Shown piece by piece: positions 1 through 64,000 of a DNA stretch of 64,000 nucleotides. Numbering within the stretch: position 1 is the first letter of the stretch; every line of letters begins with the position of its first letter. The notes under the pieces are model-generated. The model worked only from the letters and a program-made list of their open reading frames with translations, ran no database searches and had not been told where the DNA came from. The position numbers and the translations under genes are program-made. This DNA comes from Roseinatronobacter thiooxidans (lineage in GTDB: Bacteria; Pseudomonadota; Alphaproteobacteria; Rhodobacterales; Rhodobacteraceae), in assembly GCF_001870675.1 (NCBI RefSeq), contig NZ_MEHT01000045.1, positions 1 through 64,000 of the forward strand, in the 5' to 3' direction.

Positions 1-124
1 ATGTCATCTGGGACTGGTCAAGATGGCGACGCCAGCATCAGCTCAATGCCGCCATCGCACATCGGAAAATTCGACATTATCCGCAACTGTAGTATTAACC
101 TAGCCGGAGTTTCCCGGAGGCCCC

Positions 125-361
125 TTGTCCGACCCGCACCCGGACTGCCCGATCTGTTGCTTTCCCGGCCCGCTGGCTGCGCTGCGGCATGTGGCGGCTT
201 GGGCTGATCTGACTGCGGCCGAGCAGTTCGCGTTGCTGGCCCAGTTGGGTGCAGCACTGGCCGACGGGGCGGCCGGGTTCACCGTTGTAGCGGACCACGG
301 TCATTTCCACCTGCGACCGGGCGGCGCGCAGGCTCTGCGCCTGACCACTGAGGGGGCCTAA
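125..361 (+). CDS. small hypothetical protein (78 aa, TTG start)
   Basis: The reading frame starts at a TTG preceded at good spacing by a GGAGG ribosome-binding site and ends at TAA. The N-terminus carries a cysteine cluster (DCPICC, residues 7-12), followed by an alanine/leucine-rich helix and a short segment with HGHFHLRP. The cysteines could bind a metal, but no family is recognised. It is convergent with the truncated amidohydrolase gene eight bases downstream. The strong ribosome-binding site is the main argument that it is real; the region is otherwise degenerate, so it could be a chance frame. Confidence 0.42.
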   Translation: MSDPHPDCPICCFPGPLAALRHVAAWADLTAAEQFALLAQLGAALADGAAGFTVVADHGHFHLRPGGAQALRLTTEGA

Positions 362-369
362 TCGTCGCA

Positions 370-1017
370 TTATAATGTACCGCGAGCGCAAGATGGATGC
401 GGCATCTCCCGCAAGGCGGTGAGGATGCGCTGCCACTCGGCGCTCTTCAGCCCTGTGCCGAGCATGTCTAGGCTGATTTCGATCATGATCGCCGCGCGAG
501 CCCCGGCGTCGATGACACCGGCATAGGGGGCATTCTCGGCCACGGTGAAGCCCTGCCGTTGAACATGACCGCGCAGGGCGTCGGTCCAGTCCAGCGGAGT
601 CAGGCCGGGGCTGGTGCGAAGGTCGATCTCGGGGCGCGCGGCGAAGACCTGTGGCTCGATCCAACAGGGGGGCGTTGGATAGGTGTGCAGATCGATCAGC
701 ATTGCGCCCGCCGCGGCCTTCCGCAGGCGCTGCAAATGCGGGTGGTAGAAGCGGACCAGCAGCTGTGCGCGGTCTTGGGGCAACAGGGTTCTTTGCAAGA
801 TGCGCCCGAAACGATCATGCGTATAGAACACACCGCGCCTGACTCGCGACATATCTTCCTGCGCGTCATCGGCAGCGCGCTCCACATCCAGCAGCACGCG
901 CGATACTCGCACTGTCACGATGTCAGCCTGCGGCCACGCCGCACGCGCGAGCCTGTCGGTATGCAGATCGGCGGCGACGCGGATTTCGGCGCAGAGGGTG
1001 TCGTCCGGAGTGCCCAA
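370..1017 (-). pseudogene. N-formylglutamate amidohydrolase-like gene, 5' truncated
   Basis: The 215 residues match the middle and C-terminal part of the FGase family, which hydrolyses N-formyl-glutamate or related N-acyl amino acids. Visible family signatures are DLHTDRL near the start, a DVERAADD segment, RRGVFYTHDRFGR, and the LIDLHTYP metal/substrate motif. The expected N-terminal strand with a VPH-x-G-type motif is missing. Reading upstream in the same frame gives DAYRAQ and then an in-frame TAA at 1036-1038, and no homologous residues follow beyond it. The only available start is a TTG at 1017 without a clear ribosome-binding site. I read it as a decayed gene cut at its 5' end next to the giant repeat gene; a short functional relative is less likely. 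Confidence 0.6.
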
Positions 1018-1131
1018 TTGTGCCCGATAGGCGTCTTACTGATGCGCTCCGGCGCACTTTGGATAGTCTTAAGAAGGACGCGTGTGGTTTCTTGGCGTTT
1101 TCGACCTGGTGCACCATCCGCCAGCTGAGGC

Positions 1132-1161
1132 GGAAGGGGCGACCTGCAGGTCGCCCCTTCC
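1132..1161. terminator. perfect 30-base palindrome downstream of the giant repeat gene
   Basis: Positions 1132-1161 form a perfect inverted repeat of two 15-base GC-rich arms, so either strand can fold into a long hairpin. It lies eight bases past the stop codon of the leftward repeat-protein gene. No T-run follows on either side, so it may work as an mRNA 3'-end protector or a Rho-assisted terminator and not as a canonical intrinsic terminator. Confidence 0.6.
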
Positions 1162-1169
1162 TCGCAGCA

Positions 1170-4100
1170 TCAGTCGCGCAGCAGACGACTGGTAGCGACG
1201 TTGCCGCCAGCAGAGGCACTCAGCGTATTGCCGGACAGACCAACCGTGCTGGACGTTAGAGCACCGTTTCTGCTGGCGACGTTAAAGCCAACCACACTCG
1301 CAGTAACCGCGCCGGACGCAACCTGACGAGATGTCAGTGCCGTGCTCACCTCAGTCGAAGGAGAGCGACCCGAGACCGAGATGGTGTTGGAGACCCGGTT
1401 CGACACAGCATCCGCGACCAGACGGTTGCCAGACAGATCAACCGACGAGCTGTTGAGGGCCGCTGTTCGAACATTAAGCAAACTGACGGGGTTGGATGGG
1501 GTACCGCCGCCAAAGCTCGCCCGTGCCGTCACCGCACCGGAATTCACCTGGTTTGATGCCGCGGCAAAGGTCCCGGTTGCGTTCAAGGCACCCGGAGTCC
1601 CGGTCCCGACTGTTGCGCCACCCGGCCCTGCGAACAGTGCATTGATCGCCGTTCCCGCGCTGGCATTCAGCACGTTCGTGGCGTCGTTGCCTGCAGCCCG
1701 GGCAACTCCGGTATTGTCAAGTATCGAGATCGAAGAACCGGTCGCATTCTCGAAGGAAAAAGAACCGAAGCGCCCCTGCAGTGAAACGTCACTGGTCACG
1801 GCACTGTCGGAGTTCTGCTGGTTGGCAATCGCCCCGCCAGCCGTCAGCACTGTCGCGGCATTCAACGCGAGCGTATTGCTGGCGCGGTTGGATGTCGCCG
1901 TCGAGTCCAGCGTATTGCCGTTCAACGTTGCGCTGCTGCCAGTTATGGAATCCGAGTTGAAGGGTGAGTTGGTACTCACCAGCAAACCAACTTGCAGAGT
2001 GGCCGCTGACGTGACGAGCTGACCACCTGTCCGCGTCTGGAAGTTCCCCAGCAGGTTGTCAGACGTGCCGCTCACGGTTCCGGTTGCAACAGTTCCTGTA
2101 CCATCGTTACCGGCAATGCTGACGCTTGACAGAGCCGTATTGTCCTGTCCGGTGACCGTTGTGCCACTTGCCGTCAAACTGTTGGTCACATCGTTGCCAA
2201 ATGCGGTCGAGAAGCCGAGGTTGCCATCAACGTTCAACGCGCTGTTAACCACATCATTCAAGCCGCCCCGAGACTCTAGGTCGAGTGTAAAGTCCAAGCG
2301 CGCAGAGGAGGTCACATCAGATATTGCACCACCGCTTTGCTCCGAGGTCAGAACCGACAGACCCGTGACATCCGTATCCGCCGCGAGAGACAGCAGGTTG
2401 TTACCCACATTCCCCGAGACATTCGATTGTGCGATGTTCTGGCTTGCAGAGACACTGCTGCCATTAATCGTTGTTGCAGTATCGATGTCAGTGGTCACGG
2501 TCGCCACGCCTGCGACATCGCCGACAAGGCCCTGGAAGGCCGTGAGGATGTTGTCACCTCTAAGAACACGGTTGGTCCCAACCACATCACCGAGCGCTGC
2601 GAAGGATGCATTTTCGCCAGCGATGCTGACGCCATCGATTTCGGTTGCAGCGATGCTCAGAATATTGGTCTGAATGTTGCCCACGGCCCGTGCAAAGCCG
2701 ATATTGCCATCCGTCGCCAGAGAGCTGTCAACGGCGGAACCGAAAGGACCATTATCCATATCAAGCGTTGCCGTAACACCCGCAGTTGCGGAGACGTTCC
2801 CGATCTGAACCTGCGTGCCGGAAAGTGCAGAAGCACCCGCCGCACTTGTATCGGCCAGAAGGCGCAGCGCGTTGGTGGCATCGTTGCCCATGCCAAAGGA
2901 GCGGGCAAAGTTGTCACTGATGCTCAGACTGCTGTCCGTGGTTAACAGCCCACCGGTATTGGCGGTTCCGCGTATTTGCGATTCGCTGGTCACAGCGGCG
3001 ACACTTGTCTGAACGCTGGACAGCGAGTTGTCCGCGTCCAGGCGAGCGCCAACCTGAGGTTGGAGCGTCACACCGACTGCGGCCAAAGTCGCCGCCTCAC
3101 CCGAGATCGCGTTGCCCGAAAGCGAGACTGTGTTGGTTGCCCGGTTGGATGTGGCCGTGTCAAACGACTGGTTGCCATCGATAGAGACCGTCGAGTTGGT
3201 CACATTGCCTAGGCCGTTTGTCTGCCCGAAGTTGAACGTCGCGGTTGACGACGAGCCAATGGCGATAGGTATGGCGGGCGTCATGCCCACAGGCCCTGTA
3301 CCCGAGGTCTGGACCGATGCAAGACCAGTGGTCGTTTCGGTGATCCCCGCGCTGCCTGTCAAAGCGACGCGGTTGGTTGCAAGGTTCGACATCGCATCCG
3401 ACTGCAAAGCGTTGCCGTCAAGCGATGCACTGCTGTTGATCAGATCGGCATTAGCTGCACCTGTGGCGTTAATGGCAATCGCACCAGCCAACACACCGGT
3501 AGAAGAAATATCGCCAGTTTGAGCCTGCACATTCAGAGCGGCAAAGTCAGCAATCACGCGCGCTATGTTTGCTTCTGTAAAGAACAGATTGTTTCTGCCT
3601 GTCTCTGTAGAATCTGCACGATCAATGGTGGTGGCCGTGACCGACACAGTATTTGCGTTCTGGTTGCCCATAGCAGAGGTAACGGTCACGTTGTTGTCCA
3701 CGCCAACGGTCGAGTCAGAGACTGCGGCTCTCAGAGTGATCCCTGTTGTGCCAGCGTTGAAGGTCGAGGCCGCCGTCACAGCTGCACTGCTGTCCTGTTC
3801 GCTCGTCAGCGCTGCATTCGAGGTGGTTTCGGTTCCGGCATTCAGCGTGATGGACGACGCACCTATGTTGGAGGCGCCGGATGCGGTTGTTATGTTGTCC
3901 GAGATTGACGCGGACGAGTCTGCCAGGCTGGCAACGGTTGCGCTGGGTCCACCCGCCGAGATGCTTGCGTTCGAGATTGTCGTTGCGTCTACGGTTGTTC
4001 CGGAGTTCCGCTGGACACTCGCCAGCCCGCTTGTTGCGGCTGTTAGGGTGTCAGTGCCTGCTGTGGAATCTACGCGTGCAACACCGCGCAAGCTGTCAGC

Positions 4101-6281
4101 CCCGATGATCGCCGTATCCGCGGTCACGTCGAGCGCGTTGGTGACGCGGTTGGCCGTGGTGGTTGAGCGGTTCTGGTTCGCATTGATTGCCAGCGAAGAC
4201 GCATCGATCGATGTGGTGCCAGCAAAATCAGCCTGTGTCAGCGACAGGGTCGTGGTCGAGGCGGCGGATGTTGCCGAATCGATGCTCTGCAACGACACGA
4301 GGGACGAAACAGCCGATGTGTTGTCAGCGAATGCTGGCGCAGTTGCTCCGATTACGTTGGCGTCCAGATCAATCCTGTTGGTTGACGTGTTGCCGCTGGT
4401 GGTGGCCTGCTGGACGTTGCTGGACAAGGAAATCGTGCTGGCATTGATGGCGCCCGCGTCGTTCGCAGCGATCGCCGTTTCACCGATTGTGACACCAAGG
4501 GTTGAGACGGCCGTTGATGTAATGTCAGAACCGGTGATGCGCTGATTGGCGGACACGCCGAAATCTGCAGTGACAAATGAAGAGGTGGAGGAATTAACCC
4601 TACCCTCGCCGCGATCCCGCGTGTTGTTGGACAGCAGAGCGGTGTCGGCATCTGCGCGCAAAAGCGTCTGGCCAGTGTTGCCGCTGGCCTCTGCCACAGA
4701 AAGGTTGCCATCGACCAGGATCGACGATGCTGTCACATCCCCTGCGGCCGTCACAGATAGCGCGAATGCGCCTGTGTCTCCCAAAAGCGCGTTTACACCC
4801 GTGCCACCGAGCCTTTGATCGCTCGCCAGACCGGCGGTCGCCGTGATGCTGGTTGCGCTCAGGTCAATCGCAGTGCCACCGGTGTTGGCGGATGCCAATG
4901 CAAAGGCGGTGTTGTCCGTGACCGAGATGGTCGACCCAGACAATGCACCCCCGAGGGCTGCTGAATCAGCCGTGACAGACAGGCTGTTGCCATCGCTCGA
5001 AGCTTCGATCGTACCTTGATTTGCGCCCGTGCTTTCAATTGCCTGCTGGGAGCCAGCAACAAAGCCGAAACCCGGTACTCCCATAGCAGCATCGTTAACA
5101 AACTGGACAGAGGGGCTCGCAGTATTAGAATTAAACACCCTTCCTCCAGCAGTGTTCGACGAAATTGTGTTGGCGTCGACGCGCAGGAAGGTACCATCGG
5201 CAACAGACGCGCCTGCTCCCGCTCCGCTGAGTGTTGCGACGTTCCCATTGGCCTGTGCCCCGATAGTGTTCGACGACACGGTCAGGCTGGAACCGGTGGC
5301 ATTGTCCAACGCCACAGACAATGTCGAGGTATCTGCTGTCGAAACCAGACCAACATTATTTGTCCCATCGCCCAATTGCTGCTGTGTCAGTACGGCAGCA
5401 CTGTTGTCGAAAGTGGTATCCACAGTCACATCGGTGCCGGTGCTGGCGCGGTTGCCGGTCAGGGACGCGCGGATATCGTTGCCATCGACAGACAGCGCAG
5501 AACCGGTCGCGTCGAGATCCCCAAGAGAGACCGAGATGCCAGACCCCGTGATCGTGGCAGTCGATACCAGACCAGCGCCTTCAACGGCTTGCGTGCTGGC
5601 AACAACGCTGCCGCCACCTGCGACGGACAGCAATTGCTGACTTGTCAGATCGCCACTGTTCAACGTGATCGGGGATGTAATGAACACAGCTTGAGCTTGA
5701 GCGAGATCGCCAGCAAGTTCAGCAGAGATATCGTCGGAAAACACGGATGTCGCGTTGTTCACAGTCGTGATTGCAGAAAGCGTGTTATCGCTGGCCGCAA
5801 GGGAGGTCGATGTCGCATCGCCGACACCAGTGATCGCCAGACTGGAGCCTGTGATCGCTGTGGAAACAGTACCATTTGCAAACTGGCCACTGAGTGTCGC
5901 CAAAGTACCGGCAGAACCATCACCGCTCGACCCGAGTTGATTGGCAACAAGGTTGAACAAGTTGCCCGTTGCCGTCGCGGTCAGGGCGTTATCTTCGATG
6001 CCGACAGCACTTGAGCCGGAGCCCGCAATGCTGGAATTCAGCGCGCCGCCTGCGATGGACGCGCTTACTGCCGCGCGAGAGTCCTGCGTGTTGTTTGCAA
6101 CCGTTTCGAACCCCGTCACATTGGCAGATGTAAAGGCACTCGCTGGCGCGACCTGCGCGCTGTCGATCGTGATGTTAACCGCCTGCGCCAATGCGGGGGT
6201 GTAGGACGCAAGCACGGCGACGCTCGCCCCGCCAAGCAGTCGGGCAATTTGGCCCGTTCTGCGCGCCTGTCTAATCGTCAT
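1170..6281 (-). CDS. giant secreted beta-strand repeat protein (1703 aa)
   Basis: The start at 6281 is chosen because AGGAGA precedes this ATG at proper spacing and opens a Sec signal peptide (basic RQARRTGQ, hydrophobic core, cleavage after ALAQA near residue 34); a longer frame upstream lacks both. The rest is low-complexity Ala/Ser/Thr/Asn/Gly/Val sequence with no cysteine that I can see. It is built from degenerate repeats: an N-box (S-[ST]-hydrophobic-x-hydrophobic-x-x-N, then about eight residues to a second N and often TN) and a Q-box (LTS-x-Q followed by GAVTA-like residues). About 21 N-boxes occur with alternating spacing. There is no C-terminal autotransporter barrel, RTX repeat or LPXTG-like anchor; it ends directly on a repeat. 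A beta-solenoid or stacked-strand extracellular structure is inferred. Similar long proteins in Rhodobacteraceae are usually named only 'beta strand repeat-containing protein'; no function is known to me. Confidence 0.85.
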   Translation of the reverse strand: MTIRQARRTGQIARLLGGASVAVLASYTPALAQAVNITIDSAQVAPASAFTSANVTGFETVANNTQDSRAAVSASIAGGALNSSIAGSGSSAVGIEDNALTATATGNLFNLVANQLGSSGDGSAGTLATLSGQFANGTVSTAITGSSLAITGVGDATSTSLAASDNTLSAITTVNNATSVFSDDISAELAGDLAQAQAVFITSPITLNSGDLTSQQLLSVAGGGSVVASTQAVEGAGLVSTATITGSGISVSLGDLDATGSALSVDGNDIRASLTGNRASTGTDVTVDTTFDNSAAVLTQQQLGDGTNNVGLVSTADTSTLSVALDNATGSSLTVSSNTIGAQANGNVATLSGAGAGASVADGTFLRVDANTISSNTAGGRVFNSNTASPSVQFVNDAAMGVPGFGFVAGSQQAIESTGANQGTIEASSDGNSLSVTADSAALGGALSGSTISVTDNTAFALASANTGGTAIDLSATSITATAGLASDQRLGGTGVNALLGDTGAFALSVTAAGDVTASSILVDGNLSVAEASGNTGQTLLRADADTALLSNNTRDRGEGRVNSSTSSFVTADFGVSANQRITGSDITSTAVSTLGVTIGETAIAANDAGAINASTISLSSNVQQATTSGNTSTNRIDLDANVIGATAPAFADNTSAVSSLVSLQSIDSATSAASTTTLSLTQADFAGTTSIDASSLAINANQNRSTTTANRVTNALDVTADTAIIGADSLRGVARVDSTAGTDTLTAATSGLASVQRNSGTTVDATTISNASISAGGPSATVASLADSSASISDNITTASGASNIGASSITLNAGTETTSNAALTSEQDSSAAVTAASTFNAGTTGITLRAAVSDSTVGVDNNVTVTSAMGNQNANTVSVTATTIDRADSTETGRNNLFFTEANIARVIADFAALNVQAQTGDISSTGVLAGAIAINATGAANADLINSSASLDGNALQSDAMSNLATNRVALTGSAGITETTTGLASVQTSGTGPVGMTPAIPIAIGSSSTATFNFGQTNGLGNVTNSTVSIDGNQSFDTATSNRATNTVSLSGNAISGEAATLAAVGVTLQPQVGARLDADNSLSSVQTSVAAVTSESQIRGTANTGGLLTTDSSLSISDNFARSFGMGNDATNALRLLADTSAAGASALSGTQVQIGNVSATAGVTATLDMDNGPFGSAVDSSLATDGNIGFARAVGNIQTNILSIAATEIDGVSIAGENASFAALGDVVGTNRVLRGDNILTAFQGLVGDVAGVATVTTDIDTATTINGSSVSASQNIAQSNVSGNVGNNLLSLAADTDVTGLSVLTSEQSGGAISDVTSSARLDFTLDLESRGGLNDVVNSALNVDGNLGFSTAFGNDVTNSLTASGTTVTGQDNTALSSVSIAGNDGTGTVATGTVSGTSDNLLGNFQTRTGGQLVTSAATLQVGLLVSTNSPFNSDSITGSSATLNGNTLDSTATSNRASNTLALNAATVLTAGGAIANQQNSDSAVTSDVSLQGRFGSFSFENATGSSISILDNTGVARAAGNDATNVLNASAGTAINALFAGPGGATVGTGTPGALNATGTFAAASNQVNSGAVTARASFGGGTPSNPVSLLNVRTAALNSSSVDLSGNRLVADAVSNRVSNTISVSGRSPSTEVSTALTSRQVASGAVTASVVGFNVASRNGALTSSTVGLSGNTLSASAGGNVATSRLLRD

Positions 6282-6639
6282 GGATTTATCTCCTGTTGTA
6301 TTGAAGGTCGTCCAATGCGGACACGCGCTTATCTGCCTCCTGGAAACTGCCCAAAATGTGACAGCTCCGTTCCGTGACACGCGGCGGGCTTTGGACATAA
6401 ATCCTGTATACCGCGCGTGGTAATTCACACGCCCCTCCCGCTTTCAGCAGCGAGCGTGGAAGCCAGCGCGGAGGGGAGGGCTAATCGGCGACGTGTGCTT
6501 GCAACCAAGACTAACTGGGAGCAGTTCTATTCAAGGTTCACCTATAGGCGCAAATTATACTTTGATAATTATGGCTCTCTTAGGACACTTTACTCTTTCC
6601 AAATAAGAATTGGATTCTCTTATTAAATTCCATTGATCT
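6282..6639. other. gene-free upstream region of the repeat gene
   Basis: No credible coding region is seen. The right part (about 6541-6630) is clearly more AT-rich than the surroundings and holds a TATAAT on the minus strand at 6554-6559. That could be a -10 element for the leftward repeat gene with a long leader, but no convincing -35 partner is visible. The AT-rich tract borders the IS256 remnant and may simply be foreign DNA. Confidence 0.4.
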
Positions 6640-6870
6640 CTGGGGCGGAACGTTCCGATACAGACAGGACCCGGGCGCGCGTCGGCGGTTTTGACCGTCG
6701 AGTTTGCGCCACTTCTTGTGCACTGACATCATCAGTTTGAAGGCAATGGCCATGCAGGCCTTGCCACTGAGGCATCCCTTGATGCGTTTGGTTCGGTGGC
6801 GCACGGTGGCAAAGGTGCTTTCGCTCGGGTTGGACGTCCGGATGTGCTTCCAGTGTTCCGTCGGGTATCA
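6640..6870 (-). mobile_element. IS256-type transposase remnant (C-terminal fragment)
   Basis: Translation of the minus strand gives EHWKHIRTSNPSESTFATV followed by RHRTKRIKGCLSGKACM and then AFKLMMSVHKKWRKLDGQN. This is the conserved C-terminal block of IS256-family transposases, including the normally invariant NPIEST (here NPSEST). An in-frame TGA at 6868-6870 sits directly upstream, and the conserved sequence stops after LDGQN without the usual end. No terminal inverted repeats or target duplication were seen. It is a dead fragment that probably records an insertion that damaged the neighbouring genes. Confidence 0.75.
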
Positions 6871-7050
6871 CCCGACGCCTTCCGGAACTTTTTTCAAACC
6901 ACCAGACAGACCTTTCGCGTCGATTTACTGGTGTTTGGGATAGGGACGCGATCACGCTCACAGCCGAGGCGCTTGAAGATAGCGAATGGCAGCGATGTCG
7001 CGCGTACCGTCACCTCTAGGATTTCCGCCTTTTCTGTCTGGACGGCAATT

Positions 7051-7395
7051 ACACATGACCGACAGTGACATGATTGCCAGATACAGCGGCCACGCCGGGT
7101 TCATCACCCGGTCGAAGCTGTAGAGCGCATAGGCATAGAGCAGTTAACCTACCAGCCCTGCACAGATCAGCCAGCCCTTGCCACAGCACCGCCGCAGCCG
7201 CGCATTGACCACAAGCAGCGCCAGCGCTGCGTGGGCGGAGACGGTTTCTTGGCTCCAGGCGCCGGGGCGCAGGTGGTCGGGGACGGCGGCATAGGGGTCG
7301 GGCAGGATCAGGGCCGCGGCGACGGCGGCCAGTGTCGCCGTGGCGACGGCATCGGAGAGGCGCAAGAGGGTCGGAGCACTCACGGGGACAATCAT
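7051..7395 (-). pseudogene. integral membrane protein gene broken by an in-frame stop
   Basis: The frame opens with ATG at 7395, one base after the stop of the DUF6544-like gene. It encodes a hydrophobic helix (LSDAVATATLAAVAAALIL), a polar loop and a second helix ending KGWLICAGLVG, then meets TAA at 7144-7146. Read through in the same frame, it continues LLYAYALYSFDRVMNPAWPL and YLAIMSLS, which looks like the next two membrane segments of a multi-spanning protein family with a typical 'YNYALYxF' stretch. Similarity is lost near 7055, next to the IS256 remnant. A TAT/TAC to TAA change plus a 3' truncation explains this. The original function is unknown. Confidence 0.6.
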
Positions 7396-7396
7396 C

Positions 7397-8251
7397 TCAG
7401 AACTCCGCTTTGGTGATATGAGCAAGGAAGAAGGGGGCATAGTCATGCATACCCCACATGTTGCCCAACTCCACCCGCGAGGGGATCAGAAAGCCCTGAT
7501 AGCGGGTCATCTCCAGCATCCGCCCGCCGAAGGGTTGAAGGCGATGCACGCGCTTCGCGTTGGCATCGGTCCAGCGCAGCGCCCAGACATCAAGCGGGTT
7601 GCCTGCGGCATCCAGCGTGATCTGCATGGGTTCGATCCCTTGCACACCCGCAAAACGAACCACGGCACTGTCGGGGCCAGTCTGCACCCATTCCGCCCCG
7701 TACTGCGGCAACAGGCTTGCCGGAGCCCAGATGGACTCGAGCATCACCCGCGTTGCGGCGGCGCTTTCATGGTCAGCAGTGCCACCTATCCGCGCCAGCG
7801 GGATCAGGCCGCGCAGCCAGAACTTGGTCCAGCTGTCCACGGAACCGCCCGTGGGCGCGTGGTAACCGTCTGACCCGGCGAAGCGCATCAGCCCCTGCCC
7901 CACCTCGGCTTGCCAGACGAAACCTTGCGCGGGCGGCGCGAGGATCTGGCGCGCGGTCATGGCCATCTCATTGCCGTTCATGATGAAGCTGCCGGCCATT
8001 TCCAGCCGCACCACCCGGTGCAGGGGTGTGCCGGGGGCAATGGCACGGGCAAAGTAGCGCTGCGCCACCTCAGGCAAATCCGCGACCATGGCGGGGTCGT
8101 AGGGTGCTGGGTCAGTCTCGCGCACGGCCTCCAGTGCGGCCCAGACCTGCGCGGATTTCGCCTGATCGCGGGAATGGACCCAAAGGCCGAGGACGACGGC
8201 GGCCACCAGCAGGGCCGCAAGGACAACGAGGATGATCTTGAAGATGGTCAT
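7397..8251 (-). CDS. DUF6544-like membrane-anchored protein (284 aa)
   Basis: One N-terminal hydrophobic segment (residues 4-24) is followed by a mostly beta-rich soluble domain. The segment LPEVAQRYFARAIAPGTP and the later GFVWQAEVGQG, DSWTKFWLRGLIPLARIGG and YQGFLIPSRVELG segments resemble the DUF6544/DUF6920 group of uncharacterised bacterial proteins, which may have a lipid-binding-like beta fold. It lies 30 bp after the alpha/beta hydrolase and leads into the broken membrane-protein gene, probably in one transcript. No catalytic residues can be assigned. Confidence 0.6.
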   Translation of the reverse strand: MTIFKIILVVLAALLVAAVVLGLWVHSRDQAKSAQVWAALEAVRETDPAPYDPAMVADLPEVAQRYFARAIAPGTPLHRVVRLEMAGSFIMNGNEMAMTARQILAPPAQGFVWQAEVGQGLMRFAGSDGYHAPTGGSVDSWTKFWLRGLIPLARIGGTADHESAAATRVMLESIWAPASLLPQYGAEWVQTGPDSAVVRFAGVQGIEPMQITLDAAGNPLDVWALRWTDANAKRVHRLQPFGGRMLEMTRYQGFLIPSRVELGNMWGMHDYAPFFLAHITKAEF

Positions 8252-8281
8252 CAGGCAAAATCCGAAAACTGTGTGGGGCCA

Positions 8282-9232
8282 CTACTCCGCAACGGACGGA
8301 GCATTGATGGTGAGAAATTCGGCTATCCGTTGCCGGACCGCGTCTTGATGGCCCAGCAGCAGGTGGCCGCCACTGTCGAGGAAAAGCGTCTCGGCACCGG
8401 CGATCCGCTCTGCGGTGAAACGGGCCGTCGAGAACGGCGTGAGCCGGTCATCGCGCGCGTGGACGAGCAAGACCGGCACGCGGATCGCTGACGGGTTGAT
8501 CGCGGCGGCGGGGTCGATGGCCGCGGCTTCATTTGCCAGCCCCGCGCGGCGCAGGGTCACGGGCAGAAAAGCCGCGATCATCGCGTCAAGGAAACCGGCC
8601 TCAGCCGCGGTCATCTGCGCGACCAGTTCTGGCCGGGCGTCGAACATCGGGGCCAGTGCGCGGGGCGAAACGCGCAACAATGCCCAAAGCGGGAAATCCG
8701 TGGCAAACAGCGCGTCGTACAGCCAAAGCGGTACCGGAAGCTCCTGCTCCTCGGCGGTCAGGGGGGCAAAGGGGGCGAGCGAGAGCAGGATCAGTGCTTG
8801 CGTGCGGTCCGGATGGCGCAGGGCGAATTGCAGTGCAGGCGGCACACCGCCGGACATTGCCAGCAGCGTCACCCGCCGGATGCCAAGGCGGTCCAGCATC
8901 GCGGCAAAGGCATCGGCCTGTGCGGCAGTTGAGGGGTTGGCGGGCAGCGCCGAGCCGGGGTAGCCAAAGCGCGAGGGCGCGATCCAGCGATAGCCTGCGG
9001 GCAGGAAGGCCTCCGCCAGAAGACGTCCCTGATCATGCCCGCCCCCCGCACCGTGAATCGTCAGCACCGGGACGCCCGCACCGCCAGAGGCGAAGGCTAC
9101 CGGGGCGAAGCGCGTATCGGCGACACTGGATAAGGATGACATGCGGTCCTGCATGTCTTGCCGAAACACCAGCCAGACCGCGCCGACAAAGACAACGAGG
9201 ACCAGTGTGATCAGGACGAGGACTCGACGCAT
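8282..9232 (-). CDS. alpha/beta hydrolase, membrane-anchored (316 aa)
   Basis: The start at 9232 is preceded by GAAGG with six bases of spacing. An upstream ATG at 9268, directly behind the stop of the preceding hydrolase gene, is an alternative. Residues 1-23 form a signal anchor. The fold signatures are IHGAGGG (residues 59-65, oxyanion region), a nucleophile elbow LLAMSGGVP with Ser127, a late Asp in LLVHARDDRLTPF, and a catalytic His in LDSGGHLLLGH. The substrate is unknown; esterase, lipase or peptidase activity is possible. It belongs to the leftward hydrolase cluster. Confidence 0.8.
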   Translation of the reverse strand: MRRVLVLITLVLVVFVGAVWLVFRQDMQDRMSSLSSVADTRFAPVAFASGGAGVPVLTIHGAGGGHDQGRLLAEAFLPAGYRWIAPSRFGYPGSALPANPSTAAQADAFAAMLDRLGIRRVTLLAMSGGVPPALQFALRHPDRTQALILLSLAPFAPLTAEEQELPVPLWLYDALFATDFPLWALLRVSPRALAPMFDARPELVAQMTAAEAGFLDAMIAAFLPVTLRRAGLANEAAAIDPAAAINPSAIRVPVLLVHARDDRLTPFSTARFTAERIAGAETLFLDSGGHLLLGHQDAVRQRIAEFLTINAPSVAE

Positions 9233-9269
9233 GATCTTGCCTTCGGACGGACGTGGCATTGGTTGCATG

Positions 9270-10478
9270 TCATTCCCCCGCAACCGCACGCGCGATGGCG
9301 CGAAAGGCGGCGATGCTTTCGTGGTCATTGTCGTCGAAATCCGGGTCGGCGCTGGTTTTTACAATGACCACCTCGCGGGATGGATCGACATAAATGTACT
9401 GCCCCCAGATGCCGATCGCGACAAAATCGCCCTGCGGGTCTTCGGGAATCCACCATTTATACCCATAGCCGAAGGTCCAGTCGCTCAGCGGATTGTCACC
9501 CGGTTGCAGATGCGGGGCGGTGGGGTTGACCGAGGCACGAACCCAACCTGCAGGCACGATCTGGAGTGCGTCCCGCGCCCCCGCTTCCAGATAAAGCCGC
9601 CCGAAACGGGCAAAATCGCGCAAGGTCGCGTTCAGGCAACACAGCACAATCTCGCGCCCTGTGCGGTCGGTGCTCCAAGTCGCATCCGCCTCTGCCCCCA
9701 TCGGCCCCCAAAGGCGGCTGGACAGATACTCGGCCACGGGCATCCCTGTCGCGGCCTCCAGCACCAGCCCCAGCGCCATGGTGTCGGTACTGATATATTC
9801 GTTGAACTGTCCCGGCGCGCGGATGCTGTGCAATTCTGCGATACTTTCTTCGATGGGGGTGCTCATCGCCATGGAGCGGAAGAACAACATGTTGATGTCG
9901 GATCTCGGGTTGTCGTAATCCTCGTCGAAATCAACGCCCGAGGACATGGTCAAGGCATCCTCGATCGGCACATCAGCATAGCCTGACCCGGCCAGGCTTG
10001 GCACATACTGTCCGATCGGGTCGCGGATGCTGGCGATATGGCCTTCCTCGACAGCGATTCCGATCAAGGCCGAAAGCACCGATTTCGCGGCCGACCACGA
10101 CGTGAAGGGCGAGGTTTCATCAGCACCCAGCCGGTATTCCTCATGCGTGATCGCACCCCGATGTACGACCAGAAGGCCTGTTGTCTGGGTCCGGGCCAGA
10201 AACGCGGTCAGGTCGCGGCTTTGCCCGTCGAAGGCGTAGGTTTCAGGCAATGGATGCGGCGCTTGCTCGAAGGCCCAGATGCTCTCGCCGCGCGGCACCT
10301 CGCGGAACGGAAAGACACGCCCCATGTCGCGAAAATTCTCGACCCGGTGGCTTTCGGAAAACAGCGTGATCCCTGCCCAGTAGGGGCTTTGACGCAGCCA
10401 CAGGAAAGCGGCGGTCAACACAATGGCCAAAGCGGCCAACGTCCACAGGGCAATCCGGGTTAATTTTCGTAACAGCAT
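9270..10478 (-). CDS. beta-lactamase-fold serine hydrolase (402 aa)
   Basis: The protein has an N-terminal anchor (residues 8-28) and a class C beta-lactamase/penicillin-binding-protein-like domain. The SxxK motif is Ser129-Ala-Ala-Lys132 within FTSWSAAKS; the YxN-type position is in NEYIS; a GIWGQYIY segment occupies the place of the KTG box. Such proteins act on D-amino-acid peptides or esters outside the cytoplasm, and few are true beta-lactamases. The chosen ATG avoids a longer frame that has no ribosome-binding site. It is the first of two unrelated-looking SxxK enzymes in this cluster. Confidence 0.8.
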   Translation of the reverse strand: MLLRKLTRIALWTLAALAIVLTAAFLWLRQSPYWAGITLFSESHRVENFRDMGRVFPFREVPRGESIWAFEQAPHPLPETYAFDGQSRDLTAFLARTQTTGLLVVHRGAITHEEYRLGADETSPFTSWSAAKSVLSALIGIAVEEGHIASIRDPIGQYVPSLAGSGYADVPIEDALTMSSGVDFDEDYDNPRSDINMLFFRSMAMSTPIEESIAELHSIRAPGQFNEYISTDTMALGLVLEAATGMPVAEYLSSRLWGPMGAEADATWSTDRTGREIVLCCLNATLRDFARFGRLYLEAGARDALQIVPAGWVRASVNPTAPHLQPGDNPLSDWTFGYGYKWWIPEDPQGDFVAIGIWGQYIYVDPSREVVIVKTSADPDFDDNDHESIAAFRAIARAVAGE

Positions 10479-10580
10479 GGCGCTAAAACCTCGATATTTT
10501 GCAGTTTTCGGGCTGCTCACAACGTGCAATCAGGCGGGCGACCAGCGATGCAGCCGGATTGCATAGGCCGCGAGCCGGGG

Positions 10581-11702
10581 TCATTTCGTGAACTCCAAGA
10601 TCACGTCATGGATGGCGAGCTCGATTGCATCAAAGGCGCCTTCTGCCCCCAGCATGCCGATATCGGTGTTGATCTGGATTGCGATGGCCGTGTCCTGCGC
10701 CGGGTGATAGCGCAGCGATCCGACATATCCCGGAATCCAGCCGCCGTGTCCCCGTATCTCGTCAGAGCCGGTGAGGTCTATCCCGACGGCCAGCCCATAG
10801 CTGCGGCCGGGTGTCCCGGTCTCGATACCTTGCAGCATTTCATCCAGATAGGGCAGCTCCATCGCGCGCCCCGACCAGAGAAGCCAGCCCCATCGGGCCA
10901 GATCGGCTGTGGTGCTGACGAAGCCGCCGCCAGCACCTTCAATCCCGGGATGAAAGACCATCCGCCCCTCGCGGTCGAGCGTGCGCATCACTGGGCCAGC
11001 CATGCCGGTGAAACCCACGGCCAGCCGGTCCAGATCCCGGCGATCCGAGGGTTCGGTATCCGCCAGTTCCAGCGGCAGAATGAAGCGGTCGCGCACGACC
11101 TCGGTCCAGGGTCTACCAGCCGCTGCATCGATGACGAGGCCCGCGAGCAGATATCCGGTGTCCGAATAGGACCAGCCCTGTCCGGCCGGAAAAAGTGGCG
11201 CGGCGTCAAGGATCAGCGCAATCAGGTCCGCTGGCTCGGGTGCCGGGTCGTCGGGGCCCAGCGACAGGAACAGCTGCTGAAAGGCGGGCAGTTCGACATG
11301 ATCCGGCAGGCCGCCCGAATGGGTCAGAAGATGGCGCAGCGTCAGGCTGTGATGATTGGGCAGACGCTCAAACCACCCCCGCGCGCCCAGCCAGTCCGAA
11401 ACGCGGGCGTCCAGATCAAGCCGCCCCTCGGCCTGCAGCGCCAGCGCGGCAGCGGCGACAAAACTCTTGCCGATGCTGGCGGCCAGCATCCGGCTTTCAG
11501 GCGTCATCGGAAGCCCGACGTCGGGGTCGGCAAAGCCGGTCGTCCGCGCCTGCACCGCACCATCCGGGCCTGTCCATGCAACCGAAGCCCCCGGAAAGGC
11601 ATGCTCAGCGCGCAGGGCATCAAGAATGTCCTGCAAACGGTCCCCGGCGACGGTCGGACCTGCCAGAAAGAGGCCAATCATGAAGGCGATCAAAGATTTC
11701 AT
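10581..11702 (-). CDS. secreted beta-lactamase-fold serine hydrolase (373 aa)
   Basis: A Sec signal peptide (MKSLIAFMIGLFLAGPTVAG) precedes a beta-lactamase-family domain with SxxK at Ser76-Lys79 (LAASIGKSF), the HLLTHSGGLP strand typical of the family, YSDTGY in the YxN position (D where N is usual) and HGGWIPG as the third box. The most likely activity is a periplasmic D-peptidase or esterase. Its ATG overlaps the stop of the CPBP protease gene as ATGA, so the two are translationally coupled. Confidence 0.82.
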   Translation of the reverse strand: MKSLIAFMIGLFLAGPTVAGDRLQDILDALRAEHAFPGASVAWTGPDGAVQARTTGFADPDVGLPMTPESRMLAASIGKSFVAAAALALQAEGRLDLDARVSDWLGARGWFERLPNHHSLTLRHLLTHSGGLPDHVELPAFQQLFLSLGPDDPAPEPADLIALILDAAPLFPAGQGWSYSDTGYLLAGLVIDAAAGRPWTEVVRDRFILPLELADTEPSDRRDLDRLAVGFTGMAGPVMRTLDREGRMVFHPGIEGAGGGFVSTTADLARWGWLLWSGRAMELPYLDEMLQGIETGTPGRSYGLAVGIDLTGSDEIRGHGGWIPGYVGSLRYHPAQDTAIAIQINTDIGMLGAEGAFDAIELAIHDVILEFTK

Positions 11703-12526
11703 GATGGGCTCCCGGTCGAGGCTGGCATGACCTCGGTGACAGCGCCCATACGGCTGAACATATCTGAGCGTTTGACCCAGACAACAATCACGGCCAGCAC
11801 GATGAACAGATACATGTCCCAGGGCTGCGCGTCGGGCCACATCGGCATGTTAAGCTGCCAGTGAAACAGGATCGCGACAAGGATACTGCCACGGGCGGCG
11901 TTGAAGAATGCCGTCAGGATAATGCTGACGCCGATGGCCCCGATGACAAAGGGCATCACATCCCATCCGCTTTGCGGTGTACCGTCAAGGAAGAAGGCCG
12001 GCACATGCCACAGCGCCCAGAACACACCCACCACAAGCCCGGCCCAGAACGGTGCCATCCGGCGCTGCAGCAGCGGTGTCGCATAGCCTCGCCAGCCCAG
12101 TTCTTCCACAGGCCCGAGGATCAGCATGAATGCGATAAGCGGTAGCAGTTCTCGCAATGGGGGCTGCGCCAGCGCCTCGCGCATCGACATGCCACCAAGT
12201 GCAGCCCCAAGGTAGAAGATCGCGGGCAGGCCTATCAGCAGCAGAAGATACCAGCCAACCGGTGCCCGCCACAGCAGCAGGCGTGACAGGTAACGGCGCA
12301 AGCCAGCCAACCTGCCATACCACAGGATAAGCAAAATGCCCGAGATGGCAGGCGACCAGACCGCGAGGATAAACAGAGGATGTGTCGCCCCCATCGGGCC
12401 AAGAACTGCCTCGACCGCATCCTGAAAGACAAACACCAGCCCCATCCCGCCCCAGGCGATGGCAAAGGTCAGGAAAAAGAACACGTAAACCGAATGGACC
12501 GGTGGTTCAAAAGCTGTGTCTCTCAT
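11699..12526 (-). CDS. CPBP-family intramembrane metalloprotease (275 aa)
   Basis: A polytopic membrane protein with about eight hydrophobic segments. It carries the CPBP (Abi/CAAX protease-like) motifs: GPVEELGWRGYATPLLQ with the EExxxR signature, FWALWHVPAFFL with the conserved His, and FHWQLN. These glutamyl membrane proteases are linked to prenyl-protein processing or to self-immunity of peptide producers. The start is taken at the ATG preceded by AGGAATTTCCGC. It heads the leftward hydrolase cluster, and its stop overlaps the next gene. Confidence 0.85.
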   Translation of the reverse strand: MRDTAFEPPVHSVYVFFFLTFAIAWGGMGLVFVFQDAVEAVLGPMGATHPLFILAVWSPAISGILLILWYGRLAGLRRYLSRLLLWRAPVGWYLLLLIGLPAIFYLGAALGGMSMREALAQPPLRELLPLIAFMLILGPVEELGWRGYATPLLQRRMAPFWAGLVVGVFWALWHVPAFFLDGTPQSGWDVMPFVIGAIGVSIILTAFFNAARGSILVAILFHWQLNMPMWPDAQPWDMYLFIVLAVIVVWVKRSDMFSRMGAVTEVMPASTGSPS

Positions 12527-13028
12527 GCGGAAATTCCTGATTATCGTAATGGAAAGCCAGATTCGGGCTGCTCCGTCCCCCCAAACGGCAAAGTGGAGAC
12601 CGACCGATGGTGTGCCCTCGGAGCGGAGACAGCCTTGGCGTCGCAAAGAATACGCTCTGGTCCATTTCGTGCGCCATGAGGCAGATCAAGGAAATGAACG
12701 AATGCTATTTGTCGCGCAGATTGTAATCGCCAAAATCGCCTACTTAGGCAGTTATGGGTCTGTGATGACGAAAGCTCATGCCCGCGGCGGGTTACTCTGC
12801 AAAGCTTTTGTCCTACGCGTCACAATCGGTCGAGTGCGGCACGACGACTGACCGCTTTCACCATTTGCTGCGTTTGCGATGCTGCGCTGCAGTCAATCGG
12901 CTTTCCGCCCTCTGCGTCGGTCTTGCTGCAATAGCGAAGGGTCATGGGTGGATGGCGCGAACGGAAGAAAAGTCCCGCAAAACGGACCTTTGTCGCGCAT
13001 GGCGGCATCTTGTGTCAGCGGCAGAACC
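12527..13028. other. 502-base region without a recognisable gene
   Basis: It lies between the CPBP gene, which runs leftward away from it, and the 3' end of the M29 aminopeptidase gene. Short frames on both strands have no ribosome-binding sites and no recognisable protein content. It must contain the promoter of the leftward hydrolase cluster, but no clear -35/-10 pair stands out. I see no repeat, tRNA or insertion-sequence end. Confidence 0.5.
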
Positions 13029-14309
13029 CTAGCCGCGCACCCATTCGCCCTTGCGCATCAGGGCCACAGGCTCGGCCCCTGTATGAATCCCATCCACATC
13101 CATCATATCAGAGCCGATCATCCAATCGACATGGATCAGGCTTTCATTGCCCCCGCGCGCTGCAATCTCTGCTTTGCTTAAACCCGCGCCATTCTCGAAG
13201 CAGGACGCATAGCATTGCCCCATTGCGATATGCGACGCCGCGTTTTCGTCAAACAGCGTGTTGAAATACAACACTCCGGTTTGCGACACGGGCGAGGAAT
13301 GCGGCACAAGCGCCACTTCGCCCAAACGTGCCGCCCCTTCATCTGTGGCCAGCATCTCGCGCAGCACGTCCTGTCCGCGTGCCGCGCGGGCCGACACGGC
13401 CCGCCCCCCTTCAAAGCGCATCTCAATCTCTTCCAGAAGGGTGCCTTGATGCGACAGCGGCTTGGTCGCACGGACATAGCCTTCGGTGCGGGCGGCATGG
13501 GGGGTGGTGAAAACTTCCTCTGTGGGGATATTGGGGTTGCAGCGCACCCCGTTGCGCGCCTCGGTCGCGCCACCAAGCCAGGCGTGGCCATCGGCCAGAC
13601 CAACTGTCAGGTCGGTTCCCGGCGCGTGAAAATGCAGCGCATCAAAGCGGGCCTCGTTCAGCATTTTGCACCGCCGCGCAAGTTCGGCGTTATGCGTGGC
13701 CCATGCGGCAACGGGGTCTGGCTGGTCCAGCCGCGCGGTCAGCCGGATCGCTTGGGCCAGTCGCGCCACAGCATCGCGCGCGGGCAAATCGGGAAACATG
13801 CGCTGCGCCCAGTCTTCGGTGGGGCAGGAAATGATTGACCAGTTTATGTGAAACCCTGCGATGGCGGCCAAAGCGGGGCTATAGGCGCGCGCATTGGCAC
13901 GGTTTGCACGGCCCACATTGGCAGGGTCTTGCGCGCTGAGCAACATCGGGTCTTCGCCCACCAGCGCAAGTCGCGCGGCCCCCCCCTCGAATGCCTTGGC
14001 CATGCCTTCATACAGCCAGCCCGCTGCGCGATCAAACCCCGCATCGGCCCCGTGTTCAAACCGCGCCAAGGTCATCTCTTTGTCCGTGACAAGGGGTGTG
14101 ACCAGCCCGCCCCCCGCACGATATGCCGCCCGCGCAATGGCGCGCGCCAGCGGCAGCGCCGAGACAGGGGCGCTCAGAACAAGATCCTGCTGGGGTTGCA
14201 GGTTCACCCCCACCCTGACCGCCAGTTCCGCCAGCCCGTCCAACAAGCTTTGATCAAGGGGCGCGCTGGCAGTGCTGCCGGTTTGCAGTATCGAGGTGTC
14301 TTGTGGCAT
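13029..14309 (-). CDS. M29-family metallo-aminopeptidase (426 aa)
   Basis: This is a thermophilic-aminopeptidase-type (AmpS/PepS/aminopeptidase T) enzyme that removes N-terminal residues with a two-metal centre. Family signatures are PNIPTEEVFTTP, EEIEMRFEGGRAV, VPHSSPV, FNTLFDENAASHIAMGQCY and the C-terminal HVDWMIGSD, which together supply the Glu, His and Asp ligands. The start is at MPQDTS, with AGGA about ten bases upstream; length fits the family (about 410-430). It follows fliL at the end of the flagellar run in the same direction but has no flagellar role. Confidence 0.88.
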   Translation of the reverse strand: MPQDTSILQTGSTASAPLDQSLLDGLAELAVRVGVNLQPQQDLVLSAPVSALPLARAIARAAYRAGGGLVTPLVTDKEMTLARFEHGADAGFDRAAGWLYEGMAKAFEGGAARLALVGEDPMLLSAQDPANVGRANRANARAYSPALAAIAGFHINWSIISCPTEDWAQRMFPDLPARDAVARLAQAIRLTARLDQPDPVAAWATHNAELARRCKMLNEARFDALHFHAPGTDLTVGLADGHAWLGGATEARNGVRCNPNIPTEEVFTTPHAARTEGYVRATKPLSHQGTLLEEIEMRFEGGRAVSARAARGQDVLREMLATDEGAARLGEVALVPHSSPVSQTGVLYFNTLFDENAASHIAMGQCYASCFENGAGLSKAEIAARGGNESLIHVDWMIGSDMMDVDGIHTGAEPVALMRKGEWVRG

Positions 14310-14385
14310 GGTGCTGTGGTCCTGCTGGGTTTTGCCTATAAGCTGGTCCAGCACCGCCCCAAGGTCAAGCCCTTTGGCCACGCGC

Positions 14386-14853
14386 CTAGGCACCGCTGCG
14401 CAGGATATCGGTGATCAGCACTTTCACAATCACATCCTGCCCGCTGATTTTCTGCCCCGCTTCCAGCAAGGCCCTGCGCAAGGCAGCAAGCGTTGTATTG
14501 GCTGTGAACGCGCCGGAAAATCCGCCCGAATTTGCATGATCGAACATGACCTGAAGCATGGCATCGCGCAAACGCGGCAAATCTGTGGACACTGTGGCGC
14601 GCTGCGCCTCATCTATTTCCAGCGCAAGCGTCAGGATCAGCACGCTGGCAATCCGGTCCTCGACAATCAGGGGCACCATGAATTGATTGGGGATTTCAAA
14701 GACGCCAATGTCCATATTGGCGGGCAAGGCGGGGGTGTGTGCGGCAAGCCCTGTCACCTCTTCGGCCTCTGGCACAGGGCGCAGGACAAGCCCCGCCCCA
14801 AGACCGCCGCCAATTCCCAACAGGATTAGTATAACGGGTATAAGCTTGCGCAT
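14386..14853 (-). CDS. fliL: FliL-like flagellar basal body-associated protein (155 aa)
   Basis: A short N-terminal membrane anchor (residues 4-24) is followed by a periplasmic domain with VFEIPNQFMVPLI, a strand LTLALEID and a C-terminal KVLITDILRS. This layout is typical of FliL, which surrounds the stator at the inner membrane and supports motor torque. It follows flgH by 39 bp in the leftward flagellar transcript, which supports the call. Sequence identity to classic FliL is weak by eye. Confidence 0.75.
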   Translation of the reverse strand: MRKLIPVILILLGIGGGLGAGLVLRPVPEAEEVTGLAAHTPALPANMDIGVFEIPNQFMVPLIVEDRIASVLILTLALEIDEAQRATVSTDLPRLRDAMLQVMFDHANSGGFSGAFTANTTLAALRRALLEAGQKISGQDVIVKVLITDILRSGA

Positions 14854-14892
14854 GCGCTGTGCCTTCCATGGGCGGTTTGCTTGTGTGACATG

Positions 14893-15699
14893 TCAAAACG
14901 GCGCGATGATATCGGCAATCTGCGCGCCATATCTGGGCTGCTGCACATTCGAGACGACCCCGCGCCCCCCATAAGAGATGCGCGCGCCCGCGATCTTGTC
15001 ATAGGTGATTTCATTCTGGCGCGAGATATCTTCGGCGCGCACAAAGCCGGACACCAGCAATTCGCGCAATTCATGGTTGACGCGCACTTCCTGCTGCCCC
15101 TCGATCCGCATCACACCATTTGGCAAACGCTCGACCACAGTGGATGCGACCCGCAGCGTCAGTTTCTCGTTGCGGCGCACAGAGCCGGAGCCAGAGAAAC
15201 TGCTGGCGCTGTTCGTCTCGATCCCTGCACCTATGGCAAGCCCGCCGGGCAGGTTGCGGTCAAGGATTTGCGGTATCCCGAAAAACTGGGGGACGCCCAT
15301 GCTGTTGGTGCCGCTTCGCCCGTTTGCTGTGCTGTTCGATATTTCGGCGCTGTCGTTAATCTCGATCACCACTGTCAGAATATCGCCCTGACGGCTGGCG
15401 CGCCGGTCGCCCAGAAGCGAGCGTTGCCCCGCCGACCACAGCGATGCATGGTCCGTGCTGCGCAAGACTTCGGTCCGTTCGGGCAAGGGCATGCGGTAGA
15501 GGGCGGCATGCTCGACCGTCGCCTCTTGCGGGCTGAAAGCGGGCGCGCGCCCGACTTCGCCCAATGGTTGGCAGGCCGCCAGACACAGGGTGGCGCATGG
15601 CAAAAGCAGATGTCGGACCGCACGGGCGGCGACAGACCGGCAGGCGCGCGAGAGATGCCGCCATAGGGCAAGGGGGTTGGTTGAAAGGGTTGTGTTCAT
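14893..15699 (-). CDS. flgH: flagellar L-ring lipoprotein FlgH (268 aa)
   Basis: FlgH forms the outer-membrane L-ring of the flagellar basal body. The long signal peptide ends in the lipobox LAAC (Cys43). The mature part carries SLLGDRRASRQGDILTVVI, NEKLTLRVASTVVERLPNG and EVRVNHELRELLVSG, followed by GVVSNVQQPRYG, all typical of FlgH. The start at 15699 is chosen over an upstream ATG that overlaps flgA. The unusually long pre-lipobox leader (42 residues) suggests the true start might lie further in. Confidence 0.92.
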   Translation of the reverse strand: MNTTLSTNPLALWRHLSRACRSVAARAVRHLLLPCATLCLAACQPLGEVGRAPAFSPQEATVEHAALYRMPLPERTEVLRSTDHASLWSAGQRSLLGDRRASRQGDILTVVIEINDSAEISNSTANGRSGTNSMGVPQFFGIPQILDRNLPGGLAIGAGIETNSASSFSGSGSVRRNEKLTLRVASTVVERLPNGVMRIEGQQEVRVNHELRELLVSGFVRAEDISRQNEITYDKIAGARISYGGRGVVSNVQQPRYGAQIADIIAPF

Positions 15700-15706
15700 G
15701 CGAAAC

Positions 15707-16147
15707 CTAATTGCCTCCCCATATGGCACCTGACGAGCCGATCACCTCGACCAATCCGCCAGAACTGACGACAGCCTGCACAGATTGGCGCGAGGCGAGA
15801 TTCATGACGGTTAGCTGCTCTCCAAGGCTGCCGCGCCCCAAGGCGCGCCCCTCGGACAAGATCACCAGCGGGCCTTGCCTGTAGACCATGCGCACGATCT
15901 CGTTGCGTTCTATCACTGCGGCTGGTCCCAGATCTGACAGGCGCACCGGACGGCCCGGATAGATGGCAACGCGCGCCTCCAGCCCGATCACCTGCTCTGG
16001 CCGGATGGCGGCACCCTGTGCAGGTGCCCCATGCGCCACCACATCGCCCGCGCCGATCACATCTGTCGCGCGGATCAGGCGGGTGGCGACAAGGCTTTCG
16101 GCTTGCGCCATCGGGGGCCACAGAATGAGCAGCAAAAGCCATTTCAT
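15707..16147 (-). CDS. flgA: flagellar P-ring assembly chaperone FlgA (146 aa)
   Basis: FlgA is a periplasmic chaperone for P-ring (FlgI) assembly. A Sec signal peptide (residues 1-16, ending AQA) is followed by a SAF-domain core (TRLIRATDVIGAGDVV, VIGLEARVAIYPGRPVRLSDL) and the C-terminal FlgA strand set including RGSLGEQLTVMNLASRQ. It is short compared with enterobacterial FlgA (about 220 residues), as is usual in alphaproteobacteria, which lack the first domain. Its ATG shares one base with the flgG stop (TGATG), indicating coupling. Confidence 0.9.
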   Translation of the reverse strand: MKWLLLLILWPPMAQAESLVATRLIRATDVIGAGDVVAHGAPAQGAAIRPEQVIGLEARVAIYPGRPVRLSDLGPAAVIERNEIVRMVYRQGPLVILSEGRALGRGSLGEQLTVMNLASRQSVQAVVSSGGLVEVIGSSGAIWGGN

Positions 16148-16932
16148 CAGCGCACCTGCGTGGTTGCGGCCATCATCTGGTCTGCGGCCGAGATGACTTT
16201 GGAATTCAACTCATACCCGCGCTGCGCCTTGATCAATTCGGTCATCTCGCGCACCGGATCGACCGAGCTTTCCTCAAGATAGCCTTGCCGGACTGTGCCC
16301 AGACCATCTGCCCCCGGCGCACCCACCACCGCCGCGCCCGAGGCTGCGGTTTCCAGAAACAGGTTAGAGCCAATCGCCTCCAGCCCCTTTTCATTTGCGA
16401 AACTGGCCAGCGTCAGCTGGCCCAGCACCTGCGGCTGCACCTGTCCGGCGAAATAGGCAAAAACCTCGCCCTGCGCATTGATCGAGATGGCGCGCGCATC
16501 GTCGGGGATGACGATACCGGGCACCACCTCAAACCCGTCAGAGGTGACGATCAGCCCCTCGCCCGTGCGTTTCAGCCCGCCGTCGCGCGTATATCCGGCC
16601 TGCCCGTCTGGCAAGGTGACTTCCAGATAGCCCTTCCCCTCGATCGCGATATCCAGATCACCCCCTGTGAAACTGGACGCGCCCTGCTGGATTTGCATAC
16701 TGACCGAAGACGGGCGCACCCCAAGCCCCACCTGCACCCCTGTCGGCAACACTGTGCCATCCGAGGCCGCGATGGAACCCGCGCGCGCGAATTGCTGATA
16801 ATGCAGATCGGCAAAATCGGCGCGGCGGGCATTATAGCCCGTGGTGCTCATATTGGCGAGGTTGTTGGCAATGGTATCGACCCGCATTTGCTGGGCGCTC
16901 ATGCCTGTCGCGGCGATCTGAAGTGATTTCAT
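16147..16932 (-). CDS. flgG: flagellar distal rod protein FlgG (261 aa)
   Basis: FlgG builds the distal rod. The N-terminal rod signature MRVDTIANNLANMSTTGYNA, the central GDLDIAIEGKGYLEV, and the C-terminal LEESSVDPVREMTELIKAQR with YELNSKVISAADQMM are all present. Length matches the family (about 261). The start at 16932 has AGGAGAGACAG upstream. It lies between flgF and flgA in the leftward transcript. Confidence 0.96.
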   Translation of the reverse strand: MKSLQIAATGMSAQQMRVDTIANNLANMSTTGYNARRADFADLHYQQFARAGSIAASDGTVLPTGVQVGLGVRPSSVSMQIQQGASSFTGGDLDIAIEGKGYLEVTLPDGQAGYTRDGGLKRTGEGLIVTSDGFEVVPGIVIPDDARAISINAQGEVFAYFAGQVQPQVLGQLTLASFANEKGLEAIGSNLFLETAASGAAVVGAPGADGLGTVRQGYLEESSVDPVREMTELIKAQRGYELNSKVISAADQMMAATTQVR

Positions 16933-16951
16933 CTCTGTCTCTCCTGTAATT

Positions 16952-17668
16952 CTAGCGGCCAAGGGTCTGGATGACGGATTTGATGCGCTCATCCTCGCGG
17001 TCGAGCAGGCTTTGGCCGCGCTCATAGGCGCGCTGCACCTCGATCATGCGGGTCAATTCTAGGATCGGATCGACATTCGAGTCCTCGACAAAGCCTTGCA
17101 AAAGGGTCGGGGCTTCAACGGGTTCCAGCGGGCCATCGACAGTGAACAGCGTGCCTGCTGCGCGGTGCATCGTCACCGGATCGACAGGCCGGACAAGCCC
17201 CACCTGCGCAAAAGGCTGCCCGTCAGCCGATAAGGTGCCATCGCGCGCCATTTCGATGCCGCGCGCGTCTGGCGGTATAAAAATTGCCGCCCCCCCTGCA
17301 TCCAGCAGGCGGTGGCCATCCATATTGACCAGCTCGCCCGCCGCGTTGGGGGTAAAGGCCCCTGCCCGCGTCAGCCGCACACCCTGTGCGGTGTCCAGTT
17401 GAAAAAACCCCTCCCCCTCGATCGCCATGTCGAAGGTGCCATTGGTCTGGGATAACGCGCCCTGCATCTGGAAAGTCTGCCGCGTATTGCCCAGCCCCAT
17501 CGAGAGAGAGGGCTCTTGCCCCTGTGCCGCGATGACAAATTCCGAGAAGATCATCCCCTCGCGCCGGAAGCCCGCTGTCGTGGCATTGGCGATGTTATTG
17601 GCCACGACCTGCATCTCTCGGCGCAGGCCGGACATGCGTGTCAGGGCGATATAGGCGGCATTGTCCAT
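16952..17668 (-). CDS. flgF: flagellar proximal rod protein FlgF (238 aa)
   Basis: This rod protein shares the fold of FlgG: LRREMQVVANNIANATTAGF at the N-terminus, GTFDMAIEGEGFF in the middle and EDSNVDPILELTRMIEVQRAYE at the C-terminus. The start MDNAAYIAL lies two bases after the fliQ stop and uses AGGAACCTGAAG as its ribosome-binding region, so the coding sequence is much shorter than the longest open frame. Confidence 0.95.
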   Translation of the reverse strand: MDNAAYIALTRMSGLRREMQVVANNIANATTAGFRREGMIFSEFVIAAQGQEPSLSMGLGNTRQTFQMQGALSQTNGTFDMAIEGEGFFQLDTAQGVRLTRAGAFTPNAAGELVNMDGHRLLDAGGAAIFIPPDARGIEMARDGTLSADGQPFAQVGLVRPVDPVTMHRAAGTLFTVDGPLEPVEAPTLLQGFVEDSNVDPILELTRMIEVQRAYERGQSLLDREDERIKSVIQTLGR

Positions 17669-17670
17669 CT

Positions 17671-17937
17671 TCAGGTTCCTGCTATCAGCGGCACAATTTC
17701 GGCCTGAAAGAAATCGACCAATGTGGCGGTCATGAAACTCATCGACACCCAATAGACCACGACGATGGCGGCCAGTTTGGGCACAAATGTCAGGGTCATT
17801 TCCTGTATCGAGGTCAGCGCCTGAAACAGCCCCACAATGACGCCTGCGATCAGCGCCGCTGTCAGAACTGGCATCGAGATCAGTGTTGCGACCCAAAGCC
17901 CTTGGCGCAGGGAGTCAAAGAAAAGCGTTTCATCCAT
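17671..17937 (-). CDS. fliQ: flagellar export gate protein FliQ (88 aa)
   Basis: FliQ is a two-helix inner-membrane subunit of the flagellar type III export gate (FliPQR). The length of 88 and the segments LRQGLWVATLISMPVLTAAL and GLFQALTSIQEMTLTFVPK are diagnostic. It is embedded between fliE and flgF, not next to fliP and fliR, an order known from other Rhodobacteraceae flagellar clusters. Confidence 0.96.
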   Translation of the reverse strand: MDETLFFDSLRQGLWVATLISMPVLTAALIAGVIVGLFQALTSIQEMTLTFVPKLAAIVVVYWVSMSFMTATLVDFFQAEIVPLIAGT

Positions 17938-17940
17938 GGC

Positions 17941-18237
17941 TTAGACCGGCATGCGCAGAATTTCGAGATACGCCTCGACCACCTTGTTGCGCACCGATAC
18001 CGCCGTCTCCACAGCCAGTTCGGTGGCGGCAAGTGCTTCGACCAGCGCATGCGGGTCAGCGCCTGTCACCATAGAGCGGGTCGCGGCAACCTCGGCCTGA
18101 TGCAGGCCAGCGGCGAAGCTGCCAATCGCGGCACCAAAGGCCGCTTCGCTGCGCGCGGGGGCGTCTGCGGGCGCGGGCGCGGCGGCCATGCGTGCCTTGT
18201 CATAGGTTTGTACTGCAAGGGCGGGGTTTATTGTCAT
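17941..18237 (-). CDS. fliE: flagellar hook-basal body protein FliE (98 aa)
   Basis: FliE links the MS-ring and the proximal rod. The conserved C-terminal half is present (ADPHALVEALAATELAVETA, VRNKVVEAYLEILRMPV), with an Ala/Pro-rich N-terminus. The length of 98 fits. AAGGAA sits seven bases before the ATG. It is the third gene of the flgB-led transcript. Confidence 0.93.
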   Translation of the reverse strand: MTINPALAVQTYDKARMAAAPAPADAPARSEAAFGAAIGSFAAGLHQAEVAATRSMVTGADPHALVEALAATELAVETAVSVRNKVVEAYLEILRMPV

Positions 18238-18259
18238 GGTGGTGTTCCTTTGTTGTCAG

Positions 18260-18652
18260 TCAGCGGCGCAGCAGGTCCAGCAGGCCCTGCGCCATCTGTC
18301 GGGTCTGGTCGAAAACACGCAAATTGGCCTCATAGCTGCGCGCGGCTTCTCGTGCGTCGGCAACCTCGATCATCAGATCAACTGTCGATCCGTGGTAAAA
18401 CCCGCTCTCGTCTGCCAGCGCGTGGCCCGGGTCATAGATGCGCGGCAGCTCGCGCCGGTCGAGCTGCACAGGCCCCACCCCCACCCGCGATGCACCGCTG
18501 GCGCGGTCGATCTCGGCGCGGAAATCGATGGTTTTGCGCCGGTAGCCGGGTGTATCGGCATTCGAGATATTCTCCGAGACATGGCGCAGGCGGCGGGCCT
18601 GTGCCTCCATCCCCGAGGCGGCGATTGAAAAGCTGCTGAACAGATCAGACAT
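18260..18652 (-). CDS. flgC: flagellar proximal rod protein FlgC (130 aa)
   Basis: A rod protein with the N-terminal signature IAASGMEAQARRLRHVSENI followed by SNADTPGYRRK and a C-terminal helix ARSYEANLRVFDQTRQMAQG. The start MSDLFSSF is chosen because GAGGGGG lies at a suitable distance upstream. It follows flgB by 14 bp. Confidence 0.95.
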   Translation of the reverse strand: MSDLFSSFSIAASGMEAQARRLRHVSENISNADTPGYRRKTIDFRAEIDRASGASRVGVGPVQLDRRELPRIYDPGHALADESGFYHGSTVDLMIEVADAREAARSYEANLRVFDQTRQMAQGLLDLLRR

Positions 18653-18666
18653 GCGCGCGCACCCCC

Positions 18667-19047
18667 TCAACTGCCAAGGGCTGCGCGCAAAATGCCACGC
18701 GCCGAAGAATAGACAGCCAGCGCCATGTCATGGCTTTGGCGGTTCTGGGCCGTGCGCATCATCTCGCGTTCCAAAGACACAGTGTTGCCATTGGGCGCGC
18801 GGGCGGGTGCATCGCGGTCAGTCACAGAACTGATGGGCTGATTAGGAAACGCTACCCCCAAATGGCCGGGTCTGGTGGCGGCCATGGCACGCGCCTGCGC
18901 ATAGGTTTTGCCGAAATCAGGCAAATCGCGCGCGCGGTAGCCCGGCGTATCGGCATGCGCGATATTCTCGGCAATCACCACTTGTCTGGCTGCGGCATGG
19001 CGCGCCATGCCCTGCGCCATGCGCATTACATCTGGAATGTCGAACAT
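18667..19047 (-). CDS. flgB: flagellar proximal rod protein FlgB (126 aa)
   Basis: The first gene of the leftward flagellar run. Signatures are RQVVIAENIAHADTPGYRAR and a C-terminal rod helix (LEREMMRTAQNRQSHDMALA). The start at MFDIPDV is preceded by GGGAGAAGCCCTG. It forms the innermost rod together with FlgC and FlgF. Confidence 0.94.
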   Translation of the reverse strand: MFDIPDVMRMAQGMARHAAARQVVIAENIAHADTPGYRARDLPDFGKTYAQARAMAATRPGHLGVAFPNQPISSVTDRDAPARAPNGNTVSLEREMMRTAQNRQSHDMALAVYSSARGILRAALGS

Positions 19048-19146
19048 CAGGGCTTCTCCCGTCAAGCTATACACCAGTCTTTAAGGGTGATTCGCTTAAG
19101 GATCGGTAACCACACTGCAATTGTGTGCCTGACCGGAGTGAGAGAG
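19048..19146. promoter_or_regulatory. divergent flgB/fliI promoter region
   Basis: These 99 bases must drive both the leftward rod operon and fliI. Two TTAA blocks (19081-19084 and 19096-19099) and a TAAC (19107-19110) lie in the middle. They recall the CtrA recognition sequence TTAA-N7-TTAAC, and CtrA controls flagellar genes in many Rhodobacteraceae, but no exact match is present. A short inverted repeat (CACAC/GTGTG, 19111-19127) follows. No sigma-54 -24/-12 element is seen. The regulator assignment is speculative. Confidence 0.4.
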
Positions 19147-20499
19147 ATGAGTATTTTTGACGATATGCGCGCACAGATCACCGAATTGCGGCCGGTTCGC
19201 GTGTTCGGGCAGATCAGCGCCATTGACGGGCAACTGCTGGCGGTGCGCGGGTTGAATGCAAGCGCGCGCATCGGGGACTGGCTGGCAGTTGAAACCCGCA
19301 GCGGGGCGCGGATTGGCGCCGAAATCCTGCGCCTGACACCGACCGAGGCGCTGGCCCTGCCCAATGGCCCGCGCGACGGTCTGGCAATTGGCGACAGGGC
19401 CGAACACCGGACAGCGCGCGGCATTGCGCCCGATGACAGCTGGATCGGGCGGGTGATCGACCCTTTTGGCCAGCCGCTGGACGGGCGCGCCTTGCTCTGC
19501 GGCCCCATACAGCGCGCGCTGCACGCCCCCGCGCCAGACCCCGCGCAGCGTGGCAGGCTGGGGGCGCGGCTGGACACGGGGATGTGCGTTTTCGACACTA
19601 TCCTGCCCGTTGTCGAGGGGCAGCGCCTTGGGTTGTTTGCAGGCTCTGGCGTGGGCAAGACCATGCTTTTGGGCAATTTCGCCCGCCAGATGCAGGCCGA
19701 TGTCGTGGTCATCGCGCTGGTGGGGGAACGCGGGCGCGAATTGCGCGAATTTCTGGAAGATGTGCTGGGCGAAGAGGGGCGCAAACGTGCGGTTGTAATC
19801 ACCGCCACCTCAGACCAGCCGCCACTCACACGGCGGCGCTGCGCGCCTGCCGCCATGTGCGTGGCCGAACATTTCCGCGATCAGGGCAAGCATGTGCTGC
19901 TGCTGACCGACAGTATCACCCGCATGGCCGAAGCGCACCGCGAAGTGGCGCTGGAGGGCGGCGAGGATGCAAGCCTGCGCGGCTACCCGCCTTCGGTTGT
20001 CCATCAGATCACCGCGCTGGCCGAACGCGCAGGGCCGGGGCGCGACGGGGTGGGTGCGATTACGGCACTTTTCACGGTTCTTGTTGCAGGGTCGGATATG
20101 GAAGAACCTGTCGCCGATATTTTGCGCGGGGTGCTGGACGGGCATGTTGTCATGGACCGCGTGATTGCCGAACGCGGGCGCTTTCCGGCAATTGATGTTC
20201 TGCGCTCGGTCAGCCGGTCGCTGCCCCAATGCGCGCGCCCCGAAGAGAATGCCCGCATAAGCGAGGCGCGCCGCCTGCTGGGCGCCTATGACCGCGCCGA
20301 GATGATGATACAGGCGGGCCTGTATGAAAAAGGCACCGACCCGCTGGTGGACCGCGCGATAAAGGTCTGGCCGCTGCTGGATGGCTTCATCGCCGAAGCG
20401 GCATCCGGCGGTATAAAGCAGTCTTTCGCGCGGCTGGCCAGATGTCTGGAACCGCCCGCAACCCCACCGCCAACCCCCAAAGCCGCGCGGCGTGCATGA
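19147..20499 (+). CDS. fliI: flagellum-specific ATPase FliI (450 aa)
   Basis: FliI is the hexameric ATPase of the flagellar type III export apparatus. Walker A is GSGVGKT (residues 166-172) in the family context GLFAGSGVGKTMLLGNFARQ; the sequence VGERGRELREFLEDVLGEEG and the LLTDSITRMAEAHREVALE box identify the F1-like FliI/YscN group. The start is the ATG behind GAGAGAG; a longer upstream frame reads antisense through flgB and is rejected. The SDQPPLTRRRCA segment differs from the usual SDEPPLVRLRAA. The gene is transcribed away from the rod operon. Confidence 0.95.
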   Translation: MSIFDDMRAQITELRPVRVFGQISAIDGQLLAVRGLNASARIGDWLAVETRSGARIGAEILRLTPTEALALPNGPRDGLAIGDRAEHRTARGIAPDDSWIGRVIDPFGQPLDGRALLCGPIQRALHAPAPDPAQRGRLGARLDTGMCVFDTILPVVEGQRLGLFAGSGVGKTMLLGNFARQMQADVVVIALVGERGRELREFLEDVLGEEGRKRAVVITATSDQPPLTRRRCAPAAMCVAEHFRDQGKHVLLLTDSITRMAEAHREVALEGGEDASLRGYPPSVVHQITALAERAGPGRDGVGAITALFTVLVAGSDMEEPVADILRGVLDGHVVMDRVIAERGRFPAIDVLRSVSRSLPQCARPEENARISEARRLLGAYDRAEMMIQAGLYEKGTDPLVDRAIKVWPLLDGFIAEAASGGIKQSFARLARCLEPPATPPPTPKAARRA

Positions 20500-20566
20500 A
20501 AACGGGTTTCCAATGGGCGGGAAATTACACTAAACGGGGGCAAATCCGCAAAATCCGGGGAACACC

Positions 20567-22282
20567 ATGGCGCGCATCCTGATCACCTCTGCCCTGCCGT
20601 ATATCAATGGAATCAAGCATCTGGGCAATCTGGTTGGCAGCCAGTTGCCAGCAGACCTCTATGCCCGATATTGCCGCGCGCGCGGGCATGAGGTGATGTT
20701 CATATGCGCGACCGATGAACATGGCACGCCTGCGGAACTGGCCGCCGCCAAGACCGGCCAGCCGGTTGCGGAATATTGCGCCGAAATGCACGGGGTTCAG
20801 GCAGAACTGGCACGCGGGTTCGGGTTGTCGTTTGATCATTTCGGCCGCTCCTCCAGCCGGCGCAACCATGCGCTGACCCAGCATTTCGCCGCGCGGCTGG
20901 CCGCTGCCGGACTGATCGAGGAAGTGGCCGAAAAGCAGGTCTACTCGCATGCAGATGGCCGCTTTCTGCCAGACCGCTATATTGAAGGCACCTGCCCCAA
21001 TTGCGGCCATGACCGCGCGCGTGGCGACCAGTGCGAGGAATGCACCAAGCAGCTTGACCCGACCGACCTGATCAATCCGCGTTCCGCCATTTCCGGCTCG
21101 ACCGATCTGGAAGTGCGCGAGACAAAACACCTGTTCCTGCGCCAGTCCACCTTGCGCGATACGCTGGACAGATGGATCGACAGCCAGCGCGGCTGGCCTG
21201 TGCTGACCACCTCGATTGCCAAGAAATGGCTGCATGACGGCGACGGGCTGCAAGACCGCGGCATCACCCGCGATCTGGATTGGGGCGTGCCTGTGCAATA
21301 TGACGGCGCACCATGGCAGGGCATGGATGGCAAGGTCTTCTATGTCTGGTTCGATGCGCCCATCGAATATATTGCCGCCACTGCCGAATGGGCCGATGCG
21401 CATGGGCTGGATGACAGCGCGTGGCAGCGCTGGTGGCGCGAAGATATGGGCGCGGAAGATGTGCGTTATGTGCAATTCATGGGCAAGGATAACGTGCCCT
21501 TCCACACGCTCAGCTTTCCCGCCACGCTGATCGGCTCGGATGAGCCGTGGAAGCTGGTGGATTACATCAAATCCTTCAACTACCTGAATTATGATGGGGG
21601 GCAGTTTTCCACCAGCCTTGGGCGCGGCGTGTTCATGGATCAGGCGCTGTCCATTCTGCCTGCCGATTACTGGCGCTGGTGGCTTTTGTCACACGCGCCC
21701 GAGAATAACGACAGCGAGTTCACATGGGAGAATTTTCAGGCCTCCGTGAATAAGGATCTGGCCGATGTGCTGGGCAACCTTGTCAGCCGCGTGACCAAAT
21801 TCTGCCGCTCGAAATTCAGCGAGCTGGTGCCCGAGGGCGGCACTTTAGGCCCGCGCGAGGACCAACTGCTGGCCGATCTGACCACTCGCCTGCGCGCCTA
21901 TGAGCAGCATATGGAAGCGATGGATGTGCGCAAATCCGCCAGCGAATTGCGCGCGCTATGGGTGTTGGGCAATGAATACCTGCAAGAAGCGGCCCCTTGG
22001 TCGGCCTTCAAAACCGACCCAGAACAAGCCGCTGCGCAAATCCGCCTCGCGCTGAACCTGATCCGCTTCTATGCCGTGATCTCGCAACCCTTCATCCCCG
22101 ATGCCGCCGCGCGAACCATGGCCGCAATGCAGAGCGACGACTGGTCATGGCCCGATGATGTGGCAACCGCCCTGAACACCCTGCCCGCGGGCCATGCTTT
22201 CACGGTGCCAGAGGTGTTGTTTGCCAAAATCACAGACGATCAACGCACCGCATGGGAAGCGCAGTTTTCAGGACAGCGCTAA
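20567..22282 (+). CDS. metG: methionyl-tRNA synthetase (571 aa)
   Basis: Charges tRNA-Met with methionine. The class I HIGH box is HLGN (residues 18-21), and the KMSKS position is FSTSLG (347-350), the variant seen in this MetG type. A zinc knuckle [17 protein letters not shown] lies in the connective domain, followed by the [13 protein letters not shown] motif of the active site. The anticodon-binding helical domain follows. The C-terminal EMAP-like domain of the long MetG type is absent. GGGGA precedes the ATG. Confidence 0.97.
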
Positions 22283-22300
22283 AGCAGCTTGCGCAACGCC

Positions 22301-22323
22301 GGTCCCGGACTTGATCCGGGACC
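22301..22323. repeat. palindromic intergenic repeat/terminator after metG
   Basis: Two nine-base arms (GGTCCCGGA / TCCGGGACC) flank a five-base loop CTTGA-T-like centre. Hairpins of this 'cccgg-ACTTGATCC-ggg' form are widespread intergenic repeats in alphaproteobacteria. A close relative sits after tkt at 52699-52719. No T-run follows, so it is more a repeat or mRNA end structure than a classical terminator. Confidence 0.6.
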
Positions 22324-22402
22324 TCTACCATCTTCCCACCGCCAAACGGCTCTGCCCCGAATTTCTCTTTTCTTGCGGCGGATGCTGTTCTAGACTTGGC
22401 CC

Positions 22403-22657
22403 ATGTTTACCATCGAGCATGATTTCGACGCGACCATTATCACCCTTGTGGACGAAGGCGCGCCGCACCCAGAGGCGTTGCGCGATGATGTCATCATCAC
22501 CGCCTTTGAAGATTGCGTAACATTGCGGCAATTCGACCCCAGACGCGAAGATGACGTGGTGATCACCTTCTCTTTGTCGCAGTTGCGCGAATTGGCGGCG
22601 GCGCTGGATTTGCCCGAAGGCAGCTACCGGCTGAACCCGAAATCTGGGCACGGCTGA
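22403..22657 (+). CDS. conserved hypothetical protein (84 aa)
   Basis: A small acidic protein with a strand-rich N-terminal half (TIEHDFDATIITLVDEG, DVIITAFEDCVTLRQFD), a central EDDVVITFSLSQLRELAAAL helix and a short tail. It looks compact and soluble and has normal codon usage, which supports a real gene. The ribosome-binding site is weak. I do not recognise a named domain. Confidence 0.6.
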   Translation: MFTIEHDFDATIITLVDEGAPHPEALRDDVIITAFEDCVTLRQFDPRREDDVVITFSLSQLRELAAALDLPEGSYRLNPKSGHG

Positions 22658-22817
22658 GCGCATATCTCACAATGCTGTCCTGCGGCGGAAGCTGTGTTTG
22701 ACAATGCCCCCGCCCCTCCGGCAGGGTGGCGCGAAGACGGGGGCACGAATCGTGGCCCCGCACCCCCGACAGTTTAGGAATAAGGCACCTGCAAAAGGTG
22801 GCCAGAAAGGATGTGTC

Positions 22818-24194
22818 ATGCTGACCAATGACCAGCTCAACCAATGGGACCGCGAGAATTTTCTGCACCCCTCTACGCATTTCGGCCAGCACGGACGCGG
22901 AGAAAGCGCCACACGCATCGTGACCACAGCCAAGGGTTGCTATATTGAAGACCGCGATGGCACCAGATTGCTGGATGCCTTTGCCGGCCTTTATTGCGTG
23001 AATGTGGGCTATGGCCGCACAGAGATTGCCGAAGCCATTGCCAAACAGGCGCATGAGCTGGCCTATTACCATTCCTATGTCGGCCACGGCACCGAAGCAT
23101 CCATCACACTGGCCCATATGGTGGCCGAACGCGCGCCCGCGCATATGAACAAGGTGTATTTCGGGCTGGGCGGGTCGGATGCGAATGAAACCAATGTCAA
23201 ACTGGTGTGGTATATCCAGAATGTTCTGGGCCGACCCGAGAAGCGCAAGATCATCTCGCGCTGGCGCGGCTATCACGGCTCTGGCCTGATCACAGGGTCC
23301 ATGACAGGGCTGGTGCCGTTCCACAATAAATTCGGCCTGCCCATGTCCGAGGTGGTGCATACCGAAGCGCCCTATTACTTCCGCCGCCCCGACCCCGACA
23401 TGTCGCAAGAGGCCTTCTCCGCGTATTGCGCCGCCAAACTGGAAGAACTGATCGAACGCGAGGGCGCGGACACAATCGGCGCGTTTATCGCAGAGCCGCT
23501 TCTGGGCACCGGCGGTATTGTCCCGCCCCCTGCCGGTTATTGGGAGGCGATCCAGCCAATCCTGAAAAAGCACGAGATTTTGCTGATCACGGATGAGGTG
23601 GTAACAGGGTTCGGGCGCTTGGGCACGATGATGGGGTCCACCCATTACGGGATCACGCCCGATATCATCACCATCGCCAAGGGTCTGACTTCGGCCTATG
23701 CGCCGCTGTCCGGCTCTATCGTCAGTGACGATCTGTATAAGGTGCTGGAGGAAGGCACTGACAAATTCGGCCCCTTCGGCCATGGCTGGACCTATTCCGC
23801 CCACCCCATTGGCGCGGCGGCAGGGGTGGCGAACCTGAAACTGGTCGATGAGCTGGGCCTTGTGCAAAATGCACGCGAGACAGGTGCTTATTTCCGCAAC
23901 GCCATGGCCGCGGCGCTGAAAGACCACCGCTTTGTGGGCGATGTGCGCGGCGACGGGATGCTGGCGGCAGTGGAATTGCAGCGCGACCCCGGCGCGCGGG
24001 CAGATTTCGACGCGTCCGAGAAAGTCACAGCGCAAGTGGTGGGCGAAATGGCCAAGCGTGGTGTGATCGCGCGTGCCATGCCCCAAGGCGAGATCATCGG
24101 CTTTGCACCGCCTTTGTGCCTGACACCGCAAGAAGCCGATACAGTGGTAAGCGTCACGCGCGACGCACTGGACGCAGTAACCGGCGCGATGTAA
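22818..24194 (+). CDS. class III PLP-dependent aminotransferase (458 aa)
   Basis: A pyridoxal-phosphate aminotransferase of the omega-amino-acid/beta-alanine-pyruvate type. The signatures are FAGLYCVNVGYGRTEIAEAI, a phosphate-binding GLGGSDANETNVK, WRGYHGSG, the LLITDEVVTGFGRLGTM cofactor-Asp strand, and the Schiff-base Lys288 in IAKGLTSAYAPL. The ATG at 22818 follows AAAGGATGTGTC. An ectoine-hydrolase-like gene follows 64 bp downstream, so the natural substrate could be a diamino acid such as diaminobutyrate, although a terminator separates the two genes. Taurine or generic omega-amino acids are alternatives. Confidence 0.85.
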   Translation: MLTNDQLNQWDRENFLHPSTHFGQHGRGESATRIVTTAKGCYIEDRDGTRLLDAFAGLYCVNVGYGRTEIAEAIAKQAHELAYYHSYVGHGTEASITLAHMVAERAPAHMNKVYFGLGGSDANETNVKLVWYIQNVLGRPEKRKIISRWRGYHGSGLITGSMTGLVPFHNKFGLPMSEVVHTEAPYYFRRPDPDMSQEAFSAYCAAKLEELIEREGADTIGAFIAEPLLGTGGIVPPPAGYWEAIQPILKKHEILLITDEVVTGFGRLGTMMGSTHYGITPDIITIAKGLTSAYAPLSGSIVSDDLYKVLEEGTDKFGPFGHGWTYSAHPIGAAAGVANLKLVDELGLVQNARETGAYFRNAMAAALKDHRFVGDVRGDGMLAAVELQRDPGARADFDASEKVTAQVVGEMAKRGVIARAMPQGEIIGFAPPLCLTPQEADTVVSVTRDALDAVTGAM

Positions 24195-24202
24195 TGCACC
24201 CC

Positions 24203-24230
24203 GCCCCGCCAGACTGGCGGGGCCTTTTTT
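24203..24230 (+). terminator. intrinsic terminator after the aminotransferase
   Basis: A ten-base-pair GC stem (GCCCCGCCAG / CTGGCGGGGC) with a minimal loop is followed by six T residues, just eight bases after the stop codon. This is a textbook Rho-independent terminator on the plus strand and suggests that the M24 gene has its own promoter or relies on read-through. Confidence 0.88.
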
Positions 24231-24258
24231 CTGACGCCCTTTTGCCGGACATTGCGCC

Positions 24259-25440
24259 ATGACCACCACAAACCCGAATTTCACTGATGCAGAATATGAG
24301 GGGCGCATCACGCGCACCCGCGCCGAGATGGAAAAGCGCGGCATTGACCTGCTGATCATCTCGGACCCGTCCAATATGAACTGGATCTCTGGCTATGATG
24401 GCTGGTCCTTCTATGTGCATCAGGCTGTCTTGCTGCCCTTGGAGGGCGAGCCGGTCTGGTGGGGGCGCGGCATTGACGAGGCGGGCGCAAAGCGCACTGT
24501 CTTCATGCGCCGTTCCGAGAGCATTGTGCCCTATGATGACAGCTATGTTCAAAACCCCCAGAAACACACGATGGAAGCGCTGGCCGCGCTGATTATTGAC
24601 CGCGGCTGGAACACCGGCTGGATCGGTGTGGAGATGGACAATTACTATTACTCTGCCGCCGCGCACCAGACCCTTGTGAACCATCTGCACGAAGCAAGGT
24701 TCGAGGATGCGACAGGCATGGTCAACTGGCAACGCCTGATCAAATCGGAATCCGAACTGCTATATATGCGCCGTGCCGCGCGGATCGTGGAACGGATGCA
24801 CCGCGTCATTCTGGAAGTGGCGGAACCGGGCATGGCCAAGAACCTGCTGGTGGCCGAAATTGCCAAGGCCGGGATCGAGGGGGCCGACGGGCAATGGGGC
24901 GACTACCCCGCAATTGTGCCCATGGCGCCCTCTGGTCTGGATGCAACTGCTGCGCATCTGACATGGGATGACCGGCCCATGCGCGCGGGCGAGGCCACAT
25001 TTTTCGAGATTGCAGGCGTACATCGCCGCTATCACTGCCCCCAATCGCGCACATTGTTTTTCGGCTCGGTTCCAGACCTGTATCGCCATGCCGAAGAAGC
25101 CGTGTTGGAAGCGACCGAAGCGGGGCTGGCGCAATGCTACCCCGGCGCGCGGGCCGAAGATGTGGCCAACAGCTTCAATGCGACCCTGAACAAGCGCGGG
25201 TTCGAGAAGGACAACCGCTGCGGCTATTCCATCGGGCTAAGCTATCCGCCCGACTGGGGCGAGCGCACCTTGTCACTGCGGCGCGGCGACATGACAGAGT
25301 TGAAACCGGGCATGGTGATCCATTTCATGCCCGCGCTTTGGCTGGAAGATGGCGGGCTGGAGATTACAGAGCCGGTGCTGATCACCGAACAGGGACCAGA
25401 GCCGCTCTGCACCACACCGCGCGAGATATTTGTGAAATGA
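24259..25440 (+). CDS. doeA: M24-family hydrolase, probable ectoine hydrolase DoeA/EutD (393 aa)
   Basis: The protein has the creatinase/prolidase 'pita-bread' layout. Segments such as SDPSNMNWISGYDGWSFYVH, GDYPAIVPMAPSG, HLTWDDRPMRAGEATFFEIAG, YHCPQSRTLFFG and GLSYPPDWGERTLSLRRGD fit the DoeA/EutD ectoine hydrolases, which open the ectoine ring to N-acetyl-diaminobutyrate. The usual metal-ligand Asp residues of M24 peptidases are largely replaced, as expected for this subgroup. No doeB deacetylase or ectoine uptake genes lie nearby, so the pathway must be completed elsewhere or the substrate differs. The preceding aminotransferase is a plausible pathway partner. Confidence 0.72.
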   Translation: MTTTNPNFTDAEYEGRITRTRAEMEKRGIDLLIISDPSNMNWISGYDGWSFYVHQAVLLPLEGEPVWWGRGIDEAGAKRTVFMRRSESIVPYDDSYVQNPQKHTMEALAALIIDRGWNTGWIGVEMDNYYYSAAAHQTLVNHLHEARFEDATGMVNWQRLIKSESELLYMRRAARIVERMHRVILEVAEPGMAKNLLVAEIAKAGIEGADGQWGDYPAIVPMAPSGLDATAAHLTWDDRPMRAGEATFFEIAGVHRRYHCPQSRTLFFGSVPDLYRHAEEAVLEATEAGLAQCYPGARAEDVANSFNATLNKRGFEKDNRCGYSIGLSYPPDWGERTLSLRRGDMTELKPGMVIHFMPALWLEDGGLEITEPVLITEQGPEPLCTTPREIFVK

Positions 25441-25450
25441 AAAAGGGGGC

Positions 25451-25494
25451 GCCCTGCGGGCGGGGCGGGCCAAGGCCCACCCCGCCCGCAGGGC
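25451..25494. terminator. very long GC hairpin after the M24 gene
   Basis: Two 21-base arms with a single mismatch and a two-base loop form an almost perfect GC-rich hairpin (GCCCTGCGGGCGGGG...). It begins ten bases after the stop. An A-run lies on the left side, not a T-run on the right, so it would be a canonical terminator only for leftward transcripts; as an mRNA 3' structure it would still be very stable. The motif resembles GC-rich intergenic repeats of Rhodobacteraceae. Confidence 0.65.
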
Positions 25495-25669
25495 AGATTT
25501 GGGCCACGCGCAGCGTGGCCCGGGGCTGGGTGTTCGCGCATCTCGTCATAGCAAGGGGTGTAAGCGTGGCCGGTGGTTTTTGAGTATTTTTAGCAAGAAA
25601 ATGAGAAGCTGGGGGGAGGCGCAATCTGGCGCGATTGTCTGCGCGGGAGTGGCGCGCTAGGGTGTATCC

Positions 25670-25846
25670 ATGAGCAAGATCGTCAACCTGAGAATTGTCA
25701 GAAAGCAGGAAGCGCGCGCGGATAAGCGCCGCGCGGCACAGGCGCAGGCCGCGCTGCACGGGCGCAACAAGGCAGAGCGGGCGCGCGATGCGCAGGATGC
25801 CGAGAAATTGCGCAGCCATCTGGACAATCACAGGCGCGAGCCATGA
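25670..25846 (+). CDS. DUF4169 family small protein (58 aa)
   Basis: The sequence starts MSKIVNLRIVRKQEARADKR and continues with an Ala/Arg/Glu-rich helix containing HGRNKAERARD, the diagnostic pattern of DUF4169, a small basic alphaproteobacterial protein of unknown role. AGGG lies before the ATG. The stop overlaps the next start as ATGA, so it is coupled to the ribbon-helix-helix gene, a pairing seen in related genomes. Confidence 0.85.
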   Translation: MSKIVNLRIVRKQEARADKRRAAQAQAALHGRNKAERARDAQDAEKLRSHLDNHRREP

Positions 25847-26067
25847 GCGCGCGCCCTGTCAAGCATTCGCTGACATTGCGCGGGCACCGGACATCGGTTT
25901 CGCTGGAGGACCTGTTCTGGCGCGAATTTCGCAAGATTGCAGAGGCGCGCGACCAGCCGCTCAACCAGCTTGCCGCTGAGATTGATGCAGCGCGCGGCGA
26001 TATTGGGCTGGCCTCTGCAATCCGGGTATTTGTGCTGCAAGACGCGCTGGGCCGAAAGAGCGGCTGA
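25843..26067 (+). CDS. ribbon-helix-helix domain protein (74 aa)
   Basis: A short protein with the pattern KHSLTLRGHRTSVSLEDLFW for the beta-ribbon and first helix and REFRKIAEARDQPLNQLAAE for the second, matching the RHH_4-type ribbon-helix-helix family. These proteins are presumed DNA-binding regulators, but no target is known. It is translationally coupled to the DUF4169 gene and may act with it. Confidence 0.82.
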   Translation: MSARPVKHSLTLRGHRTSVSLEDLFWREFRKIAEARDQPLNQLAAEIDAARGDIGLASAIRVFVLQDALGRKSG

Positions 26068-26084
26068 CGCTATTGCCCCCGTGT

Positions 26085-26435
26085 TCAGATTATGGCCAGA
26101 CGTTCGGCCTGAACACGGTCAGGAAAGCTGCGGTAAAGGCCCACTTCAAACCGGTCGATCATGCCATGCATCTGGTCATAGGCACGTGCGGCCGCGTCAT
26201 CCTGCCCGCCAAGATGGGCAAAGGCCAGATCCAGCTGTGCAAGATCGCGCATATCGACTGTCAGCAGGAAATCCCCGAAGCCCGGCCCTGCAAGATGCAG
26301 CTTGCGGCGTTGCAAATGCCAGCTGTCGATCTTGCCCGCATCTTTCAACGCGCCGAACCAATGCTGCACGGCATGCGCGAAGGCCAGCGCATTGGCATTG
26401 GGTTTGAGATCGATCATACAGTGATAGCTTGTCAT
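26085..26435 (-). CDS. conserved hypothetical protein, DUF6614-like (116 aa)
   Basis: The N-terminus MTSYHCMIDLKPNANALAFA and the segments WHLQRRKLHLAGPGFGDFLL and DQMHGMIDRFEVGLYRSFPD look like a small alphaproteobacterial family (DUF6614, recalled and not verified) that may adopt a ferredoxin-like fold. A GGGGGGG purine run precedes the ATG. It is convergent with the RHH gene. No function can be assigned. Confidence 0.65.
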   Translation of the reverse strand: MTSYHCMIDLKPNANALAFAHAVQHWFGALKDAGKIDSWHLQRRKLHLAGPGFGDFLLTVDMRDLAQLDLAFAHLGGQDDAAARAYDQMHGMIDRFEVGLYRSFPDRVQAERLAII

Positions 26436-26483
26436 ATAGCCCCCCCGGAATGGTGATGGGGCAATCTGGCATAGAAAGCTTGC

Positions 26484-26831
26484 TTATTCCTTTACGCGCG
26501 CGGCAAAGACCGCGTCGCGCTGCGCGTGATGGAAGGATTGCGCAAGCTCTGGCGACGGGTTGGCGGGACACAGGCCCAAGCTATGCGCCTTGTCATAGAA
26601 ACCGCGCGCGGGCAGCCCGCCTGCCGCCTTGCCCACCACCAGCGCTGCGCGCAAAGGGCGGCCAAGGGCGGCATCTTCTTCCATCAACGACTCCAGCAGG
26701 GATGTCAGACGTGCGATGCGCCCTGCCCCTTCTAACCCGATCAGGGCTGCAAGCGCACCATAAGTGATGGTTTGGCGCGCCTGTGCCAGGTCTGTCAGCG
26801 CGGCCACCAGCCGCGCCTTGTCTTGTGTCAT
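26484..26831 (-). CDS. conserved hypothetical protein downstream of gyrA (115 aa)
   Basis: A helical protein with [20 protein letters not shown], a pattern like the recognition-helix region of alkyltransferase-like proteins, then [20 protein letters not shown] and a C-terminal [12 protein letters not shown]. The resemblance to a DNA-alkyltransferase-like fold is weak, and no PCHR motif is present. Its ATG overlaps the gyrA stop as ATGA, so it is co-translated with gyrA. No family is firmly recognised. Confidence 0.65.
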
Positions 26832-29569
26832 TCGCCCGCGCCGGGCGTGCTGTCAGTTTCGACGGTATCTTCATCGCCAGTCTCGGCGATGCGGGCCACC
26901 GAGACGACCTGTTCGCCATTCGAGGTGTTGAACACCTTGACCCCACCTGCCGAGCGCGAGCGGAAAGAGATCCCTTCAACCGGCACGCGGATCGACTGGC
27001 CCTTGGACGTGGCGAGCATGATCTGGTCCGACATCTCGACAGGGAAGCAGGCAACCAGCGCGCCGCCGCGCATCGCGCGGTCCATCGCCGCCACACCCAT
27101 GCCGCCGCGCCCGCGCACAGGGTAGTTGTGGCTGGACGACAATTTGCCTGTGCCTGCCACTGTGATTGTGAGGATCAGATCCTCGCATGCCGACATTTCG
27201 GCATAGCGCTCGGGTGACAGCGCGCCTTCGGCTGCGTCTTCTTCGTCTTCGCCGTCATCCTCGGTCACACCGGCCATGGCGCGGCGCATCTTGAGATAGG
27301 TGGCGCGTTCTTCCGGTGTTGCCTCAAAATGGCGGATCACGGCCATGGACACAACACTGTCGCCCTCGCCCAGACGCACGCCGCGCACACCCGTGGAATC
27401 GCGGCCCTTGAAGACACGCACATCAGTGGTGCGGAAGCGGATCGCGCGGCCAGAGGCGGTGACCAGCATCACATCATCGTCTTCGTCGCAGATGCGCGCA
27501 TTCACAAGGCTGACATTTTCGGGCAGCTTCATCGCAATTTTGCCATTGCGCATGACATTCACGAAATCCGACAGCGCATTGCGCCGCACATCGCCCGCCG
27601 AGGTGGCAAAGACGATTTGCAGGTTTTCCCATTCTTCCTCTGGGCGTTCCACCGGCATAATGGCCGCGATGCTGACGCCAGTGGCAATGGGCAGGATATT
27701 GACCATCGCCTTGCCGCGCGCATTGCGCCCTGCCAGTGGCAGGCGCCAAGTTTTCAGCTTGTAGACCATGCCATCAGTGGTGAAGAACAACAGCTGCGTA
27801 TGGGTATTGGCCACGAAAAGTTGGGTGACGACATCATCATCTTTGGTGGACATGCCCGACAGGCCCTTGCCGCCACGGCGCTGCGCGCGGAAATCGGCCA
27901 AGGGCGTGCGCTTGATATACCCGCCCGAGGTGATGGTGACGACCATATCTTCCCGCTCGATCAGGTCTTCATCGTCCATATCGCCGGCCCAATCGACGAT
28001 CTCGGTGCGGCGCGGCACGGCGAACTGGTCGCGCACCTCGCGCAATTCATTCGAGATGATCTCCATCACCCGCACCCGAGAGCGCAGGATATCCAGATAA
28101 TCCTTGATCTTGGCGGCCAGCGTTTCCAACTCGTCCGTAACTTCCTTGACGCCCATGGCGGTCAGGCGTTGCAGGCGCAGTTCCAGAATGGCGCGGGCCT
28201 GCACTTCGGACAGGTTATAGGTGCCGTCATCGTTCATTGTGTGGCTGGGGTCGTCGATCAGGCGGATATAGGGCGCGATATCCATCGCGGGCCAGCGCCG
28301 TGTCATCAGTTTCTCGCGCGCCTCTGCCGGGTCGGCGGAGGCGCGGATTGTGGCGACAACTTCATCCACATTCGAGACGGCCACAGCCAGCCCGCACAGA
28401 ACATGGCTGCGCTCGCGTGCCTTGTTCAATTCAAACGCGGTGCGGCGGGTGACCACCTCTTCGCGGAAGGTGACAAAGGCTGTCAGGAAATCGCGCAGGG
28501 CCAGTTGTTCAGGCCGCCCCCCATTCAGCGCCAGCATGTTGCAGCCGAAGCTGGTTTGCATCGGCGTGAAGCGGAACAACTGGTTCAGCACCACATCAGG
28601 GGTGGCGTCGCGCTTCAACTCGACCACGACGCGCACACCTGTGCGGTCGGATTCGTCGGCGACCGAAGAAATCCCCTCAATGCGTTTTTCGCGCACGGCA
28701 TCGGCGATTTTCTCGACCATGGTCGATTTGTTCACCTGATAGGGGATTTCATCGATGATAATGGCAAAGCGGTCCTTGCGCACTTCCTCGATATGGGTTT
28801 TCGAGCGGATGATGACAGAGCCGCGCCCTTCCAGATAAGCCTTGCGCGCGCCAGAGCGGCCAAGGATCAGCCCGCCAGTGGGGAAATCGGGCGCAGGCAC
28901 ATAGGCCATCAACTCTTCCGAGGTCAGATCGGGGTTTTCGATCAGCGCAAGGGTCGCATCGGCCACTTCGCCAAGGTTATGGGGCGGGATGTTGGTGGCC
29001 ATGCCGACCGCAATACCGCCTGCCCCATTGACCAGCATATTGGGAAAGCGCGCGGGCAGAACGGTGGGTTCCTTGTCGCGGCCATCGTAATTGTCCTGGA
29101 AATTGACTGTATCCTTGTCGATATCGGCCAGTAGTGCGGCGGCGGCCTTATCCATACGCACTTCGGTATAGCGCATCGCGGCGGCGTTATCGCCATCCAT
29201 CGAGCCGAAATTGCCCTGCCCGTCCAGCAGTTTGAGCGACATGGAAAACGGCTGGGCCATCCGCACCAGCGCGTCATAAATGGCGCTATCGCCATGGGGA
29301 TGGTATTTGCCCATGACATCGCCCACGGCGCGCGCGGATTTGCGGTAGGGCTTGTCGTGGGTGTTTCCCGCCTCATACATCGCGTATAAAATACGCCGGT
29401 GCACAGGTTTTAATCCATCGCGCAAATCAGGGATCGCGCGGCTGACGATCACGCTCATCGCGTAATCGAGATAGGAGGCGCGCATTTCCTGTGTAATCGA
29501 AATCGTTGGCCCGGATGGGCTTGATGGTGGAATTTCATCCATGTTTTCAGGGGTTTCCGGACTGTCGCT
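26828..29569 (-). CDS. gyrA: DNA gyrase subunit A (913 aa, GTG start)
   Basis: GyrA is the DNA-breaking subunit of gyrase. The winged-helix/QRDR region reads [20 protein letters not shown] with the quinolone-site Ser and Asp both wild type; the active Tyr lies in [10 protein letters not shown]. The C-terminal beta-pinwheel contains the gyrase box [11 protein letters not shown]. An acidic insertion ([12 protein letters not shown]) lies in the C-terminal domain. The start is set at the GTG behind GAGG; a GTG 24 bases further up has no ribosome-binding site. Confidence 0.96.
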
Positions 29570-29764
29570 CACCTGGACCTCATGTCTTTTCACACCACTC
29601 TAGATATGGTTGGGGGCACTTTATCAGAACCATGATAACGGGTGCAATGGCCGTGCCAACAATCATTTGGCAGCCACCCCACTCAGGTGCCAACAGCATG
29701 TTTTAATTGAAAATTATCTTCTCTCTGGCATGATTTCCGTATCGACAGAAACAAGAGGTGCCAT

Positions 29765-30064
29765 ATGGACAAACATCCCGTAGAATTGATGCTGAAAGGG
29801 TATGGGCTGACCACCGCTGAAATGATCTACCGCATGCCCGACCATATTCATGTTCTCAATACATTTGTCTGGCAGGATTACGACCTTGCGCCGGACTATC
29901 CGCGCCTGTTTGAATTCATCGAATTCTGGCATGACAGTATCGAAGGGCCGTTGCATTCGGTGCGCTTCACCCACCGCAAACAGCTTGCTGCGGGCGAGTG
30001 GCGCAATGTTGTGGGCGAGTTTGAGGTGGGCAAATTCGACAAGCGCAGCATGCGGCTGCATTAG
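29765..30064 (+). CDS. usg: Usg family protein (99 aa)
   Basis: The sequence LMLKGYGLTTAEMIYRMPDH, FVWQDYDLAPDYPRLFEF and GPLHSVRFTHRKQL matches Usg, a small alphaproteobacterial protein named for its place upstream of trpF in Caulobacter. Its molecular role is unknown. AGAGG precedes the ATG. It is divergent from gyrA here, not in a trp operon. Confidence 0.88.
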   Translation: MDKHPVELMLKGYGLTTAEMIYRMPDHIHVLNTFVWQDYDLAPDYPRLFEFIEFWHDSIEGPLHSVRFTHRKQLAAGEWRNVVGEFEVGKFDKRSMRLH

Positions 30065-30377
30065 GGTTCGCTGCCAGCCACCAGATGCAAGATGGCCGCT
30101 TGGAGGGCTTTTCAGACAGTGGCGAAGTGGATCAGCCCGCGCAGCGTCGGGCCGTGGTGCGGCGATCCTCGCGCCCTGCTACAGCACTTTATGCTGACAA
30201 AATCCGAAAAAGATCAAGGCTTTGCACATAGCCAAGCCAAATCGCCGTGCCGGGGGACGGCCCGGCGATGCGCGGCGGCGCTACGCGCCTTGACTCCGCG
30301 CGAACCGCTGAAGTGTGCCGCATCACTGCCACCAATGACGGGACATTGCCTCGCAGACTGCGACAAGATTTTCCAAA
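30065..30377. other. 313-base gene-free region between usg and dsbB
   Basis: Two convergent genes end here. The region holds an imperfect hairpin at about 30242-30267 (TCGCCG...CGGCGA arms around a GGGGA-containing loop), which resembles intergenic repeats of this bacterial group. No coding region, T-run terminator or promoter is convincing. Confidence 0.45.
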
Positions 30378-30836
30378 CTACCCCTTCAGGCGCAGGCTGA
30401 GCAACCATAGCGCGGCAATGCCGAAAGAGGCGACCGCGTTCCAGCTGGCCATGGACAGGCCCAGCATTTCCCAAGGCACCTCGTCGCAGCGCACGACAGG
30501 CGCGGACATGATCTGCGCCAGCAATTGCTCTGGGCTGAGCGCAGACAGATCGCCCCCCGCGCTGCAAGTCGCAGGGCCGGGCCACCAGCCCCGCTCTACC
30601 CCTGTGTGATAGACGCCAATCCCACCCGAAACCGCAGCGCCGCCTGCGCCAATCAGGGGCCAGATTGCGCCCGGCAAGACCAGCGCCACCGCCCCCCCAA
30701 AGGCCACGACATGCGGCCAGCGCTGCCACATGCATAGCGGGCAGGGGGCCATGCCCCCGATATACTGAAACGCCAGCGCCCCCAGCAGCAACCCGGCAGA
30801 GCCGAGCAGCGCCAAAACCTGTGCCTGCTGTCGCAT
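30378..30836 (-). CDS. dsbB: disulfide bond formation protein DsbB (152 aa)
   Basis: DsbB reoxidises DsbA and passes electrons to quinone. It has four membrane segments, the first periplasmic pair Cys32-Pro-Leu-Cys35 in CPLCMWQRWPH, and a second pair Cys91 and Cys117 in the larger loop. The ATG at 30836 shares a base with the stop of the upstream DedA-like gene (TGATG), so the GTG just before it is not needed. Confidence 0.93.
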   Translation of the reverse strand: MRQQAQVLALLGSAGLLLGALAFQYIGGMAPCPLCMWQRWPHVVAFGGAVALVLPGAIWPLIGAGGAAVSGGIGVYHTGVERGWWPGPATCSAGGDLSALSPEQLLAQIMSAPVVRCDEVPWEMLGLSMASWNAVASFGIAALWLLSLRLKG

Positions 30837-31414
30837 CACAAATACCTCACCACGACAAACCCGCCCAGAAGCAACGCCATGAAGACGCTGAACACAAGCC
30901 CCAAACGGCGCTCGATGAAATCACGAATAGGTGCGCCAAAGCGGCGCAACAGGGCCGCAACAATGAAAAACCGCAGCCCCCGCGCCACGATCGAGGCCAG
31001 CATGAACACCGGCAGCGACAGCGCTGTGGCGCCAGACAAGATCGTGATTACCTTATACGGAAACGGGGTTACGCCCGCGATCAGCACCGCCCATGCGCCC
31101 CATTCATTATAGCGGGCCTGAAATTCGGCAAAATAGGCGTCCTTGCCGTAGAATTCCAGCACAGGGCGGCCCAATGTCTCGAACGCGCCATAGCCGATCC
31201 AGTATCCGGCCAACCCACCTGCGACCGAGGCCACAGTTGCCACACCCGCAATCACAAAGGCACGCGACGGGCGCGCCACGATCATGGCGATCATCAACAC
31301 ATCGGGGGGGATTGGAAAAACAGAGCTTTCGATGAATGCCACAACCGCCAGGCCCCAGAGGGCGTATTTGTGGCGCGCAAGCGACAGGGTCCAGTCATAT
31401 AAGGAACGCAACAC
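30836..31414 (-). CDS. DedA/YqaA-type VTT-domain membrane protein (192 aa)
   Basis: A polytopic protein with FIESSVFPIPPDVLMIAMIV and the family core VLIAGVTPFPYKVITILSGA, characteristic of YqaA/DedA proteins. These are linked to undecaprenyl-phosphate or phospholipid flipping. The GTG start has only a weak ribosome-binding site. It is coupled to dsbB and lies downstream of the lipid-transport operon with 53 bp between. Confidence 0.85.
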   Translation of the reverse strand: MLRSLYDWTLSLARHKYALWGLAVVAFIESSVFPIPPDVLMIAMIVARPSRAFVIAGVATVASVAGGLAGYWIGYGAFETLGRPVLEFYGKDAYFAEFQARYNEWGAWAVLIAGVTPFPYKVITILSGATALSLPVFMLASIVARGLRFFIVAALLRRFGAPIRDFIERRLGLVFSVFMALLLGGFVVVRYL

Positions 31415-31467
31415 GCCAGATCATCCAATCCAAATCAAAAATATTTTTCGCAAATACTGCCGATGGG

Positions 31468-32106
31468 TTACGCCACAGGCAGGCGCACCCCGATCACCTC
31501 TAGGCCCCAACGGACCAACTCGCCCAACACCTCGTCTGACGCGGCATTGAAGCCCTGGACAATATCCAGCGTCTCGGTCGAGGCGGCAGGGGCCAGCGCC
31601 TGAAAACTGCGCCGCGCCAAGACGCTTGCATCCGCTTCGCGCACCATGCGCGCCGTCAACCGGATGCGCGCAAGGGCCGAGGTGCCATCTGCAGATAATT
31701 CGGCCTGAAAATCCGTGATCTCGGAAATCAGGGCAAAATCGCCTGTCCCGCCCAAGGGTCTGCGCCCGACATAGGACAGCGCGCCCGTGTCTTCAAACGC
31801 GCGCAGCATGACAGTCTGGAACATCAGCGGGGCTTCATCCGACCAGCGCGCCCCCGGAAGATACAACGATTGCACGGCATTGGGTTTGATCAGAATGCGG
31901 TCGGTTTGCAGCGCCCCCGAAGCGGTCGGCGCCTCGATACTCAGCGCGCGCGACAACATGCGCCCCGCTTGCGGCAGTACGGGCGCGCGCAGTTCATAGG
32001 CGTCCAGCGGCGTGGCCGCATCGCCCAGCGCCGATAGCGCGCCACATCCTGACAGCAGGCTAAGCGCCCCTGCCCCGGTTACGAAATTGCGTCGTGTTAG
32101 TGTCAT
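31468..32106 (-). CDS. ABC-transport auxiliary lipoprotein (PqiC-like, 212 aa)
   Basis: The N-terminus TRRNFVTGAGALSLLSGC combines a twin-arginine-like motif with a lipobox (Cys21). The mature part (YELRAPVLPQAG, LIKPNAVQSLYLPGARWSDE, a strand around FALISEITDFQAEL) fits the ABC-type transport auxiliary lipoprotein family (PqiC/MlaA-replacing type). It is expected to bridge the MCE protein and the outer membrane. Its ATG overlaps the mlaD stop as ATGA. Export through the Tat system would be unusual for this family. Confidence 0.82.
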   Translation of the reverse strand: MTLTRRNFVTGAGALSLLSGCGALSALGDAATPLDAYELRAPVLPQAGRMLSRALSIEAPTASGALQTDRILIKPNAVQSLYLPGARWSDEAPLMFQTVMLRAFEDTGALSYVGRRPLGGTGDFALISEITDFQAELSADGTSALARIRLTARMVREADASVLARRSFQALAPAASTETLDIVQGFNAASDEVLGELVRWGLEVIGVRLPVA

Positions 32107-33815
32107 CTTCTGAACTCCGGCGTCTGGCGGTTAAGCAAGAACCGCGCAGGATCGCGTTCGATCTGGCGGGTCAAGCGGTCAAGATTGGTGATAAGCCCGC
32201 GCGTCTCGCGGGCAAGCTGGGTGATATTGGGCAGGCCAGAGGTGGTAAAGTCGCGCACAGGCCCAGAGCTTTCGCGCACCATGCGCCCCAGATCGTCAAA
32301 GGCGCGGGCCGCAGATTCAGCCGTGCGGCGCAGATCGGCCGTCACTTCGGGAATATCATCCGAGACAGCATCGACCGCGCGCCCCAACCGGCCCAGCACA
32401 TCGCGCAGATCTTCGGTGATCAGGCTGATATCCTCATTGATCACCCTATCCGCGCCAATAAACGCGCGCTCTGCCGCCTGAATGGCCCCTTCACTGGTGG
32501 CCAGCGCGCGGTTGATCGCCCCCAGCGTGGCATTCGCATTGGCAAATGTCTCGGTCACCTGATCGAGCGTGCGCAAACCACCGGCGCTTAGCTCATCGAT
32601 CCGGCCTGACACCTGCGCCAGATCTTCGCCAACTGTGTTGACCACCTGCCGAATATCGCCCGTTGCCGCGCGCACATCGGCCATGATCACAGGCAGGTCA
32701 TTTTCGGCCACTGTCGCCACCGAAGCGGCGGCATCGCGGGCAAGCTGCACCATCTCGCGCGCTTCGGCCACAAGCGCAGCCCCATCGCCCGAGACAAGCG
32801 TATCGACATTCGCGGCCATCCGCTCGACCGTTTCGAAGGTGGTATCGGCGCGGGCAAGAAGCGGCTCCAGCCGTGCAAGGGCGGGGTCAAGCGCTTCGAT
32901 GCGCTGGGTTGCGGCCATGCCTGTGCGGCTGATTTCGCCGAACATGGTCTGCGCCTCGCGCGAGAAGGCCTCGATCTCGCGCCCGACAAGATCGGCCGCG
33001 CGGCGCAGGTCGGTTACCATCGCGTCAAGATCATCTTCGACAAAGGCTTCGACAGACAGAAGCGTTGTTGTTCCCGTCTCGAATGTTATGCGCGATTCTG
33101 TTGCCAGCAGTGCAAATTCATCAATGGCGAATTGCAGGCTTTCAACAGTTTTCTCTGCCTGCAACAGGATCGGGGTCAGGTTGTCGCTGAATTCTGCGAA
33201 TGTGGCCGTCGCCTCGGCAATCGTGTCGGTGAAGCCAGAGAAATTGTCCAGCGCGCGCGACAAATCGCCGGTCGAGCTTTCGACATTGTCCAGAATGCTG
33301 GTGACCTTGCGCTGGTTTTCTTCGCCCACCAAACGGTTCACCTGCTCCAGCACCTGCAAGGTTTCATTCAGCAGGCGCGGCGCGCCTTCGGTCAAGGACT
33401 GGATGGTAGAGCGTCCCGCCTCCAGTTCCGGCACATCGGTGCGGTCATTTATCAGCGGGGCCGCCTGCGTGCCGGTCGAGATGGCGACAAAAGACACACC
33501 TGTTATGCCAGAACTGTCAACGGTCGCCACGGAATCGGCGCGAACAGGGGTGTCGCGGTCCACTTCAAGCCGGACAACGACCATGCCATCCCCATCGGGC
33601 GACAGGCGCACATCGACCACTTGCCCCACCAGCAAGCCCGCAAAACGCACATCTGCCGCGCGCGACAGCCCCGACACCGCGTCAAAGCGCACCTCGTAAT
33701 AGGCGAACTGACGGTCAAGCTGGAATTTTCCAAAGGCAAGGAAAAAGCCCAGCACACCCAAAAACCCCAGCAGGGCAAAGACGCCGATCAGCACATAATT
33801 GGCCCGAGTCTCCAT
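32103..33815 (-). CDS. mlaD: MCE-domain phospholipid transport protein, MlaD type (570 aa)
   Basis: One N-terminal membrane anchor (residues 7-28) is followed by the MCE domain (YYEVRFDAVSGLSRAADVRF, GLLVGQVVDVRLSPDG, VDSSGITGVSFVAI, about 40-115). The remaining 440 residues are a predicted long helical region rich in repeated ALDNFSGF/ATFAEFSDNL-type heptads. E. coli MlaD is about 180 residues; this longer form resembles a PqiB/LetB- or Mce-like needle that could span the periplasm. It is the substrate channel of the operon. Confidence 0.9.
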   Translation of the reverse strand: METRANYVLIGVFALLGFLGVLGFFLAFGKFQLDRQFAYYEVRFDAVSGLSRAADVRFAGLLVGQVVDVRLSPDGDGMVVVRLEVDRDTPVRADSVATVDSSGITGVSFVAISTGTQAAPLINDRTDVPELEAGRSTIQSLTEGAPRLLNETLQVLEQVNRLVGEENQRKVTSILDNVESSTGDLSRALDNFSGFTDTIAEATATFAEFSDNLTPILLQAEKTVESLQFAIDEFALLATESRITFETGTTTLLSVEAFVEDDLDAMVTDLRRAADLVGREIEAFSREAQTMFGEISRTGMAATQRIEALDPALARLEPLLARADTTFETVERMAANVDTLVSGDGAALVAEAREMVQLARDAAASVATVAENDLPVIMADVRAATGDIRQVVNTVGEDLAQVSGRIDELSAGGLRTLDQVTETFANANATLGAINRALATSEGAIQAAERAFIGADRVINEDISLITEDLRDVLGRLGRAVDAVSDDIPEVTADLRRTAESAARAFDDLGRMVRESSGPVRDFTTSGLPNITQLARETRGLITNLDRLTRQIERDPARFLLNRQTPEFRR

Positions 33816-33818
33816 GCC

Positions 33819-34598
33819 TCAGCCTGTCCTTTCCTGTGTTTCAACAGCCGCGCGCGCACGCGGGCCATGGAAATATTCATGCACCCAAGGGTGTTCGATG
33901 GTCAGCATATCAGCCATGGTGCCAGTATACAGCACCCGTTTTTCCGCCAAAACCGCAATGCGGTCACATGTCGCGTGTAGTGTGTCCAGATCATGCGTGA
34001 CCAGAAACACAGTCAGCCCCAGCGTTTCCGATAGCGCGCGGATCAGTTCATCAAAAGCCGATGCGCCAATCGGGTCCAGCCCCGCTGTCGGTTCATCCAG
34101 AAACACGATTTCAGGGTCCAGCGCCAAGGCGCGGGCAAGGCCCGCGCGCTTGCGCATGCCGCCCGACAGCTCTGACGGGTATTTGTCGCCCGCGGCATAG
34201 GGCAGGCCCGACATGGAGATTTTCAGATCGGCCAATTCGCGCCGCATTCCGGCATCCAAGCCCTGTAGGGTGCGCATGGGCACCTCGACATTCTCGCGCA
34301 CAGTCAGGCTGGAAAACAGCGCGCCATCCTGAAACATGACCCCCATGCGCTGGTCAATCGCGCGGCGCTCTGCTTCCGAGCAGTTCAGCGCATCCTGCCC
34401 GAAAATCTCGATCCGCCCGCCCTGCGGCGGACGCAGGCCCGCAATGCAGCGCAGCAGCACGGATTTGCCGGTGCCCGATCCGCCCACCACGCCCACAACC
34501 TCGCCGCGATACACATCAAGGTCCAGATTGTCATGCACAACCGTCGCGCCAAACTGGTTGCGCAGCCCCCGCAAGGCTATGACCACATCGCGCGCCAT
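33819..34598 (-). CDS. mlaF: ABC transporter ATPase, MlaF type (259 aa)
   Basis: The ATPase of the phospholipid transporter. Walker A is GGSGTGKS with VLLRCIAGLRPP following, the signature is LSGGMRKRAGLARAL (typical MlaF), and Walker B is IVFLDEPTAGLDPIG. The C-terminal tail contains HPWVHEYFHGPRARA. The ATG shares one base with the mlaE stop (TGATG), which sets the start and removes a long upstream frame. Confidence 0.93.
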   Translation of the reverse strand: MARDVVIALRGLRNQFGATVVHDNLDLDVYRGEVVGVVGGSGTGKSVLLRCIAGLRPPQGGRIEIFGQDALNCSEAERRAIDQRMGVMFQDGALFSSLTVRENVEVPMRTLQGLDAGMRRELADLKISMSGLPYAAGDKYPSELSGGMRKRAGLARALALDPEIVFLDEPTAGLDPIGASAFDELIRALSETLGLTVFLVTHDLDTLHATCDRIAVLAEKRVLYTGTMADMLTIEHPWVHEYFHGPRARAAVETQERTG

Positions 34599-35755
34599 CA
34601 GATCCCCATGATCGCAAAAAAGACGGAAAACAGCGCATCTGCCACGATGACCATAAAGATGGCGCGCACCACAGCCGCCGAGGTTTGCGCCCCAAGGCTT
34701 TCGGCATTGCCCCCCACCTGCATGCCCGCATGACAGCCGATAACGCCGATGATCATCGCAAAAACAGGGGCTTTCACAAAACCCACCAGAACATGATCCA
34801 CGCTGGTATCTTCCAGCAGGCGCGTCATGAACATGCCCGGAGAGATGCCCAACTCGATCCACGCCATCATGGCCCCGCCGAACAGGCCCATGACATTGGC
34901 AATTGCGCCCAGAATGGGCAGCGTGATCAGCAAGGCCAGAATGCGCGGCACAAACAGGGCCGTTGCAGGGTCAATCGCCAGCGTGCGCATCGCGTCAATT
35001 TCTTCGCGCATCTTCATGGAACCGATGGCAGCGGTAAAGCTGGAGGCCGTGCGCCCTGCCACAATAATCGCGGTCAGCAAAATACCAAGCTCGCGCAGGA
35101 TCGAGATGGCAATCAGATCGACCACAAAAATCTCGGCCCCGAACTGGCGCAACTGCACCGAGCCTTGAAAGGCCAGCACAACCCCGATCAAAAAGCCCAT
35201 CAGCGCCACAATGGGCACGGCTTTCCACCCGACCTGATCGCAATGATGCACCAGCGCGGTCAGCCGGAATTCGGACGGGCGGCGCAGCAGATAGGCAAGC
35301 CGCGCCAGAAACAGCCCCAGCATGGCCACCAGTTCCACTAGGAACATGCCCGCGCCCGCAACCTTGCGGCCCAGCCCTTCCAGCACATCCGTGACACTGG
35401 CACGCGGTGCTTGCACGGCGTCCGGCTGTGGCATTGCCGCACCGACACGGTCGATCAGGGCCTGATGGTCTGCTTGCAGATTGCTAAAATCAAGCTGTGC
35501 GCCGCTGGCCGCAATTCGCGCGCGCAGCTTGTGCAACAGATAGGCCCCTGCCGTGTCAAGGTGGCCCAATTGCGCCATGTCCAGCTGCGTGTCGCCGACG
35601 CCTTCAAGCTGGCGCAGTTCGGCGGCCGCCTCTGACAGGTTGCGTATATGCAATGCCCCCGATATCGCCCAGCCCGCGCCATCGCGCGTGACCCGCACCG
35701 GCGCGGCAACCCGATCGCTGCGGGCGGAAATGTCAGGGTCGGCATGCGTGCTCAA
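34598..35755 (-). CDS. mlaE: ABC transporter permease MlaE fused to an N-terminal STAS domain (385 aa, TTG start)
   Basis: The C-terminal 260 residues are an MlaE permease (LVHHCDQVGWKAVPIVALMG, GAEIFVVDLIAISILRELG, MKMREEIDAMRTLAIDP). Residues about 18-105 form a STAS domain (GAWISGALHIRN-like strand, DTQLDMAQLGHLDTAGAYLL). In E. coli this domain is a separate protein, MlaB. The TTG at 35755 is chosen for its GAGG ribosome-binding site; the open frame reaches further up without support. It is the first gene of the operon. Confidence 0.9.
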   Translation of the reverse strand: MSTHADPDISARSDRVAAPVRVTRDGAGWAISGALHIRNLSEAAAELRQLEGVGDTQLDMAQLGHLDTAGAYLLHKLRARIAASGAQLDFSNLQADHQALIDRVGAAMPQPDAVQAPRASVTDVLEGLGRKVAGAGMFLVELVAMLGLFLARLAYLLRRPSEFRLTALVHHCDQVGWKAVPIVALMGFLIGVVLAFQGSVQLRQFGAEIFVVDLIAISILRELGILLTAIIVAGRTASSFTAAIGSMKMREEIDAMRTLAIDPATALFVPRILALLITLPILGAIANVMGLFGGAMMAWIELGISPGMFMTRLLEDTSVDHVLVGFVKAPVFAMIIGVIGCHAGMQVGGNAESLGAQTSAAVVRAIFMVIVADALFSVFFAIMGI

Positions 35756-36077
35756 GGCAACCTCGTTCCTTGCGTTGAAGGGCCAGCTATATCTGTTCCG
35801 GCGAAATCTTGCCAGTGCACTTGCTGTATTCCTGCGTGCGCGTTTTGCGTGTTGCCAAAACACTATGCACCTTGGCCTGAAACATAGCGCGCAGGCGCAC
35901 CAAGCCAGCATTTTTTCGCGCCTTTGCCGTCGAGGTGGTGCCGCGCTGCGGCATGTCGCCCGATTGCCCCTGTGCAGGCTGCAGGCCAGCCCAAAACCCT
36001 GCATGCGCAAGCCGCCAAACAAGGCTTGACTTGCAGCTTGCCCGCCGTATCTTAGAATTATTCTAAAAAGGTATGAC
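35756..36077. promoter_or_regulatory. divergent mlaE/ZIP region with an Irr-type iron box (36052-36066)
   Basis: The perfect inverted repeat TTAGAA-TTA-TTCTAA at 36052-36066 matches the iron control element bound by Irr in alphaproteobacteria. A -35-like TTGACT (36026-36031) and a -10-like TATCTT (36048-36053) precede and overlap it, so binding would block RNA polymerase. The start codon of the ZIP gene follows 11 bases later. The rest of the 322 bases shows no gene. Confidence 0.7.
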
Positions 36078-36818
36078 ATGTCAGACCCAACCGTTCTTCT
36101 TGTTCTTGTCGCCGCCGCGATCACGGCCATTGCAACCGGCCTTGGGGCGCTGCCCCTTCTGGCGCTGCGCACGGTCACGCCGCGCGCGCTGGCCTATGGC
36201 AATGCGGTCGCCGCAGGGCTGATGCTGGCTGCGACCTTCTCGCTGGTGGTCGAGGGGTTCGCATTTTCAGGCCCGCGCACCATCCTTGGGTTGCTGCTGG
36301 GGCTTGGCGGGATCTGGCTGGCGAAGCTGTATTTCGACGGAAAAGAAGGCGTCAGCATTGCCAATGCAAACGGGGCGGATGCGCTGAAAATCCTGCTGAT
36401 CATGGGGGTTATGACAGTCCATTCCGCCGCCGAAGGCGTGGGCGTCGGGGTTGCCTATGGCAGCGGGCGCGAATTGGGGGATTTCATCACCATTGCGATT
36501 GCACTGCACAATGTCCCCGAAGGCCTGGCGATTGCGCTGGTCATGGTGCCGCGCGGGGCAAGCGTGGCCAAGGCCGCGTGGTGGTCGATCCTGTCTTCTG
36601 CGCCGCAGCCTTTGCTGGCGGTTCCGGCATTTCTGTTTGTGCTGGCTTTCGCGCCGGTCTTGCCTGTGGGGCTGGGGCTGGCGGCGGGCGCGATGTTGTG
36701 GATGATCTTCTCTGAATTGCTGCCCGAAGCCACCGAGGGGGTCGACAGTTCCAACCTTGGCGTCATCGTCACGCTGGCTTTCACCGCAATGATGGCTGTG
36801 ACGCTGGTTTTGGGCTGA
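36078..36818 (+). CDS. ZIP-family metal transporter (246 aa)
   Basis: An eight-helix divalent-metal importer. The metal-site motifs are HSAAEG (His115, Glu119) in helix 4 and HNVPEG (His144, Asn145, Glu148) in helix 5, both intact. The charged, variable loop between helices 3 and 4 is short. The family imports zinc, iron or manganese. The Irr-type box overlapping the promoter argues for iron or manganese in this case. Confidence 0.9.
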   Translation: MSDPTVLLVLVAAAITAIATGLGALPLLALRTVTPRALAYGNAVAAGLMLAATFSLVVEGFAFSGPRTILGLLLGLGGIWLAKLYFDGKEGVSIANANGADALKILLIMGVMTVHSAAEGVGVGVAYGSGRELGDFITIAIALHNVPEGLAIALVMVPRGASVAKAAWWSILSSAPQPLLAVPAFLFVLAFAPVLPVGLGLAAGAMLWMIFSELLPEATEGVDSSNLGVIVTLAFTAMMAVTLVLG

Positions 36819-36860
36819 TCAGTCATTGCCCTGCGCCCTATCCTGCCCCATATCTGGGTC

Positions 36861-37553
36861 ATGTTGAAATTGACCCCCTTTCTGATCCTGCTGGCCTATG
36901 GGCTGTTCATGTACTGGTTCTCTGCATGGCGCACCAAGCAGGATCTGGACGCGAAATCATCGCCCCTTGCCGACGGGCGGTTGAAGAAACTGACCGACCG
37001 CATGGCAGAGGCGCTGGCGGTGGACCGAATCGTTGTGCATATCTACGAGGTCGAGCCGGTGAATGGGCTGGCAGCCCCCGACGGGCGCATTTTCATCACG
37101 CGCGGGTTTTACAACAAATACCGTCAGGGCGAAGTTTCTGCCGAAGAAATGGCCAGCGTGATTGCGCATGAGCTGGGCCATGTCGCCTTGGGCCACACGC
37201 GCAAGCGGATGATCGACTTTTCCGGCACGAACGCCATTCGCATGGCGCTGGCCACAGTGTTCAACCGCTTTATTCCGGGGCTTGGGGTGATTATTGCCAA
37301 TTTCCTCACCACCCTGCTGATGGCGCGGCTGAGCCGCGATGACGAGTATGAAGCAGATGCCTATGCTTCGGCGCTGCTGGTCAAGGCGGGGATCGGGCTG
37401 GAGCCGCAGAAAAACCTGTTTCGCAAGCTGGAAAAGCTGGTCGGCATGGGCGGCGGCGCGCCGGCATGGCTGCTGAGCCACCCCAAATCGGAAGAGCGTA
37501 TTCGCGCGATCGAAGAGAATGAAATCCGCTGGAAGCTGTCGCCCGAAAGCTGA
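36861..37553 (+). CDS. M48-family metalloprotease (230 aa)
   Basis: An N-terminal hydrophobic segment (residues 4-20) is followed by a gluzincin domain with HELGH (His103, Glu104, His107) and a third-ligand region [14 protein letters not shown]. The segment [20 protein letters not shown] and the C-terminal [11 protein letters not shown] are typical of the M48 HtpX/BepA-like group. It is likely a membrane-anchored quality-control protease. It follows the ZIP gene by 42 bp but has no clear functional link. Confidence 0.88.
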
Positions 37554-37637
37554 CCGGTGGCGAGGGGGCGCGGCCCTTGCCCCCATTGAGGGGGCTGCGG
37601 CCCGCTTCGGGACTTGCGCCCTCCGGTCGTGCCCGGA

Positions 37638-39443
37638 TCACACCACAACCCCTGCCCCTTCGGTTGAATCGCCCACACGCGCGCGGAAGGCTGCGAATAA
37701 TTCCCGCCCAATGCCAAATTCATTCGCACTGAGATCGGCCATAACGGGTGTGCGGCTGTCAAAATCGGCGGCTAACACATCTAAACGGCCTGAAACCGCA
37801 TCCAGCCGCACCAGATCGCCATCGCGCAAACGGGCCAATGGCCCGCCCTTGGCGGCCTCTGGCGCGACATGGATGGCTGCGGGCACTTTGCCACTGGCCC
37901 CCGACATGCGCCCATCCGTCACCAGTGCCATTTTCAGCCCGCGATCCTGCAAGACCGACAGAATGGGTGTCAGTGAATGCAATTCGGGCATGCCATTGGC
38001 CGCAGGCCCCTGAAACCGCACAACAACGATTGTGTCTTCCGTGAACTCACCCGCCTGAAACGCGGTTTTGACGGCAATCTGGTCGTGAAATATCCGCGCG
38101 CGCGCCTCGATCACATGGCGGGCGGGGTCCACGGCGGATACTTTGATCACCCCTTGCCCCAGATTGCCCGAAAGCTGCTTTAACCCGCCAGAGGGTTGAA
38201 ACGCCGATGTGATCGGGCGCAGGATGCGGTCATTCAGGGTTTCGCCCGCGCCGTCTTCCCAGACCAGCGCACCATCGCGCAGCTTGGGTTCTTGAGCATA
38301 GCGCTTCAGCCCGTCACCGGCGATGGTGCTGACATCGTCATGCAACAAACCCGCCTCCAGCAATTCGCCGATCATGAAGCCAAGCCCGCCTGCGGCGTGA
38401 AAATGGTTCACATCCGCCAGACCATTGGGATAGACCTTGGCCATCAGCGGCACGGCCTCGGATATCTCGGCGAAATCCTCCAATGCCAGTTCGATCCCGG
38501 CAGCGCGCGCCATCGCGGGCAGATGCAGCACAAGATTGGTGGACCCGCCGGTTGCCATAAGCCCGACCATGCCATTCACAAAGGCACGTTCATCCAGCAC
38601 CTGCCCTGCGGGCCGGTAGTCATTGCCCAAAGCCGTGATCGCCAGCGCGCGTTCGGTCGCGGCCACGGTCAGCGCTTCGCGCAAGGGCGTGCCGGGATTG
38701 ACGAAACTGGTGCCGGGCATATGCAGGCCCATGAATTCCATCAGCATCTGGTTGGTGTTGGCGGTGCCGTAGAACGTGCAGGTGCCGGGGCCGTGATAGC
38801 TGTCCATCTCGGCTTTCATCAACTCCTCGCGGCCGATTTCGCCTTGGGCAAAACGCTGGCGCACTTTGGATTTCTCGTCATTGGGCAGGCCGCTGGTCAT
38901 GGGGCCTGCGGGGATGAAGACCGAAGGCACATGCCCGAAAGTGGCCGCAGCAATGATCAACCCCGGTACGATCTTGTCACAGACCCCCAGCCAGACCGCC
39001 GCATCAAAACAGTTATGCGACATTGCCACGCCCGCCGAGAGGGCGATCACATCGCGCGAGAATAAAGACAGCTCCATCCCCGGCTGGCCTTGGGTTACCC
39101 CGTCACACATCGCAGGCACGCCGCCTGCAACTTGGGCGGTGCCACCTGCGGCACGCGCGGCACGGCGGATAATCTCGGGGTAGTGTTCAAACGGCTGATG
39201 CGCAGAGAGCATGTCATTATAGGCGGTGACAATGCCCAGATTGGGCGCGCGCCCTTCGGCCAGTGCGGATTTGTCCGCCGCCATCGCAGCATAGGCATGG
39301 GCCTGATTGCCACAACTAAGATGCGCGCGCGCAGGCCCTGCATCGGCGGCCGCGCGCATCCGGTCAAGATAGGCGCCCCGGCGCGCTGCCGAACGCGCAC
39401 GGATTCGCTGCGTGACAGCTTCAATTCTGGGGTTCAAAGGCAT
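37638..39443 (-). CDS. edd: 6-phosphogluconate dehydratase (601 aa)
   Basis: The first enzyme of the Entner-Doudoroff pathway, converting 6-phosphogluconate to KDPG. It belongs to the IlvD/Edd family with Fe-S ligands visible in [20 protein letters not shown] and [40 protein letters not shown] and [19 protein letters not shown] are Edd-type. The start MPLNPR has GGAGGAG upstream. eda is not adjacent here. An operator-like palindrome lies 55 bp upstream. Confidence 0.96.
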
Positions 39444-39497
39444 GACTGGCTCCTCCATCGCTGGGGCTGAAAACTACTCTTGAAGGGCATATAAGCA

Positions 39498-39509
39498 GTT
39501 AGCGCTAAC
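39498..39509. promoter_or_regulatory. LacI/GntR-type operator-like palindrome upstream of edd
   Basis: GTTAGCGCTAAC is a perfect 12-base palindrome with the central GCGC typical of LacI-family operators (such as those of sugar-acid regulators). It lies 55 bp before the edd start and would suit repression of Entner-Doudoroff genes. Binding is inferred from shape only. Confidence 0.6.
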
Positions 39510-39610
39510 AATACAATCTCTCTCCAGCCATGCAAAAACCGCATGACGGACCTTCGGAATTGGCCATGGCGATGCTGCATTGCAGCACCTATCTGCATGT
39601 CAGGAAGAAA

Positions 39611-39790
39611 ATGAAAGATAAACCAATGTTTGACCTGACAAAAACCGAACCCGTCGTTGTAGACATCCTGCAAATCGAAGCCGAGGCGCGTCGGATGCGC
39701 GCTGAAATCATCGCACAGGGGCTGTCTGCCTTTGGGCAAAAAATTGCTCGTCTGCTGACAAGCACCTTCGGGGCCACTGCCCGCAGCTGA
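39611..39790 (+). CDS. small hypothetical protein, possibly RSP_7527-like (59 aa)
   Basis: The ATG at 39611 has AGGAAG four bases upstream. The protein has a short strand (MFDLTKTEPVVVDI) and an amphipathic helix LQIEAEARRMRAEIIAQGLS that recalls small Rhodobacteraceae proteins annotated as RSP_7527 family, although I cannot verify this. It is divergent from edd and could share the operator region. Confidence 0.55.
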   Translation: MKDKPMFDLTKTEPVVVDILQIEAEARRMRAEIIAQGLSAFGQKIARLLTSTFGATARS

Positions 39791-39865
39791 TGCGGCAAGG
39801 GGCAGGGTTTCCAAACCGCTGCGACTGGCATATGGCACAGTGAAACGCTGTCAAGGATTGCCAAC

Positions 39866-41059
39866 ATGCCCGACTACCCCACGATTCGCCTCAAACCCAA
39901 GGCCGAAGCCCGCGCGATCCGCCACGGCTTCCCTTGGGTTTTTGCAAATGAAGTGGTGACCGACCGGCGCACCCGCACATTGAGTGCAGGCAGCTTTGCC
40001 GTGTTGGAAGATGCAGAACGCCGCCCCATGGGGCTGGTGACCGTCAACCCCGACTCCAAGATCATTGGCCGGATGATGGACCGCAACCCCGAAGCGGTGA
40101 TCGATGGCGACTGGATCGCGGCCAAGCTGCGCATCGCGCTGGACCACCGCGCGCGCTTGCATGACACGCCCTATTACCGCCTGATCCATGCCGAGGCAGA
40201 CGGCCTGCCCGGTGTTGTCATTGACCGTTTCGGGCAGGCTGCTGTGATCCAGCCCAATGCCGCATGGGCAGAGGCGCATATTACAACGCTGGCTGATGCG
40301 TTGCAGGCGGTGACGGGTGTTACCTGCATCGTCAAGAACGGCTCTGGCCGCTCGCGCAGCCTTGAAGGGTTGAGCGAAGACACGGCAGTTCTGCGCGGCA
40401 CGCTGGATGGGCCGGTGCAAGTGCCGATGAATGGCGCAACCTATATGGCCGATCTTCTGGGCGGGCAGAAAACAGGGCTGTTTTTCGACCAGCGCCCCAA
40501 CCATGCCTTTGCGGCAACACTGGCCAGGGGCGCACGGGTGCTGGATGTGTTCAGCCATGTGGGCGGGTTTTCGCTGGCCGCACTCGCGGCGGGGGCAACC
40601 CATGCGCTGGGGGTCGACAGCTCTGCCCCGGCGTTGGAGCTGGCTGCCCGCGGGGCGCAGGCCTCGAACCTGGGCGCGAAGTTTGAAACCCGTCAGGGCG
40701 ATGCCTTTGCCGTGATGGAAGCGCTGGCGGCAGAGAATGCGCAATTCGACCTTGTCATCTGTGACCCGCCCGCCTTCGCGCCCAACAAGCAGGCCCTTGA
40801 TGCGGGCCTTCGCGCCTATGAGCGGGTGGCAAAACTGGCCGCGCCGCTGGTGGCACCGGGCGGGTATCTGGGGCTGTGTTCCTGCTCGCATGCTGCCGAT
40901 CTGAGTTCGTTTCGCAACTCTTCGGCGCGCGGGATCGGGCGGGCGGGCCGCAAGGCCCAGATGATCCATACCGGTTTTGCAGGGCCGGACCATCCGCAAC
41001 TGCCACAACTGGCTGAAAGCGGGTATCTCAAGGCCGTGTTCTTCCGCTTGAATTCATGA
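39866..41059 (+). CDS. rlmI: class I rRNA methyltransferase, RlmI-like (397 aa)
   Basis: An N-terminal PUA-like domain (RLKPKAEARAIRHGFPWVFA) is followed by a Rossmann methyltransferase with GQKTGLFFDQRPN, VLDVFSHVGGFSLAALAAGA (SAM-binding) and LVICDPPAFAPNK (catalytic DPP-A/F motif). This fits RlmI, which methylates C5 of a 23S rRNA cytosine. The C-terminus overlaps the PIN gene as ATGA. AAGGA precedes the ATG. Confidence 0.88.
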   Translation: MPDYPTIRLKPKAEARAIRHGFPWVFANEVVTDRRTRTLSAGSFAVLEDAERRPMGLVTVNPDSKIIGRMMDRNPEAVIDGDWIAAKLRIALDHRARLHDTPYYRLIHAEADGLPGVVIDRFGQAAVIQPNAAWAEAHITTLADALQAVTGVTCIVKNGSGRSRSLEGLSEDTAVLRGTLDGPVQVPMNGATYMADLLGGQKTGLFFDQRPNHAFAATLARGARVLDVFSHVGGFSLAALAAGATHALGVDSSAPALELAARGAQASNLGAKFETRQGDAFAVMEALAAENAQFDLVICDPPAFAPNKQALDAGLRAYERVAKLAAPLVAPGGYLGLCSCSHAADLSSFRNSSARGIGRAGRKAQMIHTGFAGPDHPQLPQLAESGYLKAVFFRLNS

Positions 41060-41643
41060 AGGTGGTGCTGGACGCCTGCGTTCTGTACCCCAGCGTCTTG
41101 CGCGAAATCGTGATGGGCGTGGCAGAACGCGGCGGGTTCCAGCCGCTATGGTCGGCGCGGATATTGGCCGAATGGCAACGCGCTGCCCAAAAGCTGGGCG
41201 ATGCAGGCGCGCTGATCGCCAGCGGAGAGATTGCCCGCCTGCGCGCGCAATGGCCAGAGGCGGAAATCCCTGCCGATCTGGCGGTAGAGCACCGCCTGTG
41301 GCTGCCCGACCCTGCCGATGCGCATGTGCTGGCCACCGCCATTTGCGCGCAGGCCGACAGGATTATCACGCTGAACCTGAAGGACTTTCCCGCGCGGGCG
41401 GTTTCCGCGGAAGGCTTGCGCGCACAAAGCCCTGATGATTTCCTGATGGAACTGTGGTTGCACGCCCCCGAAACCGTGACCGAGGCAGTGCGCGAAGCCC
41501 AACGCGCGACCCAGGCCGCATCGGGCCGCGCACAGCCCCTGCGCCCGCTTTTGAAACGCGCGAAACTGCCGCGACTGGGCAAGGCGCTGGAACATGACGA
41601 CCAGACTAATTCCCCCCCGCCCCTTGCGGCCCCCAAAGCGTAG
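41056..41643 (+). CDS. PIN-domain protein (195 aa)
   Basis: The PIN nuclease fold is suggested by MKVVLDACVLYPSVLREIVM (first acidic residue Asp6), LAEWQRA, and PDPADAHVLATAICAQADRI, which supplies the distal aspartates, then ITLNLKDFP. It resembles the Rhodobacteraceae family named after RSP_2648. No antitoxin gene lies next to it, and it is coupled to the methyltransferase, so an RNA-processing role is as likely as a toxin role. Confidence 0.82.
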   Translation: MKVVLDACVLYPSVLREIVMGVAERGGFQPLWSARILAEWQRAAQKLGDAGALIASGEIARLRAQWPEAEIPADLAVEHRLWLPDPADAHVLATAICAQADRIITLNLKDFPARAVSAEGLRAQSPDDFLMELWLHAPETVTEAVREAQRATQAASGRAQPLRPLLKRAKLPRLGKALEHDDQTNSPPPLAAPKA

Positions 41644-41712
41644 CACTAAGATTCTATCAACAGATTTGAGATATCAACCGACCAGACAGGTCAGTAAAAC
41701 GAAGGCAGGCAC

Positions 41713-42336
41713 ATGAAAGACCCGATTGACACATATATGAACCTTGTCCCCATGGTGGTCGAGCAGACCAGCCGCGGCGAACGGGCCTATGACATTTTCT
41801 CGCGCCTGCTGAAGGAGCGGATCATTTTCGTGACCGGCCCTGTGCATGACGGCATGGCCAGCCTGATCGTGGCGCAGCTTCTGCACCTTGAAGCCGACAA
41901 TCCGTCGAAAGAGATTTCGATGTATATCAATTCGCCCGGCGGCGTGGTGACAAGCGGGCTGTCGATCTATGACACAATGCAATACATCAAGCCAAAGGTC
42001 TCGACGCTGGTTGTGGGCCAAGCGGCGTCCATGGGGTCTTTGCTGCTCTGTGCTGGCGAAAAGGGTATGCGCTTCTCGCTGCCAAATTCACGGATCATGG
42101 TGCACCAGCCATCCGGCGGGTTTCAGGGTCAGGCGACCGACATCTCGATCCATGCGCGCGAAATTCTGGAACTGAAAGAGCGGCTGAACAAGATCTATGT
42201 CAAACACACCGGCCAGACCCTGAAAAAGGTCGAAGACGCGTTGGAGCGGGACAATTTCATGACCGCCGAAATGGCCAAGGATTGGGGCTTGATTGACGAT
42301 ATTGTGACATCACGCGCTGAAACAGGCACCAGTTAA
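41713..42336 (+). CDS. clpP: ATP-dependent Clp protease proteolytic subunit (207 aa)
   Basis: ClpP forms the double heptameric protease chamber. The catalytic triad is Ser106 (GQAASMGS), His131 (MVHQPSGG) and Asp180 (ERDNF). The propeptide-like N-terminus is short ([20 protein letters not shown]). It precedes clpX by 152 bp in the same direction, as in most proteobacteria. Confidence 0.97.
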
Positions 42337-42488
42337 GGGCATACGGGCAGACCGCGCAGGGAAATGTCAAGAATCATGCAGTTTTGCATTGTCCCTGCTT
42401 CCGGTCTGACCTACCCTTGAGGAAATAAAGGCCGCCGGTACCCAAGTTGGACCTTGCTTGCCGAAGTCAAAGACCACAGAGGTTTGAA

Positions 42489-43751
42489 ATGCCGACATCC
42501 GATTCCGACAGCAAGAATACCCTGTATTGCTCCTTCTGCGGCAAAAGCCAGCATGAGGTTCGCAAGCTGATTGCGGGGCCAACCGTGTTCATCTGCGATG
42601 AATGCGTCGAGCTGTGCATGGACATCATCCGCGAGGAAACCAAGTCCGGCGGCCTGAAATCCACCGACGGGGTGCCCACCCCGCGCGAGATTTGCGATGT
42701 GCTGGATGATTATGTCATCGGACAGGTGCAGGCAAAACGCGTGTTGTCGGTGGCTGTACACAACCATTACAAACGCCTGAACCATTCCGGCAAATCCGGC
42801 GAAGTGGAATTGTCGAAATCGAATATCCTGCTGATCGGCCCCACCGGCTGCGGCAAGACATTGCTGGCGCAAACCCTGGCGCGCATTCTTGATGTGCCAT
42901 TCACCATGGCAGACGCCACCACCCTGACCGAAGCGGGCTATGTCGGCGAAGATGTCGAGAATATCATCCTGAAGCTGTTGCAGTCTTCGGAATACAATGT
43001 CGAACGCGCGCAGCGCGGCATCGTCTATATTGACGAGGTCGACAAGATCACCCGCAAATCCGACAACCCGTCGATCACCCGCGATGTCTCGGGCGAAGGG
43101 GTGCAGCAGGCATTGCTGAAGCTGATGGAAGGCACTGTTGCCAGTGTGCCCCCCCAAGGCGGGCGCAAGCATCCGCAGCAGGAATTCCTGCAAGTGGACA
43201 CAACCAATATTCTGTTCATCTGCGGGGGCGCTTTCGCAGGGCTGGACCGGATTATCAATATGCGCGGCAAGGGTTCGGCCATCGGCTTTGGCGCGGATGT
43301 GAAGGATGAAAGCCAGAAAACCATCGGCGAATCCCTCAAGCAGCTAGAGCCTGAGGATTTGTTGAAATTCGGTCTTATCCCCGAATTTGTGGGCCGTTTG
43401 CCGGTTGTGGCAACGCTGATGGATCTGGATGAAGATGCCCTTGTCACCATCCTGACCGAACCCAAGAACGCACTGGTGCGCCAGTATCAGAAGCTGTTTG
43501 ACATTGAAGGCGCTGATCTGACCTTCACCGAAGAAGCGCTGCGCGCGATTGCCAAGCGCGCGATTGCCCGCAAGACAGGCGCGCGCGGCTTGCGTTCAAT
43601 CATGGAAGATATCTTGCTGGATACCATGTTTGATCTGCCGGGGCTGGAGAATGTCAGCGAAGTCGTGGTCAATGAAGAGGCGGTGAATTCCGAAGCCAAA
43701 CCGCTTATCATCTATGCCGACCCCAAGAAAACTGCGGCCAGCGCGGGGTAA
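42489..43751 (+). CDS. clpX: Clp protease ATP-binding subunit ClpX (420 aa)
   Basis: ClpX unfolds substrates for ClpP. The zinc-binding domain has Cys14, Cys17, Cys36 and Cys39. Walker A is GPTGCGKT, Walker B is [10 protein letters not shown], the [10 protein letters not shown] pore motif and sensor [10 protein letters not shown] are intact, and the IGF-like ClpP-binding loop reads AIGFGAD. The start is behind GAGG; a longer frame upstream is not needed. Confidence 0.97.
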
Positions 43752-43775
43752 ACCTGCGGCCAAAAGATGCATATG

Positions 43776-43800
43776 AAAGGGGGCCTAGGCCCCCTTTTTT
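43776..43800. terminator. intrinsic terminator after clpX
   Basis: A perfect 22-base palindrome (AAAGGGGGCCT and its complement, 43776-43797) is followed by a run of T residues ending at 43800, 25 bases after the clpX stop. It is the only clear terminator for clpX and may also serve leftward transcripts, since an A-rich stretch lies on its left side. Confidence 0.9.
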
Positions 43801-43874
43801 CATGCACTTCGCCCACACTAAAATGAAAAAGGCGGGGTTGCCCCCGCCCTATCTGGTCAAAGCCGGTCAAATAC

Positions 43875-44864
43875 CTACCCGCGAGAGCGCCGCCCACCGC
43901 GCCGCCCGCCTGTGCGCGCGCCTGCATCCATCGCCGCGCGCGAAGCTTCGGCGAAGCTGACACCGTCCTTGACCGCATCCAGCACCTTTGCCAGGCCGAT
44001 CCAAGCGCCGCCATTGGGGTCGTGGTTCATCAACATATTGGCCGCGCGAATGGCCTCCATCTCGACCGAGCGCACAGGGTTCATGATTGCGCTGGTCATG
44101 CCCGCGCCAATCGCCATGGGCAAAAAGGCCGCATTCACGCCGTGCCGGTTGGGCAGGCCAAAGCTGATATTGGACGCCCCGCAAGTGGTGTTAACCCCCA
44201 ATTCTTCACGCAGGCGGCGGACAAGCGCGAAAACCTGCTGCCCTGCACTCGACATTGCGCCAATCGGCATAACGAGCGGGTCCACCACTATGTCATGCGC
44301 GGGAATGCCGAAATCTGCCGCGCGCTCGACAATCTTCTTGGCGACGGCAAAGCGCACTTCCGGGTCTTCGGAAATGCCCGTGTCATCATTGGAGATGGCG
44401 ACAACAGGCACATTGTATTTCTTGACCAGCGGCAGGATCGCTTCAAGCCGCTCTTCCTCGCCGGTGACAGAGTTTAGCAAGGGGCGGCCGTTGCATGCCT
44501 CCAGCCCCGCCTTCAGCGCCTCTGGCACCGAGGAATCGATGCAAAGCGGCACATCAACCAATGCCTGCACCCTTTCACACAAGGCGCGCATCAGGGGCGG
44601 TTCGACAAAGTTGTTATCGGCATAGCGCGGGTCTTCGGCCATCTTGTTCGAGAAGACGGCACCGGAATTGATATCCAGCACCATCGCACCGCAAGCGACC
44701 TGCTCCAACGCGTCACGCTCGACTGTCGAGAAATCCCCCATCTCCAACTCGGCGGCCAGCTTCTTGCGGCCTGTCGGGTTGATGCGTTCACCGATCACGC
44801 AAAACGGCTCGTCAAAGCCGATAATGACAGTCTTGGTAGCAGATTCAAGGACAGTGCGGGTCAT
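43875..44864 (-). CDS. methyltetrahydrofolate:corrinoid methyltransferase-like protein (329 aa)
   Basis: A pterin-binding TIM-barrel enzyme that moves a methyl group between a corrinoid protein and tetrahydrofolate. Signatures are VIGERINPTGRKKLAAEL (pterin-binding), VLDINSGAVFSN, CIDSSVPEALKAGLEACNGR and TTCGASNISFGLPNR. The tail is rich in Gly and Arg (GGRRGGRRSRG), which is unusual. It follows the MTHFR gene by 15 bp. The corrinoid protein is not in this window. Confidence 0.87.
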   Translation of the reverse strand: MTRTVLESATKTVIIGFDEPFCVIGERINPTGRKKLAAELEMGDFSTVERDALEQVACGAMVLDINSGAVFSNKMAEDPRYADNNFVEPPLMRALCERVQALVDVPLCIDSSVPEALKAGLEACNGRPLLNSVTGEEERLEAILPLVKKYNVPVVAISNDDTGISEDPEVRFAVAKKIVERAADFGIPAHDIVVDPLVMPIGAMSSAGQQVFALVRRLREELGVNTTCGASNISFGLPNRHGVNAAFLPMAIGAGMTSAIMNPVRSVEMEAIRAANMLMNHDPNGGAWIGLAKVLDAVKDGVSFAEASRAAMDAGARTGGRRGGRRSRG

Positions 44865-44879
44865 AATCTCTCCAGTCGT

Positions 44880-45800
44880 TCAAGGTTGCACCGCAGGCTG
44901 GCTTGATGGGCCGCCATGGGCGATAGTCCAGTCTGTCGCGGCCTTGATCCCGCCCAGCGGGAAGAAGTGCAAGCGCTCTATAGCAAAATCGGGGTTGGCG
45001 GCCTTATGCGCGGCAAGGTCTGTCACCAGTTCTGACGGCTCGAAGGGCAGCAACAGTTTCGAGACATCTTTCGCGCGCTTTTGCAGCACTTTCAGCGAGG
45101 GGCCGACCCCGCAGGCAATGGCGAATTTGATCAGTGTTTGCAGCTTCGCAGGCCCAGCGACGCCCAGATGGACAGGCAGATCGATGCCATTTCTGCGCAA
45201 GCCCTGCGCCCAGTCGATAATCGGTTCGGCCTCGAACGCGAATTGGGTGACGATGGCCATCTCGATGCCCTTGGCGCGGGCGAAATCCTGTTTCCATCTC
45301 AGGGCATTAAGGATGATGTCATGGCCGCCATCCGGCGCAATGTCGCGGTTGCCTTCGGGGTGGCCTGCGACATGCAGGCGGCGGAAGCCGTCGAACAATC
45401 CTGTTTCCAGCAATTGCATGGAATTGTCGAACGCGCCCTTGGGGGTTGTCACACCGCCACCCAGCATCAGCGCCTCACGTATATCGGCCTCGCCCTGATA
45501 ACGCGCGACCCAATCTGCCAGTTCTGCGCGGTTCGCAATGATGCGCGCGGGGAAATGGGGCATCGGCTCCATCCCTTGGGCGCGCAGGCGTGCTGCGGTG
45601 GCAACCATATCGGCAATCGGCGTGCCGTCGATATGCGCGATATAAACCCGCGTTCCGGCAGGCAGAACCGTGCGGAAATCGGCGATCTTTTCGGCAGTGC
45701 GTGGCATTACCTCGATCGAGTGGCCCTGCATCAGGGCCACAAGCTGGGCGTTATGCGGCGCGCTTGCAGGGGAAGTGCGGCGGAAGTTCAATAGCGACAT
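44880..45800 (-). CDS. methylenetetrahydrofolate reductase-like protein (306 aa)
   Basis: A MetF-fold flavoenzyme (FGVAG-type TIM barrel) with VYIAHIDGTPIADMVATAAR, MPHFPARIIANRAELADWV, LMLGGGVTTPKGAFDNSMQL and VAGHPEGNRDI. The start at 45800 has GGAG six bases upstream. In the module 'virulence factor'-MTHFR-methyltransferase it probably oxidises methyl-THF from demethylation, not the biosynthetic reaction, which uses a separate metF. Confidence 0.83.
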   Translation of the reverse strand: MSLLNFRRTSPASAPHNAQLVALMQGHSIEVMPRTAEKIADFRTVLPAGTRVYIAHIDGTPIADMVATAARLRAQGMEPMPHFPARIIANRAELADWVARYQGEADIREALMLGGGVTTPKGAFDNSMQLLETGLFDGFRRLHVAGHPEGNRDIAPDGGHDIILNALRWKQDFARAKGIEMAIVTQFAFEAEPIIDWAQGLRRNGIDLPVHLGVAGPAKLQTLIKFAIACGVGPSLKVLQKRAKDVSKLLLPFEPSELVTDLAAHKAANPDFAIERLHFFPLGGIKAATDWTIAHGGPSSQPAVQP

Positions 45801-45843
45801 GATACGCTCCATCAGACGGGGTCGGGTCACACGTGAAAGTCCC

Positions 45844-46140
45844 TCATGCCCAGCCATCCTTGGCGATCAAGGCTTTCAACCTATCCGCGTCATACTCTGC
45901 TTCCAATTGGGCTGCGGTGGTTTTCGCGACATCTTCATCACTTCCAGCGACCTCGACCGGCGGGGCCTTGCGCCATTCCGCCAGATAGGCATCCGCGTCT
46001 TTTGCGCCAATCTTCATGGCGCAGCGGTCAATCGCCTGCTCGAACCGCTCGGTCAACTGGATTTTATGCGCACGCCGCCCCTTGCCAACAATCACCTGCG
46101 CCGGAATATCCCGCCAATATACAATCACCAACTGCGCCAT
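45844..46140 (-). CDS. 'virulence factor' family small protein (98 aa)
   Basis: MAQLVIVYWRDIPAQVIVGK, ERFEQAIDRCAMKIGAKDAD and AYLAEWRKAPP match the small family named 'virulence factor' (PF13769), which in practice occurs with folate/corrinoid C1 genes in Rhodobacteraceae. Its biochemical role is unknown; the label should not be read as pathogenicity. It is the first gene of the module, 43 bp before the MTHFR gene. Confidence 0.85.
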   Translation of the reverse strand: MAQLVIVYWRDIPAQVIVGKGRRAHKIQLTERFEQAIDRCAMKIGAKDADAYLAEWRKAPPVEVAGSDEDVAKTTAAQLEAEYDADRLKALIAKDGWA

Positions 46141-46399
46141 CTGCCATCCTTTGCTATCGGTCACAGACCCATTTAGGCCGGGACCAGACACAGGCCCGTC
46201 CGGAAACCGACCCAATGCCCCTGTAACCCGACCTGACAGATAGCCCATACCGCCCCCACAAGACGAGAGGCTGCCTGCGTCATTTTTCTCAACTTCATTA
46301 TGACCAGAACCCGATGTGACGGTATTTTGCGCATGTCAAAGCTTGCTTATGGCAGCCGTGTTGATTACGTTCACAGTAACTCGAAATTGGAGGGCGATT

Positions 46400-47542
46400 A
46401 TGACGCCCGAGCGTCCCACAGGCGTGGCCGCTTCCCCGAATGATATTGGCGCGCATCAGGTTGGTGCCGCCCCGAAATCGGTAAAGGCCGCGCGCCGACC
46501 TGGATCTCCTGCGCCACTCTATGCGGCGCTTGATCTGGGAACAAATAGTTGTCGCATGTTGATTGCGCGTCCTGTGGGCGGGCATTTCGAAGTTGTGGAC
46601 AGCTTTTCCAAGGCGGTAGAGCTTGGAACAGGGTTGAAAACCTCGGGGATGTTGTCGCATCGCCCGATGCAACGCACGTTGCAGGCCCTGCGCATATGCC
46701 GGTCCAAACTGGACCAGCATAATGTGCGCAATATGCGCCTTGTTGCCACCGAAGCCTGCCGCCGTGCGCGCAACAGCCCCGATTTCATCCGCCGCGCGCA
46801 TCAGGAAACCGGCCTTAAGCTGGATATCATCACCGCCGAGGAAGAAGCGCGGCTGGCTGTTGTTTCCTGCGCCTCGCTGGTTGCATCGGATACAGAGCAG
46901 TTATTGGTCATCGATATTGGCGGCGGCTCGACCGAGTTGGTGTGGATTGACCTGTCGCGCGTGGAACCCGAAAAACGGCGCAATGCGATCATGTCGATGC
47001 ATCGTGGTGCCTTTGTGAATGCGCCCGCAGATAACAAGCCCCATGTCGTAGACTGGATCAGTGTGCCGCTGGGTGTGGCCACGCTGAAAGATTATTTCCG
47101 CGAAGTGGACGACGATTCTGCCCGCTTCGCGCTGATGAGCTGGTATTTTGAAGAACAACTCGAAGCCTTTACCCCCTACCGCGACGCCAAGGCGCATCGC
47201 GCGTTTCAGGTGATCGGCACCTCTGGCACCATCACGACTGTGGCGGCCTCTTACCTGCGGCTGAAACGCTATGACCGCAACAAGGTCGATGGGCTGGTCA
47301 TGAATTCCGACCAAGTGGATAGCGTGATCCGCGAATATCTGGCACTTGGCCCCATCGGGCGGCGTCAAGACCCGCGCATCGGGCGCGAACGCCATACCCA
47401 GATCATGTCCGGCGCGGCGATCCTGACAGCGCTGATGCGTGTCTGGCCGACCGACAGAATGTCTGTCGCAGATCGTGGCCTGCGCGAGGGCCTGTTATTT
47501 GCGCAAATGAGCCGCGATGGCGCGCTTGACCTCAAACCTTAA
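46400..47542 (+). CDS. ppx: Ppx/GppA phosphatase family protein (380 aa)
   Basis: An exopolyphosphatase/guanosine-pentaphosphatase-type enzyme with the ASKHA fold: AALDLGTNSCRMLIARPVGG, LVATEACRRARN, ITAEEEARLAVVS, VIDIGGGSTELVWID and VIGTSGTITTVAASYL. The start is at the ATG behind GGAGGG. Only the catalytic core is present, without the C-terminal HD-like domain of long Ppx. Which phosphate (polyP or pppGpp) is hydrolysed cannot be read from the sequence. Confidence 0.9.
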   Translation: MTPERPTGVAASPNDIGAHQVGAAPKSVKAARRPGSPAPLYAALDLGTNSCRMLIARPVGGHFEVVDSFSKAVELGTGLKTSGMLSHRPMQRTLQALRICRSKLDQHNVRNMRLVATEACRRARNSPDFIRRAHQETGLKLDIITAEEEARLAVVSCASLVASDTEQLLVIDIGGGSTELVWIDLSRVEPEKRRNAIMSMHRGAFVNAPADNKPHVVDWISVPLGVATLKDYFREVDDDSARFALMSWYFEEQLEAFTPYRDAKAHRAFQVIGTSGTITTVAASYLRLKRYDRNKVDGLVMNSDQVDSVIREYLALGPIGRRQDPRIGRERHTQIMSGAAILTALMRVWPTDRMSVADRGLREGLLFAQMSRDGALDLKP

Positions 47543-47560
47543 AAGAAGCTCTGCAAGATC

Positions 47561-48286
47561 ATGAAAATAAAGAATACATCCGGGCGTGGACAGCGCGAGC
47601 TGAAGGTCAAGGTCAAGACCGCGCGCGGGCGCAAACTCAGCTCTACCCGCTGGCTGGAACGGCAGTTGAATGACCCTTATGTGCTGGCGGCGCGGCGCGA
47701 TGGTTATCGCGGGCGCGCGGCCTATAAACTGATCGAGCTGGATGACAAATACCGCTTTCTGCTGCCCGGCGCACGGGTGGTTGATCTGGGCTGCGCGCCC
47801 GGTGGCTGGCTGCAAGTCGCGGTCACGCGGGTGAATGCCTTGGGCGAGAAGCAGGGCAAACGTGTTGGTTCCGTGCTGGGCGTCGATCTGCAAGAGGTGG
47901 AACCCCTGCCCGGAGCAGAGGCGCATGTGCTTGATTTTCTTGACGAAGGGGCCGAAGAACAGGTCAAGGCGTGGCTGGGTGGCAAGGCAGATGTGGTGTT
48001 GTCCGACATGGCGGCGGCCTCCTCTGGCCATAAACAGACCGACCATTTGCGGATCATGTCGCTGTGCGAAGCGGCGGCGCATTTCGCCTTTGACGTGCTT
48101 GATGAAGGTGGCACATTCGTGGCCAAGGTTCTGGCAGGCGGGGCCGAGGGGGATTTGCAACACCTGCTAAAGCAGCATTTCCGCAAGGTGGCCAATGTCA
48201 AACCCCCTGCCAGCCGCGCGGACAGTTCCGAGAAATATGTTGTGGCGCAAGGGTTCCGGGGCCACCCTGAAAGTGACGCTGAATGA
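47561..48286 (+). CDS. rlmE: 23S rRNA 2'-O-methyltransferase RlmE (241 aa)
   Basis: RlmE methylates U2552 in the 23S A-loop. SAM-binding [16 protein letters not shown], the conserved [20 protein letters not shown] with the catalytic Lys, [20 protein letters not shown] with Asp, and [12 protein letters not shown] and [20 protein letters not shown] complete the K-D-K-E set. The basic N-terminal extension is typical of alphaproteobacterial forms. Its stop overlaps trmO as ATGA. Confidence 0.95.
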
Positions 48287-48759
48287 CAGGCCGCTTTGAC
48301 GCACGCGCGGGTGAGGTGCGTCTGGACGTTGCGCCGGAATTCCACGCGCAAGTCACCTTTATTGGCCATATCGAAAGCCCTTGGTCGCTGGAGGATTGCC
48401 CCAAAAACCTGCGCCAAGCGCGCGAGACGGGCCGGAACGCGGTGGTGCAGGTCGAACCCGCCTATCGGCGCGGGCTTGAAGGGATTGGCGCAGGAGATGC
48501 GCTTGTCCTGCTATACTGGATGAGCGAGGCCCCGCGCGACCTGATCCGCCAGACCCCGCGCCACCGCAACGAAGGTACGGGAACCTTTAATCTGCGCTCT
48601 CCCGCGCGGCCCAATCCGATTGGCATGGGGGTGGTGAAGGTGCTGGACATTGACATGGAACACGGGCGCATCCGCATAGATGCAATCGACGCGATCAACG
48701 GCACGCCCCTGATCGACATCAAGCCACACAAGCCGCAAGCCGATCTTGTTCCGGAATGA
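48283..48759 (+). CDS. trmO: tRNA t6A37 methyltransferase TrmO/TsaA (158 aa)
   Basis: A SAM-dependent enzyme that adds a methyl group to t6A37 of tRNA-Thr. It contains [19 protein letters not shown] and the TrmO core [20 protein letters not shown], plus [20 protein letters not shown] and [13 protein letters not shown]. The domain is complete at 158 residues, without the C-terminal domain of some homologues. It is coupled to rlmE, giving an RNA-methylation pair. Confidence 0.9.
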
Positions 48760-48777
48760 GGAAACAGGGGTAACACC

Positions 48778-49584
48778 TTGGCGTTCTTTATAAAACTAAC
48801 CCTTGGCCTATTGGGCCTCTATGCCGCGCTGATTGCGCTTTTCGCGCTGATGCAGGGCGCGGTGCTGTTCCCGCGCAGCCTTGTGGGGCCTGCACCCGCT
48901 TTGCCACAGGGCACAGACCGGATAAGCCTGACGCGCCCCGATGGCAGCGTTTTGCATGGCAGCGTCATTGCAGGGCAAGACCCAAGCAAGCCCCTGATCC
49001 TTGCCTTTGGCGGCAATGCGTGGAATGCAGATGCAGTCGCGCTGTTTTTGCACCGTATTGCCCCGGAACACACGATTGCCGCCTTTCATTTCCGCGGCTA
49101 CGCGCCCAGCACGGGCCGCCCATCTGCGCAAGCGCTGAAAGATGACGCCGTGGCCATTCACGACCGTGTTGCTGCACAGGGCCCAAACGGGGTGATTGTT
49201 GTGGGCTTCAGCATTGGCAGCGGCTTGGCCGCGCATCTCAGCGCAAAGCGGCCGATCGCGGGGGCAATTCTTGTTACCCCTTTTGATAGCCTTCTGGCCG
49301 TCGCGCAGCAGTCCTTGCCTTGGGCACCTGTGCGCTTTCTGTTCCGCCATGAAATGAACGCGCTGGTTGCGCTGAATGCCTCAGACGCGCCCATCGCGCT
49401 TGTCCTTGCAACGCAGGATGAGGTTATTCCCCCTGCCCGCGCTGAAGCGCTTGTAGACGGGTTGAGCACTGCAACCCGCCCTGTTGCCCATATCACCCGC
49501 ATACCGGCAGGGCATAACGACATATATAATCATCCGGACTTCGCACCTGCAATGCGCGATGCGCTGGCCGCCTTGGGCGGTTAG
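48778..49584 (+). CDS. BEM46-like alpha/beta hydrolase (268 aa, TTG start)
   Basis: An N-terminal anchor (residues 5-25) precedes an alpha/beta hydrolase with LILAFGGNAWNAD (oxyanion), VVGFSIGSG (Ser145), a late Asp in LATQDEVIPP and His in PAGHNDIYNH. The TTG start has AGGGG upstream. Substrate is unknown; thioesterase or lipase activity is possible. Its stop overlaps the convergent zapA stop by four bases. Confidence 0.82.
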   Translation: MAFFIKLTLGLLGLYAALIALFALMQGAVLFPRSLVGPAPALPQGTDRISLTRPDGSVLHGSVIAGQDPSKPLILAFGGNAWNADAVALFLHRIAPEHTIAAFHFRGYAPSTGRPSAQALKDDAVAIHDRVAAQGPNGVIVVGFSIGSGLAAHLSAKRPIAGAILVTPFDSLLAVAQQSLPWAPVRFLFRHEMNALVALNASDAPIALVLATQDEVIPPARAEALVDGLSTATRPVAHITRIPAGHNDIYNHPDFAPAMRDALAALGG

Positions 49585-49976
49585 GCGTTTTCGCGCCCTT
49601 CCAGATCTTCCGCGACCGCTTCGGCGCGGGCGGCAAGTTCGGTCAGCGCGTCAGTCACATCGGCAGGGATCACCGGCACCTCTATCCGCCTTGGCTGCGG
49701 CTCTGGCCGTGTGTGCAGGCGCGAAATTTCTTCGCGCAGCGAGTCGATCTCTGCCATGGCCGCTTTCAGCTTGTCATCGGACTCGGCGGTTTTGTCAGCA
49801 AGCATCAGCCCTGCCATCAGCAACATCCGCTCTGCAGGGACGCGGCCAATCTGGTTTAGCAAGGTGCGCGCTTCTGTATCCAGCATCTCGGCGGCTGAAA
49901 TCAGGTATTTCTCTTCGCCCGGCTGGCAGGCGACGGTAAATTCTTTGTGGCCAATGGTAATGACTTGATCAGGCAT
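49581..49976 (-). CDS. zapA: cell division protein ZapA (131 aa)
   Basis: ZapA cross-links FtsZ filaments at the Z-ring. VITIGHKEFTVACQPGEEKY, LISAAEMLDTEARTLLNQIG and ERMLLMAGLMLADK are typical of the ZapA dimer domain, followed by a coiled-coil helix. A proline-rich linker and extra helix (residues about 90-131) follow. It overlaps the end of the coiled-coil gene upstream by eight bases. Confidence 0.92.
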   Translation of the reverse strand: MPDQVITIGHKEFTVACQPGEEKYLISAAEMLDTEARTLLNQIGRVPAERMLLMAGLMLADKTAESDDKLKAAMAEIDSLREEISRLHTRPEPQPRRIEVPVIPADVTDALTELAARAEAVAEDLEGRENA

Positions 49977-50457
49977 TTGCGTCCTCCGACGAAATCAGCG
50001 GCTTCAATTCGCCCAGCACATCTTCCATTTCCGCCATTTCGGCAGCGCGTTCGGCGCGCAGCGCCTCAAGCTCTGCCAGAAGCGACCGGTTGATGGTGCT
50101 GGGTTCAATAACCTTTGCCTCGGACCCTTCGCGCAACTGGCGGTTTGCCTCGATCAGCTTGGTATTGGCTTTTTTCAGGCGCAGCATTTCCAGACTTTGC
50201 AGATCAAGCTGCTCTGTCATCCGCGCAAGTCGGCGCTCTAGCGTGGCAAAAGACCCCTCTTGCCGGTTGCGCACCGCATTCACACGTTCTGACAATTGTG
50301 CAGTCTTGCCGCGCTCTGCTTCCAGCTGGCGGCGCAGATCGTCAAGTTCGGTGGTATCAACGGGTTTCGCGGGGGCGCTGCCCAGCTTTTGGGCGCTTTT
50401 TGCGATCCGATCAAGCGCGCGACCCAAACGGCGCTCAAGGTCTGACACATTGCTCAT
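49969..50457 (-). CDS. coiled-coil protein, ZauP-like (162 aa)
   Basis: A highly charged, mostly coiled-coil protein (DLERRLGRALDRIAKSAQKL, LDDLRRQLEAERGKTAQLSE, LRLKKANTKLIEANRQLREG). In Caulobacter a coiled-coil protein called ZauP is encoded directly upstream of zapA and helps it stabilise the division ring; position, length and architecture here fit that role. Sequence identity cannot be judged by eye, so the name is by context. Confidence 0.65.
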   Translation of the reverse strand: MSNVSDLERRLGRALDRIAKSAQKLGSAPAKPVDTTELDDLRRQLEAERGKTAQLSERVNAVRNRQEGSFATLERRLARMTEQLDLQSLEMLRLKKANTKLIEANRQLREGSEAKVIEPSTINRSLLAELEALRAERAAEMAEMEDVLGELKPLISSEDANA

Positions 50458-50675
50458 GCGTTTGTCGCTTCCTGCTTCAATGCTCTTTTGACCAGCCGCA
50501 ATCCCGAATCACTTTGAAAGCCAAACAAGACGCAAGCTGTTGCAGCCTAACCTCAAACCTGCCGGTTTCCAACAAGCTGTCATGAATTGAGGCGCTGTTG
50601 CGCATGGCTTTGCTTGAACTTGCTGCTGGGGCTGGTATGACGCCGCAAAGATTGGCCAGACAAGGAACGCCCCAC

Positions 50676-52694
50676 GTGGATATTGCTGCCCTGCGAGACG
50701 CGCACCCCGATCACTGGAATAAGGCAACCGCCATCCGCACATTGGCGATGGATGCAGTCCAAGCCGCAAATTCCGGCCACCCCGGCATGCCCATGGGCAT
50801 GGCCGATGTGGCAACAGTGCTGTTCGAGCGTCATCTGAAATTTGACGCCGCCGCCCCCGATTGGGCCGACCGCGACCGCTTCATCCTGTCTGCCGGTCAC
50901 GGGTCCATGCTGATCTATGCGCTGCTGTATCTGACAGGCTATGAAGATATGACGCTGGAGCAGATCAAGAATTTCCGCCAATGGGGCGCGATTACGGCAG
51001 GGCACCCCGAATATGGCCATGTCAAAGGCGTGGAAACCACCACTGGCCCGCTGGGTCAGGGCATTTCAAACGCTGTGGGCTTTGCCATGGCCGAGGAGAA
51101 ATTGCGCGCCGAATTTGGCCCCAAAGTGGTGGACCATTACACCTATGTCATCGCGGGCGATGGCTGCCTGATGGAAGGTATCAGCCACGAAGCCATCGGC
51201 TTGGCGGGCCACCAGAAACTGGGCCGCCTGATTGTGCTCTGGGACAATAACGACATCACCATTGATGGCCGCGTCAGCCTGTCTGACAGCACCGACCAGC
51301 GCGCCCGTTTCGCAGCGGCAGGCTGGAAGGTTTTGTCCTGTGACGGGCATAACCCCGAAGATATCGACCGCGCCCTTACTGCGGCCAAAGGCTCTGACCG
51401 GCCTGTGCTGATTGATTGCAAGACAATCATCGGCTTTGGCAGCCCGAAGAAGGCCGATACATCGGGCGCGCATGGCTCGCCTTTGGGGGATGCGGAAATC
51501 GCGGTCACCAAGGACATCTATGGCTGGCCCTATGGCCCGTTTGAAATCCCCGATGAGGTGCTGAAAGCATGGCGCGCCATTGGCGCACGTGGTGCCACCG
51601 CGCGGGCAGAGTGGGAACAGGCTTTCGGCAAACTCTCTGGCACGAAGCAGGCAGAGTTCACCCGCCGCATGTCCGGCCAGCCCCCCAAAAAGCTGGAAGC
51701 CGCGATCCGCGCGCTGAAAAAGCAAATCTCCGAGAATGCGCCTTGTGTCGCCACGCGCAAATCATCCGAAATGGTGCTGGAGGTCGTCAACGAAGTGATG
51801 CCCGAAACCATCGGCGGCTCGGCTGATCTGACAGGGTCGAACAACACCAAAACCAATGGTCTGGGCGTCTTCTCGCCCGAAGATCGCACGGGGCGCTATG
51901 TGTATTACGGCATCCGCGAACATGGCATGGCGGCTGCAATGAACGGCATGGCGCTGCATGGCGGGGTCAAACCCTATGGCGGCACCTTCCTGTGCTTCAC
52001 CGATTATGCGCGCGGGTCCATGCGGCTGTCAGCGCTGATGGGCGTGCCTGTCACCTATGTCATGACGCATGATTCCATCGGCCTTGGCGAAGACGGCCCG
52101 ACCCACCAGCCGGTCGAGCATCTGGCCATGCTGCGCGCCACGCCCAACACCCATGTCTTCCGCCCCTGCGACACAGTCGAAACGGCAGAAGCGTGGGAAC
52201 TGGCCCTGACCAGCCCCGGCACACCCTCTGTGCTGGCACTGACACGCCAGAACCTGCCCACCTACCGGGTAGAGCACAAGGTCAAGAACCTGACAGCGCA
52301 GGGCGCTTATGTTCTGGCCGAGGCCGAGGGCAAACGCCAGGCGCTGCTGATGGCCACAGGCTCGGAAGTCGAAATAGCGATGGACGCGCGCGCGTTGTTG
52401 CAAGCCGAAGGGATCGGCACGCGCGTTGTCTCTTTACCCTGTTGGGAACTCTTCGAGGAGCAGCCAGAGGCCTATCGCCGCAAGGTTCTGCCCGCAGGGC
52501 CCGTGCGTGTGGCAATCGAGGCAGGCATCCGCTTCGGCTGGGATCGCTGGTTGTTCGGCGAACGTGGCCGGCGCGAGAAATCGGGCTTTGTGGGGATGCA
52601 TGGTTTCGGCGCTTCTGCACCTGCGCCGGAACTTTACAAGCAGTTCGGCATCACCGCCGAGGCTGTTGCCGAAAAGGTCAAATCCCTGCTGTAA
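50676..52694 (+). CDS. tkt: transketolase (672 aa, GTG start)
   Basis: A thiamine-diphosphate enzyme of the pentose-phosphate and Calvin routes. Cofactor and substrate motifs include [74 protein letters not shown] with the Mg/ThDP site, and [19 protein letters not shown]. The start is the GTG at 50676 with AAGGA upstream; an ATG 78 bases earlier extends the protein with non-homologous residues. Length is normal for the family (about 665). Confidence 0.95.
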
Positions 52695-52698
52695 CGCA

Positions 52699-52719
52699 AT
52701 GCCGGGCTTGACCCGGCAT
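52699..52719. repeat. palindromic intergenic repeat after tkt
   Basis: ATGCCGGG-CTTGA-CCCGGCAT is an eight-base-pair hairpin with the CTTGA loop. It is the same repeat type as the one after metG (22301-22323), with altered stem bases but a conserved loop and stem logic, and it starts five bases past the tkt stop. Confidence 0.65.
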
Positions 52720-52742
52720 CTCGTGCCTTGCGGGCCAGACAT

Positions 52743-52772
52743 AAAAATGCCGGGCAATTGCCCGGCATTTTT
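52743..52772. terminator. bidirectional intrinsic terminator between tkt and the ABC genes
   Basis: A perfect 30-base palindrome with AAAAATGCCGGGCAA and its complement gives a GC stem flanked by an A-run on the left and a T-run on the right, so it works for both the rightward tkt and the leftward ABC transcript. It follows directly on the palindromic repeat. Confidence 0.9.
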
Positions 52773-52798
52773 CTACGCAAGGTGACCCAGTGGCGCGC

Positions 52799-53650
52799 TT
52801 AATGCGGTGTCACCCCCCGCAACCTTTCCCCGCGGCGGCGCAACAGTTCCACCACTGTCAGCAGCGCGATCGAGATCATCACAAGGATCGTCGCCACAGC
52901 CAGAATTGTCGGGCTGATATCTTCGCGGATCCCCGACCACATCTCGCGCGGGATGGTCCGTTGTTCCACACCGGCCACAAACAGCACCACCACGATCTCG
53001 TCAAAGGATGTGATAAAGGCAAACAGCGCCCCCGACACAACCCCCGGCAAGATCAGCGGCATGGTGATCTTGAAAAATGTCCGCGTGGGCGACGCGCCCA
53101 GATTGGCGGCAGCGCGGATCAGCGATTGGTCAAACCCGACAAGCGTGGCTGTCACGGTAATCACCACAAAGGGTGTGCCAAGGGCCGCATGGGCCAGCAC
53201 GACGCCCAGATAGGTCTGGGCGATATTGATCGACGAGAAGAAAAAGAACATCCCCGCTGCCGAGATGATCAGCGGCACGATCATGGGAGAGATCAGAATA
53301 CCCATGATCAGCCCCTTGGCAGGCATTTCCGAGCGCGACAGCCCAAGGGCGGCCAATGTTCCCAAAGTGGTCGAGACGATGGTTGCCGCAATCCCGATCC
53401 CGAAAGAATTGCGGATCGAGCGCATCCAGCTTTCAGACCCCAAAAAGTCACGATACCAGCGCAGGCTATAGCCATCGGGGTTCAGCGTCAGCATTTCGCG
53501 TGTGAAGGTAAAGAAAGGCTGCGCGTTGAAGCTTAGCGGGATCATGATCAGGATCGGCGCCAGCAGAAAGAAGAAAATCGCATAGCACAGCACCCGAAAG
53601 GTGTAATGCCAGATCTTGTCTTTCGTGGTGTAATAGGCGGGCATGGACAT
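52799..53650 (-). CDS. potC: ABC transporter permease, PotC/PotI type (283 aa)
   Basis: Six membrane segments with the binding-protein-dependent permease loop SLIRAAANLGASPTRTFFKI containing EAA-like residues, followed by LPLILPG-type TMPLILPGVVSGALFAFI. The segment SLRWYRDFLGSE near the N-terminus is typical of spermidine/putrescine-type permeases. It ends the operon. GGGAG precedes the ATG. The true substrate may be a polyamine or another cation, given limited information. Confidence 0.85.
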   Translation of the reverse strand: MSMPAYYTTKDKIWHYTFRVLCYAIFFFLLAPILIMIPLSFNAQPFFTFTREMLTLNPDGYSLRWYRDFLGSESWMRSIRNSFGIGIAATIVSTTLGTLAALGLSRSEMPAKGLIMGILISPMIVPLIISAAGMFFFFSSINIAQTYLGVVLAHAALGTPFVVITVTATLVGFDQSLIRAAANLGASPTRTFFKITMPLILPGVVSGALFAFITSFDEIVVVLFVAGVEQRTIPREMWSGIREDISPTILAVATILVMISIALLTVVELLRRRGERLRGVTPH

Positions 53651-53662
53651 ATGCGTTCTCCC

Positions 53663-54970
53663 TTACCCGAATTTCAGGCTGTCAGTACCGACAAGCCGGT
53701 TATACAGCCAATACAGAACCAGCACGCCCACAAGCAGCATGGTGCCAAGCGCGGCTGCCAGACCCCAGTTCAGCGATTGCTGGATATGGCGCGCAATCTC
53801 GTTCGAGATCATGCGCCCCGACTGCCCGCTCACCAGCGCAGGCGTGATGTAATAGCCAATCGAGATGATGAAAACCAACACCCCCCCTGCCCCGATCCCC
53901 GGCAGCGTCTGCGGGAAATAGACGCGCCGGAAGGCGGTCCATGGGGTCGCCCCAAGGCTTTTGGCCGCGCGCAGGTAGGTTGGCGGGATAGTCCGCATGA
54001 CCGAATACAGCGGCAAGACCATGAAGGGCAGCAAAATATGCGTCATCGCAATGATTGTCCCAGTCTGATTGTAAATCAGACTGAACCTCCCATCGTCATT
54101 TATGAACCCCATGCCCACCAGCGCATTGTTGATGACACCTTGTTGTTGCAACAGCACAATCCAAGCCGAGGTGCGCACCAGAAGCGACGTCCAGAAGGGC
54201 AGCAACACTGCAATCATCAGCAGGTTTGCATAGCGCATCGGCAATGTAGACAGGTAATAGGCAATCGGAAAGCCCAAGAGAAAGGTCATCGCCGTGATCG
54301 CAAGGCTCAGGGCCAGCGTCCGCCCGAAGAGAGAGACATAAATCTGTCTGTTCTCGGGCCGTTTGACGATATTTCCCTCTGCGTCATATTCGCGGTCAAG
54401 AGCGGCCACATAGTAGGACAGTGTCAGCGGCCGGCCTTCGCGCTTGATAATCTGCCACAGTTCCGGCTGGCCCCAAAGCCGGTGCGCATCGGTGAATGCG
54501 TCCCTGTAGGGCGCGTCGAAATCCGGCACATTTCGGGCGGTGCGTGAAATTGCGCTTCGCGCCGCACTCAGTTCGTAATTCAGGCGAATACCCAGCGGGC
54601 CAATGGCCTGTTCGCGGCGCGGGCGATCAAGGTCTTCCATCATATCGGCATGGAGTGCGGCAAAGACCGGCTCATCCGGCACACCCTGCCCGTTCCAGTC
54701 TTCCAGCGCCACCAATGTGCGCGGCAAGGCATTGACGATCTGCGGGTTATCCACTGACCGCCACATCATCTGGGCAATGGGGAAAGCGAAGAAAATCAGG
54801 ATAAAAGCCAGCAAAGGCGCAACAAGGGCAAGTGCGGTCAGCTTGCGGCGTCTGTTCGCGCGTTCCAGCGCGCGGCGCAGGGGCGTGCCGTCTGATGTCA
54901 CCAATCTGCCGCGACTGTCGGTTGCTGTGCCCACAGCGCCTTCTTCAGACGTTGCGCTTTGAATCGCCAT
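53663..54970 (-). CDS. potB: ABC transporter permease, PotB type, with a large periplasmic insert (435 aa)
   Basis: The permease core carries YLRAAKSLGATPWTAFRRVY and FPQTLPGIGAGGVLVFIISI. Its length of 435 exceeds the usual 290-310 because about 140 residues (approximately 70-205) lie between the first two membrane helices; they contain charged, helix-like sequence (FAALHADMMEDLDRPRREQA). The cytoplasmic N-terminal extension of 40 residues is also longer than usual. The insert may contact the binding protein. AGGAG precedes the ATG. Confidence 0.85.
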   Translation of the reverse strand: MAIQSATSEEGAVGTATDSRGRLVTSDGTPLRRALERANRRRKLTALALVAPLLAFILIFFAFPIAQMMWRSVDNPQIVNALPRTLVALEDWNGQGVPDEPVFAALHADMMEDLDRPRREQAIGPLGIRLNYELSAARSAISRTARNVPDFDAPYRDAFTDAHRLWGQPELWQIIKREGRPLTLSYYVAALDREYDAEGNIVKRPENRQIYVSLFGRTLALSLAITAMTFLLGFPIAYYLSTLPMRYANLLMIAVLLPFWTSLLVRTSAWIVLLQQQGVINNALVGMGFINDDGRFSLIYNQTGTIIAMTHILLPFMVLPLYSVMRTIPPTYLRAAKSLGATPWTAFRRVYFPQTLPGIGAGGVLVFIISIGYYITPALVSGQSGRMISNEIARHIQQSLNWGLAAALGTMLLVGVLVLYWLYNRLVGTDSLKFG

Positions 54971-55027
54971 GCCCGCGCTCCTTGCAGAAGTATCTTTTTA
55001 TATGCTCACTGCCCGATACAGGGCTTT

Positions 55028-55051
55028 CAGGGCGCGCAACTGCGCGCCCTG
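55028..55051. terminator. hairpin between binding-protein and permease genes
   Basis: A perfect 11-base-pair GC stem with a two-base loop (CAGGGCGCGCA / TGCGCGCCCTG) sits 17 bases after the binding-protein stop without a T-run. Such hairpins usually protect the upstream binding-protein mRNA and lower downstream permease expression. Confidence 0.65.
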
Positions 55052-55067
55052 AACAGAATGGTTCAGA

Positions 55068-56171
55068 TTACTGAAGCATCCAGTTTGCAAACCGCTCGCG
55101 CAGCTCGTCGCCGTAATCGACCCAGAAGTCGTTATCCAGCACGATGGGCGCAAAGTAGTTGTCGGGGTTGGTTGGCATATGCGGTGCCATGTCGATGCCA
55201 AGATCGGCATGCTGGCCCACCAGTTCCGCAGAAGATGCGCGCGCCGGACCGTAGCTGATGAACTTCGCCTGATCGGCCAGACGCTGTGTATCGGTGGCCC
55301 AATACAGATATTCCATCACCACTTCTTCATTCGGGCCATCTGCGGGCACAACCCAGCCGTCCCATTCCACAACCTGACCATCCCAGATGATCGCGGCATC
55401 CATGCCTTCAACTTCGATCGCATCGAACATCCGGCCATTATAGCCGGTTGCGAAAGCAACTTCGCCATCTGCCAGAAGCTGCGGTGCCTGTGCACCTTCA
55501 GTCCAGAAGATGATGTGATCCTTGATCGTGTCGAGCTTGGCAAAGGCGCGGTCCACACCTTCCGGAGTTGCCAGAACGTCATAGATGTCATCCGGGTCTA
55601 CCCCATCCGCATACAGCGCCCATTCAAGGTTCGTGCCCGGACGGTCCTGCAACGCGCGACGACCGGGGAAATTCTCGACATCGAACAGGTCGGCAATCGA
55701 GCTTGGCTGCTCGGCCCCTTCAAATGCGCCGGGGCGATAGGTCAGCACGGTTGAATACACGATCTGCGGAATGAAGCACTCGCCCAGCGAACCGGGTAGG
55801 AAGTCTTCGGTTGGCGGCGTGCCATCGGGGGCAGCGGCCAGCATCGCATCATGGTCGATTTGCAGGATGATGCCTTCATCACAGGCAAGCTGCGCGTCCG
55901 ATGGCAGCATATCCACCAAGTCCCAAGTCACATTGCCCGCTTGGGATTGTGCACGCAGGCTTGCCAGCGCATTGGCAGAGCCGTCATCATTGATGATGGT
56001 GACATGCGGATTCGCTTCCATGAATGGTTTATGATAGGCGCGCTGCTGGCTTGCAGTATACGCACCGCCCCATGATACAACGGTCAGCGACACCGGGTCT
56101 TGGGCAGCCGCACTCAGCGCAAGTACGCTGACAGCCGAACTCAGACCGATCAGTTTCAATTTGGATGACAT
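55068..56171 (-). CDS. potD: ABC transporter periplasmic binding protein, PotD-like (367 aa)
   Basis: A Sec signal peptide (residues 1-23) precedes a type II solute-binding fold: LTVVSWGGAYTASQQRAYHK, WDLVDMLPSDAQLACDEGII, QIVYSTVLTYRPGAFEG and DGQVVEWDGWVVPADGPN. These fit the spermidine/putrescine-type extracellular binding family. A strong AAGGAGG ribosome-binding site suggests high expression, as expected for the binding protein. Polyamine specificity is likely, not proven. Confidence 0.85.
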   Translation of the reverse strand: MSSKLKLIGLSSAVSVLALSAAAQDPVSLTVVSWGGAYTASQQRAYHKPFMEANPHVTIINDDGSANALASLRAQSQAGNVTWDLVDMLPSDAQLACDEGIILQIDHDAMLAAAPDGTPPTEDFLPGSLGECFIPQIVYSTVLTYRPGAFEGAEQPSSIADLFDVENFPGRRALQDRPGTNLEWALYADGVDPDDIYDVLATPEGVDRAFAKLDTIKDHIIFWTEGAQAPQLLADGEVAFATGYNGRMFDAIEVEGMDAAIIWDGQVVEWDGWVVPADGPNEEVVMEYLYWATDTQRLADQAKFISYGPARASSAELVGQHADLGIDMAPHMPTNPDNYFAPIVLDNDFWVDYGDELRERFANWMLQ

Positions 56172-56264
56172 AGTAACCTCCTTGGTTTGTTATCAGTCAC
56201 AGGCCTTGGCCCGTGCTGTTTCAGACAGCCCCATCCCTCGGGCCGTAATGCACCCGCGCAACTG

Positions 56265-57371
56265 TCACTGTGGACAGTCAAGCGCGCGGCAGTCTTGCGG
56301 CATCCAGCCGATCTCGATCATGCTGCCCGGTTTGTGGCGCACCTGATCGGGCGCATTCCGGGTTTTCATGACGAAATTCTCGTTTCCAGCAACTTTAAGG
56401 CGCGTGCGGAACACATCGCCCATGTAAATGAACTCCAGCACTTCGGCTTTTATCATATGCGCATCATCGGCCAATCGTTCCTTATTGGCCTCGACCCGCT
56501 CGGGGCGGATAGAAACGCGCGTGCGCTCTCCGACCTTGGACACATTGACTGGCTTTGCATCTATCAGCACACCGCCATCCAGCTGCACCACACATGTGTC
56601 GCCCCTGATTTCCTTGACGACGCCATCTATGGTGTTGTTCTCGCCAATAAATTGCGCAACGAAGCTGTTGCGCGGCTCTTCATACAGCACATCTGGCGGG
56701 GCCAATTGCTGGATGCGCCCGTCCTCAAATACGGCCACATTGTCTGACATGGTCAGGGCTTCGGTCTGGTCATGGGTAACATACACTGTCGTAATTCCCA
56801 GATCATGCGCCAGACGCGTAATCTCGAACTGCATATGTTCGCGCAGCTGCTTGTCGAGGGCGCCAAGCGGTTCATCCATCAGCACCAGTTCCGGTTCAAA
56901 AACCAGCGCGCGCGCAAGTGCGATGCGCTGCTGCTGGCCGCCGGACAGTTGCGCGGGGCGGCGGTTGGCGAATGCGCCCATCTGCACCATGTCCAGCGCG
57001 CGCATCACGTTCTTTTCGCGGTCAGATTTGCCCATTCCGCGCACTTCCAACGGGAAAGACAGGTTTTCGCCCACGGTCATATGCGGGAAAAGCGCGTAAT
57101 TCTGAAACACCATCCCAATGCCCCGCTTATGCGGCGGGACCGAGTTTATGGGCTTGCCATCCAGCAGGATTTCGCCGCTTGTGGCCGTCTCGAAGCCTGC
57201 AAGCATCATCAGGCAGGTCGTTTTTCCTGACCCCGATGGCCCAAGCATTGTGAGAAACTCACCTCTCGCCACGGAAAGGTTCAGGTCTTTGACGACAAGA
57301 GTTTCGCCATCGTAACTTTTCTGGACACCATCATATACGACGAATCCGTCGCTGTGCTGTGCTGCGACCAC
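56265..57371 (-). CDS. potA: ABC transporter ATPase, PotA type (368 aa, GTG start)
   Basis: Walker A GPSGSGKT, the Q-loop QNYALFPHMTVGENL, signature LSGGQQQRIALARAL and Walker B LVLMDEPLGALDKQ identify the ATPase; the C-terminal TOBE region (EVLEFIYMGDVFRTRLKVAG) marks the PotA/CysA-like subgroup. GGGGAG lies six bases before the GTG at 57371, but directly abuts the ATG at 57377, so the GTG is preferred. It is the promoter-proximal gene of the operon. Confidence 0.88.
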   Translation of the reverse strand: MVAAQHSDGFVVYDGVQKSYDGETLVVKDLNLSVARGEFLTMLGPSGSGKTTCLMMLAGFETATSGEILLDGKPINSVPPHKRGIGMVFQNYALFPHMTVGENLSFPLEVRGMGKSDREKNVMRALDMVQMGAFANRRPAQLSGGQQQRIALARALVFEPELVLMDEPLGALDKQLREHMQFEITRLAHDLGITTVYVTHDQTEALTMSDNVAVFEDGRIQQLAPPDVLYEEPRNSFVAQFIGENNTIDGVVKEIRGDTCVVQLDGGVLIDAKPVNVSKVGERTRVSIRPERVEANKERLADDAHMIKAEVLEFIYMGDVFRTRLKVAGNENFVMKTRNAPDQVRHKPGSMIEIGWMPQDCRALDCPQ

Positions 57372-57645
57372 GTTCATCTCCCCGTAACTCGGCGGTCTTC
57401 CGCTCTCTTCATGGCTTAAGTAAAAACCAAGGAGTGCAATGAATGCAACCAATAACTTCGATTAGCGCAGTTTCAGCAGATTTTCAGGCTTTTCGCCTGA
57501 TTTGTCTAAGCACCGCAGTTTTCTGTTCGGCAAATCGCCAGAGATTTAAGAAATAAACTGGGCGCAGCTTTTCACTGCTGGCCGATATACAACCTTCACG
57601 GCCCCCGCAGGGGACGAAGATATGATTGCTTTCCTACGGGATTTT

Positions 57646-57732
57646 TGGTGCGGTCGAGAAGACTCGAACTTCCACGGGTGTTACCCCACAGCGACCTCAA
57701 CGCTGCGCGTCTACCAATTCCGCCACGACCGC
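57646..57732 (-). tRNA. tRNA-Leu (GAG anticodon)
   Basis: The minus strand folds into an 87-base class II tRNA: acceptor GCGGTCG pairs with CGACCGC, the D-arm is GGTAGACGC-like, the anticodon stem CAGCG/CGCTG encloses TTGAGGT with anticodon GAG, a long variable arm follows (TGTGGGGTAACACCCG-like), and the T-arm ends in GTTCGAGTC. CCA is encoded. The GAG anticodon reads CTC/CTT leucine codons. Confidence 0.95.
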
Positions 57733-57993
57733 ACGCGACTTGGTGGGTGCCTGTTAGCCCCTCTCTCAGCCGTTGTGAAGAGGGAAAATACAGCCTGCGC
57801 GAAGTTCTCTGACCGTTGGATCGCGTCAATGCGACCAGCCCGCGCCCTGTGCGATATGGCCTGCCCGTATGCGCGCCCGCGCTGATGGACACAGCCGCCG
57901 CGACGCATTAGATACCGGACAATCCGACGGCTTGCCCGGCTTCGGGCGGGCGCATCATCGCGGAACAGGACCGCACAGGCAGGTGACAGAACC

Positions 57994-58665
57994 ATGAACG
58001 ACACTTTCGCCGATCACCTTGAATGGACGCATTTGCCGGGCCTGTCCGACTATGCGCAGACCCTTGCCGCGATGGAGGCCCGTGTGGCCGAAATTGCAAA
58101 AGGCACCGCACCAGAGGCGATCTGGCTGCTGGAACACCCCCCCCTGTACACAGCCGGAACAAGCGCAGCACCGGCCGACCTGACGCAGCCTGACAGATTC
58201 GCGGTGCATTACGCAGGGCGCGGCGGGCAATATACCTATCACGGCCCCGGACAGCGGGTAGTCTATGTCATGCTGGACCTGAACCGGCGGGGGCGCGATA
58301 TCCGGTGTTTCGTGCATAATATGGAAAGCTGGGTCATCGCCACGCTGGGCGAATTCGGTATTCTGGCCGAACGGCGTGCGGGCCGGGTCGGCGTCTGGGT
58401 CACCCGCCCCGAGAAAGCCCCCCTGCCCGATGGCACATTGCGCGAGGACAAGATTGCCGCAATCGGTGTCAAAATCCGCCGCTGGGTCAGCTTTCACGGC
58501 CTGTCCATAAATGTGGAACCCGACCTGACCCATTTCGAGGGAATCATACCCTGCGGCATCCGCGATCATGGGGTTACATCGCTGGTCGATCTGGGCCTGC
58601 CGGTTACAATGGACGACCTCGACCTTGCGCTGAAACGGCAGTTTATTCACACATTCGACAATTGA
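57994..58665 (+). CDS. lipB: octanoyltransferase LipB (223 aa)
   Basis: LipB transfers octanoate from ACP to lipoyl domains of pyruvate and 2-oxoglutarate dehydrogenase. The signatures are [32 protein letters not shown] (substrate-binding), [17 protein letters not shown] with the catalytic Lys and IIPCGI with the catalytic Cys (residues about 152 and 187). AGGTGAC precedes the ATG. It is divergent from the tRNA. Confidence 0.96.
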
Positions 58666-58722
58666 CATGCGTATAGGTGACTGATTCGCACTCACGCGTT
58701 CCGCTGCATCGCAGCAAATACC

Positions 58723-58736
58723 TTGATCCATGTCAA
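58723..58736. promoter_or_regulatory. FnrL-type box upstream of ctaD
   Basis: TTGATCCATGTCAA is one base away from the palindromic FNR/FnrL consensus TTGAT-N4-ATCAA. It sits 196 bp before the ctaD start. FnrL is the main oxygen sensor of Rhodobacter relatives, and terminal oxidase genes are common targets, so oxygen-dependent control is plausible. Confidence 0.65.
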
Positions 58737-58932
58737 AAATATGCACTCTGCGACACTTGGAGCATTGCCCTATGAAAAACTGCATCCTAAAAGCATAGTA
58801 TACCGCGATACACAGTGGCGTGTCCTATGCACCTGTCATCGTGGAGGCAGACTGGCCCCTACAATTATTGTCTGGGCCAAGCACGACAACAGTTGCGAGC
58901 AACGCAACAGGAATCGGGAACTGGAGTAGCCA

Positions 58933-60600
58933 ATGGCCGATGCAGCCACGCATGACCACGGACATGAGGATACCCGCGGGTTCTTCACCCGCTGGTTCAT
59001 GTCCACCAACCACAAGGATATCGGTATCCTTTACCTCTTCACCTCCGGTATTGTCGGCTTTATCGCTGTGGCCTTCTCGGTCTACATGCGCATGGAGCTG
59101 ATGGAACCGGGTGTGCAGTATATGTGTATGGAAGGCGCAAGCCTTACCGCACAAACCGACTGTACCCCCAACGGGCATATCTGGAACGTGCTGGTCACGG
59201 CGCATGGCATCCTGATGATGTTCTTTGTGCTGATCCCCGCGCTGTTTGGTGGCTTTGGCAACTACTTCATGCCGCTACAGATTGGCGCGCCGGATATGGC
59301 GTTTCCGCGTCTGAACAACCTCAGCTACTGGTTGTTCGTTGCAGGGTCCGCGCTGGCTGTGGCATCGGTACTGTCGCCCGGCGGCAATGGCCAGCTTGGC
59401 TCTGGTGTAGGGTGGGTTCTGTATCCGCCTTTGTCCACCACCGAGGGTGGCTACTCGATGGACTTGGCGATTTTCGCGGTCCATGTTTCGGGTGCCTCTT
59501 CCATTCTGGGCGCGATCAACATCATCACCACTTTCCTGAACATGCGCGCCCCCGGGATGACACTGTTCAAGGTGCCGCTATTCGCGTGGTCCGTGTTCAT
59601 CACGGCATGGATGATCCTGCTGGCGCTGCCGGTTCTTGCGGGCGCAATCACCATGCTGCTGACCGACCGGAACTTTGGCACCGCGTTCTTTGACCCTGCG
59701 GGCGGCGGTGATCCGATCCTGTATCAGCACATCCTGTGGTTCTTCGGCCATCCGGAAGTGTATATCATCATCATCCCCGGTTTCGGCATTATCAGCCATG
59801 TGATTGCGACCTTCTCGCGCAAGCCCATTTTCGGCTATCTGCCCATGGTCTGGGCGATGATCGCAATCGCGGTTCTGGGCTTCATCGTCTGGGCGCACCA
59901 CATGTATACGGTGGGTATGTCGCTGACACAGCAGACCTATTTCATGCTGGCGACAATGGTGATCGCGGTGCCCACGGGCATCAAGATCTTCAGCTGGATA
60001 GCCACGATGTGGAAAGGCTCTGTCAGCTTTGAAACACCTATGCTGTGGGCCTTCGGCTTCCTGTTCCTGTTCACTGTGGGTGGTGTGACCGGCATCGTGC
60101 TGTCGCAGGCACCGATCGACCGGATCTATCACGACACTTACTATGTGGTGGCGCATTTCCACTATGTAATGAGCCTTGGCGCAGTGTTTGCCCTGTTTGC
60201 CGGTATCTATTACTGGATGGGCAAGATGTCTGGCCGCCAATACCCCGAATGGGCAGGCAAGCTGCACTTCTGGGCGATGTTCATCGGCGCGAATATCACC
60301 TTCTTCCCACAGCACTTCTTGGGTCGTCAGGGCATGCCACGCCGGTATATCGACTATCCCGAAGCCTATGCGCTGTGGAACTACGTTTCGTCCATCGGTG
60401 CATTCATCAGCTTTGCATCCTTCCTGTTCTTCATCGGGATCGTGTTCTACACGCTGAAATTCGGCGCACGCATCACTGAAAAGAACTACTGGAACGAGCA
60501 TGCAGATACGCTGGAATGGACCCTGACCTCGCCCCCGCCCGAACATACGTTCGAGCAGCTTCCAAAGCGCGAAGACTGGGACAAGCAGGCGGCCCATTAA
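58933..60600 (+). CDS. ctaD: cytochrome c oxidase subunit I, aa3 type (555 aa)
   Basis: The catalytic subunit of the aa3-type heme-copper oxidase. Twelve membrane helices are visible, with [20 protein letters not shown] at the N-terminus, the CuB/Tyr-His region [20 protein letters not shown] (with the D-channel Glu), the K-channel and heme ligands in [24 protein letters not shown] precedes the ATG. coxB, coxC and assembly genes are not adjacent here, a split arrangement known in Rhodobacter. Confidence 0.97.
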
Positions 60601-60619
60601 CGGACTGGCGGCACTTTCC

Positions 60620-61156
60620 ATGCCTATGTATTGGACGATAACACCTCAAGCCCCGGGCACAGTGCCCGGGGCTTTTGCGCTGGCTGCAAATGACGGTGCC
60701 GAATACCGGCTGTCGCTGATGCCGCATCTGTCAATGGGGCCGGATGGCTTTGTGCGCATCATCGGCATCAGCGCATTGGTTCTTGCGCTGCCGTTGCTGG
60801 GTGTGCTGGGCACCCCTGTTCTATGGGGGCTGTTGCCCTTTGCAGGGCTTGCGCTTTGGGCCTTATGGTATGCACTAAGCCGCAACAGTGCAGAGCGGCG
60901 CGCGTTGCGCGAAGACCTGTGTCTGACCAAAGAGCGGATCGAAATCACCCGCACCAACCCCCGCAAACCTGCGCAGCATTGGGAAGCCAACCCCTATTGG
61001 GTGCGTCTGAACCTTGCCGAAAAGGGCGGGGTGATCGAGAATTATCTGACCCTCGAGGGCAATGGCCGCGTGGTCGAGTTGGGGTCATTTCTCAGCCCCG
61101 AAGAACGCGCGGAATTATATGCCGAACTGTCGCACGCCCTGCGCCATCTGCGATAA
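60620..61156 (+). CDS. DUF2244 family protein (178 aa)
   Basis: The segment LMPHLSMGPDGFVRIIGISA, two close membrane helices (residues about 45-85) and a C-terminal beta domain with LTKERIEITRTNPRKPAQHW, PYWVRLNLAEKGG and SFLSPEERAELYAELSHALR identify DUF2244. The role is unknown; it often lies near cytochrome oxidase genes. A terminator-like hairpin lies inside its first 20 codons. Confidence 0.87.
   Translation: MPMYWTITPQAPGTVPGAFALAANDGAEYRLSLMPHLSMGPDGFVRIIGISALVLALPLLGVLGTPVLWGLLPFAGLALWALWYALSRNSAERRALREDLCLTKERIEITRTNPRKPAQHWEANPYWVRLNLAEKGGVIENYLTLEGNGRVVELGSFLSPEERAELYAELSHALRHLR
60648..60676 (+). terminator. terminator-like hairpin inside the DUF2244 5' coding region
   Basis: Two 13-base arms (AAGCCCCGGGCAC / GTGCCCGGGGCTT) with a one-base loop end in TTTT, 48 bases after the ctaD stop. 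It looks like the ctaD terminator but lies within the start of the next gene, where it encodes an SSPGHSARGF-type stretch in another frame and QAPGTVPGAFA in the used one. It could attenuate DUF2244 expression. Confidence 0.7.
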
Positions 61157-61164
61157 AGCGCAGA

Positions 61165-61851
61165 TCAGCTGTCCCGCCGCCCCGCAGTGCCAGTGCGCGC
61201 GGCCCGAAATGCCGCCGCAACCGCATCTGCGCGGCGGCGGTCTGCTGCATTCTCGGGGCCTTGCGACAGGGGCAAAAACCTGAACCGAAAGGCTTGCAGC
61301 CGCTTTTCAGCCTCTGCCTGCGGGTAGCCAATGGCATCCAGGCTTGCCGACAGCGGCACATCAGCGCCCATGCCATCGGGGCATAGGGCAAGCGACAGCC
61401 GGTCAAGCAACCGCCAGTCAAACCTTGGGCCGGGGTCTTCCTTGCGTTCGGGTGCCATGTCGGAATGCGCGATGACATCTTGCGGCGCAATGCGCCAGCG
61501 CGCCATCAAACTGGACATAAGCGCCTGAAGACACGCCATCTGCGGCTTGGGAAAAGGCTGGTCACCCGTATTCACCAACTCAATGCCGATGGAGTGGGAA
61601 TTGATATCACTGATCGCGCACCACGCCCCTGCCCCCGCGTGCCACGCGCGGTCTTCGTCGCGCACCAGCTGCCACAGACGGCCCGAGGGAGAGATGACAT
61701 AATGCGCCGAGACTTCGGCAGCCGGGTCGCACAAACGCGCCAGCGCGGCAGCGCTGTCGCGCATGCCGGTGTAATGCAGCACTATAAGCGAAGGGGCCGC
61801 CCCGTTACGGCGCGGCCCGAAATTTGGCGAAGGGTGCCACTGTGCCTGCAA
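61165..61851 (-). CDS. N-acetylmuramoyl-L-alanine amidase, AmpD-like (228 aa)
   Basis: An amidase_2 domain that cleaves the amide bond between muramic acid and peptide, probably in peptidoglycan recycling. The zinc ligands are His26 (LIVLHYTG), His129 (IAHSDMAPERKEDPG) and Asp139, with Lys137 and Glu91 as catalytic residues. No signal peptide is present, so the enzyme is cytosolic like AmpD. It is convergent with the DUF2244 gene. Confidence 0.87.
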   Translation of the reverse strand: MQAQWHPSPNFGPRRNGAAPSLIVLHYTGMRDSAAALARLCDPAAEVSAHYVISPSGRLWQLVRDEDRAWHAGAGAWCAISDINSHSIGIELVNTGDQPFPKPQMACLQALMSSLMARWRIAPQDVIAHSDMAPERKEDPGPRFDWRLLDRLSLALCPDGMGADVPLSASLDAIGYPQAEAEKRLQAFRFRFLPLSQGPENAADRRRADAVAAAFRAARTGTAGRRDS

Positions 61852-61860
61852 GCGCTGCGA

Positions 61861-62679
61861 TCACTGTCTTGTGCGGACAGTGCGCGCGGCTTGGCGAAAT
61901 GGGGTCGGGTCCCACCAGCAGGCGAAGCCATCGCCATCGGGGTCCAGATGGTTGGGGTCACGCTCTGGCCCGCCAGCGGCAAGAAACGCCTCTTGCGCCA
62001 GATCCTGACTGGCGAACTGGCCACAGGCCCCTTCCCAGCGCCGCCAGCGCAGCGGATGATTGCGGGTATAGCGTTGCTGGCCGACATTATGCTGCGTGGA
62101 CAAAGCATAGACAAACAGGTTCGGCCCGCTTGTGCCCGCTGACATCTCACTTTCGCTGACGCGCACTTGCGGCACGAAATCACGCTCGACCAAGCGGTCG
62201 GGTTGGGCCGCGCCAAAGGGTTGCGGCGTGAATTGCTGCGCGCTGACACCAGTGCCAGCACTGGCAGTCTGCATGGGCGCCGAGGGTTGGATTGCCGAAA
62301 GCGGCGCACCCACAGTCTGCTGCGCGACAGGGAATTGTTGTGGGGCTGCGGGTACGGGCGAAGGTGTGGGCGCGGCTTGCGGCATGGGCGCACCTCCACG
62401 CACAGCGGCAACCGCTTGCTGCCCGATGGACGCAGGCGCGCTGGACGGCTGGGCAAATTGGGGCGCATTGGAAGGGGCCTGCACATTGCGGGCCTGTGCT
62501 GCCTCGTTGCGGCGAATGCGCGAGAGTTCTTCTTGCGCACGCATATATTGCGCGTAATCGCTAAAGCCTACGCCACGCCCTGTCGTGTCGATGACATTGG
62601 AATAAGGTGCAGATCCTTCACACCCGGCCAAAAGTGCCGTGGCTGTGCCAATCGCAATCAGTGCCTTGTGAAAACGCAT
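61861..62679 (-). CDS. lipoprotein with C-terminal Excalibur-like motif (272 aa)
   Basis: The N-terminal signal ends in a lipobox (LLAGC, about Cys17). The middle is a low-complexity Pro/Ala/Gln/Ser-rich linker. The C-terminal region has LRWRRWEGACGQFASQDLAQ and an Excalibur-like calcium motif DPDGDGFACWWDP. The layout suggests an outer-membrane-anchored protein that exposes a small calcium-binding module. GAGAGG precedes the ATG. Confidence 0.78.
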   Translation of the reverse strand: MRFHKALIAIGTATALLAGCEGSAPYSNVIDTTGRGVGFSDYAQYMRAQEELSRIRRNEAAQARNVQAPSNAPQFAQPSSAPASIGQQAVAAVRGGAPMPQAAPTPSPVPAAPQQFPVAQQTVGAPLSAIQPSAPMQTASAGTGVSAQQFTPQPFGAAQPDRLVERDFVPQVRVSESEMSAGTSGPNLFVYALSTQHNVGQQRYTRNHPLRWRRWEGACGQFASQDLAQEAFLAAGGPERDPNHLDPDGDGFACWWDPTPFRQAARTVRTRQ

Positions 62680-62713
62680 CGGACCTCTCAGCCTTGCAGG
62701 GATGTGTCGTAAG

Positions 62714-64000
62714 TTACCACCATTTTCCGGGTTTGGAAACAAAGCCTGTCGCGGCTTCAAGGACATGTGCAGTGTTCAGCAATGCCCCTTCTTCCCAAGG
62801 CCGCCCGATCAGTTGCAGACCCAGCGGCAAGCCCTTGGAATCCAGCCCCGCAGGCAGTGCGATGCCGGGCAGGCCCGCAAGGTTCACAGTCACGGTGAAC
62901 ACATCATTCAGATACATCTGCACGGGGTCTGCATTGGCCATCTCGCCCAAGCCAAACGCTGCGGAAGGGGTGGCGGGCGTCAGGATCGCGTCAATCCCTT
63001 GCGCGAATACATTCTCGAAATCGCGCTTGATCAGGGTGCGGACCTTGCGCGCGCGGTTGTAATAGGCGTCATAAAAGCCCGCCGACAACACATAGGTGCC
63101 GATCATGACGCGGCGCTGCACTTCCAGCCCGAATCCTTCGGCGCGGGTTTTCTCGTACATCTGGGTAATGCCATCGCCCGGCCCCAATGTGGCGCGGTGC
63201 CCGTAGCGCACCCCGTCATAGCGGGCAAGGTTGCTGGATGCCTCGGCAGGGGCGATGACGTAATAGGCAGGCAGCGCATATTTCGTATGCGGCAGCGAGA
63301 TATCGACAATCTCTGCGCCCGCATCGCGCAGCATCTCGGCGCCCTTGTCCCAAAGTGCCGCAATCTCGGCGGGCATCGCGTCCAGCCGGTATTCGCGCGG
63401 GATTCCGATTTTGGTGCCGCGAATATCGCCTGTCAGCATCGCCTCGAAAACCGGCACGGGCAAGTCGGCGCTGGTCGAATCCTTGGCATCATGGCCGCAC
63501 ATCGCCTCTAGCATGATCGCCGCATCGCGCACGGTTTTCGTCATCGGACCGGCCTGATCGAGGCTGGAGGCAAAGGCCACAACGCCCCAGCGCGAACACC
63601 GCCCATAGGTGGGTTTGATCCCTACAGTGCCGGTAAAGGCCGCAGGCTGGCGGATGGACCCGCCTGTATCGGTGCCGGTCGCGGCCAAACACAAATCCGC
63701 CGCCACAGCCGCCGCCGACCCACCCGAAGACCCGCCCGGTGTCAGATCGCGCCCGTCCACTTTCCACGGGTTGACCACATTGCCATAGACCGAGGTTTCA
63801 TTGCTGGACCCCATGGCGAATTCGTCCATGTTCAGCTTGCCCAGCATCACCGCGCCCGCATCGCGCAATTGCGCGCTGACGGTCGATTCATATTCCGGCT
63901 TGAACCCTTGCAATATGCGCGACGCCGCCTGAGAGGCGACACCTTCGGTGCAGAACAAATCCTTGATCCCCACAGGAATGCCGCACATTGCAGGCGCGTC
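62714..64000 (-). CDS. gatA: Asp/Glu-tRNA amidotransferase subunit A (partial, start beyond window)
   Basis: GatA of the GatCAB transamidosome, which converts Glu-tRNA-Gln (and Asp-tRNA-Asn) to the amidated form. The Ser-cisSer-Lys amidase triad is visible: Lys in [12 protein letters not shown], the Gly/Ser loop in [13 protein letters not shown] and Ser in [13 protein letters not shown]. About 65-70 N-terminal residues lie to the right of the window. The C-terminus ([20 protein letters not shown]) is complete. Confidence 0.95.

Follow-up and report, generated by a model that had tools for sequence, protein, structure and literature searches.

The window (the whole stretch of 64,000 nucleotides analysed here) encodes a giant protein built from ten two-part repeat units. 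Its architecture is conserved over two alphaproteobacterial families, in which its relatives often adjoin HfaB-like outer-membrane channels that form a single clade. On balance we favour the reading, drawn from sequence comparison, that the window giant is a substrate of an HfaB-type (curli-like) exporter and makes a surface fibre or anchor.

Repeat architecture of the window protein

The gene (1170..6281) has an ATG start and encodes 1703 residues in an open reading frame supported by full-length alignment with paralogues and orthologues. It lies on the minus strand, a correction to the earlier note, which measured the motif positions on the plus strand. AGGAG, a putative ribosome-binding site (6290..6294, minus strand), is found in identical letters 5' of the paralogue giant1. 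Residues 1-34 (6180..6281, minus strand) look by eye like a Sec-type signal peptide with putative cleavage after AQA, and are followed by an N-terminal pre-repeat segment, residues 35-84 (6030..6179, minus strand). Beyond the stop codon is a perfect 13-bp inverted repeat (1132..1161, minus strand), a possible terminator lacking a T run; this hairpin region, 1120-1172, folds at -35.4 kcal/mol (z -5.1).

Twenty N-boxes were picked by eye from a list of regular expression matches, and their pairing gives ten units, all on the minus strand. All ten were placed by regular expression and HMM, among them unit 1 (N-box residues 98 and 166; 5520..6029), unit 2 (268 and 338; 4953..5519), unit 3 (457 and 526; 4458..4952), unit 6 (957 and 1037; 2952..3452) and unit 8 (1282 and 1354; 1962..2477). 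In three others the eye and the HMM differ slightly on one box, namely unit 4 (622 and 700, the latter 702 by HMM; 3936..4457), unit 5 (796 and 863, the latter 864 by HMM; 3453..3935) and unit 9 (1454, or 1456 by HMM, and 1523; 1467..1961). Unit 7 (1124 and 1193; 2478..2951) was the query of the one-unit structure prediction below, and unit 10 (1619 and 1685; 1173..1466) is truncated, the protein ending just past its second N-box.

Successive N-boxes are separated by 68, 102, 70, 119, 69, 96, 78, 96, 67, 94, 80, 87, 69, 89, 72, 100, 69, 96 and 66 residues. The ten short intervals (66-80 aa, mean 70.8) and the nine long ones (87-119 aa, mean 97.7) alternate strictly: each of the ten odd-numbered intervals is shorter than any of the nine even-numbered ones, an arrangement expected by chance in 1 of 92,378 orders. 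The earlier note had described strict alternation over 16 steps, followed by an irregular spacing of 99, on a count of 21 boxes. The extra box, near 5169, is a sub-motif inside unit 2; with it dropped the irregularity disappears, and the alternation extends to 19 of 19 intervals. The same note's unit of two unequal halves also stands, at a mean length of 169 aa (158-189) in place of about 164. Halves of one type are more alike than halves of different types, with a mean z of 3.4 for AA, 2.8 for BB and 2.3 for AB pairs (label permutation p 0.003). An HMM of the 20 boxes, scored against 100 shuffles, returned no domain above 10 bits; it had been built on those same boxes.

A Q-box had been attributed to each half, which is nearly so: the Q at the column that is invariant in eight relatives is present in 15 of 19 intervals. 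Where it is present, the arm from N to Q spans 32-34 residues in six of seven short halves (43 in the remaining one) and 54-61 in seven of eight long halves (75 in the remaining one), while the arm from Q to the next N spans 32-44 residues in short and long halves alike. Only the N-to-Q arm is unequal, and the alternation therefore comes down to its being about 22 residues longer in every other half.

Self-comparison, which had been proposed as a check, shows a unit-length signal that is present without being overwhelming. In the identity-lag spectrum (30 shuffles) lags 165 and 162 are strongest (z 3.9 and 3.5), 161 and 169 are also in the top seven, and there is a smoothed harmonic near 330-340; lag 134 ranks third (z 3.4) and fits no unit, and the top seven also include 80 and 100. 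A signal of this modest size is to be expected when unit lengths vary.

Structure prediction and database searches

AlphaFold2 predictions gave a pLDDT of 34.2 for two units and 40.8 for one, from alignments of 7 and 15 rows respectively, made up mostly of internal repeats of the window protein. Because alignments of this depth are too shallow, the low pLDDT is not counted as disorder. The suggestion that such a protein had not been described fits the search results: the window giant has no match that exceeds chance in Pfam, NCBIfam or PHROGs (best E of 0.5, 0.079 and 0.075, respectively), and a profile of the family has none among PDB sequences at E<=1. No paper naming such a protein or family appeared among the titles and abstract openings listed in searches of an open-access library, a scope with few subscription papers.

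A rare family of giants with a nearly constant box number

Three paralogues lie in a row on contig C11 of the same genome, outside the window and downstream of a gene for an HfaB-like (CsgG-family) export channel. Two of them are full-length (56% and 40% identity) and one is half-length (35% over its best stretch). These other proteins give more independent evidence for the boxes. With an HMM trained on the window protein alone, the paralogue P0002 has 20 domains above 2 bits; after retraining on nine family members, the HMM gives 20 boxes and 17 of 17 turning points in each of P0002 and P0003. The half-length paralogue giant3 (934 aa) has 9 boxes, as has its counterpart (933 aa) in G027, the second genome of the window's genus with a family member; we infer that ten boxes, or five units, would be expected of such half-length proteins.

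A second alphaproteobacterial family (f39) also has full-length relatives, with 22-25% identity, and full-length giants as a whole measure 1643-2057 aa. The box count is exactly 20 in eight of the 12 full-length members, seven of which alternate strictly, L094 having one tie. In L067 and L096 the count is 19, and a single interval is roughly twice the usual length (178 and 170, respectively); in L067 three successive intervals (83, 100, 101) are also off pattern. P0008 (1835 aa), counted at 21, shows a split, a double gap and a slip, and P0009 (2057 aa) has 23 boxes and 22 of 22 alternating intervals. Five of the 12 scored members (L067, L068, L094, L095 and L096) were left out of the training of the N-box HMM.

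Across eight full-length relatives 77 alignment columns are invariant, including 33 N and 15 Q. Residual interval correlations are significant for every pair within a family (p 0.0005-0.036), while fine-spacing collinearity between the two families is significant in none of 15 pairs (r -0.26 to 0.29). What the two families have in common is limited to the alternation, the box number and the N/Q alignment columns. Defined by about 20 N-boxes, alternating spacing and full-length collinear alignment, the family includes the window protein.

Its distribution looks rare and patchy. A C-terminal profile (A1) has matches in two of 37 genomes of the genus, three of 394 of the family (the own genome, G438 and G328) and five of 385 of the class. 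The match in G328 is weak (E 1.4e-4, in a 121-aa frame with one stop) and was set aside as chance. A full-length profile (A2) matches in five of 385 genomes of the class, these being the own genome and four of family f39, and in one of 189 of the family, the own genome only, in a draw that may not include G438. These counts are lower bounds, since few candidates were scored per genome. Among genome contigs A1 found one locus; no relative turned up on plasmids or viral contigs, and an HfaB search of genome contigs confirmed none.

HfaB-like channels beside the giants

On C11 the genes follow one another on one strand in the order 255-aa gene, 319-aa HfaB-like gene, giant1, giant2, PG_binding_1 gene, SapC gene and giant3. 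In G765 and G466 the order is a 236-264-aa gene, an HfaB gene with a C-terminal OmpA (peptidoglycan-binding) domain (L094:7354-8730 and L095:8733-10049), a 293/402-aa gene and a giant of 1727/1731 aa; a PG_binding_1 gene also lies 3' of the giant in G765. Judged by ORF sizes, the order in G593 is the same, and its HfaB groups with theirs. In G438 the HfaB-like gene (L070:14582-15769) is divergent from a 2057-aa giant, and its tail matches the FtsN model weakly (E 0.0026) and looks SPOR-like by eye. The 255-aa gene can be aligned to the 236-264-aa genes of three relatives (28-30% identity). Directly after HfaB, where an HfaD would lie, stands giant1; one gene intervenes in G765, G466 and G593, and the window copy has no intact hfaB alongside.

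In all, an HfaB-like gene adjoins a giant in five of the seven giant-bearing genomes, from two families, and all seven have some CsgG-family gene. Linkage was not seen in G027 (88% complete, giant on a 4.2-kb contig), where the two CsgG-family genes found are both in other clades, or in G689 (giants on small contigs), where the one found is also in another clade. The HfaB model NF037935 scores 187-232 bits with the linked channels in four of four scored, below its curated cut-off of 300 bits, and the curli CsgG model gives the same four 33-54 bits, far below the HfaB-model scores. In a tree of 23 rows the five giant-linked HfaBs group together as a single clade (fork 93/94; group table 98/99), distinct from the remaining CsgG-family rows and near an HfaD-linked group, with deeper forks weak or open.

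Two further CsgG-family clusters (L109:5254-8209 and L110:5984-7977) have neighbouring probable secreted proteins of 313 and 363 aa with no Pfam match, and L109 also contains a 174-aa gene whose N-terminus looks, by eye, similar to that of the 255-aa gene on C11. A SapC-family gene stands 5' of giant3 in the two genomes of the genus that carry this half-length protein (own genome, L010:2136-5674, by Pfam; G027, L008:548-3908, by eye).

This SapC association would suit giants that are S-layer-like or large adhesins, using another secretion route or remaining periplasmic, for which the HfaB neighbourhood is incidental. So would the position of the window copy and of five second-family giants (in G466, G593 and G765, on contigs without any CsgG-family match) away from such channels. 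We consider this improbable, as the HfaB linkage recurs in the five genomes, across two families and with one HfaB clade, and neither Pfam nor NCBIfam shows a domain of the autotransporter, RTX, T9SS or S-layer kind in the window protein.

Origin of the window copy

The segment of some 210 bp upstream of the window gene (6282..6493, minus strand) is about 84% identical to that of giant1 by sequence comparison. Near its far end is a fossil hfaB 3' end (6427..6504, minus strand); tblastn over window 6201-9000 (E 7e-6) places its 26 aa against the C-terminal end of the C11 HfaB, at 62% identity. Together they indicate descent from an hfaB-giant segment, if not for the whole window copy then at least for the region 5' of it. 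Within the gene, identity to giant1 drops from about 86% to about 55% over the first 330 bp, and coding third positions of the two match at only 38%. The 5' flank and the coding part thus seem to differ in age, and the 5' end of the gene may have been recombined from giant1 or be strongly constrained.

An unlinked copy beside a fossil hfaB tail might be thought a decaying, functionless duplicate, which we regard as very improbable: 1703 codons have stayed open despite 44% amino-acid divergence from giant1, the box pattern is kept, and a dN of 0.41 against a dS of 1.98 (near saturation) points to purifying selection over the time since the two genes diverged.

Comparison with the Hfa and curli systems

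Passages of PMC6707917 describe HfaB as resembling CsgG, the surface localisation of Caulobacter HfaA and HfaD as dependent on HfaB, and holdfast anchoring as the work of HfaA, HfaB and HfaD, with the direct polysaccharide tether among them an open question. The giant clusters are like this system in their order of small gene, HfaB and repeat protein, in their HfaB-family channel and in having a repeat protein with, by eye, Q/N/G-rich motifs. They differ from it in size, the HfaD-type proteins compared having about 240-450 aa, in the OmpA domain on the HfaB of G765 and G466, and in the absence of profile homology: hhalign of giants against HfaD found none (probability 0.1% and 0.4%). Nor does the half-unit HMM match clearly, its best-domain scores with four HfaD-type proteins being reached by 11, 44, 16 and 1 of 300 shuffles; the last of these, L107, itself a sub-cut-off HfaD match, is no more than suggestive of a remote giant-HfaD link. 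The own genome has no match at E<=10 to the HfaD model NF037936, with which the Caulobacter vibrioides control scores over the cut-off, and none to the HfaA model NF037934; hhalign of the 255-aa gene family against HfaA likewise found no homology (probability 9%).

With curli (CsgA/CsgG, type VIII secretion) the giants share a CsgG-superfamily channel and a repeat protein rich in A, S, T, G and N. They lack a curlin-repeat match, have a two-part unit of about 169 aa and a mostly constant box number, and no match to CsgE or CsgF is found among the seven C11 proteins scanned. Alphaproteobacterial curli-like clusters in G065 and G115 also combine a small secreted gene, CsgG and repeat proteins (named by eye), but their CsgGs are in another clade. 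Perhaps the giants work in the manner of HfaD or curli; the comparisons do not support placing them in either group.

It is doubtful, in our assessment, that the giants are amyloid fibre subunits, like curlin (CsgA) in function but with a separately evolved repeat, in which the long half would equal a short half lengthened by one extra rung, of about 22 residues. Such subunits would accord with the dominance of N and Q in the invariant columns, with the CsgG superfamily of the linked channel and with the size of the excess in long halves, close to the curlin repeat, which averages 23 +/- 5 aa in passages of PMC10192328. They accord poorly with the lack of a match to the curlin repeat PF07012 in the window protein (Pfam, E<=1) and with the three curlin-like (by eye) proteins of G065 and G115, none of which matches the half-unit HMM (best domains -1.4 to -2.1 bits). 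The hydrophobic periodicity peaks at lag 20 (z 8.8), a 22-23-residue rung period being absent as such from the window giant (lag 22 z 0.2, lag 23 z -4.5). The box number, too, is mostly 20, against the 4-62 of curlin repeats in the same source. Earlier, PMC3521004 reported homologues of CsgA that reach 529 aa and 22 repeats. The nearly constant repeat number of the giants stands against the widely varying one that both papers give for curlins.

Proposed role

Returning to export through an HfaB-type channel, we find it plausible, from the leader seen by eye and the HfaB/CsgG-type exporters that adjoin family members, that the window giant is secreted, extracellular and fibrous. Since its relatives often adjoin a channel like that of the Caulobacter glue anchor, it is probably a cell-surface fibre or tether.

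The giant would be exported by Sec via its N-terminal leader, and the unfolded chain would then cross the HfaB-like outer-membrane channel (CsgG superfamily) in a type VIII-like secretion. Outside the cell the ten two-part units would take the form of a long, beta-rich rod in which Asn and Gln are stacked. The HfaB complex, which in some relatives bears a peptidoglycan-binding domain or has one encoded nearby, would anchor this rod to the cell. The rod might serve as a surface fibre or adhesive tether, in the place that HfaD has in the Caulobacter hfaABD operon. The window copy would need an HfaB encoded elsewhere in the genome.

More tentatively, the giants could be HfaB-exported, non-curlin amyloid-like rods of nearly fixed length, in which the long half holds an extra rung, giving a ruler-like tether that OmpA-fused HfaB would lock to peptidoglycan in some species. 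By pure inference, such a tether would be about 35 nm long if some 23 residues make one 0.48-nm rung. HfaB-type channels here adjoin proteins about four times the size of HfaD, as judged by two relatives over the HfaD model cut-off. Testable now are the export of 1700-residue chains by CsgG/HfaB, the control of tether length by repeat number, and OmpA-fused HfaB as a built-in wall anchor.

Other features around the window gene

The plus strand opposite the window giant (1342-6204) contains many long ORFs, of up to 332 aa, which look like shadow ORFs rather than genes. A transposase remnant recognised by eye at 6670-6849 was dropped, having zero Pfam matches. Just downstream of the giant and on the same strand, window positions 370-1020 hold a frame of the N-formylglutamate amidohydrolase family (PF05013, E 4e-21).
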